DNA of 36,540 bases. It comes from a bacterium. GTDB lineage: Bacteria; UBA6262; WVXT01. The position numbers and the translations under genes are program-made. The stretch spans positions 15,337 through 51,876 of the forward strand of contig WVXT01000046.1 in the NCBI GenBank assembly GCA_011773355.1, given 5' to 3'. Of the stretch, positions 1 through 36,540 are shown piece after piece (position 1 is the first letter of the stretch; the number at the start of each line of letters is the position of its first letter). The notes under the pieces are model-generated. The model was not told where the DNA came from. It did no database searches and saw nothing but the letters and a program-made list of their open reading frames with translations.

Positions 1-374
1 AGCGGGGAGTGAGGAAGGGCATAGCTTTACGCGGAAATAAGATAAATTTTGGCGAGTTTGGATTACAAGCTCTCGAGCCCGCCTGGCTGACAGCGCAACA
101 GATTGAGGCTGCGCGAGTAGCTTTGACCCGCTCTTTAAAGAAAGGCGGAAAAGTGTGGATTAGAATTTTTCCCGACAAGGCGATTACCAAGAAACCAGCA
201 GAGACGCGCATGGGAAAAGGAAAGGGTGCCCCGTCCGGGTGGGTAGCTGTGGTCAAGCCGGGGAGGGTTCTCTTTGAAATCGAAGGGGTTAAAAGGCCTG
301 AGGCAGAAATAGCGATGAAGATGGCCAGTCATAAATTGTCGGTAAAGACAGCGTTTTTGGCAAGAGGGGAATGA
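1..374 (+). CDS. rplP: 50S ribosomal protein L16, 5' end outside window
   Basis: L16 binds 23S rRNA near the A site and central protuberance of the large subunit. The readable part carries the L16 signatures [40 protein letters not shown] and [16 protein letters not shown], and ends in the usual ASHKLSVKT region. The same frame is open to the first base of the window. The GTG at position 9 lies in the middle of the conserved N-terminal RxGxxKGIAxRG region, so it is not the true start, and about 15-20 residues are missing upstream. It is the first gene of the ribosomal cluster and is followed 15 bp later by the L29 frame. Identification is certain. Confidence 0.97.
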
Positions 375-413
375 TAGGATTTTTAATGTTTGAAAGGGCT
401 GATAGAAAAAGAG

Positions 414-635
414 ATGAAAGCGAGTAAGTTGCGAGAATTGAGTGTAGCCGAATTAGAGCAGAAGTTAAACGAGACTGTGCAGAAACTATTTCAGTTGAAA
501 TTCAAAAACGCCTCAGGTCAATTGAAGAATCCCCTGGAAATCAGGCTTATGCGAAGAGATATTGCACGGATTAAGACAGTTCTGGCAGAGAGTAAACTAT
601 CTAAGGAAAGAGAAGAACAAAGGGAGAAAGGATGA
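414..635 (+). CDS. rpmC: 50S ribosomal protein L29
   Basis: L29 is a small helical protein at the exit-tunnel side of the 50S subunit. The pattern ASKLRELSVAELEQKL, then LFQLKFKNASGQLKNPLEIRLMRRDIARIKTVL, is the family core. I prefer the ATG at 414, which gives the usual MKAxxLRELS beginning and 73 residues. A TTG at 390 in the same frame would add eight residues and has a weak AGGA about 10 bases upstream, so the start is not settled. The highly charged end ([11 protein letters not shown]) is slightly longer than usual. The stop overlaps the start of rpsQ by 4 bp, indicating translational coupling. Confidence 0.93.
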   Translation: MKASKLRELSVAELEQKLNETVQKLFQLKFKNASGQLKNPLEIRLMRRDIARIKTVLAESKLSKEREEQREKG

Positions 636-898
636 GAGAAGGTCAAGCAAGACGAAAGATCAGGATTGGTAGAGTGGTCGGTGATAAGATGGAGAAGACC
701 AGAATAGTAGCGGTGGAAAGATTGTTCAGGCATCCTCAATATGAAAAGGTTATTAAAAGAAGAAAGAAATTTATGGTGGATGATCCCAAGAACGAATCCC
801 ACGTAGGGGATAAGGTGAGAATCGCCGAAACTAGACCCTTGAGTAAGAGAAAGAGATGGCGAGTTCTGGAAGTCCTGGAGAAGGCAGAGGAAATTTAA
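632..898 (+). CDS. rpsQ: 30S ribosomal protein S17
   Basis: S17 is a primary binder of 16S rRNA in the body of the 30S subunit. The 88 residues contain the OB-fold signature [23 protein letters not shown], then [19 protein letters not shown] and [21 protein letters not shown], all typical of bacterial S17. Its ATG overlaps the rpmC stop and rplN begins one base after its own stop, so the three are tightly coupled. Length and motifs are normal and nothing looks degraded. Confidence 0.96.
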
Positions 899-899
899 C

Positions 900-1268
900 G
901 TGATACAGATGCGCACTCGATTAAATATAGCCGACAATACAGGAGCGAGAAAAATTGCCTGCATAGGGGTCCTGGGCGGAACTAAGAAAAGATATGCAGT
1001 AGTAGGTGATATAATCAGGGCTTCAGTAAAAGATGCTTTGCCAGACGCTGCGATTAAGAAAGGGGAGGTTGTAAGGGCAGTGATTGTTAGAATGAAGAAA
1101 TGGATACGCCGACCCGATGGTTCCTATGTCAAATTTGATGAAAACGGTGCAGTAATTGTGGACGCCAACAACGAACCCAGGGGAACTCGAATTTTTGGGC
1201 CAATTGCCCGTGAACTGAGAGATAAGGGATTCACCAAGATAATCTCTCTGGCTCCGGAAGTGGTATAA
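900..1268 (+). CDS. rplN: 50S ribosomal protein L14
   Basis: L14 forms part of an intersubunit bridge and the factor-binding side of the 50S subunit. The 122-residue length is standard. The sequence shows [22 protein letters not shown] at the start, later [29 protein letters not shown] and the end [27 protein letters not shown], which match the family along the whole length. The start is a GTG at 900, which gives the usual MIQM beginning. rplX follows after 11 bp. Confidence 0.97.
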
Positions 1269-1279
1269 GGGAAATTGAT

Positions 1280-1591
1280 ATGTTGCCGATTAGAAAGAAG
1301 GATAAGGTAGTAGTAAAGGCGGGTAAAGACAAAGGCAAAAAAGGCGAAGTCCTGAAAGTGTTTCCTGCAGCTTCCCGGGTGGTAGTAAGCAAGATAAATT
1401 TCATAAAAAGGCATGCCCGGGCAACACAGACTACGCCAGGTGGGATTACCGAAAAAGAATCTCCCATTCATATCTCCAATGTACAGTTGATTTGTCCCAA
1501 ATGTAACCAGCCCACCCGAGTGAAGATAGACCACTTAAGTGATGGTAAGAAGATAAGAGTTTGCCGAAGATGTGGAGAAATGATAGTATAG
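1280..1591 (+). CDS. rplX: 50S ribosomal protein L24
   Basis: L24 is an assembly initiator that binds the 5' domain of 23S rRNA. The KOW motif is visible near the N-terminus ([20 protein letters not shown]), followed by [14 protein letters not shown] and the [19 protein letters not shown] segment. The C-terminal part has two CxxC pairs (CPKC, then CRRC), the putative zinc ribbon present in many bacterial L24 proteins. The length of 103 residues is normal. It lies 10 bp ahead of rplE. Confidence 0.96.
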
Positions 1592-1601
1592 GGAAAGCAA
1601 G

Positions 1602-2144
1602 ATGGCGCGGTTAGTAGAATTATATAAGAAAAAGATGATTCCGCAACTGATGGAACGCCTAAAGTATGAAAATATTATGGAAGTGCCCAGAATAGATAAG
1701 ATAGTAATAAATATGGGAGTCTCCATAGCAAGAGAGGATATTAAGGTTTTGGACGAAGCAGTGGGAGAGTTAGCAGCGATAACAGGACAGAAGCCCATTG
1801 TGACCAGGGCGAAAAAGTCGATTTCCAACTTTAAACTCCGCAAAGGAATGCCCATAGGATGCAAAGTCACCCTCCACGGAGCTATGATGTATGAGTTTCT
1901 GGATCGTTTGATTAATGTGGCATTGCCCAGGGTCCGTGATTTTCGGGGAGTTTCCCGTGATGGATTTGACGGTCAGGGAAATTATAATCTGGGAATTCAG
2001 GAGCATACAATTTTTCCTGAGATTAACATAGATAAAGTCGGTAAAATCAAAGGATTAAACGTAAGCATAGTAACCACGGCCAAAAATAGAGACGAGGCAT
2101 ATGAGTTATTGAACCTTTTCGGTATGCCTTTTCGAAAGACATAG
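1602..2144 (+). CDS. rplE: 50S ribosomal protein L5
   Basis: L5 binds 5S rRNA and contacts P-site tRNA. Family blocks are clear: [79 protein letters not shown] and the C-terminal [10 protein letters not shown]. The length of 180 residues is standard. Its stop is followed only 5 bp later by the first foldback palindrome, which separates it from the S14 gene by 258 bp. That gap is unusually wide for the spc operon. Confidence 0.97.
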
Positions 2145-2149
2145 ATCTT

Positions 2150-2361
2150 TGAAAATAGTTTTTTCATCGCTTGAGGAATGTGCTCGGGATTTGGTTCGCT
2201 CGCTGACAATTTCTTACTCTTCGAGCACGGCCAAGAATCTCAGGAGTTTCCCCCTGGTGGGGATAAACTCTTTTCTTCGATTTTTGGCTAAGAATTCTAA
2301 TGCTCGCTGCAACCAAATCCCTTCGCATTAGGGGCATATAGCTGTTCACAAACTATTTTCA
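2150..2361. repeat. foldback palindrome, copy A (between rplE and S14 gene)
   Basis: This is a long imperfect palindrome of 212 bp. A perfect 12-bp terminal inverted repeat (TGAAAATAGTTT at 2150-2161 and its complement at 2350-2361) encloses an 11-bp pair (GGGATTTGGTT at 2186-2196, complement at 2311-2321). At the centre is a hairpin of the form GAGTTTCCCC...GGGG..AAACTC near 2244-2270. It shares the TTTTTGGCTAAGA block and the ends with copies B and C, but has an extra internal arm. No convincing coding capacity is seen. It occupies the whole gap before the Shine-Dalgarno of the next gene. It could be a MITE-like element or a structured mRNA spacer. Confidence 0.8.
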
Positions 2362-2402
2362 CATGTTGGGAATTAACGGTAGATTCACAGAAGGAGGATT
2401 TT

Positions 2403-2588
2403 TTGGCGAAGAAGAGTCTAATTGCCAAGGCCAAACGGTCAGTAAAGTTTGGTACAAGAAAGTATAATCGCTGCCGTCTTTGCGGTAGGTCGAGAGGATA
2501 TATGCGCGACTTTGCGCTGTGCAGAATCTGTTTCCGCAGGTTGGCGCGACAGGGAGAAATCCCGGGAGTGATAAAATCCAGCTGGTAA
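2403..2588 (+). CDS. rpsZ: 30S ribosomal protein S14, zinc-binding (type Z)
   Basis: S14 sits in the head of the 30S subunit. The 61-residue length and two CxxC pairs (CRLCGR and CRICFRR) mark the short zinc-binding form rather than the long cysteine-free form. The sequences [30 protein letters not shown] and the end [11 protein letters not shown] are typical. The start is a TTG at 2403, preceded by a good AGGAGG at 2393-2398. rpsH follows after 15 bp. Confidence 0.96.
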
Positions 2589-2603
2589 AAAGGAGGAAAT
2601 AGA

Positions 2604-3002
2604 TTGTCTATTTCTGATCCCATTGCAGATATGCTTACGAGGATTCGTAACGCCAATCAAAAGATGAAAGGGAAAGTAGATATTCCCGCATCAAAGTTAA
2701 AAGAGAAAATAGTAAAAGTTTTGAAAGAGGAAGGATATATAGCTAACTATAAGTTTATCTCCGACCGCAAACAGGGGATTTTGAGAGTTTACCTGAAGTA
2801 TACTCCGGAGCAGGACAGGGTTATTAAGGGTCTTAGGCGAATTTCTCGGCCAGGGAGAAGGTTCTATTGTGGGGCCGATGAGCTTCCCCGGGTATACAGG
2901 GGACTCGGCGTGGCGATTATTTCAACTTCTCAGGGAGTGATGAGTGCCAAGAAATGTCGGGAGTCGAACCTTGGCGGAGAGGTAATCTGTTATGTGTGGT
3001 GA
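2604..3002 (+). CDS. rpsH: 30S ribosomal protein S8
   Basis: S8 binds the central domain of 16S rRNA and, in some bacteria, autoregulates the spc operon. The start is a TTG at 2604, after AGGAGG, and gives [18 protein letters not shown], the usual N-terminus. The C-terminal block [26 protein letters not shown] contains the conserved STSxGxMxxxxAR-like RNA-binding segment and the universal GGE(V/I)xCxVW end. Length is standard at 132 residues. rplF starts 5 bp downstream. Confidence 0.97.
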
Positions 3003-3007
3003 GGGAG

Positions 3008-3574
3008 ATGTCCAGAACAGGTAAAAAACCGATTGCCGTGCCAGAGGGAGTGGAAGTAAAAATAAGCGGGGACCTCGTGGAAGTGAGTGGTCCTTTAGGA
3101 AGACTGGCTCAAAAACTGTATCCCAAAATAAAAGTTACCAAAAAGGATGGCCAAATTCTTGTAGAAAGGCTTTCTAATAATAAATACTATCGTTCGCTCC
3201 ATGGATTGGCTCGCAGTCTTATTAATAATCTGATTATAGGAGTAACCAAAGGTTTTCGCAAAGAACTGATTATTACAGGCATGGGTTATAGAGCAAAGTT
3301 AGAGGGCAGAATCTTAAATTTACAATTGGGTTATTCTCATCCGGTAAAATTTTCATTACCTGAAGGAATCGACATAAAAGTGGAGAAGCAGACACAAATT
3401 ATGGTTTCCGGGATCGATAAGCAACTGGTGGGTGAAGTTGCTGCTAAGATAAGAAGGTTCAGACCGCCTGAGCCTTATAAGGGGAAAGGGATCCGATACG
3501 TAGACGAACATATCAAAAGGAAAGTAGGCAAAGCTGCCGCAGTAACTGCCGGAGCTCCCAAGGGAGGGAAATAG
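3008..3574 (+). CDS. rplF: 50S ribosomal protein L6
   Basis: L6 lies near the sarcin-ricin loop and the factor-binding site. I place the start at the ATG at 3008 ([17 protein letters not shown]), just after GAGGGAG. The open frame extends upstream to 2954, but those residues overlap rpsH and look like nothing in the family. Visible motifs are [47 protein letters not shown] and the C-terminal [29 protein letters not shown]. Length with this start is 188 residues, as expected. Confidence 0.96.
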
Positions 3575-3575
3575 T

Positions 3576-3935
3576 TTGGTTACCCGTTCAGCTCGAAGAA
3601 AAAGGAGACACCTGAGAGTAAGGAAGAAGATTTGGGGAACGAAGTCCCATCCCAGACTATGTGTCCATAAAAGTTTGCGGCACATTTATGCCCAAATAGT
3701 AGATGACCAGCGTGGTAAGACAATTGTGGCAGCTTCCACGCTTTCTCCAGAAATCAAAAAGAAAATTCAGAAATTGAAAAAGAGCGAGGCGGCAGCTCTG
3801 GTGGGGGAACTAATCGGTGAGAAGTCGAAAGCCTCAGGCGTTAAGAGGGTAGCGTTCGACAAGAGTGGATATAATTACCATGGGAGAGTAAAGAGCCTGG
3901 CTGAAGCTTGCCGCAAAAGCGGATTAAAATTTTGA
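3576..3935 (+). CDS. rplR: 50S ribosomal protein L18
   Basis: L18 carries 5S rRNA into the large subunit. The sequence has [35 protein letters not shown], then AAASTL-like residues, and ends in [26 protein letters not shown], all diagnostic. The start is a TTG at 3576, seven bases after the Shine-Dalgarno GGGAGGG. Its stop codon TGA at 3933-3935 lies inside the first bases of foldback palindrome B, so the gene end and the repeat end coincide. Confidence 0.96.
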
Positions 3936-4117
3936 AAAATAGTTTGTTCATAGCCAAGGAATTTCTTAACGCCGAAAAACTTCGGACTCTGCAGGGCGCA
4001 AATCAAAACTCTCCCCGATTTCATCGGGGATCAAACAATGATTTGCTTGAAAGAGAATGAGTCGTCCTCGTTTTTTGGCTAAGATTCCCAGTGCTCTTCA
4101 CAGACTATCTTTCAAAT
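3931..4117. repeat. foldback palindrome, copy B (between rplR and rpsE)
   Basis: This 187-bp imperfect palindrome has 17-bp ends at 3931-3947 and 4100-4116 that pair at 15 positions. An inner pair CAAATCA...TGATTTG follows, then a perfect central hairpin CCCCGAT-TTC-ATCGGGG near 4013-4029. The left arm shares AGTTTGTTCAT and AATTTCTTAACGCC with copy C, and the right arm shares AATGAGTCGTCCTCG and TTTTTTGGCT with it. The rplR stop codon is part of the left end. No coding potential is seen. Confidence 0.85.
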
Positions 4118-4142
4118 ATTGAGAGGATAGAGAGGAGATAAG

Positions 4143-4637
4143 TTGGCAAGGATTAGTGCAGAAGGTTTAGAACTAAAACAGATAGTGGTAAGTGTTAATA
4201 GAGTGGCTAAAGTAGTCAAGGGAGGTAAACGGTTTGGCTTTACTGCGCTGGTAGTTGTGGGGAACGGGAATGGTTATGTGGGTTGTGGGATGGGCAAGGC
4301 AAGAGAAGTTCAGTCTGCTATTCAAAAAGGCACAGCAAGAGCCGAAAAGAAGCTCATTGCTGTTCCTCTGAGAGGCACCACGATTCCTCATGAGGTAATC
4401 GGTCGCTTTGGAGCTGGACGGGTGCTGTTAAAGCCTGCCAGCCCGGGAACCGGGATAATAGCGGGGGGTCCGGTAAGAGCTGTAGTGGAAGCAGCAGGTA
4501 TAAAGGATATTCTCACTAAATCGCTTAAGTCGAATAATCCAATTAATGTAGTTTATGCTACAATGCAAGGACTGGAAAGCCTGAGGACGAAGGAGATGGT
4601 TGCAGAGGTTAGAGGCAAGAAGGCAGAAGAATTGTGA
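4143..4637 (+). CDS. rpsE: 30S ribosomal protein S5
   Basis: S5 acts in decoding accuracy and mRNA unwinding at the entry channel. The N-terminal dsRBD-like part shows [38 protein letters not shown], and the C-terminal part shows [42 protein letters not shown]. The start is a TTG at 4143, after AGAGGAG. Its length of 164 residues is normal. The end overlaps the open frame of rplO, leaving no room for the rpmD (L30) gene that usually stands here. Confidence 0.97.
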
Positions 4638-4648
4638 AGGATGGAGAA

Positions 4649-5095
4649 ATGAAACTTTCGGAGCTCACTCCTGATATCGGTAGTAAACATAAGAAGAAAA
4701 GAGTAGGCCGGGGCCCGGGGTCGGGTCACGGCGGCACAAGCGGTCGTGGAACTAAAGGGCAGAAAAGCCGCTCAGGGGGAGGAGTACGCCTCGGTTTTGA
4801 AGGGGGTCAGATGCCTCTTATTCGGCGTCTGCCCAAGAGAGGATTTACCGGAATCTTCAAGAAGGAATATAACATAGTGAATCTGAGAAGTCTGGAGGAA
4901 AAATTTAATGATAATGAGGAAGTTACCCCTTCCACCCTTAAACAGAAAGGATTAGTGAACAAAGATTTGCCAATAAAGATTCTGGGAAGCGGGGAGATAA
5001 CAAAAAAGTTGAAGGTAAAAGTGGCTGGCTTTAGCAAGAGTGCCCGAGAGAAGATTTTAAAAGCAGGGGGCAGTGTGGAAATTTTGGCCAAATAG
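4649..5095 (+). CDS. rplO: 50S ribosomal protein L15
   Basis: L15 is a late-assembly protein of the 50S subunit. I choose the ATG at 4649 ([22 protein letters not shown]), eight bases after AAGG. An in-frame GTG at 4634 would overlap rpsE and adds five atypical residues. The glycine-rich stretch [40 protein letters not shown] is the family hallmark, and the C-terminal [18 protein letters not shown] is also typical. It is directly followed by secY. Confidence 0.96.
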
Positions 5096-5106
5096 GAGAA
5101 TTGGCA

Positions 5107-6441
5107 ATGTTAAAGAGCGTAGCTGATATTTTTAAGATACCGGAATTGAAGAAGAAGATAATATTTACCCTGGGAATTCTGGCAGTATATAGGTTGGGAG
5201 CAGCCATTCCTACTCCAGGAATCGATGCCTCAGCGCTTAAAGCTTTTTTTGAGACTCAACGGGGAACTCTATTCGGCTTTTTGGATATGTTTTCCGGAGG
5301 AGCCCTCAACAGATTATCCATTTTTTCTTTAGGTATTATGCCCTACATTAACGCTTCTATTATTATGTCCCTTCTACAGACGGCCGTTCCCTACCTTGAG
5401 AGACTGTCCAAAGAAGGAGAGTTTGGTAGAAGAAAGATTACTCAGATAACCCGTTACGCCACGCTGTTCATAGCCGCCATCCAGTCTTTCGGATTGACTT
5501 TCTGGATGCAAACGATGAAAGCGCCAACCGGAGCTTCTGTAGTAAAGAATCCCGGCCTAAGTTTTCAACTCCTAACTATTTTGACTTTGACTACCGGGAC
5601 TGTGTTTATTATGTGGCTGGGAGAACAGATTACCGAGAAAGGCGTGGGGAACGGAATATCCCTTATTATCTTTGCCGGCATTGTGGACCGTTTGCCGGTG
5701 GCAGTGGGGAATACTTTTCGTCTGTTCCAAAGTGAAGAGATGACACTCTTTGGAATCCTGTTTTTGGCAGTATTGGTATTTGGTATTACTACCAGTGTAG
5801 TCTGGGTGGAGCAGGCTCAGAGGAAGATTCCCGTACAGTATGCCAAAAGAATTATTGGACGCAAGATGTACGGAGGGCAATCCACGTTCCTTCCTCTCAA
5901 GGTAGACCAATCAGGAGTAATTGCCGTCATATTTTCTGTGGCTATAATGATGTTCCCGGCAACCATTGCTCAGTTCTTTCCCAATGTCGCGCTTATGCAG
6001 AAAATTGGTGGTTTTCTGCGACCCGGGCAGTGGATTTACACAATTATGTATGGCGGTCTGATTATATTCTTCTGTTACTTCTACACGGCAATTACCTTCA
6101 ATCCTAATGACCTGGCTGAGAATATGAAGAAGTGGGGTGGTTTCATTCCCGGGATAAGGCCTGGACAATCGACAGCCTCCTATATTGACCGGGTATTGAC
6201 CAGAATCACTCTGGCAGGTGCATTATTTGTGGTCTGTATCGCTATTCTTCCGCAATATCCTATAGGCTGGGTTAACGCTCCTCCTATGCTTGCCACCATT
6301 TTTGGAGGGACCGCAATACTGATTGTAGTCGGAGTTGCTTTAGATACTATAGGCCAGATAGAATCTCATCTGATTATGCGTCATTATGAAGGGTTTATGA
6401 GGAAGGGGAGAATAAAAGGAAGATATTTTAATATCAGGTAA
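5107..6441 (+). CDS. secY: protein translocase subunit SecY
   Basis: SecY is the channel-forming subunit of the Sec translocon in the cytoplasmic membrane. The family order is present: KIPELKKKIIFTLGILAVYRLGAAIPTPGID, the plug region GGALNRLSIFSLGIMPYINASII, YLERLSKEGEFGRRKI, LGEQITEKGVGNGISLIIFAGI, then YAKRIIGRKMYGGQSTFLPLKVDQSGVIAVIFS and the end RHYEGFMRKGRIKGR. About ten hydrophobic segments can be seen. The ATG at 5107 is preferred over the TTG at 5101 because AGGAG at 5094-5098 is then correctly spaced. The length of about 444 residues is normal. Confidence 0.97.
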   Translation: MLKSVADIFKIPELKKKIIFTLGILAVYRLGAAIPTPGIDASALKAFFETQRGTLFGFLDMFSGGALNRLSIFSLGIMPYINASIIMSLLQTAVPYLERLSKEGEFGRRKITQITRYATLFIAAIQSFGLTFWMQTMKAPTGASVVKNPGLSFQLLTILTLTTGTVFIMWLGEQITEKGVGNGISLIIFAGIVDRLPVAVGNTFRLFQSEEMTLFGILFLAVLVFGITTSVVWVEQAQRKIPVQYAKRIIGRKMYGGQSTFLPLKVDQSGVIAVIFSVAIMMFPATIAQFFPNVALMQKIGGFLRPGQWIYTIMYGGLIIFFCYFYTAITFNPNDLAENMKKWGGFIPGIRPGQSTASYIDRVLTRITLAGALFVVCIAILPQYPIGWVNAPPMLATIFGGTAILIVVGVALDTIGQIESHLIMRHYEGFMRKGRIKGRYFNIR

Positions 6442-6464
6442 TCTATAATTGAGATTTTTTAATT

Positions 6465-7115
6465 ATGAAGTTAGTTCTTTTAGGTCCTCCTGGGAGTGGT
6501 AAGGGCACCCAGGCGAAAAGGATTGCAGAAAAATATGGTCTTCCCCATGTTTCCAGTGGAGACATCCTGCGGGCGGGCTTGGGAGAGGAAGGTTATCTGG
6601 ATAGAGAAACGCGAGAGATTATCCATTCGGGCGGGCTGGTTCCTGACAGGATTGCTGTGGAAATCGTAAGGAAGAGGCTGGGAGAAGAAGATTGCGAGAA
6701 AGGATTTATTCTGGACGGTTTCCCGCGCACACTTCCCCAGGCAGAATCGTTAAATGGTTTTCTTCAGGAGAGTGACATAGCCATCGATCGCGTTCTTTAC
6801 CTGGAGCTAAGTGAAGAGGAAGCAGTTAAACGGTTGAGTGGCAGGAGGAGTTGTCCTCGCTGTGGAGCCACTTTCCATTTGGTTTTTAATCCGCCACGTA
6901 CTCCGGATTTATGTGATGGGTGTGGGACGCAATTGTCTCAACGTGAAGACGATAAGGAAGTAACAGTAAGAGAAAGGATGAAGACTTACGAGAAAGAGAC
7001 ACACCCTCTTATTGAGTATTATCAAAGTCGTAGTCTTCTGGCAAAAATTAATGCCAACAGGACCATAGATGAAGTCTTTGAGGAGTTATGTAAAGTGCTG
7101 GATGGTGGCAGTTGA
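6465..7115 (+). CDS. adk: adenylate kinase
   Basis: This enzyme interconverts ATP plus AMP with two ADP in the cytosol. The P-loop GPPGSGKGTQ is at residues 7-16, the AMP site VSSGDILR follows, and the DGFPRT motif lies near residue 86. The lid region is the long form with a zinc site of four cysteines (CPRC, then CDGC, near residues 130-150). Length is 216 residues, normal for the long type. It sits between secY and map, as in many bacteria. No clear Shine-Dalgarno precedes the ATG. Confidence 0.97.
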   Translation: MKLVLLGPPGSGKGTQAKRIAEKYGLPHVSSGDILRAGLGEEGYLDRETREIIHSGGLVPDRIAVEIVRKRLGEEDCEKGFILDGFPRTLPQAESLNGFLQESDIAIDRVLYLELSEEEAVKRLSGRRSCPRCGATFHLVFNPPRTPDLCDGCGTQLSQREDDKEVTVRERMKTYEKETHPLIEYYQSRSLLAKINANRTIDEVFEELCKVLDGGS

Positions 7116-7142
7116 AGGCCTAAAAGTCCTGGCTAACTATAT

Positions 7143-7892
7143 ATGATTATATTGAAATCTACTAAAGAAATAGAGAAAATGAGAAGAAGTGGCCAAATTG
7201 CTGCCCAGCTCTCTCAGAAGTTGATAGAAAAGGTAAAGCCGGGAGTGACTACCAAGGAGCTGGACAGAGTTGCTTCTACCTTGATAAAAATGCATAAGGC
7301 TCGTTCCGCGTTTCTCGGTTTTCGAGGGTTTCCCGCCTCCATCTGCACTTCGGTTAATGACCAGATAGTTCATGGAATTCCCGGAAGCTACAGGTTGCGT
7401 GAGGGAGATATTATCAGCCTCGACTTTGGAGTTATTCACCAGGGTTACTATAGCGACATGGCCATAACTTTGCCTGTGGGAAATATATCTGAAGACGCCC
7501 GAAGGTTAATAGCAGTTACCAAGAGTGCTTTGGTTTCTGGAATTAGTCAAATGGTAGCGGGCAATAGACTCTACGATATATCTTCTGCAATTCAAGAATG
7601 CGCCGAAAGTAACGGCTTCTCCGTAGTCAGGGATTTAGTAGGCCATGGAATTGGACAGAAAATGCATGAGGAGCCTCAGATTCCCAATTTTGGGAAGAAG
7701 TCTACCGGTCCCTACTTGAAAGAAGGCATGGTCTTTGCCCTTGAGCCTATGGTTAATATGGGAGAATATGAGATAGAAACTCTTGATGACAACTGGACAG
7801 TTGTTACTGCTGATGGCAGTCTGTCTTGCCATTTTGAACATACAGTAGCAATTATGGATAACGGCCCGGAGATACTCACGGAACTGCATTAA
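7143..7892 (+). CDS. map: methionine aminopeptidase, type I
   Basis: It removes the initiator methionine from nascent proteins and uses two divalent metal ions. The metal ligands are visible: Asp in SLDFG, Asp in YYSDMAITL, His in GHGIGQKMHEEPQIPN, Glu in FALEPMVNMG and Glu in HFEHTVAI. The length of 249 residues, without an N-terminal zinc-finger extension, is the plain bacterial type I form. It is placed between adk and infA in the spc/alpha junction. The leader contains no obvious Shine-Dalgarno. Confidence 0.97.
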   Translation: MIILKSTKEIEKMRRSGQIAAQLSQKLIEKVKPGVTTKELDRVASTLIKMHKARSAFLGFRGFPASICTSVNDQIVHGIPGSYRLREGDIISLDFGVIHQGYYSDMAITLPVGNISEDARRLIAVTKSALVSGISQMVAGNRLYDISSAIQECAESNGFSVVRDLVGHGIGQKMHEEPQIPNFGKKSTGPYLKEGMVFALEPMVNMGEYEIETLDDNWTVVTADGSLSCHFEHTVAIMDNGPEILTELH

Positions 7893-7910
7893 TTATTTTC
7901 AGGAGGGGCT

Positions 7911-8129
7911 ATGCCAAAGGAAGAAAAGATTGAAGTAGAAGGAACAGTCATCGAAGCTTTACCCAATGCTATGTTCAGGGTTGAGCTGGATAATGGCCAT
8001 AGGGTTTTAGCTCACATTTCCGGCAAGATGAGGATGCATTTCATCAAGATACTGGCCGGGGATAAAGTTAAGGTAGAACTTTCTCCGTATGACCTGACTA
8101 GAGGAAGGATAGTTTATCGTCATAAGTAG
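7911..8129 (+). CDS. infA: translation initiation factor IF-1
   Basis: IF-1 is a 72-residue OB-fold protein that occupies the A site during initiation. The sequence [70 protein letters not shown] matches the family over its full length. A strong AGGAGGGG precedes the ATG. The next gene, rpmJ, begins 9 bp after the stop. Confidence 0.98.
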
Positions 8130-8138
8130 AGGTTTTCA

Positions 8139-8252
8139 ATGAAAGTAAGAGCTTCCGTTAGACCGATATGTAAAAAATGTAAAATAATTAAGAGAAAAGG
8201 AGTAATAAGAATAATCTGCACCAACCCCAGACATAAACAAAAGCAAGGGTGA
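8139..8252 (+). CDS. rpmJ: 50S ribosomal protein L36
   Basis: This small gene lies between infA and rpsM. Translating from the ATG at 8139 gives 37 residues beginning [20 protein letters not shown] and ending with [11 protein letters not shown]. The zinc ribbon CxxC...CxxxxH of L36 is complete (Cys11, Cys14, Cys27, His32), so this is the zinc-binding form. L36 is the smallest 50S protein and binds 23S rRNA. The position ahead of rpsM is the canonical one. Confidence 0.95.
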
Positions 8253-8253
8253 A

Positions 8254-8277
8254 CCCCGCCCCTCAGGGAGAGGCGGG
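8254..8277 (+). promoter_or_regulatory. GC-rich hairpin between rpmJ and rpsM
   Basis: Immediately after the rpmJ stop lies a stem of the form CCCGCC-C-CTC, loop AGG, GAG-A-GGCGGG, interrupted by one C/A mismatch. It is not followed by a T run, so it is not a classical terminator. It could be an mRNA stability or processing element, or a translational control site at the start of the alpha-operon part. No function is demonstrated. Confidence 0.55.
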
Positions 8278-8299
8278 ATGAAGAAGAAAGGAGTAGCGT

Positions 8300-8689
8300 A
8301 TGGCTCGTATAGCAGGAGTAGAATTGCCTTCGCAGAAGAGAGTGGAGATTGGTTTAACTTATATTTATGGAATTGGGAGAAGTTCCTCCAATGAGATTCT
8401 CCGCGAGGCAGGAGTCAAGCCTGATACCAGGGTAAAGGACCTGACAGAAAGTGAAATAAACACCATACAGACAATAATCCAGAGGAATTTCCGCGTGGAA
8501 GGGGAGCTCAGGCGAATTGTTCAGGGGAACGTTAAGAGATTGATTGACATCGGCTCATATCGAGGTCTACGCCACCGTCGGGGATTGCCGGTACGGGGGC
8601 AAAGGACAAGGACTAATGCTCGCACCAAGCGAGGCAGAAGAAAGACAGTCGGCACTGTCAAGAAAGAAGTAAAGGAAGGAGAAGAATAA
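8300..8689 (+). CDS. rpsM: 30S ribosomal protein S13
   Basis: S13 is in the head of the 30S subunit and contacts the P-site tRNA and L5. The sequence starts [26 protein letters not shown] and has the helix-hairpin-helix region, then [28 protein letters not shown], the family signature. Length of 129 residues is normal. The end [10 protein letters not shown] is acidic and holds the Shine-Dalgarno AAGGAGAAG for rpsK, which starts 3 bp after the stop. Confidence 0.97.
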
Positions 8690-8692
8690 AAC

Positions 8693-9157
8693 ATGGCTGA
8701 GAAGAAAGCTTCTTCCACGAAAAAGGTTATGGCTGAGAAAAAAGCTACTGCAGCGAAAGAAACCATGGCTGAAAAGAAAGCTGCTCCCCCGAAGGAGAAA
8801 CTGGCAAAGCATGTACTTGAAGGCAAGGCATATATTCAGGCTACCTTCAATAATACTCTAATCACCATAACTGATAAGAGCGGAAACGCTATTGCCTGGG
8901 GTTCAGCTGGAATCTCAGGGTTCAAAGGAGCCCGTAAAGGGACTCCCTTCGCTGCCCAATTGGCAGCCACGGCAACTGCCAGAAAGGCAATTGAGCAGGG
9001 TATGAAGCAGGTTGCTGTCTTCGTGAAGGGACCCGGGTCGGGCAGGGAGACGGCTATCCGTTCCTTGCAATCAGCAGGATTGGAAATTACCAGCATCAAA
9101 GACGTAACGCCAATTCCCCATAATGGTTGCCGTCCACCAAAACAGAGAAGGGTGTAA
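8693..9157 (+). CDS. rpsK: 30S ribosomal protein S11 with repeated N-terminal extension
   Basis: S11 lies on the platform of the 30S subunit, close to the Shine-Dalgarno helix. The core runs from about residue 38: [30 protein letters not shown], then [17 protein letters not shown] and the end [17 protein letters not shown]. Ahead of it are three tandem 12-residue units, each beginning MAEKKA (DNA units start at 8693, 8729 and 8765, period 36 bp). Each unit begins with ATG, so three in-frame starts exist. The extension is lysine/alanine-rich, like the disordered tails of some S11 and S16 proteins, but the exact triplication is unusual. Confidence 0.96.
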
Positions 9158-9164
9158 AGGATAA

Positions 9165-9352
9165 AATTTAAAAATAGTTTGTTCATTGCTCAAGAATTTC
9201 TTAACGCCAAAAAACTTCGAACTTTGTAAGGTGCAAAAATAAACTCGCCCCGATTTCATCGGGGCTGGGACAGATTTTTGCTTGGAAGCAAATGAGTCGT
9301 CCTCGTTTTTTGGCTGAAATTCCAAGAGCTTTTCACAAACTATTTTTAAATT
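9165..9352. repeat. foldback palindrome, copy C (between rpsK and rpsD)
   Basis: This is the cleanest copy, at 188 bp. Its ends are a perfect 18-bp inverted repeat, AATTTAAAAATAGTTTGT at 9165-9182 and the complement at 9335-9352. Inside are GCAAAAAT...ATTTTTGC and the central hairpin CCCCGAT-TTC-ATCGGGG near 9248-9264. It closely resembles copy B in both arms. It fills the rpsK-rpsD gap and ends just before the Shine-Dalgarno of rpsD. No protein is encoded on either strand that resembles a real gene. Confidence 0.88.
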
Positions 9353-9376
9353 GGTGATTTTGTTAAGGAGGTTGTT

Positions 9377-10003
9377 GTGGCTAGATATCATGGTTCGGTA
9401 TGCAAATTGTGTCGTCGGGAAAAGATAAAGCTGTTCCTGAAGGGAGAAAGGTGTTTTTCCCCTAAGTGTCCCATTGAGAGACAGGCTTCTGTTTCTGGTG
9501 AACGGGGAGAGGTACGCGAAAGATTATCCGAGTACGGAATACAATTAAGAGAGAAACAGAGAGCCCGGCTAATGTCGGGAATTCTGGAGAAACAGTTTCG
9601 TAAATACTTTAAAACAGCAGAAAGGAAAAAAGGATTACCGGGTGAAAACCTTCTCAGGCTATTGGAATTAAGACTGGACAACATTGTTTTTCGTCTGGGA
9701 TTTGCCTCCTCCAGAAATCAGGCGCGTCAATTAGTCAGGCACCGACATGTCAGAGTTAATGGACGGTGTGTCAATATTCCGTCTTATCAGGTGAAGATTG
9801 GCGACAGAATCTCTTTGGATGAAAAGAGTAAACAGCTGGAAATTGTCAAGGCTGCGCAGGAAAAGGCTAAAGAACGGGGTTTTCCTGCCTGGATGGAATT
9901 CGACCCATCGACTAATGCAGGTAGAATATTGGAACTTCCCAAGAGGGAAGAGATTTCCATCCCGGTTCAAGAACAGCTAATTGTGGAATTATATTCCAAG
10001 TAA
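9377..10003 (+). CDS. rpsD: 30S ribosomal protein S4
   Basis: S4 nucleates assembly of the 30S body, binds mRNA at the entry pore, and autoregulates the alpha operon in some bacteria. The start is a GTG at 9377 after AAGGAGG, giving MARYHGSVCKLCRREKIKLFLKGERCFSPKCPIERQ, with the four-cysteine zinc site of the C+ form. The S4 RNA-binding domain follows: LELRLDNIVFRLGFASSRNQARQLVRHRHVRVNGRCVNIPSYQVKIGD. Length of 208 residues is normal. The TAA stop is the first triplet of a 10-bp inverted repeat in the following spacer. Confidence 0.97.
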   Translation: MARYHGSVCKLCRREKIKLFLKGERCFSPKCPIERQASVSGERGEVRERLSEYGIQLREKQRARLMSGILEKQFRKYFKTAERKKGLPGENLLRLLELRLDNIVFRLGFASSRNQARQLVRHRHVRVNGRCVNIPSYQVKIGDRISLDEKSKQLEIVKAAQEKAKERGFPAWMEFDPSTNAGRILELPKREEISIPVQEQLIVELYSK

Positions 10004-10074
10004 ATTATGATTTATGAAAAAAGCCCAATGGCAAGTTCTGGTTCTTTGAATTTTAATTTGTGGTTCATAATTTA
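10001..10074. repeat. short inverted repeat in the rpsD-rpoA spacer
   Basis: TAAATTATGA at 10001-10010, which includes the rpsD stop codon, is exactly complementary to TCATAATTTA at 10065-10074. The AT-rich spacer between them holds no gene. As with palindrome B, a repeat end coincides with a stop codon. It may be a weak hairpin or a degraded mobile repeat. The stem is short, so importance is uncertain. Confidence 0.5.
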
Positions 10075-10096
10075 TAACTTTTAGGGGGTAGGTAAT

Positions 10097-11104
10097 ATGA
10101 GGCTTAAAGATTTCCAGATGCCGAAAAGAATTATCTGTGATGAAGAGACCGCCACCGATAGTTATAGCAAGTTTAGCGCCGAACCATTCGAGAGAGGCTA
10201 CGGGCATACGATTGGAAATTCGATACGCAGAATCTTGCTTTCTTCGTTGGAAGGTGCGGCAGTTACCGGTGTAAAAATTAGGGGGGTGATGCATGAGTTT
10301 TCCACAATACCCGGCGTGGTTGAAGATGTTACCCAGATAATCCTGAACTTGAAGTCTCTTCGATTCAAACTCTACAGTGAGGGGCCGGAAAAGATATATT
10401 TGAAGGCAACAAAAAAAGGGGAAGTAACGGCAAAGGACATTGAGCTAAATAGTAACATCGAAATCTTAAATCCCTCCACCCATATAGCCAGTCTGGACAA
10501 AGATACCAACCTGGAGATGGAAATAGAAGTTTCTAAGGGTCGGGGATACTTGCCTGCTGAACAGAATCCCCGCGCCAATCAGGAACTGGGGATGATATCT
10601 GTTGATGCAATTTTTACTCCGGTGGTAAAGGTAAATTATGATGTGGAAAATGCTCGCGTGGGGCGATCAATCGATTACGACAGATTGATTCTGGAGATAT
10701 GGACTGATGGCAGCGTAAAACCGGTTGACGCTTTAGCGTACGCATCGAAAATTTTGAAAGATTCGTTGAATATATTTATCGGTTTTGAGGAGCAACCTGA
10801 AGAAGAAGAGAAACCGCCGGAGAAAGAGAAGTCCGAGGAGGTCCTGGAGTCCGTTTTGGCTCTTCCGGTGAATATCATAGAGCTAACTGTTCGGTCTATA
10901 AATTGCCTGAATCGCGCTAAAATTAAGACTATTGGAGATCTGGTAAAACAGACAGAGGATAAGTTACTGGGTTTCCGAAACTTCGGAAAGAAATCGTTGA
11001 ATGAAATAAAGAAAAAGATTGCCGAATTGGGTAAACAGAAAGGGGTAGAGCTATCTTTGGGAATGGCTATCCCCGAAAAAGTTAAAGAGAAAGAGAAGAA
11101 ATAG
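10097..11104 (+). CDS. rpoA: DNA-directed RNA polymerase subunit alpha
   Basis: Alpha dimerises to scaffold RNA polymerase, and its C-terminal domain contacts UP elements and activators. The N-terminal domain shows PFERGYGHTIGNSIRRILLSSLEGAAVTGVKIRGVMHEFSTIPGVVEDVTQIILNLK. The C-terminal domain is found from about residue 250 (LPVNIIELTVRSINCLNRAKIKTIGDLVKQTEDKLLGFRNFGKKSLNEIKKKI). Between them is a long acidic linker rich in E, P and K (near residues 229-248). Length of 335 residues is slightly above average. The start ATG has a GGGGG-rich leader. Confidence 0.97.
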   Translation: MRLKDFQMPKRIICDEETATDSYSKFSAEPFERGYGHTIGNSIRRILLSSLEGAAVTGVKIRGVMHEFSTIPGVVEDVTQIILNLKSLRFKLYSEGPEKIYLKATKKGEVTAKDIELNSNIEILNPSTHIASLDKDTNLEMEIEVSKGRGYLPAEQNPRANQELGMISVDAIFTPVVKVNYDVENARVGRSIDYDRLILEIWTDGSVKPVDALAYASKILKDSLNIFIGFEEQPEEEEKPPEKEKSEEVLESVLALPVNIIELTVRSINCLNRAKIKTIGDLVKQTEDKLLGFRNFGKKSLNEIKKKIAELGKQKGVELSLGMAIPEKVKEKEKK

Positions 11105-11116
11105 AGGAATCGATGT

Positions 11117-11488
11117 ATGCGTGAGGGAAGAGCTGGAAGAAAATTGGGTCGCACAACAAGCGAGCGTAAAGCGCTATTGATTAGTCTTGCCACGGCACTA
11201 TTCAGGCATGAACAGATTGTAACTACAGAAGAAAAAGCCAAAGAGCTGAGAAGGTTCGCCGAGAAGGTGATTACTAAAGCAAAAAAGGGCGGATTGAATA
11301 GCTTTCGAGAAGTAAACAAGGAAATTAAGGATAAAGAAGTCATCAGCAAAATATTTGAGACTTTGGTGCCGAGATTTAAGGAAAGGCCAGGAGGCTATAC
11401 AAAAATCATTAAATTGGGCTATCGACAGGGGGATAGGGCGAGGGTAGATTTGGTTAAGCTTTGCGGCCCTTTGGAGAAGTCGGAATAG
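11117..11488 (+). CDS. rplQ: 50S ribosomal protein L17
   Basis: L17 is near the exit tunnel and closes the alpha operon. The sequence shows [47 protein letters not shown], typical of the N-terminal domain, and ends with the short C-terminal block [24 protein letters not shown]. At 123 residues it is a normal short-type L17. The next gene, mreB, starts 10 bp later, so the elongation genes may be co-transcribed with the ribosomal operon. Confidence 0.96.
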
Positions 11489-11498
11489 GGAGAAGCGG

Positions 11499-12521
11499 AT
11501 GTTTAATTTTCTTTTAGGATTATTTTCTAATGATATGGGAATAGACCTGGGGACGTCTACTACGCTTGTATATGTGAAAGGGCAAGGTATTGTCCTCTGG
11601 GAACCTTCAGTAGTGGCAATAAATCAAGACACAGGAGATATTTTGGCGGTGGGTACTGAAGCCAAGAAAATGGTGGGCAAGACGCCGGCCAATATAACTG
11701 CTTTTCGTCCTATGAGGGATGGAGTTATTGCCGACTTTGAAGTAACAGAGAAAATGATTCGACATTTCATAAAGAAGGTTCATAACCGACGGAGCTTACT
11801 CCATCCGCGGGTAGTGATCGGAGTTCCTTCCTGTATTACTGAAGTGGAAAGGCGCGCGGTTAGAGATGCTTCTGAACAGGCGGGAGCACGGGAGATACAC
11901 TTAATCGACGAACCAATGGCCGCAGCTATCGGTGCTGAAGTTCCCGTTCAGGACCCGGCAGGGAATATGGTAGTCGATATCGGAGGGGGCACGACTGAAG
12001 TGGCGGTTATCTCTCTAGGTGGGATGGTGCTTTCCAGGTCAGTTCGAGTAGCTGGTGATGAAGTGGACGAGGCCATTATAAGCTATTTTAAAAAAGAGAG
12101 GAATTTATTAATCGGAGAAAGGACAGCGGAAGAGACGAAGATCAGGATTGGTACTGCTATGCCGGAAAAGGAACAGAAGACAATCAAAGTTAAAGGTCGC
12201 GACCTTGGTACTGGCTTGCCCAAAACTGTCAAGGTTTCTTCCGGGGAGATGCACGAGGCACTGAAAGGCCCAATCAGAACTATTGTAAGCCTGATCAAAG
12301 ACACATTAGAGGATACTCCTGCCGAGTTGTCTGCTGACCTTGTTGACCGGGGAATCATTCTGGTAGGAGGGGGAGCGTTACTCTCCGGGCTCCCTGAACT
12401 ATTGAGCAGAGAGACTGAACTTCCGGTCAATCTCGCCCCTGACCCACTCACCTGCGTAGTCCTGGGAGCTGGCACCTATCTGGAAGAACTGGAAAAATTA
12501 AGAAAAGGAAACAAAAAATAG
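11499..12521 (+). CDS. mreB: rod shape-determining protein MreB
   Basis: MreB is the bacterial actin that guides the elongasome beneath the cytoplasmic membrane. The nucleotide site is visible: phosphate 1 at [13 protein letters not shown], the [24 protein letters not shown] block, phosphate 2 at [19 protein letters not shown] and the adenosine motif [18 protein letters not shown]. The first nine residues (MFNFLLGLF) form a hydrophobic amphipathic segment, as in membrane-binding MreB proteins. Length of 340 residues is standard. It heads the mre-rod block 10 bp after rplQ. Confidence 0.97.
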
Positions 12522-12547
12522 AATATTATCTTACCGAGGTGATTTAG

Positions 12548-13387
12548 GTGCTACTCAAAGAGAAGCATAGAATGCTCAGGCTATTAATAATTTATCTCTC
12601 CATTTCTCTTTTACTTCTCATCTTTCGCACAGGTCGGATGGTTGAACTGGGCAGAACTCTTTCCTTGTATTTTCTGGCTCCTAATCCCAGGATAGTAAGC
12701 AAGCTGTTGAGTGAAACTGGTCGAATTGGGGAGAGCATATCCCAGTTCGTTTCTGCTCGAGAGGAAAATAGAATCCTTAGGGAGAGAATAACTTCTCTTC
12801 TCCAGGAGAGGGAGAAACTCCAGGAAACCATTTCCGAAAGTAAAAGGTTGAAGAGAATCCTAAATTACCAGGAGAATGCTCCTTATGAACTGGTTTCGGC
12901 CAGAGTGGTAGGATGGACTCCTTCCTTGTTCTCTTCCGGGTTACTCGTTGATAAAGGGATAAATCAAGGATTTCAAAAAGATACACCTGTGGTTGCCTGG
13001 CAGGAAAGTGAGAATCCACAACAGAATGGAATGGCAGTAGTGGGCAGGATTAGTGAGTCCGCCTCTGATATGAGTAAGGTTCTGTTGATAACCGATGCCA
13101 ACAGTGAGTTGGCGGCCATGGTTCAGAGAAGCCGGGAGAAAGGAGTGATTGCCGGGACAGGAGAGAGGTTCCTTCTGCTCAAATATCTATCTCCCACTGC
13201 AGATTTGGAAACGGGTGACCTGATCATAACTTCCGGTATGGGAAGGATATTTCCCGCGGGACTGGTTATTGGCTCGGTTGAGGAAGTTCTAACCGGGGTG
13301 GGGGGGTTAGAGAAGCGGGCCCGGGTGGTTCCTCGCGTGAATATGAATCAGCTAGAGGACGTCCAGATAATAAAAAATAATCTATAA
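12548..13387 (+). CDS. mreC: rod shape-determining protein MreC
   Basis: MreC is a bitopic periplasmic protein that activates PBP2-RodA. A membrane segment at residues about 10-27 (LRLLIIYLSISLLLLIFRTG) is followed by a coiled coil (SAREENRILRERITSLLQEREKLQETISESKRLKRIL). The beta domain then carries ARVVGWTPSLFSSGLLVDKG and the ending TGDLIITSGMGRIFPAGLVIGSV. The start is a GTG at 12548 behind GAGGTG. Length of 279 residues is normal. It follows mreB by 26 bp and leads directly into mreD. Confidence 0.94.
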   Translation: MLLKEKHRMLRLLIIYLSISLLLLIFRTGRMVELGRTLSLYFLAPNPRIVSKLLSETGRIGESISQFVSAREENRILRERITSLLQEREKLQETISESKRLKRILNYQENAPYELVSARVVGWTPSLFSSGLLVDKGINQGFQKDTPVVAWQESENPQQNGMAVVGRISESASDMSKVLLITDANSELAAMVQRSREKGVIAGTGERFLLLKYLSPTADLETGDLIITSGMGRIFPAGLVIGSVEEVLTGVGGLEKRARVVPRVNMNQLEDVQIIKNNL

Positions 13388-13391
13388 AGGA

Positions 13392-13918
13392 TTGGTGAAA
13401 TTGAAAAAACATATCTTCTTTTTGATATCCCTCCTTCTATTTATGACAATTCAGATTGTTTTTCTCCGTCACTTAGCCATAAGAGATGTCACTCCTGACC
13501 TGATACTTATAGGAGTCGTTTACTTCTCGCTGAAGCATGGTCCTACATTGGGCATTCCCATCGGTTTTTTTTTGGGCTGCTTCAGGACCTCTTTGCTTTT
13601 GGGCTCTTCGGGGCTAATAGTCTAATCAAGACCCTGATCGGCTTCTTCGTAGGTAGATTACAAAAGAGACTGGTTAGAGGGAATCCCATTAGCCAGATAT
13701 TTGTGGTATTTTTTGCCTGCCTTTTTCAGTACTGGAGTATGTATTGGATAAAAATTTTCTTTGGGCAACCCCCACCCGGGGTTCCGTTCTTTGTAGTTAT
13801 TTTTTATCCCGTTTATAATGGTCTCCTGGCTCCTTTATGGTTCTGGATAATAGAACGATGGGAGAAGTTATGGGGGGGAGGAGTTTATGCACCAGAGCGA
13901 AATCGATCGGCAATTTGA
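13392..13918 (+). CDS. mreD: rod shape-determining protein MreD, frame broken at a T9 run
   Basis: MreD is a small multi-spanning membrane protein of the elongasome. The first 77-residue frame (13392-13625) starts normally (IFFLISLLLFMTIQIVFLRHLAIRDVTPDLILIGVVYFSLKHG) but reads into nonsense after the nine T at 13565-13573. In the -1 frame from 13574 the family sequence GLLQDLFAFGLFGANSLIKT and GFFVGRLQKRL appears and runs on through FVVFFACLFQYWS to the stop at 13918. Joined, the protein would have about 176 residues, the usual MreD size. The codons read GGT TTT TTT TTG, so a T-TTT-TTT slippery site lies in the correct phase. Pseudogenisation, a homopolymer sequencing error, and frameshifting or transcriptional slippage are all possible. 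The exact start (TTG 13392 or GTG 13395) is open. Confidence 0.85.
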
Positions 13919-15698
13919 GGCGAGACTTCAGAGATCTCTGGTGTGGTTTAGATATTTCGTAATCGCCACTCTTGCCATTCTTTTCATACGGCTATTCAGC
14001 CTGCAAATAATCAAAAAAGGGGAGCTTTACAAACGTTCCGAAGCCAACCGTATCCAGCTTTTTTTCGACCCTGCTCCCCGGGGCATTATCTACGACCGGA
14101 ATGGCAAAGTTATGGTGGAGAATATAGGGTCCTTTTCGGTTCTCTTTTCGCCCACCAATTTGACCCGAGAGGAAACGGAAGAGATACTCAGGAGATTAGG
14201 CGAGATTCTGAATCTCGACCACCATTCAATGTTAGCAAAGGTGCGCTCTTCGATTCGCCAGCCATTAAATAGTATCCTTCTGGCTGAAAACGTTCCCCGC
14301 CCCAAGGTGTTCTGCCTGGCAGAGGAGAAAGTTAACCTTCCTGGTGTAAATATTGAAGTCCAACCTAAACGCCATTATCTACACAGAAATTTTGCCAGCC
14401 ATCTTCTAGGACATCTGGGAGAGATTGGGCCGAAAGAGCTACGTGCTCTATCCAGGGCTGGATACAGGTTGGGTGATATTATCGGAAAATCTGGCGTAGA
14501 GAAGATTTACGATAGTTCTTTACGAGGGAAGAGCGGTGGCCGCCAGGTAGAGATGGACGCTAGTGGCCGCCAGCTGCGAATAATTAGTAGCGTCTTGCCC
14601 GAGGAAGGTGATAGTATGATTCTGACCCTTGATGAGAGAATCCAGAGACTCTGTGAAGAATCCCTGAAAGGCAAAGCAGGTGCCATTTGTGCAATCAACC
14701 CTGCCAATGGTGAAATTTTAGCCCTGGTAAGTAAACCCGATTTCGACCCTAATCTGTTTACCGAACGTCTCACTCCCACTCGTACTCAGGAGTTATTTAC
14801 CGACCCGGGATTTCCCATGTTCAATAGGGTAATTCAAAGTCAGTATGCTCCTGGCTCTCTGTTTAAAATTATTACTGCCATAGCTGGCTTGGAGGAGGGA
14901 GTGATAACTGCAGATGAGACTTTGGGTTGCTGGGGGAGCTTACAAATAGGAAATAGAGAATTTAAGTGCTGGAAAGAGAGAGGGCATGGTCATCTGGACA
15001 TTGTTCAGGCGATTGCTAAGTCTTGTGACGTATTTTTCTATCAGCTCGGTTTGAGAGTAGGAGAGGACAGGTTGGCAAGGTATGCTCGCATGTTGGGATT
15101 GGCGAGACAAATTGGCATTTCCCTGCCTTCGGAGGCAAGCGGTCTGGTACCGGATTCCACCTGGAAAAAGACAAATTTTGGTGAACAGTGGTATCCCGGT
15201 GATACAGCTAATATGAGCATTGGTCAGGGTTATGTGGAAGTTAGTCCTCTACAGATGGCAAGTTTGATCAGTCTGGTAGCCAATGGAGGCGTAATTTATA
15301 AACCATTTATTGTTAAAAAAATAATAAATGGACAGGGAGATATAATTAAGACTTTCCAGCCCAAAGTTGTGGTAAAGCCGAAAATTTCTCCGGAGACGCT
15401 CTCCATCGTAAGAAAGGGACTCAGAGAAGCTGTTATCTCCGGCACTTCTCAGGTGTTAAAGTTTAAGAGATTGAGTGTGGCGGGCAAGACGGGAACTGCA
15501 CAGAATCCCCATGGAGGAGACCATGCCTGGTTTATCTGTTATGCGCCAGAAGAGGAACCCATAATTGCTTTAGCTGTCCTGGTGGAACACGGCGGGCATG
15601 GAGCCAGTGCGGCTGCACCCTTAGCCAGAAAGATATTGAATGGAGTATTTACTCTCAAAGGAGAGAAAGAGCCAGAAATTTTCGTCTATAAGGATTGA
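13887..15698 (+). CDS. mrdA: penicillin-binding protein 2 (peptidoglycan transpeptidase)
   Basis: PBP2 cross-links lateral-wall peptidoglycan together with RodA, anchored in the cytoplasmic membrane. A single membrane helix at about residues 21-45 (WFRYFVIATLAILFIRLFSLQII) is followed by the dimerisation domain and then the transpeptidase domain. The catalytic SxxK is Ser324-Lys327 (YAPGSLFKI), the second motif is SCD (KSCDVFFYQLG), and KTG is at 534-536 (VAGKTGTAQ). Length of 603 residues is normal. The ATG at 13887 follows GGGAGGAG and lies 32 bp inside the end of mreD, so translational coupling is likely. Confidence 0.96.
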   Translation: MHQSEIDRQFEARLQRSLVWFRYFVIATLAILFIRLFSLQIIKKGELYKRSEANRIQLFFDPAPRGIIYDRNGKVMVENIGSFSVLFSPTNLTREETEEILRRLGEILNLDHHSMLAKVRSSIRQPLNSILLAENVPRPKVFCLAEEKVNLPGVNIEVQPKRHYLHRNFASHLLGHLGEIGPKELRALSRAGYRLGDIIGKSGVEKIYDSSLRGKSGGRQVEMDASGRQLRIISSVLPEEGDSMILTLDERIQRLCEESLKGKAGAICAINPANGEILALVSKPDFDPNLFTERLTPTRTQELFTDPGFPMFNRVIQSQYAPGSLFKIITAIAGLEEGVITADETLGCWGSLQIGNREFKCWKERGHGHLDIVQAIAKSCDVFFYQLGLRVGEDRLARYARMLGLARQIGISLPSEASGLVPDSTWKKTNFGEQWYPGDTANMSIGQGYVEVSPLQMASLISLVANGGVIYKPFIVKKIINGQGDIIKTFQPKVVVKPKISPETLSIVRKGLREAVISGTSQVLKFKRLSVAGKTGTAQNPHGGDHAWFICYAPEEEPIIALAVLVEHGGHGASAAAPLARKILNGVFTLKGEKEPEIFVYKD

Positions 15699-15704
15699 AG
15701 TCAT

Positions 15705-17009
15705 ATGCGTCTTAAGGATATTTCTATAAGATTCGATTACTATCTATTTTTCGCCATGGTTCTTCTTATTGCCATTGGCTGTTTGATGATTTATAGTGCA
15801 ATGTATGGAAGCCCGGCAAAAACTCCTTTCTATGCAAAGCAGGGTTCTTATGCTCTCCTGGGGATAGCATTAATAATAGTTGTAATGGGAATAAATTACC
15901 GGTTATTCAATCAGTACGGGAAATGGATATACCTATTTTCACTTCTTCTATTAGTCCTCACTCTATTCTTCGGCAAGAGTGTGCGTGGCGCAAGGAGCTG
16001 GCTCCCTATCGGCAATCTCGCCTTTCAGCCGGCTGAGTTTGCCAAGCTCGGTCTAATTATCATGCTCGCTCAATATTTCACCAATTATCCTGAGGCAGTG
16101 AAGAGAATTTCTGGACTGATAGTTCCTTTCTTGTTAACTCTTGCCCCTGTGGCACTTATCATATTGCAACCCGACCCTGGCTCGGCCTTGGTCTTTCTGG
16201 CAATATTTTTGGCAATGCTCTATTTTGGAGGGGCGAGGCGAATCTATCTCGTGTCTATTATCTCTGTGGGAATTTTGGCCCTGGGAATTCCTCTACTTTT
16301 GGCTCTTGACCCTCAAAATAAGACTTTTTTCCCCAGAATTTTCAGTAACCTTTCTTCCACTCTTGGCTTAATAATAGTCGTTATTGCAATTATTGGGCTC
16401 ATCTGTTATGTTTTGTCCAGACTTAAATTTCGTGTGAGGGTAAACCATTTTCTCTTCGCTTCCTTAGTTATCTCCAGCGGGATTATGCTCTCCTATCCTT
16501 TAGACTTCTTTCTAAAAGAGTATCAGAAGATGAGATTGGTCTGCTTCATCAAACCATCCATCGACCCGTTAGGTGCCGGATACCACATAATCCAATCTCA
16601 AATCTCCATTGGTTCAGGTGGGTTCCTGGGGAAGGGACTTTTGACAGGAACTCAAGGGAGACTCGGCTTTCTTCCAGCGCAACATACAGATTTCATCTTC
16701 TCTCTTCTTTCGGAGGAAATGGGATTTCTCGGGGCAGGGTTTTTGATTTTACTCTTCTTGATTTTGCTCTTGCGGGCAGTAAGAATCGCTTCTCTGGCAA
16801 GGAACCGTTTTGGAAGCCTGTTAGCAGGCGGCATTGTGGCTATGTTCTTTTTCCAGATTATTGTTAATCTGGGAATGACTATGGGAATTATGCCGATTAC
16901 CGGACTTCCTTTACCATTTGTCAGTTGTGGAGGCTCATCCCTGATTACTTCTATGGTCGGGGCAGGGATTCTTTTGAATATTTACAGTCGCCACTTTATG
17001 TATTGGTAA
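15705..17009 (+). CDS. rodA: rod shape-determining protein RodA (SEDS glycosyltransferase)
   Basis: RodA polymerises lipid II into glycan strands. SEDS-family landmarks are visible: LLIAIGCLMIYSA near the N-terminus, RGARSWLPIGNLAFQPAEFAKLGLIIMLAQYF, LILQPDPGSALVFLAIFLAMLYFGG, then GKGLLTGTQGRLGFLPAQHTDFIFSLLSEEMGFLG and the end GLPLPFVSCGGSSLITSMVGAGILLNI. About ten membrane helices can be counted. At 434 residues it is longer than typical RodA (about 370), the extra length falling in the central region before the GFLPAQHTDF loop. It starts 6 bp after mrdA. Confidence 0.95.
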   Translation: MRLKDISIRFDYYLFFAMVLLIAIGCLMIYSAMYGSPAKTPFYAKQGSYALLGIALIIVVMGINYRLFNQYGKWIYLFSLLLLVLTLFFGKSVRGARSWLPIGNLAFQPAEFAKLGLIIMLAQYFTNYPEAVKRISGLIVPFLLTLAPVALIILQPDPGSALVFLAIFLAMLYFGGARRIYLVSIISVGILALGIPLLLALDPQNKTFFPRIFSNLSSTLGLIIVVIAIIGLICYVLSRLKFRVRVNHFLFASLVISSGIMLSYPLDFFLKEYQKMRLVCFIKPSIDPLGAGYHIIQSQISIGSGGFLGKGLLTGTQGRLGFLPAQHTDFIFSLLSEEMGFLGAGFLILLFLILLLRAVRIASLARNRFGSLLAGGIVAMFFFQIIVNLGMTMGIMPITGLPLPFVSCGGSSLITSMVGAGILLNIYSRHFMYW

Positions 17010-17025
17010 CAATTTCATAGCAATT

Positions 17026-17063
17026 CCCCTCTCCCTGTGGGGGAGAGGGTCAGGGTGAGGGGG
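17026..17063. repeat. CCCTCTCCC/GGGAGAGGG hairpin with trailing G-rich arm
   Basis: CCCTCTCCC at 17027-17035 pairs with GGGAGAGGG at 17041-17049, followed by TCAGGGTGAGGGGG. Sequences of this type are dispersed in many unrelated bacterial genomes, often between genes. It separates rodA from the next gene. There is no T run, so it is not a plain intrinsic terminator. It may be a REP-like repeat. The G-rich arm also lies where a Shine-Dalgarno for the following gene could be. Confidence 0.6.
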
Positions 17064-17072
17064 AACTAGAAT

Positions 17073-18770
17073 TTGGAAAAGAATATGCTGGACAACATTC
17101 TACCATTTGTTTCTAAACCAGGCAGGTATCTGGGTAATGAGTGGAATGTGGTCCATAAAGATTGGGAAAGTACCCAGGTGAAAGTTGCTTTATGTTATCC
17201 TGATATCTATGAACTGGGTATGTCTAATCTGGGACTGCAAATTCTCTATTATATTATTAATGGGAGGGAAGACTCGCTTGCTGAAAGGGTCTATGCGCCA
17301 GGATTAGATGCAGAAGAGATATTGAAGGAGAGAGGAATTCCACTTTTTTCCCTGGAGTCAAAAAGACCGCTTAGAGATTTCGATATTATTGGTTTTACTC
17401 TACAGCACGAATTATCTTATACCAATATTCTGAACGTCCTAAATTTAGCAAACATTCCTCTCCGTTCCCGGAACCGAGATGGAAAGTTTCCTTTAATAAT
17501 AGCGGGCGGTCCTTCTGCTTCTAATCCCGAACCTTTAGCCGACTTTATTGATGCTTTTGTCCTGGGAGATGGGGAGGAGGTAATAGAGGAAATCATAGAA
17601 ACTTATAAACAGCGCCAGGAAAATGGACTCCTTAAATCGCTGGCAAAGATTCCCGGAGTTTATGTACCCTCGTTATATGAAGTAAATTATAAAGAAGATG
17701 GCACTATCGAACAGATACAGGGGAAGGGAGATGGAACACCGGAAATTATAGAGAAGAGAGTAGTGGATCTGGAGACCTCTCATTATCCTCTGGCGCCACT
17801 GGTACCATTAATCGACATATCGCAGAATCGGTTGAACTTAGAGATACAGCGAGGTTGTCCCCATAGTTGCCGTTTCTGCCAAAGCCAAGCAGTATATGGA
17901 CCTTGCCGGGTGAGGTCCAAAAAGAGGTTGCTGGAAATTGCTAAAGATTCTTTTAAATCTACAGGTTACGACGAGGTAGCTCTAACTTCCCTTTCCTCTA
18001 CCGATTATCCTGGAATTGAAAGACTTATTGATGAATTCTTAACGTGCTTTGGAAAGAATCACACTTCCGTCTCTTTACCCTCTTTAAGGCCGGATAGGTT
18101 TTCTCTCGCTCTGGCAATTCGCATTCAACAGATCAGGAAGACAGGGTTAACTTTTGCCCCGGAAGCGGGAAGTGAAAGATTGCGCAGATTAATTGGTAAG
18201 AGAATTAGTGATGAAGAGTTCACTTCTACCATTTCCCAGGCCTATAATGCCGGGTGGAGGCTGGTGAAATTATACTTTATGATTGGTCTGCCTGGCGAAA
18301 AGGAAGATGATATTGAAGCGATAATAAGACTGGTAAAAGGACCAAAGAATAGACACAGAAACTTGAATTTTAACGTAACCATTGCTGCTTTTGTTCCTAA
18401 ACCACACACTCCTTTCCAATGGCTTCCCATGGAGAACCTGGCAGAATTGAGAAGGAAAAAGGATTATCTTTCTCGCCGACTTCCCGCCCAGGTTAAAGGT
18501 CACACTGTGGAATCATCTTTTTTAGAAGCTGTCTTCAGTCGGGGAGACAGGAGACTGGGAATGGTTCTGGAAAAAGCCTGGGCAATGGGTTGTAAATTTG
18601 ACCAGTGGAAAGAACATTTTCGTTTCGATATCTGGCAGGAAGCTTTCTCTCGAAGTTCTATTGACCCGGACTTCTATGTATATCGAGAGAGAGACTCTGA
18701 GGAAATACTGCCCTGGAGCCATCTACTCTACGGTAGAAGTCGAGAAACTTTAGTGAAGGACAGGGTTTAA
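17073..18770 (+). CDS. B12-binding-type radical SAM protein, TIGR03960 family
   Basis: This is a radical S-adenosylmethionine enzyme of unknown substrate. Its N-terminal half resembles a cobalamin-binding fold (VALCYPDIYELGMSNLGLQILYYIIN...GGPSASNPEPLADFIDAFVLGDGEE). The [4Fe-4S] motif CxxxCxxC is Cys262-Cys266-Cys269 (RGCPHSCRFCQ), and FAPEAGSERLRRLIGK follows in the radical SAM barrel. Length of 565 residues suits the family. It is followed by a DUF2344 protein and an RNase G/E gene, an order seen in many bacteria and often with rplU and rpmA downstream. A link to tRNA or rRNA maturation is inferred from that context only. The start (TTG 17073 or ATG 17085) is uncertain. Confidence 0.9.
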   Translation: MEKNMLDNILPFVSKPGRYLGNEWNVVHKDWESTQVKVALCYPDIYELGMSNLGLQILYYIINGREDSLAERVYAPGLDAEEILKERGIPLFSLESKRPLRDFDIIGFTLQHELSYTNILNVLNLANIPLRSRNRDGKFPLIIAGGPSASNPEPLADFIDAFVLGDGEEVIEEIIETYKQRQENGLLKSLAKIPGVYVPSLYEVNYKEDGTIEQIQGKGDGTPEIIEKRVVDLETSHYPLAPLVPLIDISQNRLNLEIQRGCPHSCRFCQSQAVYGPCRVRSKKRLLEIAKDSFKSTGYDEVALTSLSSTDYPGIERLIDEFLTCFGKNHTSVSLPSLRPDRFSLALAIRIQQIRKTGLTFAPEAGSERLRRLIGKRISDEEFTSTISQAYNAGWRLVKLYFMIGLPGEKEDDIEAIIRLVKGPKNRHRNLNFNVTIAAFVPKPHTPFQWLPMENLAELRRKKDYLSRRLPAQVKGHTVESSFLEAVFSRGDRRLGMVLEKAWAMGCKFDQWKEHFRFDIWQEAFSRSSIDPDFYVYRERDSEEILPWSHLLYGRSRETLVKDRV

Positions 18771-18843
18771 AATATTTTGTAGTGTAGGGCTTCATCCCCG
18801 TAATCTTTCTTATTCAGATAAAAAATGTTCGCACAGGTTTAGA

Positions 18844-19512
18844 ATGAACAGTATTCAAAAAGTCAGAATAGAATATAGCAAGAAGGGGCCCGTTCGTTAT
18901 ATAGGGCATCTGGACTTAATGCATACGTTGTTTCGCGCTCTTAAAAGAGCCAACTTACCTGTGAGTTACACTCAGGGATTTAATCCGCGGATTAAGTGCT
19001 CCTTTTCACCTGCCCTCCCTTTAGGATTCGCCAGTGAGTCCGAATATATGGAATTATATCTGGATAAGAAAATAGACATTTCCAGTTCGGTGGATAATCT
19101 ACAGAAAGAATTGCCCGAGGGGCTGACTGTTCACAATATGGAAAAACTTTCCTTGTTCGGTAAATCCAGCAATGTAAAAATAAAAGCAGTTGCCTATAGA
19201 ATTAACCTCGAGCAATTTTCCGGGAAGTCCGCAGTTTCTACTCGAGCAAGCAAGGAAGATATAGAAAGGAAAATAAGAAATTTTCTGGATAAAGAAGAGA
19301 TTTTCCTTACAAATAAGAAAGGGAGGACAGTAAATGTCCGCCCTCTAATTTTAAGTATGGAAATGGACAGTGACTGGAACTTGAGACTCCTGCTTGAGGC
19401 AAGAGGGGGATTCAATTTCAATCCCAGAATAATCGTTAAGACACTTCTGGGAGTAGAGAAGAAAGAGTTAGCTTTCGTCGAATTTACCAGAGAGAAATTC
19501 CTATTTTGGTAA
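18844..19512 (+). CDS. DUF2344 / TIGR03936 radical-SAM-associated protein
   Basis: The 222 residues show KVRIEYSKKGPVRYIGHLDLMHTLFRALKRANLPVSYTQGFNPRIKCSFSPALPLGFASESEYMELYL, the signature of the DUF2344 family. In other bacteria this domain is often fused to, or directly follows, the TIGR03960 radical SAM protein, as here. The biochemical role is not known. The Shine-Dalgarno before the ATG is weak. It is followed 24 bp later by the RNase G/E gene, and I regard the three as one functional unit. Confidence 0.88.
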   Translation: MNSIQKVRIEYSKKGPVRYIGHLDLMHTLFRALKRANLPVSYTQGFNPRIKCSFSPALPLGFASESEYMELYLDKKIDISSSVDNLQKELPEGLTVHNMEKLSLFGKSSNVKIKAVAYRINLEQFSGKSAVSTRASKEDIERKIRNFLDKEEIFLTNKKGRTVNVRPLILSMEMDSDWNLRLLLEARGGFNFNPRIIVKTLLGVEKKELAFVEFTREKFLFW

Positions 19513-19536
19513 AAAATCCCTCAGGGAGAAAATTAT

Positions 19537-20943
19537 ATGAGAAGAGAAATACTGGTCGATGTAGCTGAAGATGAAGTGAGAATTGGTCTGGTTGAAGAAG
19601 GACATCTCGTTGAGTTATTCATTGAAAGAATAGAGGAGAAGAGTTTGGTAGGAAATATTTATCAGGGAACAGTGGTGAATGTTCTAAAGGGGCTCAGGTC
19701 TTGTTTTCTGGATTTAGGGTTGGAGAAGAACGCTTTTCTTCCCTTAGGAGAGCTTCCGCCGAATAAAAGAGACATAAAGAAGGGCGATCGTTTATTGGTT
19801 CAGATAGTAAAGGAGCCAATCGGAGAGAAGGGAGCCAAGGCCACAGTCAAGATAAGTCTTCCTGGAAGGTATCTTGTTTTTATGCCCAATGTGCAGCATA
19901 TCGGGATATCCAAGAGAATCCAGGACGATAAGGAACGGGTAAGATTAAGAGCAATAATTAAGGAGATTATTCCCCAGGGAGCAGGATTTGTTGTGCGCAC
20001 AGAAGCCAGCGGTCATCATAGAAAGGATTTAATTCGCGAATGCAGGTATCTTTTGAATTTGTGGCGCATAATAGAGAAAAGGAGAGAGACAATCGGGGAA
20101 GGACATCTTGTGCACAAGGCATTTGGTCTAATCTTCTATGTAGTGCGAGAACTATTTACTGAGGAAGTGGATAGTCTAATCATAAATTCCAAGATGGAGT
20201 ATAAACAAGTCAGAAGTTATGTGAAGATGACAGATCCTCATCTTCTGAGGAAGCTAAATCTTCATAAGAGAAAATCGCCACTTTTTGATATGCACAATTT
20301 GGAAAAGCAACTGTCCAAAATGAAAGACCAGAAAATTTTCCTGCCTTGCGGAGGTTCAATTATCATTGAACAAGCAGAGGCTTTGACTGCAATTGATGTC
20401 AACACCGGCAGGTTCGCCGGCGGAAAAAGTCTGGAAGAGACAGCCTTCCTCACTAATTGTCAGGCAGCTGAGGAGATTATGCGTCAGGTTCGCCTGAGGA
20501 ACATCGGGGGACTAATCATTATAGATTTTATTGAGATGAAACAGAAAAAAAATAGAGAGAAAGTTATGGATGTTCTACGCCAACAGACCCTGAGAGATAA
20601 AGCGAAGATAGATTTATTACCCATTACTAAGCTGGGACTGGTGGAGATGAGCCGTCAGAGGAGAAGGGAAAGTATCCTTGATACACTTTGTCAACCCTGC
20701 CCTTACTGTGCAGGCAGTGGATTAGTATTTTCAGAAAAGACTATGTTTATAAAGATTAAGAAAGAAATTTTAAGGACGGCAGCGCAAACAGAGAGTAAAT
20801 CTCTTAATGTGTTTATGAATCCCAGAATTGCTCCCCTGTTTGACGAGAAGAAAGTAGAACAGATTTCTAAAATGACCGGTAAGAGAATAAAAATCCGACC
20901 CGATTATAAACTACACGTAGAAGAGTCTGAGATTAGTCCATAA
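19537..20943 (+). CDS. rng: ribonuclease G/E family endoribonuclease
   Basis: It cleaves single-stranded AU-rich RNA in rRNA processing and mRNA decay. An S1 domain with insert lies at about residues 35-125 (GNIYQGTVVNVLKGLRSCFLDLGLEKNAFLPL). The DNase I-like catalytic part holds the two metal-binding aspartates in ALTAIDVNTG and GGLIIIDFIEMK. The zinc-link CPYC is near the C-terminus (CQPCPYCAGSGLVF). Length of 468 residues, without a long scaffold tail, indicates the RNase G-like form. GGGAG precedes the ATG. Its end overlaps the convergent minus-strand gene by 11 bp. Confidence 0.94.
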   Translation: MRREILVDVAEDEVRIGLVEEGHLVELFIERIEEKSLVGNIYQGTVVNVLKGLRSCFLDLGLEKNAFLPLGELPPNKRDIKKGDRLLVQIVKEPIGEKGAKATVKISLPGRYLVFMPNVQHIGISKRIQDDKERVRLRAIIKEIIPQGAGFVVRTEASGHHRKDLIRECRYLLNLWRIIEKRRETIGEGHLVHKAFGLIFYVVRELFTEEVDSLIINSKMEYKQVRSYVKMTDPHLLRKLNLHKRKSPLFDMHNLEKQLSKMKDQKIFLPCGGSIIIEQAEALTAIDVNTGRFAGGKSLEETAFLTNCQAAEEIMRQVRLRNIGGLIIIDFIEMKQKKNREKVMDVLRQQTLRDKAKIDLLPITKLGLVEMSRQRRRESILDTLCQPCPYCAGSGLVFSEKTMFIKIKKEILRTAAQTESKSLNVFMNPRIAPLFDEKKVEQISKMTGKRIKIRPDYKLHVEESEISP

Positions 20944-22354
20944 AAACGACTTTTTTGTTTTCAGAAGTAAGTCTGGCACTTTTTTTCTTTTCTTTCCAGA
21001 TGGGATCGTAGATATTGTGGATTTCCTGACTGTAGGAATTAAGTCCTTCGGCAATCGCTCCTCTCAGTAAGTCGTCTCCTTCATCCGTAGCCCGGGCGCC
21101 ATAGCTATTAACCAGTTCTCTTAACACCCATGGCTGGTCGATAATCATACAGGGCGTGAGGAGGTTATCACTATATGCCTGGGGAGCATCTTGGGCTTGT
21201 TGCATTCTCCTTATAGCCTTAAAGAAAGGGGAGTTTATTGCTTCCCGGAGAGTTTTGTTATGAATATTATCCACGGCAAAATGGACGAAAGTGCAGGGTT
21301 CTACATCTCCTTTATTATTAATGTGCAGGAATAACCTTCCGGCCATGCAACCTTCCACGTGTGGCCCATCGTTCCAGAAATCCCCTATAAAGATCTCTTT
21401 ACTGTCTCTCCACCTGGTCACCTGTTGTCGCAATCTATTTCTCTGTCGGGGCGTGGGCATCATCTCCAGGTCGGGTTTCATCCCTATGGGGATGTACTGG
21501 AAGTACCAGCCAAGATAGCAACCTTTATCTGCCATAAGGTCAATAAATTCATCGCTGGTAAGGGCATCTGCATTCTGCCGGGTCATTGTGGCGGAGAAAC
21601 CGAAAATACATCCTTCCTCTCTCAAATTATCCATTGCTTCCATAATTTTCTTCCACACACCTTTGCCCCGACGGCTATCAGTCTCTTTTTTAAAACCTTC
21701 CACACTAAGGTTTACCTCCACATTTCCTAAGTCTGCCAACTTCTTAGCTGTTTTTCTATCTATGAGTATCCCATTAGAATAGACCTGGAAATACACATCA
21801 TCGTGCTTTTCATATACATCATACATATCTTTTCGCAAAAACATCTCCCCTCCCTGGGTGGTGATGAAGTATATTCCCAAATCTTTAGCCTCTGAAATTA
21901 TTCTATCTATAGTTTCCAGGGGAAGGTCGTTTTCTATTGAGTATTCTCGCGTGGAGCATCCTCTACAATTTAAATTGCAGCGCATAGTGGGGCTCAACAC
22001 TAAGAAGAAGGGAGGTCCGACCCCCTCTCTTAATCTTATCTCCTGTCTTTTGCCACTTCCCATAAGTAGATTGTTAATGAAGAAATTCTCTACTAGCTTA
22101 TCTACGCATTCTTTGTTTGGGCGGGTAAGTAACTTCTTACCCAATTCTATACTGGGATGGCCTGACCGGAAAATTTCTATTAAATTTCCTATTTTCCTTT
22201 TAGTTTCTAAGTCTACTGTCAACTTCCGTGCCAATATAAGCATAATGGCCAGATTACTATTGGAAGCTCTGGGAACGAGCTTGAGAATCCTTCTTATGAG
22301 CTCTTTCTGGCTGTAGCTTTTAAAATTTCTTTCTATTTCCTTAAGAATATGCAT
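20933..22354 (-). CDS. radical SAM protein with C-terminal auxiliary cysteines (paralogue 1)
   Basis: This radical SAM enzyme, 473 residues with my start, has an N-terminal helical region of about 110 residues. The cluster motif is Cys126-Cys130-Cys133 (SPTMRCNLNCRGC), with the glycine-rich TTQGGEMFLRKD afterwards. Three further cysteines (GCMAG, EPCTF, TPCMI) in the C-terminal part resemble a SPASM/twitch-type auxiliary site. The open frame reaches up to 22417, but a promoter lies at 22424-22451, so I start at the ATG at 22354, six bases after GAGG. It is the only minus-strand gene. The substrate is unknown. It is clearly paralogous to the product of 26566-28020. Confidence 0.85.
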   Translation of the reverse strand: MHILKEIERNFKSYSQKELIRRILKLVPRASNSNLAIMLILARKLTVDLETKRKIGNLIEIFRSGHPSIELGKKLLTRPNKECVDKLVENFFINNLLMGSGKRQEIRLREGVGPPFFLVLSPTMRCNLNCRGCSTREYSIENDLPLETIDRIISEAKDLGIYFITTQGGEMFLRKDMYDVYEKHDDVYFQVYSNGILIDRKTAKKLADLGNVEVNLSVEGFKKETDSRRGKGVWKKIMEAMDNLREEGCIFGFSATMTRQNADALTSDEFIDLMADKGCYLGWYFQYIPIGMKPDLEMMPTPRQRNRLRQQVTRWRDSKEIFIGDFWNDGPHVEGCMAGRLFLHINNKGDVEPCTFVHFAVDNIHNKTLREAINSPFFKAIRRMQQAQDAPQAYSDNLLTPCMIIDQPWVLRELVNSYGARATDEGDDLLRGAIAEGLNSYSQEIHNIYDPIWKEKKKSARLTSENKKVVFMD

Positions 22355-22423
22355 AATTAACCTCATAAAGCTATATTTGTTCTCATTAACAGATACTTCG
22401 TGAGGCGAATTATTCAAAAATAG

Positions 22424-22451
22424 ATTATAATTTGACCAAAGAAGTTGTCAA
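22424..22451 (-). promoter_or_regulatory. sigma70-type promoter for the minus-strand radical SAM gene
   Basis: On the minus strand TTGACA (plus coordinates 22446-22451) and TATAAT (22424-22429) are separated by 16 bp. Both boxes match the sigma70 consensus perfectly. The predicted transcript start lies near 22417, which rules out a translation start there and supports the internal ATG at 22354. Confidence 0.8.
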
Positions 22452-22530
22452 GTAAAAAATGAGAGTTCTGCGACGCAGTGCGCATCAGAAAATGGCTGCG
22501 GTCCCTTTTTTAGGGGCCACTCCTTTCAAC

Positions 22531-22559
22531 TTGACAAAAGGGGAATAAATATATAAAAT
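22531..22559 (+). promoter_or_regulatory. sigma70-type promoter for rplU-rpmA-obg-proB
   Basis: TTGACA at 22531-22536 and TAAAAT at 22554-22559 are spaced by 17 bp on the + strand, about 30 bp before the rplU start codon. It is divergent from the promoter at 22424-22451. The 79 bp between the two (22452-22530) include a short GC-rich inverted segment (GCGACGCAGTGCGC) and no gene. Confidence 0.75.
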
Positions 22560-22590
22560 TAGTATAAATTTTATCTGGAGGAGCGCAGTT

Positions 22591-22905
22591 ATGTATGCGG
22601 TAATTGAGTCTGGCGGAAGACAGTACATTGTGGAAGAGGGGTCGGTTGTAAATATTGAGAAGACCCATGAAAAACCCGGGGATATTATCGAATTGAATAA
22701 TATTCTCCTGTTGGTAGATGATGAAAAGGTAGAGATAGGAAGGCCCTATGTGGATAAAGGAACGGTACTGGCAGAAGTCAAAAGACATTTGAAGGGAAAG
22801 AAAACTTTGGTTTTTAAAAAACGGCGGCGGAAAGATTATAAAAAGATGATGGGGCACAGACAGCAATATACGGAAGTAAGAATAAAGGAGATAAAGAAGA
22901 TTTAA
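22591..22905 (+). CDS. rplU: 50S ribosomal protein L21
   Basis: L21 binds 23S rRNA and pairs with L27 in gene order. The sequence MYAVIESGGRQYIVEEGSVVNIE and later VKRHLKGKKTLVFKKRRRKDYKKMMGHRQQYTEVRIKEI are the complete family signature. Length of 104 residues is standard. A strong GGAGGAG precedes the ATG. It is transcribed from the promoter at 22531 and followed by rpmA. Confidence 0.97.
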   Translation: MYAVIESGGRQYIVEEGSVVNIEKTHEKPGDIIELNNILLLVDDEKVEIGRPYVDKGTVLAEVKRHLKGKKTLVFKKRRRKDYKKMMGHRQQYTEVRIKEIKKI

Positions 22906-22926
22906 CTTTAAAAGGCGGTGGCTTTT

Positions 22927-23178
22927 ATGGCACACAAGAAAGGACAAGGTTCTACAGGAAATAACCGGGATAGCGCAGGGCGAAGATTGGGATTGAAGGC
23001 TGCTGCCGGCCAATTTGTATCGGCAGGTAGCATCCTGATTCGTCAAAGAGGCACGAAATTCTACCCGGGGCTTAATGTGGGCAAGGGAAGTGACGATACC
23101 CTGTTTGCATTGATTTCAGGCCGGGTTAGTTTTGAGCGTTCTGGTAAGAAAAAGAGACGGGTCAGCGTCTACCAGTAG
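22927..23178 (+). CDS. rpmA: 50S ribosomal protein L27
   Basis: L27 reaches into the peptidyl-transferase centre with its N-terminal tail. I use the ATG at 22927, giving [22 protein letters not shown], the normal form without the cleaved N-terminal extension of Firmicutes. An in-frame GTG at 22918 would add three residues and put the Shine-Dalgarno too close. The rest ([38 protein letters not shown]) is typical. Length is 83 residues. Confidence 0.96.
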
Positions 23179-23189
23179 AGAAGGCCTGG

Positions 23190-24170
23190 ATGTTCATTGA
23201 TCAGGCGAAAATATTTGTGCAAGCCGGAAATGGGGGCAATGGCTGTGTCTCCTTTCGACGTGAAAAGTTTATTCCTCATGGCGGTCCTGACGGAGGAGAC
23301 GGTGGGAAAGGTGGCGATATCCTTCTGGTAGCCTCCTCCAGCATCAAGACTCTCCTCGATTTCTCCCGCCAGCCCCATTATCGAGCTCAAAAGGGGGCAA
23401 ACGGGTCGGGAAACAATCGTTTCGGGAAGGCGGGAGCAGATTTAATTTTAAAGGTACCCTTGGGTACCCTTGTCTATAAGGGAGAGAAATTAATCTCTGA
23501 CCTGGTGAATGAGGGAGAGAGTGTCGTAGTGGCATGTGGTGGTCGGGGCGGAAAGGGCAATGCGAAGTTCAGGTCGCGCCGGGAGCCAGTTCCCCGCTTT
23601 GCCGAAGAAGGTGAAGCGGGAGAGAAGGCCACTTTAAGATTGGAATTGAAGTTGATTGCCCAGGTCGGTATTCTCGGGTATCCTAATGCCGGAAAGTCGA
23701 CCCTTCTTTCAGTTATTTCCAGCGCTCGTCCCAAGATTGCCGATTATCCTTTCACCACGCTAGCGCCCAACCTGGGAGTAGTTCGGTTTGGCGACGGCGA
23801 GAGTTTCGTGGTAGCAGACATTCCCGGGCTGATTGCTGATGCCCATAAAGGCAAAGGTTTGGGCGACCAGTTCTTGCGCCATATTGAGAGGACTGAGGTT
23901 CTGGTTCACCTGGTAGACATTCAGGGCTATGAAGGAGCGAGTCCTTTTGATAATTATGTGGCAACTAACAAAGAACTGAAAGCTTTCAATCCCAAACTAT
24001 TGAAAAAGCCTCAGATAGTCGTTGCTAATAAGATGGACATTCCCTCCGCATCAACAAAATTAAAAACTTTTCGTTCCAGGATTAGAAAAAGAGTCTATCC
24101 TATTTCCGCTCTCACCAGGGAAGGTATAAAAGAATTGTTTAATGCAATCAGGAGAAAATTGAAAAGATGA
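23190..24170 (+). CDS. obg: GTPase Obg
   Basis: Obg is a ribosome-associated GTPase needed for late 50S assembly and stress control. The glycine-rich Obg domain occupies residues 1-158 (GNGGNGCVSFRREKFIPHGGPDGGDGGKGG, then ACGGRGGKGNAKF). The G domain follows, with G1 GYPNAGKST, G3 DIPGL, G4 NKMD and G5 SAL. At 326 residues it has no C-terminal OCT domain. It is the usual neighbour of rplU-rpmA, 11 bp downstream, and overlaps proB by 4 bp. Confidence 0.96.
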   Translation: MFIDQAKIFVQAGNGGNGCVSFRREKFIPHGGPDGGDGGKGGDILLVASSSIKTLLDFSRQPHYRAQKGANGSGNNRFGKAGADLILKVPLGTLVYKGEKLISDLVNEGESVVVACGGRGGKGNAKFRSRREPVPRFAEEGEAGEKATLRLELKLIAQVGILGYPNAGKSTLLSVISSARPKIADYPFTTLAPNLGVVRFGDGESFVVADIPGLIADAHKGKGLGDQFLRHIERTEVLVHLVDIQGYEGASPFDNYVATNKELKAFNPKLLKKPQIVVANKMDIPSASTKLKTFRSRIRKRVYPISALTREGIKELFNAIRRKLKR

Positions 24171-25267
24171 AAAAGAGAATAGTGATAAAAATTGGCACCA
24201 CTGTTTTAACCAAACCTTCCGGAGTAATCAATGAGGCGACTATAGAGAGGATTGTCGATGATGTGGCGGAACTCCTCAACTCCGGCGCAGAGGTAATCAT
24301 AGTAACTTCTGGCGCAATCGGCGCGGGTCTGGGAAGGTTAAAATTGCAGGGCGGCTCCATCCGCGAAAAACAGGCGCTAGCCAGTATCGGACAGGGTCAT
24401 CTTATGAGTATATATGAGAAATTTTTCAGGAAACATAATCGCCTGGTAGCCCAGGTTCTCCTGACCTCGGACGACCTCGCCCAGCGCCAGAGATATCTCA
24501 ACGCCAGAAATACCCTGTTGACCCTTCTTAGCCTGGGTGCAGTTCCTGTGGTAAATGAGAACGATACAGTTGCTGTAGAAGAGATTAAATTTGGAGATAA
24601 TGACCGGCTTTCCGCACTGGTGGCCAGTAAGGTAGAAGCTGACCAGTTAGTGATTTTAACCGATGTGGATGGCTTCTTTTCACAAGACCCTCGGGTAGAA
24701 AGGAAAGTGAAATTAATAAAAGAGATAGAAGCGATTACTCCTGACTTGGAAGAGAAGGCCAGTGGCAGGGGGACCCAGAGAGGAACCGGGGGAATGGTAA
24801 CCAAGCTTGAAGCAGCCAGAATTGCCACTGCCAGCGGGATTACTATGTATATTGCCAATGGCAATAAAGAAAAGGTTATAAGAGAAATCTGGAAGGGAGA
24901 GAACCCGGGCACAAAATTTCTTCCGGGAAAAGAGAAAATAGTATCCCGTAAACGCTGGATAGCTTTTGATACCAGAATAGAAGGGAAGATTGCTGTTGAT
25001 GAGGGAGCCAGGGAAGCGCTCCTTAAAAGAGGAAAGAGTCTACTGCCTTCAGGGATCAGTGGAGTGGAAGGTAGGTTCAATACAGGAGCTTGCGTGGCAG
25101 TAGTAGATACGGAAGGAAAAGAATTCGCTCGGGGATTGACTTCTTATTCGTCTGATGAGATAGAAAAAATTAAAGGAAAGAAGACCTCCCAGATAGAGAC
25201 AACCCTGGGATATAAAGATTACGATGAAGTAATCCACAGAGACAACCTGGTTATTTTAAAAGAGTAG
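24167..25267 (+). CDS. proB: glutamate 5-kinase
   Basis: It phosphorylates glutamate in the first step of proline synthesis. The amino-acid kinase domain shows RIVIKIGTTVLTKP, IIVTSGAIGAGLGRL, VPVVNENDTVAVEEIKFGDNDRLSALVA and LTDVDGFFSQDP with GTGGMVTKLEAA. A PUA domain occupies about residues 275-360 (GKIAVDEGAREALLKRGKSLLPSGISGVEG). Length of 366 residues matches the two-domain form. The ATG overlaps the obg stop by 4 bp. No proA follows; instead a foldback palindrome begins 7 bp after the stop. Confidence 0.96.
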   Translation: MKKRIVIKIGTTVLTKPSGVINEATIERIVDDVAELLNSGAEVIIVTSGAIGAGLGRLKLQGGSIREKQALASIGQGHLMSIYEKFFRKHNRLVAQVLLTSDDLAQRQRYLNARNTLLTLLSLGAVPVVNENDTVAVEEIKFGDNDRLSALVASKVEADQLVILTDVDGFFSQDPRVERKVKLIKEIEAITPDLEEKASGRGTQRGTGGMVTKLEAARIATASGITMYIANGNKEKVIREIWKGENPGTKFLPGKEKIVSRKRWIAFDTRIEGKIAVDEGAREALLKRGKSLLPSGISGVEGRFNTGACVAVVDTEGKEFARGLTSYSSDEIEKIKGKKTSQIETTLGYKDYDEVIHRDNLVILKE

Positions 25268-25274
25268 TGGTATG

Positions 25275-25430
25275 GGCTAAAAGCCAGTTTGTTCTTCACT
25301 GGCAATTTTTTGACGCTGCGAGAGCCATCTCTCCGCAGGCGTTCCGACATGTCGGAACTTGTTAAGAAAGATAGCCCAGATGTCTTTCTCGCTGAAAATT
25401 GCAATGTTTATCACAAACTGGCTCTTAGCC
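25275..25430. repeat. foldback palindrome, copy D (after proB)
   Basis: At 156 bp it ends in an 18-bp inverted repeat, GGCTAAAAGCCAGTTTGT at 25275-25292 and its complement at 25413-25430 with one mismatch. Its centre is the perfect palindrome GTTCCGACATGTCGGAAC near 25339-25356. The inner ends (AGTTTGTTC and TCACAAACT) match copies A-C, but the outer 10 bp differ on both sides in a complementary way. It is the most divergent member and may also end transcription from proB. Confidence 0.75.
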
Positions 25431-25462
25431 TAAAGTTGACGTAGAGGGGCTTCCAATTCTTG

Positions 25463-25491
25463 TTGACAAGACTCCCAAAATAAAGTAGAAT
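25463..25491 (+). promoter_or_regulatory. sigma70-type promoter for the marR operon
   Basis: TTGACA at 25463-25468 and TAGAAT at 25486-25491 are separated by 17 bp, ending 30 bp before the marR start codon. It lies directly downstream of palindrome D. I see no obvious additional operator palindrome, so self-regulation by the MarR protein is only a possibility. Confidence 0.8.
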
Positions 25492-25521
25492 AACCTAGAT
25501 TTTTCATTTTAGGGTGAATTT

Positions 25522-25983
25522 ATGAGGCGAAAAGAGATTAGGAAGTATGTCTCCAGAATTGATGATGTATTACCTACCCTGGTTAAGAATTTTCAGGTTC
25601 CCCAGCTGCCCAGGTTGTATGGCACTGAAATTACTTTCCCCCAGTATTTTGCTTTAGCTACCATAACTCGGAAAGGTAAATGTATGGTAGGAGAGTTAAG
25701 TAAATTATTGGGGCTTAACGTAAATACGGTGAGTGAGCTTGTGGGCCGCCTGGTAAAGAAACACTTCGTGAAAAAAGAAAGGGATGAAAAAGACAGGCGC
25801 AGAGTCCATGTTTATCTTACCGAACTGGGGAAGAGAATCATTCGCAAGGTTGACCACTGCAAGAAGAGGCACATCAGTGGGATTTTAAGAAACCTTACCG
25901 AAGATGACTGCCGTGTTTTGATTCAGATAATGGAGAAGATGACCGGCACTCCCCAGGAATTGGGAGAAGCCAAAAGGTTATAA
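25522..25983 (+). CDS. MarR-family transcriptional regulator
   Basis: The 153 residues form a MarR winged helix-turn-helix protein that would bind DNA as a dimer. The central part reads LATITRKGKCMVGELSKLLGLNVNTVSELVGRLVKKHFVKKERDEKDRRRVHVYLTELGKRII, with the recognition helix and the DxRxxxVxLT-like wing (DEKDRRRVHVYLT). The C-terminal helices complete the dimerisation domain. It heads the group phasin-like, radical SAM, glycosyltransferase, epimerase and SPT genes. Ligand and targets are unknown. Confidence 0.9.
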   Translation: MRRKEIRKYVSRIDDVLPTLVKNFQVPQLPRLYGTEITFPQYFALATITRKGKCMVGELSKLLGLNVNTVSELVGRLVKKHFVKKERDEKDRRRVHVYLTELGKRIIRKVDHCKKRHISGILRNLTEDDCRVLIQIMEKMTGTPQELGEAKRL

Positions 25984-26047
25984 TTTTTTCCGCAAATACT
26001 TCGTACACCGAAATATTAAATCATATCAAGGAGGAAAAAGAGGAAAA

Positions 26048-26425
26048 ATGAAATCTAAAGCTTCGGAGTTAGTTAATAGGGTATTGTTAGCAGGACTGGG
26101 TTTAGCCGCCCTGACTCAGGAGAAGGCAAAAAAATTGGTGGGACAGTTCTTAGCAATAGAAGGAGTGGGCAAGGGAGAGACTGCCGCTTTCGTAGATGAA
26201 CTGGTAAAAAAAGGGAAAGATACGGAGAAGAAGTTGACAGGCTTGGTAAAGAAAGAGGTGGGCGGAATCCTGTCAAAAATTGACTTTGCTTCCAAAAAAG
26301 ATATAGCCCAACTGGAAACGAGAATCAGGAAACTCGAGGCAAAGAGGACAAAGAAGACACAGAGGACAAAGAGAACAAAAAGGACAAAGAGGACAAAGAG
26401 GACAAAGAGGACAAAGAGGAGATGA
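26048..26425 (+). CDS. phasin-like protein with repetitive basic RTK tail
   Basis: The first 95 residues (ELVNRVLLAGLGLAALTQEKAKKLVGQFLAIEGVGKGETAAFVDELVKKGKDTEKKL, then FASKKDIAQLETRIRKLEAK) resemble phasin / polyhydroxyalkanoate granule regulator proteins, mostly helical with a final coiled coil. The last 30 or so residues are a run of R-T-K units, encoded by a nearly perfect 9-bp tandem repeat (AGGACAAAG) at about 26341-26421. A granule protein with a DNA-binding basic tail, like PhaF, has this architecture. No PHA synthase is in the window, so its partner could be another surface, such as a membrane. Confidence 0.7.
   Translation: MKSKASELVNRVLLAGLGLAALTQEKAKKLVGQFLAIEGVGKGETAAFVDELVKKGKDTEKKLTGLVKKEVGGILSKIDFASKKDIAQLETRIRKLEAKRTKKTQRTKRTKRTKRTKRTKRTKRR
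26341..26421 (+). repeat. 9-bp tandem repeat inside the phasin-like gene
   Basis: About nine near-identical copies of AGGACAAAG encode the Arg-Thr-Lys tail. The period is a multiple of three, so copy number changes keep the frame. It is a likely site of length variation between strains. The early copies are degenerate and the last five or so are nearly identical, suggesting recent expansion at the 3' end. Confidence 0.8.
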
Positions 26426-26429
26426 TGCA

Positions 26430-26482
26430 CTCGAGGCCCGATGAAATCGGGGGGAAGAGCTTGCTTTGGCAATGAGTCCAGG
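26430..26482. repeat. partial foldback palindrome, copy E
   Basis: CCCGAT-GAA-ATCGGG at 26437-26451 repeats the central hairpin of copies B and C with the loop in the opposite orientation (GAA, not TTC). It is followed by GCTTGCTTTGGCAATGAGTCCAGG, recalling the right arm of copies B and C (TTGCTT..AATGAGTC). The outer arms are absent, so it looks like a truncated member. It lies directly after the phasin-like gene. Confidence 0.6.
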
Positions 26483-26507
26483 AAAAAGTAGCCTGTCCCC
26501 TTTTTAC
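26483..26507 (-). repeat. short GGGACAGGCTAC repeat, copy 1 (inverted)
   Basis: On the minus strand this reads A-run, GGGACAGGCTAC, T-run. The same 25-27-bp sequence occurs in + orientation at 28023-28049 and 30154-30180. It is itself a weak palindrome because of the flanking A and T runs. Such sequences are dispersed in several bacterial genomes and resemble REP-type repeats, sometimes mobilised by RAYT transposases, none of which is in this window. Confidence 0.75.
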
Positions 26508-26565
26508 GATCAAAAATCGGGAGTGGCAATAATATTTGTAGATGGAGATGGTGGAGGGCAGGAAG

Positions 26566-28020
26566 ATGAACAAGATTATGGGAAAGATTAAGAATTTGGC
26601 GATTGAGCGAATGGCTAGTCAGGCCATAAAGTTGATGGGTAATTCTTCTGATGAGAACTTAGTCAGGTTTGCTTCTCTTTTGGAAAAAGTTGCTGGTAAG
26701 ATAGACTTTGCCCCGCGTAAAGGGCAGGTTGAATATGCCAAGAAACTATTTAAGACCAGGCATCCTTTTACCCAGTGGATGAAGAGAATAGGTAGGGAGT
26801 TGAATCCGAGGTGCAGAGACCAATTCACCAGGATTGTTCTGGTGAAAGAGCACTTCACGAATCAAGACAGAAAAGATAGTTTCAAAGAGAAACACGGCTT
26901 TTTCCCACCAACCCATCTGGCTATTAGCCCCATAACCAGGTGCAACCTCCGTTGCGATGGTTGTTGGGCAGGGAAGTATGCACAGGTTCCGGATATGGAA
27001 ATGGACCTGTTAGAGAAAATTATGTTTGAGGCGAGAGATGAGATGGGTATCCATTTCTACACTATTACTGGTGGTGAACCGTTTCTCAGAAAAGATCTGC
27101 TCGACTTCTGCGAGAAATTTTCTGACTGTTATTTTAATATATACACAAACGGCACTTTGGTCACGGATAAAGCCATAGAGAGGATAGCGAAATTGGGAAA
27201 CGTAGCCCCTATGTTTAGTCTGGAAGGAGGCAGGGAAACTACAGATGCCAGGCGAGGTAAAGGAATCTACGACAAAGTAATCATCACAATGAAAAAGTTA
27301 CGCGATAAGGGGGCCTTCTTTGGCTTCTCCATCACCGAGACCAGGTACAATGCTGAAGAAGTAAGTAGTGAAGCATTCATCGACGAGATGCTGGAGCTGG
27401 GGTGCTTTAATGGCTGGTATTTCCAGTATATTCCCATCGGTTTGGACCCAAATCCTTCTCTTATGTTAACTCCCTGGCAAAGAGATATGATTCGCAGGAG
27501 AATTTATAAGATTAGAAATACCAGGCCCATCTTCGTTGTCGACTTCTGGAACGACGGCCCTGCCGCTGATGGCTGTATGGCAGCAGGTAAGAAATATCTG
27601 CACATTAACTGCAAAGGGGATATAGAGCCCTGCGTGTTTGTCCACTTCGCTTGCGACAATATAAAAGAGAAAAGCCTGACCGAAGCGCTAAAATCTCCAT
27701 TTTTTAGAGCTATCAGGGCGTCCATCCCTTATGAAGGAAACACTTTGCGCGCCTGTATGATTGTTGACCGACCAGAGTTACTGCGCGAATATTGTAGAAA
27801 ATTTAATGCATATCCTACCCATGAAGGTGGGGAGACCCTTATTGGCGTGTTAAGTGGCGCCGTGGACAATTATGCTCACGGAGTTGCCAAAATTTTCAAC
27901 CGGGCCTGGGAGGAAGGTGATTGGATGAAACTCTTCCGCCTTGGGGAGCCAAAAGAAGAAGGGCAAGAGGAAGCCGAGGTAGATGTAGAGACCTGGCAGG
28001 GTTTATCAATGCAAAAATGA
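26566..28020 (+). CDS. radical SAM protein with C-terminal auxiliary cysteines (paralogue 2)
   Basis: With the ATG at 26566 (GGAGG eight bases upstream; an ATG at 26542 lacks one) the protein has 484 residues. Its cluster cysteines fall at 126, 130 and 133 (SPITRCNLRCDGC), exactly as in the paralogue at 20933-22354. It shares ITGGEPFLRKD, the block GWYFQYIPIG and FWNDGP, plus the C-terminal cysteines GCMA, EPC and ACMI. An N-terminal helical domain of about 110 residues precedes the barrel. The substrate is unknown. Its position next to a lipid glycosyltransferase, an epimerase and an SPT-like enzyme suggests lipid or envelope modification, which is inference. Confidence 0.88.
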   Translation: MNKIMGKIKNLAIERMASQAIKLMGNSSDENLVRFASLLEKVAGKIDFAPRKGQVEYAKKLFKTRHPFTQWMKRIGRELNPRCRDQFTRIVLVKEHFTNQDRKDSFKEKHGFFPPTHLAISPITRCNLRCDGCWAGKYAQVPDMEMDLLEKIMFEARDEMGIHFYTITGGEPFLRKDLLDFCEKFSDCYFNIYTNGTLVTDKAIERIAKLGNVAPMFSLEGGRETTDARRGKGIYDKVIITMKKLRDKGAFFGFSITETRYNAEEVSSEAFIDEMLELGCFNGWYFQYIPIGLDPNPSLMLTPWQRDMIRRRIYKIRNTRPIFVVDFWNDGPAADGCMAAGKKYLHINCKGDIEPCVFVHFACDNIKEKSLTEALKSPFFRAIRASIPYEGNTLRACMIVDRPELLREYCRKFNAYPTHEGGETLIGVLSGAVDNYAHGVAKIFNRAWEEGDWMKLFRLGEPKEEGQEEAEVDVETWQGLSMQK

Positions 28021-28022
28021 AC

Positions 28023-28049
28023 AAAAAAAGGGACAGGCTACTTTTTTAC
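28023..28049 (+). repeat. short GGGACAGGCTAC repeat, copy 2
   Basis: A-run, GGGACAGGCTAC, T-run on the + strand, beginning two bases after the radical SAM stop. Apart from the A/T run lengths and one extra C it is the exact inverse of copy 1. Transcribed, the A and T runs could pair to a hairpin ending in U residues, so a partial terminator function within the operon is possible. Confidence 0.75.
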
Positions 28050-28065
28050 TCGGGAGAATTAGCTA

Positions 28066-29181
28066 ATGCGTAGCAGAATACTTTTCTTCTACTCTTCCCG
28101 TGATTCCGGACACCATAGGGCAGCTCAGGCACTGCAGAGTGCGTTTAACTTACATTCTGATGTGGAAACTTTAGCATTAGATTCTATTGAATGCGCCTAC
28201 CCAAGAATGGGAAGAATGATGATTAATGGGTACACTAAGGTCATCAAAAAGATTCCGCAAATCTGGAGAGCGCTCTATGATAATCATGATTTTGCTATTG
28301 CCACAAGAGAGATCAGGAAGTTCTTCAATCGGCTATATTTTTCGAAGATGGAAGAGATACTGAAAGAGCATAAGCCCAATGTTATCATCTGCACCCAGGC
28401 TGCTCCCTGTCACGTAGCAGCCGCTTATAAAAGTGAGAAGGGAAATGGTCTTCCCCTGGTGGCAGTGATTACTGACTATTTAGTTCACCCATATTGGCTT
28501 CACGACAAGGTAGACCTGTACATTGTACCCACGGAAGAGACAAAGGAGACTCTTGTGGAGAGAGGTATCTCCGGGAAAAAGATTAAAGAGATAGGTATTC
28601 CCATTGACCCCAAATTTATGAGTTCTTACGATAAACTGAAGAAGAGAGCGGAATTAGGGCTGTCTCGCAATGTAACTACACTGTTAATTGCAGGGGGAAG
28701 CCGGGGCATGATTCCCGTACAGAGAATTCTCAGGTTACTCTCTCAAGTGAATAGACCCTTTCAGGCAATTATAGTTGCCGGCAGAAACAAGAGGCTATGG
28801 CTGAGAGCAAAGAAAATGGGAAGAAAACTGGCATTTACCACTAAAGTGCTCAGTTACACCAACAGCATGGACAAATTGATGGATGCCAGTGACCTGATAA
28901 TTACTAAGCCGGGTGGACTGACCAGCGCCGAAGCATTAGCCAAGGGTCTACCGCTGATTATAGTTAAACCAATTCCTGGCCAGGAAGAGAGAAATGGTCA
29001 ATACCTGATTGACCAGGGCGCAGCTCTTGCAGTAGATAATCTCAGAGACCTGCCAGAGGTTATAGAAGAATTATTATTATCTCCTCAGAAGATAGAAGAG
29101 ATGAGCCAAAAAGCTCAACTGTTAGCAAGACCAAAGGCAGCCGAGGAAGCGGCAAAGGTAATTATGGAACTTATGGAGTGA
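28066..29181 (+). CDS. MGDG-synthase / UgtP-like lipid glycosyltransferase
   Basis: The family transfers glucose or galactose from UDP-sugar to diacylglycerol or related lipids at the inner face of the membrane. The N-terminal MGDG-synthase domain has the loop SSRDSGHHRAAQAL (Gly15-His16-His17) and IICTQAAPCHVAAAY. The C-terminal GT28-type domain shows LLIAGGSRGM, then TKPGGLTSAEALAKGLPLIIVKPIPGQEERNGQYL, the sugar-nucleotide site. Length of 371 residues is normal. GGAG precedes the ATG. A sphingoid or ceramide acceptor is conceivable given the SPT-like neighbour, but the acceptor cannot be read from the sequence. Confidence 0.88.
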   Translation: MRSRILFFYSSRDSGHHRAAQALQSAFNLHSDVETLALDSIECAYPRMGRMMINGYTKVIKKIPQIWRALYDNHDFAIATREIRKFFNRLYFSKMEEILKEHKPNVIICTQAAPCHVAAAYKSEKGNGLPLVAVITDYLVHPYWLHDKVDLYIVPTEETKETLVERGISGKKIKEIGIPIDPKFMSSYDKLKKRAELGLSRNVTTLLIAGGSRGMIPVQRILRLLSQVNRPFQAIIVAGRNKRLWLRAKKMGRKLAFTTKVLSYTNSMDKLMDASDLIITKPGGLTSAEALAKGLPLIIVKPIPGQEERNGQYLIDQGAALAVDNLRDLPEVIEELLLSPQKIEEMSQKAQLLARPKAAEEAAKVIMELME

Positions 29182-29186
29182 GTGGA

Positions 29187-30155
29187 ATGAAAGCATTGGT
29201 AAGCGGTAGTAACGGATTTATTGGTAGCCATCTGGTGGAAACATTAAGAAAGAGAGGGTACTCGGTTACCTGCCTCGTCCGTAAGACGAGCAATCTCGAT
29301 TGGCTCAAGGGGCTGGATGTAGAATTTGTTTGCGGAGATTGCACGGAAAAAGAGACGCTGTATGAGGCAGTGAAAGGAGCAGATTATGTCTATCACCTGG
29401 CAGGAGTAGTCAGGGCTGTGGACAGAGATACTTACTACCGGGTGAATTTTCTGGGGACAAAAAATTTACTTGAAGTATGCAATGAAACGAATCCAAATAT
29501 GAAAAAGTTCATATACCTCTCCACCCAGGCAGCAGTGGGTCCATTTGATCCTGAGGCAAAAGGAGATTGTCATCCAATCACCGATTATGGCAAAAGTAAA
29601 CTCCAGGGAGAAATGGCGGTTAACAGTTTTAAGGACAGGTTGCCGGTCCTGACTATTAGAACGACGGCAATTTATGGACCCCGGGATAAAGATATCTATA
29701 CATATTTTAAGTTTCTTAAGAAAGGGCTAAGACCTGTCCCGGGAAACGTGGACGGTGATATCAACCTATTATATGTGGGAGACCTGATAGAAGGAATGAT
29801 TCTGGCAGCAGAAAATGAAAGTTCCAGTGGCCAGACGTACTTTCTTGCCGATGAAAAGTCGTATTCCTGGGAAGAAGCTTCGGATAAAGCAGCGCAGGCG
29901 CTGGGAGTAAAAGCAATCAACGTACGCATACCCCGATGGATGATTTTGACATCGGCTTTTTTGTCAGAACTCTCCTCGGGGATAACCAATAAGCCACCTT
30001 TATTGGATAGGCAGAAGGCAAAAGAGATACTCCACGATGGATGGTTCTGTGACATAACTGAAGCAAGAGAAAGACTAGGTTTTAAGCCCAGGGTGAGTTT
30101 AGAGGAAGGGCTGAAGATAACAGCCAGCTGGTACAAAGAAAAAGGCTGGCTGTAA
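29187..30155 (+). CDS. NAD-dependent epimerase/dehydratase family protein
   Basis: This is an extended short-chain dehydrogenase. The Rossmann motif GSNGFIG is at residues 7-13, HLAGVVRAVD follows, and the catalytic YxxxK appears as DYGKSKLQ. The C-terminal substrate region ends in ARERLGFKPRVSLEEGLKITASWYKEKGWL. I start at the ATG at 29187; a GTG at 29178 overlaps the previous stop. The gene directly precedes an SPT-like gene. The ceramide reductase CerR of Caulobacter belongs to this same family, so a 3-keto-sphingoid reductase role is a reasonable but unproven guess. A sugar-nucleotide epimerase is the alternative. Confidence 0.85.
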   Translation: MKALVSGSNGFIGSHLVETLRKRGYSVTCLVRKTSNLDWLKGLDVEFVCGDCTEKETLYEAVKGADYVYHLAGVVRAVDRDTYYRVNFLGTKNLLEVCNETNPNMKKFIYLSTQAAVGPFDPEAKGDCHPITDYGKSKLQGEMAVNSFKDRLPVLTIRTTAIYGPRDKDIYTYFKFLKKGLRPVPGNVDGDINLLYVGDLIEGMILAAENESSSGQTYFLADEKSYSWEEASDKAAQALGVKAINVRIPRWMILTSAFLSELSSGITNKPPLLDRQKAKEILHDGWFCDITEARERLGFKPRVSLEEGLKITASWYKEKGWL

Positions 30156-30180
30156 AAAAAGGGACAGATACTTTTTTACA
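30121..30180 (+). repeat. hairpin at epimerase gene end and GGGACAG repeat, copy 3
   Basis: CAGCCAGC at 30121-30128 pairs with GCTGGCTG at 30145-30152 across the last codons of the epimerase gene. Directly after it, at 30154-30180, is the third copy of the short repeat, here A-run, GGGACAGATAC, T-run, differing from copy 2 in the middle. The epimerase stop TAA is inside the A-run. The next gene starts 18 bp later. Confidence 0.7.
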
Positions 30181-30197
30181 AGACCAAGGAGGAAGAG

Positions 30198-31514
30198 ATG
30201 GATATTTTTGAAAAATGCGGCAAATTTACAGCTGCCAGGGATGTAATGGCAGAAGGATTCTATCCCTATTTCACTACAATAGAATCTGCCCAGGACCCGG
30301 AAGTTATGGTGAACGGTAAACCAATGATTATGATTGGCTCAAATGACTATCTGGGACTTACTACTCACCCCAGACTCAAAAGGGCAGCAGCCAGGGCTTT
30401 AAGAAAATATGGCACGGGTTGCACTGGTTCCAGGTTCTTGAACGGGACTTTCGATATTCACGAGGAACTGGAACGCAAGCTTGCTGAATTTGAAGGAAGG
30501 GAAGCAGCGCTCTTTTTTACTACGGGATTTCTTACCAACTTAGGCACCATTGCCGGTTTAGTGGGAAAGGACGACGTGGTTATCACTGATAAACTGGACC
30601 ATGCCAGCATCATTGACGGCTGTCGGCTCTCGTTTGGCGAGACGAAAAGGTTCAGGCACAATAATATGGAAGATTTGGAGAGGACCCTGGAGTCTATCGA
30701 TTCCGAGCGAGGTAAATTCATCGTGGTAGATGGAGTATTCAGCACAGAGGGAGACATTGCCAATCTACCGCAGATAGTGAAGCTGGGCAAAAAGTACGGA
30801 GCCAGAATTATGGTAGACGACGCCCATGCCATTGGCGTTCTGGGGAAAGGTGGCAGAGGGACAGCCGAGCATTTTGGGCTACAGGATGAAGTGGACATTG
30901 TAATGGGAACCTGTAGCAAGTCTCTTGCCTCTATCGGGGGATTTATCGTTGGTCCTGAAGAAGTGATTCACTATTTGAAGCACCATTCGCGGGCATTAAT
31001 CTTTAGCGCCAGCCCCCCGCCGGCTTCGGTAATTGTAGTTATGGAAGCGCTGAAGATTATAGAGGAGGAACCCGAGCGTCGAGAACAATTATGGAGAAAT
31101 ACCAGAAAGATGAAGAAAGGTTTCCAGGAGATGGGATTCGATACAGGGACCAGTGAAACCCCTATCATTCCTCTTCTCGTGGGAGATGATATGGCGGCGT
31201 TCAAGATGCGCAGAATTCTCTTTGATAATGGCATATTCTCCAACCCCTTTGTCAGTCCGGCCGTTCCCAAAGGGAAAGCTGTAATTCGCACCAGTTATAT
31301 GGCTACCCACACAACTGAACAATTGGACAGAGTCCTGGATATTTGTGAAAAGGTGGGAAAAGAGTTAGGGATAATTCCTGGTCGAAGATTCCCTAGGAGA
31401 AGGCGACCGCCCACCCTTAGAGCCAGAATGAGAAGAGAAAGAATGGTGATGAAAGAAGCAATCAGGAAAAGATTCAGGAGCTGGATGGATAGAATATACG
31501 GAATAAGACAATAG
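30198..31514 (+). CDS. serine palmitoyltransferase-like alpha-oxoamine synthase
   Basis: This PLP enzyme belongs to the family that condenses acyl thioesters with amino acids. The start region GFYPYFTTIESAQDPEVMVNG and YGTGCTGSRFLNGTFDIHEELE resemble bacterial serine palmitoyltransferase rather than KBL or BioF. The PLP lysine is Lys241 (TCSKSLASIGG), with Asp208-His210 in VDDAHAIGV and His135 in DHAS. It would make 3-ketosphinganine, and the preceding epimerase could reduce it. The last 45 residues form an arginine-rich tail (GRRFPRRRRPP and more) absent from typical members. AGGAGG precedes the ATG. Glycine C-acetyltransferase is the alternative. Confidence 0.85.
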   Translation: MDIFEKCGKFTAARDVMAEGFYPYFTTIESAQDPEVMVNGKPMIMIGSNDYLGLTTHPRLKRAAARALRKYGTGCTGSRFLNGTFDIHEELERKLAEFEGREAALFFTTGFLTNLGTIAGLVGKDDVVITDKLDHASIIDGCRLSFGETKRFRHNNMEDLERTLESIDSERGKFIVVDGVFSTEGDIANLPQIVKLGKKYGARIMVDDAHAIGVLGKGGRGTAEHFGLQDEVDIVMGTCSKSLASIGGFIVGPEEVIHYLKHHSRALIFSASPPPASVIVVMEALKIIEEEPERREQLWRNTRKMKKGFQEMGFDTGTSETPIIPLLVGDDMAAFKMRRILFDNGIFSNPFVSPAVPKGKAVIRTSYMATHTTEQLDRVLDICEKVGKELGIIPGRRFPRRRRPPTLRARMRRERMVMKEAIRKRFRSWMDRIYGIRQ

Positions 31515-31549
31515 TTTTTTGTTTATGACAGATTGGGAGATATAGAAGA

Positions 31550-32341
31550 ATGGAATTTTTAGCAATGCTCTGGAAAAGGTACCTGGTTAATATTTTAGAC
31601 ATTCTAATCGTAGCGTATATAACGTACAAATTGTTTATGTTGCTAAAAGGCACTCGCGCCATTCAGGTTCTGCGCGGGTTATTCATTCTAATCTTGGCTA
31701 CCCTGGTGGCACGGGCGCTCGAATTCAAGACCGTGAGCTGGATATTGAAGGGGTTCTGGGTTGCTGGCGTAATTGCCATCGTTATTGTCTTTCAGCCGGA
31801 ACTGAGAAGCGTCCTGGCACGGATTGGAAGAGGTCCTGTGCTGAAATCATTTTTTAGCGAGAAGTTAGTTTTTATTGACGAGATTATCAAAGCCCTGGAG
31901 AGGCTCAGCAAGAAAGGTTTCGGGGCTTTAATTGTCCTTGAGCAGAATACAGGACTGCGTAACTATGTGGAAAGTGGCGTAATTATTAATGGGGAAGTAA
32001 CTGCTGACCTACTCTGCTCCATATTCATGAGCCGCGCGCCCATCCACGATGGCGCAGCCATCGTTCAGAATGATAGACTTATTGCTGCTGGATGCGTCCT
32101 GCCTCTGACCCATGAGCCGGGGGTGAGCAAAATCCTCGGCACCCGGCACCGGGCAGCAATAGGCATTACCGAAGTCTCCGATGCCTGGGCAATAGTCGTT
32201 TCCGAGGAGACCGGCGATATTTCCCTGGCGCGCAATCGAAAATTAGAGAGAAAGATAGATATAAAGGAACTGCAGTCCGAAATAACTCAACTGTATAAGG
32301 CAAAATTGGAAGAGGCAAAAGAGCAGTTCATTCAAATCTAA
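31550..32341 (+). CDS. cdaA: diadenylate cyclase CdaA
   Basis: CdaA makes cyclic di-AMP from two ATP at the cytoplasmic membrane. Three hydrophobic segments occupy residues about 13-33, 40-58 and 70-82. The DAC domain follows, with the catalytic DGA at 167-169 (PIHDGAAIV) and GTRHRAAIG at 197-205. Length of 263 residues is normal. It is followed by a CdaR-like stub and glmM, the conserved cdaA-cdaR-glmM arrangement in which CdaR and GlmM regulate CdaA. Confidence 0.95.
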   Translation: MEFLAMLWKRYLVNILDILIVAYITYKLFMLLKGTRAIQVLRGLFILILATLVARALEFKTVSWILKGFWVAGVIAIVIVFQPELRSVLARIGRGPVLKSFFSEKLVFIDEIIKALERLSKKGFGALIVLEQNTGLRNYVESGVIINGEVTADLLCSIFMSRAPIHDGAAIVQNDRLIAAGCVLPLTHEPGVSKILGTRHRAAIGITEVSDAWAIVVSEETGDISLARNRKLERKIDIKELQSEITQLYKAKLEEAKEQFIQI

Positions 32342-32357
32342 TCCATTACCGATTCTA

Positions 32358-32453
32358 ATGTTTAAGAAATTTAAAGAGAACTTAGGAATAAAGGTTATAG
32401 CCGTAATTTTAGCAATCTTCTTGTGGTACTATGTCAAATACCTGGGAAAGTAG
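32358..32453 (+). CDS. 31-residue CdaR/YbbR-like membrane stub
   Basis: A short frame between cdaA and glmM reads MFKKFKENLGIKVIAVILAI and ends FLWYYVKYLGK before a TAG. It looks like the membrane anchor at the start of CdaR (YbbR-domain protein; basic residues, NLGIKVIAVILAIFLWYYV) with no YbbR domains after it. Only 14 bp separate its stop from glmM. It may be a real small membrane protein retained for regulating CdaA, or the remnant of a deleted cdaR. No Shine-Dalgarno is obvious. Confidence 0.65.
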   Translation: MFKKFKENLGIKVIAVILAIFLWYYVKYLGK

Positions 32454-32467
32454 TTTGGGAATAGCTT

Positions 32468-33817
32468 ATGGACAGATTATTTGGTACCGATGGAATTCGG
32501 GGTATTGCCGGCAAGTATCCTCTCACTCCTGAGTTCGTAGAAAAGATTGGCATTGTCTCTGCAGAAACCCTGACCCGCAATTTCCTCCCTTCTCCCAAAC
32601 CAGCTATCATTATAGGGCGCGACACCAGAGAATCCGGCCGGATGCTCTTCGATAGCCTGGCAAAAGGACTAACCAGAAGAGGAGTAGACGTTCGGGATTG
32701 TGGTATAATCACCACGCCAGCCATCTCCTATCTGACCCAGTCCACAAAATCCCTCGCAGGCATAGTTATTTCCGCCTCACATAATCCATACCAGTATAAC
32801 GGGATAAAATTCTTCTCCGATTCAGGAACGAAACTTCCCGATAAAGTGGAAAGCGAAATAGAAGAGAGGGTAAGAACTTCTGAACTTTCCAAGACAGAAA
32901 AAAAAGGCAATATCGTTCCCTTCCCGGAAGCAAAAGAGAAGTATGTTGAGTTTATAAAGAGAAGCATTCCGCAAGAGACAAATTTTTCCGGACTCAGAAT
33001 GGTTATCGATTGCGCCAATGGCTCGGTTTCTGAAATTGCTCCCCGCATTTTTCGCGACCTGGGAGGAGAAGTCATCTCGGTGAATGATACTCCGGATGGT
33101 AAGAATATCAACAAAGGTTGTGGCTCCCTCCATCTGGAAGTAATCCAGAAAGAAGTAAAGTCAAATCGGGCCGACTTAGGATTTGCCTTTGATGGCGATG
33201 GAGATAGAGTGCTGTTTACCGACGAAAAAGGAAGTGACCTTGATGGCGACCATCTTATGGCTCTGTGCGCTGAGTGCCTGAAGAGAAAAGGGAAATTGAA
33301 GAATAATACCCTGGTGGTAACGTCTATGTCTAATTTGGGACTACTTCTGGCAATGGAAAAAATAGGAATCTGCGTGCTCCAGACCAGAGTGGGAGATCGC
33401 TACGTTCTGGAAGAGATGCTAAAAAGCGGAGCCACATTGGGTGGCGAGCAGGCAGGTCACATTATATTTCTCGATTATGGTAAGACAGGAGATGGATTGA
33501 TTACCGCCCTGAGAGTCCTTTGCATAATAAAAGAAGAGAAGAAACCCTTATCCGAACTGGCAGGAATAGTGGAGAGAGCCCCTCAGGTTCTCATAAATGT
33601 GGAGGTTAAGAAGAGAAAGCCCTTTAACACTCTTCCCCTCACGTCCAGATTGATTAAGGAGGCAGAATCCACACTGGGAAAAGAAGGCCGCATACTGGTC
33701 CGTTATTCTGGCACAGAACCTCTGGCCAGGGTAATGGTTGAAGGAAAAGACAGAGAAAAGATAGAAGAAATAGCCAGAAAGATTAGCGAAGCAATCAAAA
33801 AAGAACTAAATCCCTAA
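32468..33817 (+). CDS. glmM: phosphoglucosamine mutase
   Basis: GlmM converts glucosamine-6-phosphate to glucosamine-1-phosphate for UDP-GlcNAc and the cell wall. The sequence has LFGTDGIRGIAGKYPLTPEF at the start, the phosphoserine loop ISASHNPYQYNGIKFF (Ser104), the metal site FAFDGDGDRV and the sugar loop GGEQAGHI. The phosphate-binding RYSGTEPLARVMVEG completes domain 4. Length of 449 residues is normal. Its position after cdaA and the CdaR-like stub is canonical. Confidence 0.96.
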   Translation: MDRLFGTDGIRGIAGKYPLTPEFVEKIGIVSAETLTRNFLPSPKPAIIIGRDTRESGRMLFDSLAKGLTRRGVDVRDCGIITTPAISYLTQSTKSLAGIVISASHNPYQYNGIKFFSDSGTKLPDKVESEIEERVRTSELSKTEKKGNIVPFPEAKEKYVEFIKRSIPQETNFSGLRMVIDCANGSVSEIAPRIFRDLGGEVISVNDTPDGKNINKGCGSLHLEVIQKEVKSNRADLGFAFDGDGDRVLFTDEKGSDLDGDHLMALCAECLKRKGKLKNNTLVVTSMSNLGLLLAMEKIGICVLQTRVGDRYVLEEMLKSGATLGGEQAGHIIFLDYGKTGDGLITALRVLCIIKEEKKPLSELAGIVERAPQVLINVEVKKRKPFNTLPLTSRLIKEAESTLGKEGRILVRYSGTEPLARVMVEGKDREKIEEIARKISEAIKKELNP

Positions 33818-33824
33818 TTGTAGT

Positions 33825-33843
33825 AGCAGAGCGTAGCTCTGCT
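33825..33843 (+). promoter_or_regulatory. hairpin between glmM and the TPR gene
   Basis: AGCAGAGC at 33825-33832 and GCTCTGCT at 33836-33843 form a perfect 8-bp stem with a GTA loop, 8 bp after the glmM stop. The downstream sequence TCTTCGGG is not a T run, so it would be a weak terminator at best. Similar GCAGAGC/GCTCTGC hairpins are dispersed in many bacterial genomes. Confidence 0.5.
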
Positions 33844-33859
33844 TCTTCGGGATTACCGA

Positions 33860-35230
33860 ATGAGAAATCCTCTCTTCATCACCATACTTCTCCTCGGATT
33901 AGTTCTTCTTGCCCAGGCAGAAAATCCTTCCGTAGAATCCCATCTATCCCGGGGTTACGATTATCTTGATAAAGCACAGTTTGATGATGCCATAATTGAG
34001 TTTCTGGAAGTTTTGTCCATAGACTCGGAGAACCCCGAAGCCATTGAAGGTATAGAGAAAGCCAGGTCGTTAAGGAAAAAACCAGCAATAGAACCACTAT
34101 TAATAGAACGAATCCCTATCATAGAAGAAGCGCCAGAGATAGAAGAAGCCATACCGCGCTACCCCAATTTATTAATTCTTCTAGTTCTCCTTCCCTTACT
34201 TTTTCTCAGCTTCCCTCTCGTTTTAATTTATCAAAAGAAACATAACAGAATTCTGAAAAGATATACCGAACTGCTTACATACCAGAGAGTCTCCGGATAT
34301 CTACCAGAAAACAGAGATTTGATAAAGATGGTTGCCAATCACTATAAGGAAGAGGAGATTTTCGATTCCACTACTGCTTTAGCCTATGAGAAATCAGAAA
34401 TGTTCGGTGAGGCAGGTCTTTCTTACCAGAATGCAAAAGATTTAACAAAAGCAGCCGAGATGTACGAGAAGAAGTCCTCCTTTGAAGGAGACGATTACGA
34501 CATTCTACGGAGATTAGCGCAAATATACCACGATCTGGGTCAAGAAGATAGAATGGCAAATATCTTCAGGCGAATGGTAGCAGTTAGAGAAAAGCCCTAT
34601 GATTTGAGCGTTCTTGGTGAACTCTGTGAAAAGCTAAAAGACACCGAAGGAGCCATCAGCGCCTACGAGAAATTGAGTCAGCTCGATAAGAAAAGGCCAG
34701 AATATCAGGATAGACTCCTCAAACTCTATTTTGACAATGGCCACAAGGAGAAGTTCGTCAATCTTGCTGAAGAGGCGCAGACGAGAAGAGAGTTAACTTC
34801 AGATATTCTTTCCCGACTCGCCAGAATATATGTTGAGAAGTCAATTTTCCATAAGGCTTCAGAGGTTTATAGGAAACTAACTGAGCAGAAACCAGAACAT
34901 AGATACGAACTCGTAGAAACTCTACTCATTCAAAACAGGATAGATGAAGCGCTTCAAGAGTGCCAGAGACTACCTCTGACAAATAGCCAGGAAGCAAATA
35001 ATCTCCTCACTCTCTACGGAAAGATAAACGAAAAGAACCCTGAGAATAGTCAGATCCAGAATCTAATAGAAGAAACCTATAAAAAAGCAGAAGAGAAGGG
35101 ACTGGAAGTCAACCTTCCCACCTCAAACCAGGAAAGAGAGAAGATATCCCGCACTCCCGTCATCAATGCCCAGGAAGCATATAGCATTCTAACAGAAAAA
35201 TCCTCCAAAAATCCCCCCTCCGACCAATAG
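33860..35230 (+). CDS. membrane-anchored TPR-repeat protein
   Basis: The 456-residue product begins with a probable signal peptide (MRNPLFITILLLGLVLLAQA), then one TPR-like pair (SRGYDYLDKAQFDDAIIEFLEVLSIDSENPEAIEG). A membrane helix lies at about residues 103-123 (LLILLVLLPLLFLSFPLVLIY), and several TPR units follow (GEAGLSYQNAKDLTKAAEMYEKK, DTEGAISAYEKLSQLDKKRPEYQDRLLKLY, FHKASEVYRKLTEQKPEHRYELV). TPR arrays hold protein complexes together. The partner is unknown. No Shine-Dalgarno is obvious. It is the last complete gene before the tRNA and mobile region. Confidence 0.85.
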   Translation: MRNPLFITILLLGLVLLAQAENPSVESHLSRGYDYLDKAQFDDAIIEFLEVLSIDSENPEAIEGIEKARSLRKKPAIEPLLIERIPIIEEAPEIEEAIPRYPNLLILLVLLPLLFLSFPLVLIYQKKHNRILKRYTELLTYQRVSGYLPENRDLIKMVANHYKEEEIFDSTTALAYEKSEMFGEAGLSYQNAKDLTKAAEMYEKKSSFEGDDYDILRRLAQIYHDLGQEDRMANIFRRMVAVREKPYDLSVLGELCEKLKDTEGAISAYEKLSQLDKKRPEYQDRLLKLYFDNGHKEKFVNLAEEAQTRRELTSDILSRLARIYVEKSIFHKASEVYRKLTEQKPEHRYELVETLLIQNRIDEALQECQRLPLTNSQEANNLLTLYGKINEKNPENSQIQNLIEETYKKAEEKGLEVNLPTSNQEREKISRTPVINAQEAYSILTEKSSKNPPSDQ

Positions 35231-35246
35231 AAAAATATATGCCTTA

Positions 35247-35252
35247 TTGACA
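35247..35252 (+). promoter_or_regulatory. possible -35 box upstream of tRNA-Thr
   Basis: TTGACA at 35247-35252 lies 32 bp before the first base of the tRNA-like sequence. A matching -10 box at the usual distance is poor (TGGAAG), so I regard this as a weak indication of a promoter for the tRNA rather than a firm site. Confidence 0.3.
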
Positions 35253-35284
35253 GAGAAGTTGAAATAGACTGGAAGAATATCAAA

Positions 35285-35337
35285 TGCTCTCGTAGCTCAG
35301 TTGGTAGAGCAACGGTTTCGTAAACCGAAGAGGGGTC
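35285..35337 (+). tRNA. tRNA-Thr (anticodon CGT), 5' part only
   Basis: GCTCTCG at 35285-35291 would be the acceptor strand, followed by the D arm (GCTC, AGTTGGTA, GAGC) and an anticodon arm with loop TTCGTAA, anticodon CGT at 35319-35321. The sequence agrees with bacterial tRNA-Thr to about 35337. After that neither a T arm (no GGTTC-like box) nor the matching acceptor strand CGAGAGC is present. Positions 27 and 43 (A/A) do not pair. The tRNA therefore ends within its variable region or the start of the T stem, as expected if an element has inserted there. Confidence 0.8.
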
Positions 35338-35364
35338 AAAAGAAGGGTAGTAAAAAGATAGACG

Positions 35365-35412
35365 AAAATCCCAAAACTTCTTGAAAAATCAAGGAGATTT
35401 GGGATTTTTTCT
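35365..35412 (+). terminator. strong intrinsic terminator
   Basis: AAAATCCCAAA at 35365-35375 pairs with TTTGGGATTTT at 35398-35408. An inner stem (TTCTTGA with TCAAGGA, loop of A residues) extends the hairpin, and the sequence continues TTCTTTTATT. The hairpin is about 44 nt long and U-rich at its end. It stands about 30 bp after the broken tRNA and would stop transcription entering the element from the tRNA side. Confidence 0.85.
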
Positions 35413-35613
35413 TTTATTGGACTTTATCGGAATTTATCAGGTTTTGGCGGACTTTTGGTCAAAAAATGGTTAAAAATTTCAGACCTTTACTTAGGTAGTA
35501 TTGAGCTAAGAAATAATTATAAGTCTATCAGTTTGAAATAGAGAATATATATTAAACTTACAAGTATTATATAAACTAATAGATAAGGAATTTTAGAGAG
35601 TTTTAGGGATATA

Positions 35614-36018
35614 AAAAAAGAATCTCCCTAATTAAAACTTTAGTATGTAATTTTCGACAATTTTCGACACCTTAAAAAAGAATATGGGACAAATAAGGAC
35701 AATTTAAAAAAGAATTTAGAGCAATTTGAAGCATATAAAAAAGAATATAGGACAAATAAGGGACACTCAAAAAAGGATTTAGGACAATTATGGGCAAAAT
35801 TCGAGAATTTTCGCGAACTTAAAAAAGAATATCGCACAATATCGAACACTTTAAAAAAGAGTATAGGACAGTTTAAGACACTTTAAAAAAGAATTTCGGG
35901 CAATTTCGGGCACTTTAAAAAAGGAATAATGAACAGTTTAGAACACTCAAAAAAGGTTTATGGGCAATTTAGGGCAAATAAAAAAGGAATATTGAACAAT
36001 TTCGAACAATAAAAAAAG
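35614..36018. repeat. 32-bp tandem array of phased A-tracts
   Basis: The motif AAAAAAG(A/G)AT recurs at 35614, 35674, 35706, 35737, 35769, 35821, 35853, 35885, 35917, 35949, 35980 and 36012. Spacings are 31-33 bp except for 60 (first) and 52 (between 35769 and 35821). Each unit continues with two copies of a box of the type G(G/A)(G/A)CA about 11 bp apart, as in TTCGGGCAATTTCGGGCAC. Units are contiguous, with no unique spacers. The A-tracts fall about every three helical turns, as expected for curved DNA. The array ends about 50 bp before the recombinase start. Confidence 0.85.
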
Positions 36019-36067
36019 GAATCAATTACCCACTCAATGTCCACTTACCAATAGGAGGTGAAAGATT

Positions 36068-36540
36068 ATGAAAAAGGTAGCGGTCTACGGGAGGGTTAGC
36101 ACTAAGGACCAAGACCGGGAAAGTCAGCTCCTGGATCTAAGGAAGTATGTGAAGCTTAGAAATTGGGAAATTTATCAAGAGTATGTGGACCGGGGCGTAA
36201 GCGGAGCAAAAGAAAGCAGACCGGCGTTAGACAAGCTAATGAAAGATGCAAGAAAGAGAAAATTTGATATTCTCTTGGTCTGGAAGTTTGACAGATTTGC
36301 TCGGTCTACGAAACACTTGGTTACTGCACTGGAAGAATTGGAGGGTTTGGGCATTGATTTTTGTTCTTATGAGGATAGTATTGACACCTCTACGAATCAC
36401 GGGAAGCTGGTATTTACTATTATGGGAGCAATAGCCGAGTTTGAAAGGTCTTTAATCAGGGAAAGAGTATTAGCCGGCGTTCGCAGGGCCAAAGAAAACG
36501 GAATAAGGCTTGGAAGACCTTCTTTAGAAGTAGATATCGA
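36068..36540 (+). CDS. serine recombinase (resolvase/invertase family), 3' end outside window
   Basis: The readable 157 residues begin MKKVAVYGRVSTKDQDRESQ, with the nucleophile Ser11 in the YGRVSTKDQ motif and Arg9. The catalytic arginine region WKFDRFARSTKHLV follows, then DTSTNHGKLVFTIMGAIAEFERSLIRERV (long E helix), and a linker RLGRPSL that normally leads into a helix-turn-helix. This looks like a small resolvase/invertase type rather than a large serine integrase, although the C-terminus is cut off. A GGAGGTG-type Shine-Dalgarno lies just before the ATG. It is probably the recombinase of the element that starts in tRNA-Thr. Confidence 0.93.
   Translation, partial: MKKVAVYGRVSTKDQDRESQLLDLRKYVKLRNWEIYQEYVDRGVSGAKESRPALDKLMKDARKRKFDILLVWKFDRFARSTKHLVTALEELEGLGIDFCSYEDSIDTSTNHGKLVFTIMGAIAEFERSLIRERVLAGVRRAKENGIRLGRPSLEVDI

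Follow-up and report, generated by a model that had tools for sequence, protein, structure and literature searches.

The Locus

The window, which is the whole stretch of DNA analysed, comprises 36,540 bp from a draft genome of 1.3 Mb whose lineage is represented by six species in the genome collection. Near its right end an array of about 370 bases lies beside a serine recombinase gene, in the putative end of a mobile element at a tRNA gene. The features at this end are the following:

35286–35327, plus strand: 5′ part of a tRNA-Thr(CGT) gene, broken off after the anticodon arm (Rfam RF00005, 24.8 bits; gathering score 29)
35309–35327, plus strand: putative att core GCAACGGTTTCGTAAACCG, within the tRNA-Thr(CGT) 5′ part
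35309–35479, plus strand: conserved element end block of ~170 bp, with core, hairpin and 10–11-bp boxes
35365–35408, plus strand: terminator-like hairpin with 20-nt arms (90% complementary) and a 4-nt loop, followed by a T-run
35603–35631, no strand assigned: palindrome TTAGGGA...TCCCTAA around the first A-tract (35613), not an array unit
35649–36019, plus strand: array proper of 11 units with a 31–32-bp step, with paired boxes AAWWWNGRRCA 10 bp apart and A6–7G tracts between them
35796–35815, plus strand: two degenerate extra boxes, recognised from the sequence, which fill a 52-bp gap and were scored as an odd pair
35891–36018, plus strand: 64-bp higher-order repeat, with GG and AA words alternating in the last four units (TRF period 63–64)
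36053–36059, plus strand: AGGAGGT, resembling a ribosome-binding site, ahead of the recombinase gene
36068–36540, plus strand: small serine recombinase of the resolvase/invertase type (Pfam PF00239, 1e-46; PHROG integrase / DNA invertase)

The recombinase gene is truncated because the end of the window is also the end of the contig, the last 111 bases of which have no second occurrence in the assembly. Between 35230 and 36068 there is no open reading frame of at least 70 aa. Elsewhere in the window, a 9-bp GAGGACAAA tandem repeat (26336–26420) encodes the RTK-rich tail of a small protein (26048–26425), and two related radical-SAM-type proteins of ~490 aa are encoded by genes about 4 kb apart (20933–22417 on the minus strand and 26542–28020 on the plus strand).

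Geometry and Helical Phase of the Array

Between 35613 and 36019 there are 12 A(6–7)G tracts, which follow one another at steps of 60, 32, 31, 32, 52, 32, 32, 32, 32, 31, and 32 bp. The first-pass annotation had described twelve such tracts at a regular step with two wider gaps, and this description holds, the steps being 31–32 bp besides the two of 60 and 52 bp. It had, however, counted the array from the first tract (35613). This tract lies in the palindrome and has no normal unit after it, and for this reason the array proper starts at 35649, has 11 box pairs and does not include the 60-bp gap. Each unit consists of two 10-bp boxes (AAWWWNGRRC, followed by A) and then of one helical turn with an A6G tract. 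The two boxes per unit that had been proposed are thus present in all 11 units, but their distance is 10 bp (11 bp in one unit) rather than the roughly 11 bp assumed; the spacings between exact boxes alternate between 10 and 22 bp, with successive pairs 21–23 bp apart. The GC content of the array is 28%.

The regularity of the array is genuine and exceeds chance by far: 9 pairs of tracts are 30–34 bp apart, whereas 2000 dinucleotide shuffles averaged 0.012 such pairs and never exceeded 1. The autocorrelation surpasses the shuffle maximum of 0.42 both at 32 bp (0.57) and at 10 bp (0.47), and TRF detects the array at a period of 32 bp, with a better score at 63–64 bp. The helical-phase structure that had been claimed is also borne out. 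The starts of the A6 tracts fall on one helical face (resultant 0.91 at 10.5 bp), as do the RRCA boxes (resultant 0.94 at 10.6 bp), and the phase is maintained across the 52-bp gap.

A structured or cis-regulatory RNA was considered and rejected, since neither strand of the array folds better than chance, as judged from shuffles (z = +1.07 and +0.47), and a scan against Rfam gave no match up to E = 1.

Box Motif and Matching Within Pairs

The 21 exact boxes yield the consensus A-A-W-W-W-N-G-R-R-C-A. Over the 28 columns that can be compared, the units are on average 75% identical; A6G and CA do not vary among them, whereas box position 6 takes all four bases. It should be noted that the number of invariant columns (13 of 28, as compared to 4.3 expected) is inflated by the choice of anchors: the A6G and CA motifs served to align the units, and their invariance is partly built in. 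Of the earlier statement that the units have diverged in sequence while their spacing was kept by selection, what stands is that some positions are constrained and others vary.

The two boxes of one unit generally carry the same purine pair at RR. This is the case in 20 of 22 cells (expected 11.7; p = 2e-4), and the match persists when the last two units, which resemble a 64-bp copy, are omitted (p = 0.0014). There is no excess agreement within units in the AT run of the paired boxes (p = 0.23), and between facing boxes of adjacent units the RR agreement is only 6 of 20 cells, a value that all shuffles reach or exceed. The matching within units, found at positions picked after inspection of the data and in only eleven units, is a strong lead rather than a proof. 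It argues either for half-sites that are matched or for conversion acting on the core alone; simple slippage by 10 bp should have homogenised the AT run, too. Either way, the unit-specific matched words are an unusual pattern that can be tested, in that they point to selection for matched half-sites or to core-confined conversion over 10 bp.

The Probable End of an Integrative Element

The 5′ part of the tRNA-Thr gene is 93–98% identical over 40 bases to the intact tRNA-Thr(CGT) genes of sister species. In its own genome the gene is interrupted and no intact copy was found; ARAGORN detected no complete tRNA at this site, nor was the 3′ half found by pattern search. The end block is 86% identical to G002:C38:3926–4096 (L237) and 79% identical to G003:C32:12784–12954 (L238, L240). 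These copies are at non-syntenic places, namely after a histidine-kinase gene in G002 and after another 5′ tRNA part in G003. The GCAACGGTTTCGTAAACCG core also borders the end block in G002:C38, there without a tRNA. The tRNA core is thus common to element and chromosome, as it is at the attachment site of a tyrosine integrase. In G003 what comes after the block is the decayed remnant of a serine-recombinase gene (Pfam, 2.8e-11) and a gene for an OLD-like ATPase/TOPRIM protein, the array being absent; the G002 contig stops directly after the block.

From these sequence comparisons, the end block and the interrupted tRNA-Thr gene most plausibly represent the end of a family of integrative elements, with the array inside the element. 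A misassembly at tRNA genes is possible for a single contig, but the occurrence of this block in three species makes it less likely. The array would then mark the end of a tRNA-targeting element family that is common to sister species.

Hairpins like that at 35365–35408, which a simple terminator scan did not list, are present in G001, G002, and G003. Terminator-like hairpins together with 10–11-bp GGACTTAT-type boxes are dispersed in the genus (35365–35408; L241, L242, L243) and are also found before tRNA-Arg(CCT) and after an apt-like gene. A further observation concerns the place behind the orthologous TPR gene in sister genomes: in G001:C57 (L201) a tRNA-Ser gene is cut after the anticodon, and in G003:C64 (L200) only the 3′ half of a tRNA is left. 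Genes for helicase/nuclease-like proteins or ATPases adjoin the tRNA remnants at L201 and L200, as in an integration hot spot.

The Recombinase and Its Relatives

The relatives of the recombinase (31–60% identity) come from Acidobacteria, Proteobacteria, and Ignavibacteria as well as from many uncultivated-virus contigs, and the full-length ones have mostly 180–220 aa. Among relatives within this range, 60% being the highest identity, about 120 upstream regions were readable, and not one of them has a 32-bp array. The supposed tie between array and recombinase fails at this distance, and among such relatives the array is not supported as a general partner of the enzyme. A gene for an excisionase/MerR-type winged-helix-turn-helix (wHTH) protein is found near about a dozen of the relatives; at L144 (5443–5901) such a gene lies directly upstream. 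A promoter scan upstream of the recombinase revealed nothing above chance.

Occurrence of the Array and of the Box

The array is an orphan in the data searched. A blastn search in phages and plasmids yielded nothing relevant, searches for exact patterns in 2.9 million viral contigs turned up nothing but coincidences in low-complexity or coding sequence, and the A6G-array pattern and the unit profile had their only true match among 386 genomes in the genome itself, a weak unit match in G003:C39 being inside a gene. In agreement with the first-pass annotation, which knew of no such system, the literature searched contains no description of this arrangement.

The box, by contrast with the array, occurs elsewhere, in 2–5 direct copies at 10–11 bp in viral contigs and in several contexts. 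For example, three AATTTCGGAC boxes lie between a tyrosine integrase gene and a tRNA-Pro remnant (L299), and box repeats are found inside a replication-initiation gene (L310; phrog_2509, 1.2e-50) and inside a Lin1244_N-type gene (L314). In sister genomes, tRNA-Pro in G002:C74 is followed by a box pair (p = 0.01), and the 5′ half of tRNA-Ser in G001:C57 by a weaker one (p = 0.03). Because it is found in several contexts, the box motif is a direct-repeat site of a phage type that recurs. Of the GAACA-type box pairs, those in viral contigs are mostly in coding or unrelated sequence. The boxes of the end block were also tried as array boxes and were rejected, the weight matrix not being significant.

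The GGGACA direct-repeat pairs at L310 (5558–5579) and L314 (7721–7742) encode the peptide KSGQNRDN/K; such pairs inside phage genes of the replication-initiation type are as expected for an origin within the initiator gene. In other phages, direct repeats of the box (AATTTAGGACA/TTTGGGACA) are situated right behind late-regulator genes (phrog_36) at L301 (2784–2804) and L315 (3577–3598).

What the Array May Be

With moderate confidence we regard the array as a cis-acting platform of the iteron type at which a protein binds, located near the end of an integrative element that has entered the tRNA-Thr gene. From the motif, its spacing and phasing, the matching within pairs and the place inside the element we infer a binder, a complex and a function. 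An element-encoded DNA-binding protein would probably bind, head-to-tail, one 10-bp box per helical turn, the box being an AT-rich run, four variable bases and a C, with two boxes side by side in each 32-bp unit. The A6G turn would serve as a spacer with a narrow minor groove that holds successive pairs on one face, and the 11 pairs, cooperatively bound, would build one higher-order complex. The likeliest use of such a complex would be in initiating replication of the element; nearly as likely it would control excision together with expression of the adjacent recombinase. Replication is somewhat favoured because of the many sites, the AT-rich DNA and the finding of the same box in an initiator gene.

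This assignment as an iteron-type platform is supported by the spacing beyond chance, the phasing on one face, the position-specific constraint and the matched words within units, and also by the same box in phage regions where repeat-binding proteins are expected. It is weakened by the fact that the neighbouring gene is that of a recombinase rather than rep, and that G003 has the homologous element end but no array there. Furthermore, iterons of one initiator normally have no unit-specific words, which counts against it as well. The visible part of the element encodes no initiator, recombination directionality factor (RDF) or other repeat-binding protein; the contig breaks off within the recombinase gene, so that the binder is out of view. 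Provided that the array does function as a binding platform, it offers a compact natural example of direct-repeat sites in matched pairs on one helical face.

A minor but genuine possibility is that the boxes belong to the attachment region of the element, as arm-type sites for the integrase or as sites for the excisionase (RDF), with the array loading many copies to direct excision. The array begins ~320 bp from the tRNA core, similar boxes lie beside an integrase gene and tRNA remnant at L299 and after tRNA genes in G002 and G001, and a wHTH RDF can assemble into filaments on attP where there is no sharp motif (PMC11963761). However, the end block (35309–35479) has 10–11-bp repeats of its own, which whole-motif scores do not single out, and in G003 this block is followed by other sequence, from which it follows that the array is not part of the conserved att region. 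Also the number of exact boxes is far above the five arm sites described for the integrative and conjugative element in the same study (PMC11963761).

It is unlikely that the array is a decaying, functionless tandem repeat that arose by unequal exchange and 10-bp slippage, in spite of the fact that the 64-bp higher-order repeat in the last units and the restriction to a single genome would fit such an origin. Variation of the unit length by 1 bp is also possible under neutral decay, and local gene conversion could match paired boxes. Against this stand the uneven distribution of changes over the columns (an excess of invariant ones that the anchors inflate), the confinement of matching to the GRR core with the AT run of the same boxes left out, and the phase kept over the 52-bp gap.

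More doubtful is that the array constitutes the operator or recombination site of the adjacent small serine recombinase. Although it ends ~50 bp before the start codon and fills the upstream region, its lack upstream of the relatives and the lack of a promoter signal above chance argue against such a role. The sites used by small serine recombinases have inverted half-sites, whereas the boxes are without exception direct repeats, and no long inverted repeat is present besides the hairpin at 35365–35408.

Improbable, in our view, is also that the units are distinct addresses, each with an identical pair of words (GA, AG, GG, AA) that differs from those of its neighbours, in a docking strip of multiple specificity in which selection keeps pair identity; it might be used, for example, by several initiators, integrases or excisionases that are related but come from different helper elements.

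Finally, that the array is intrinsically bent DNA shaping a recombination complex, as the first-pass annotation had suggested, can practically be set aside: the A-tracts do recur every three turns with starts in phase, but in two wedge models the predicted curvature lies within that of the array's own shuffles (end-to-end/contour ratio 0.885 versus a shuffle mean of 0.78 with Bolshoy wedges, and 0.741 versus 0.81 with the AA wedge), whereas phased A-tract controls are strongly curved in both (0.14–0.52).

Comparison With Known Systems

The array resembles an iteron array or a direct-repeat operator array, which were among the readings first proposed, and its assignment to either family is provisional. 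The iterons of plasmids are likewise repeated directly and in helical phase (PMC5043065). With the origins of RepA/pi, of phage initiators that have the origin in their gene, and of RepA_N of the satellite PLE, the array shares multiple direct repeats in helical phase, with an AT-rich region alongside, in noncoding mobile-element DNA. RepA_N iterons of the phage satellite contain a poly-A tract (PMC7145576), as do the units of the array, and the phage initiators are matched by the same type of box inside the L310 initiation gene. The array differs from iteron-type origins in its matched pairs of boxes with unit-specific words and in that the visible part holds no initiator gene. Semi-palindromic iterons as in RepA_N were looked for and rejected, there being no inverted sub-repeats around the A-tracts (flank complementarity against permuted flanks, p = 0.36).

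A second group comprises the wHTH proteins BldC, RdfS, and Xis, which assemble on DNA as head-to-tail oligomers. BldC recognises AATTXXXX(C) direct repeats head-to-tail (PMC5859096), and the consensus of the 21 boxes, AAWWW-NGRR-C, is like this half-site, with direct repeats on one face. The array departs from these systems by its 32-bp units with an A6G turn; the visible element part lacks a gene for such a protein, and excisionase-like wHTH genes are near only some of the recombinase relatives.

The attP arm sites of tyrosine integrases at tRNA genes are similar in that the element end lies in the anticodon arm with 10–11-bp direct repeats beside it, and the box motif at L299 is identical. 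In the array the sites are far more numerous, lie outside the conserved end block and have A-tracts between them.

Finally, there are CCAAAAAAG arrays with a 32–33-bp step directly upstream of genes for ATP-binding proteins in unrelated bacteria (L263, G355:C105; L264, G085:C61; L246, G161:C108), which look like operators of a mobile ATPase family. They have another box sequence, only three copies and another gene family, but share with the array A6G tracts about three turns apart directly upstream of a gene.
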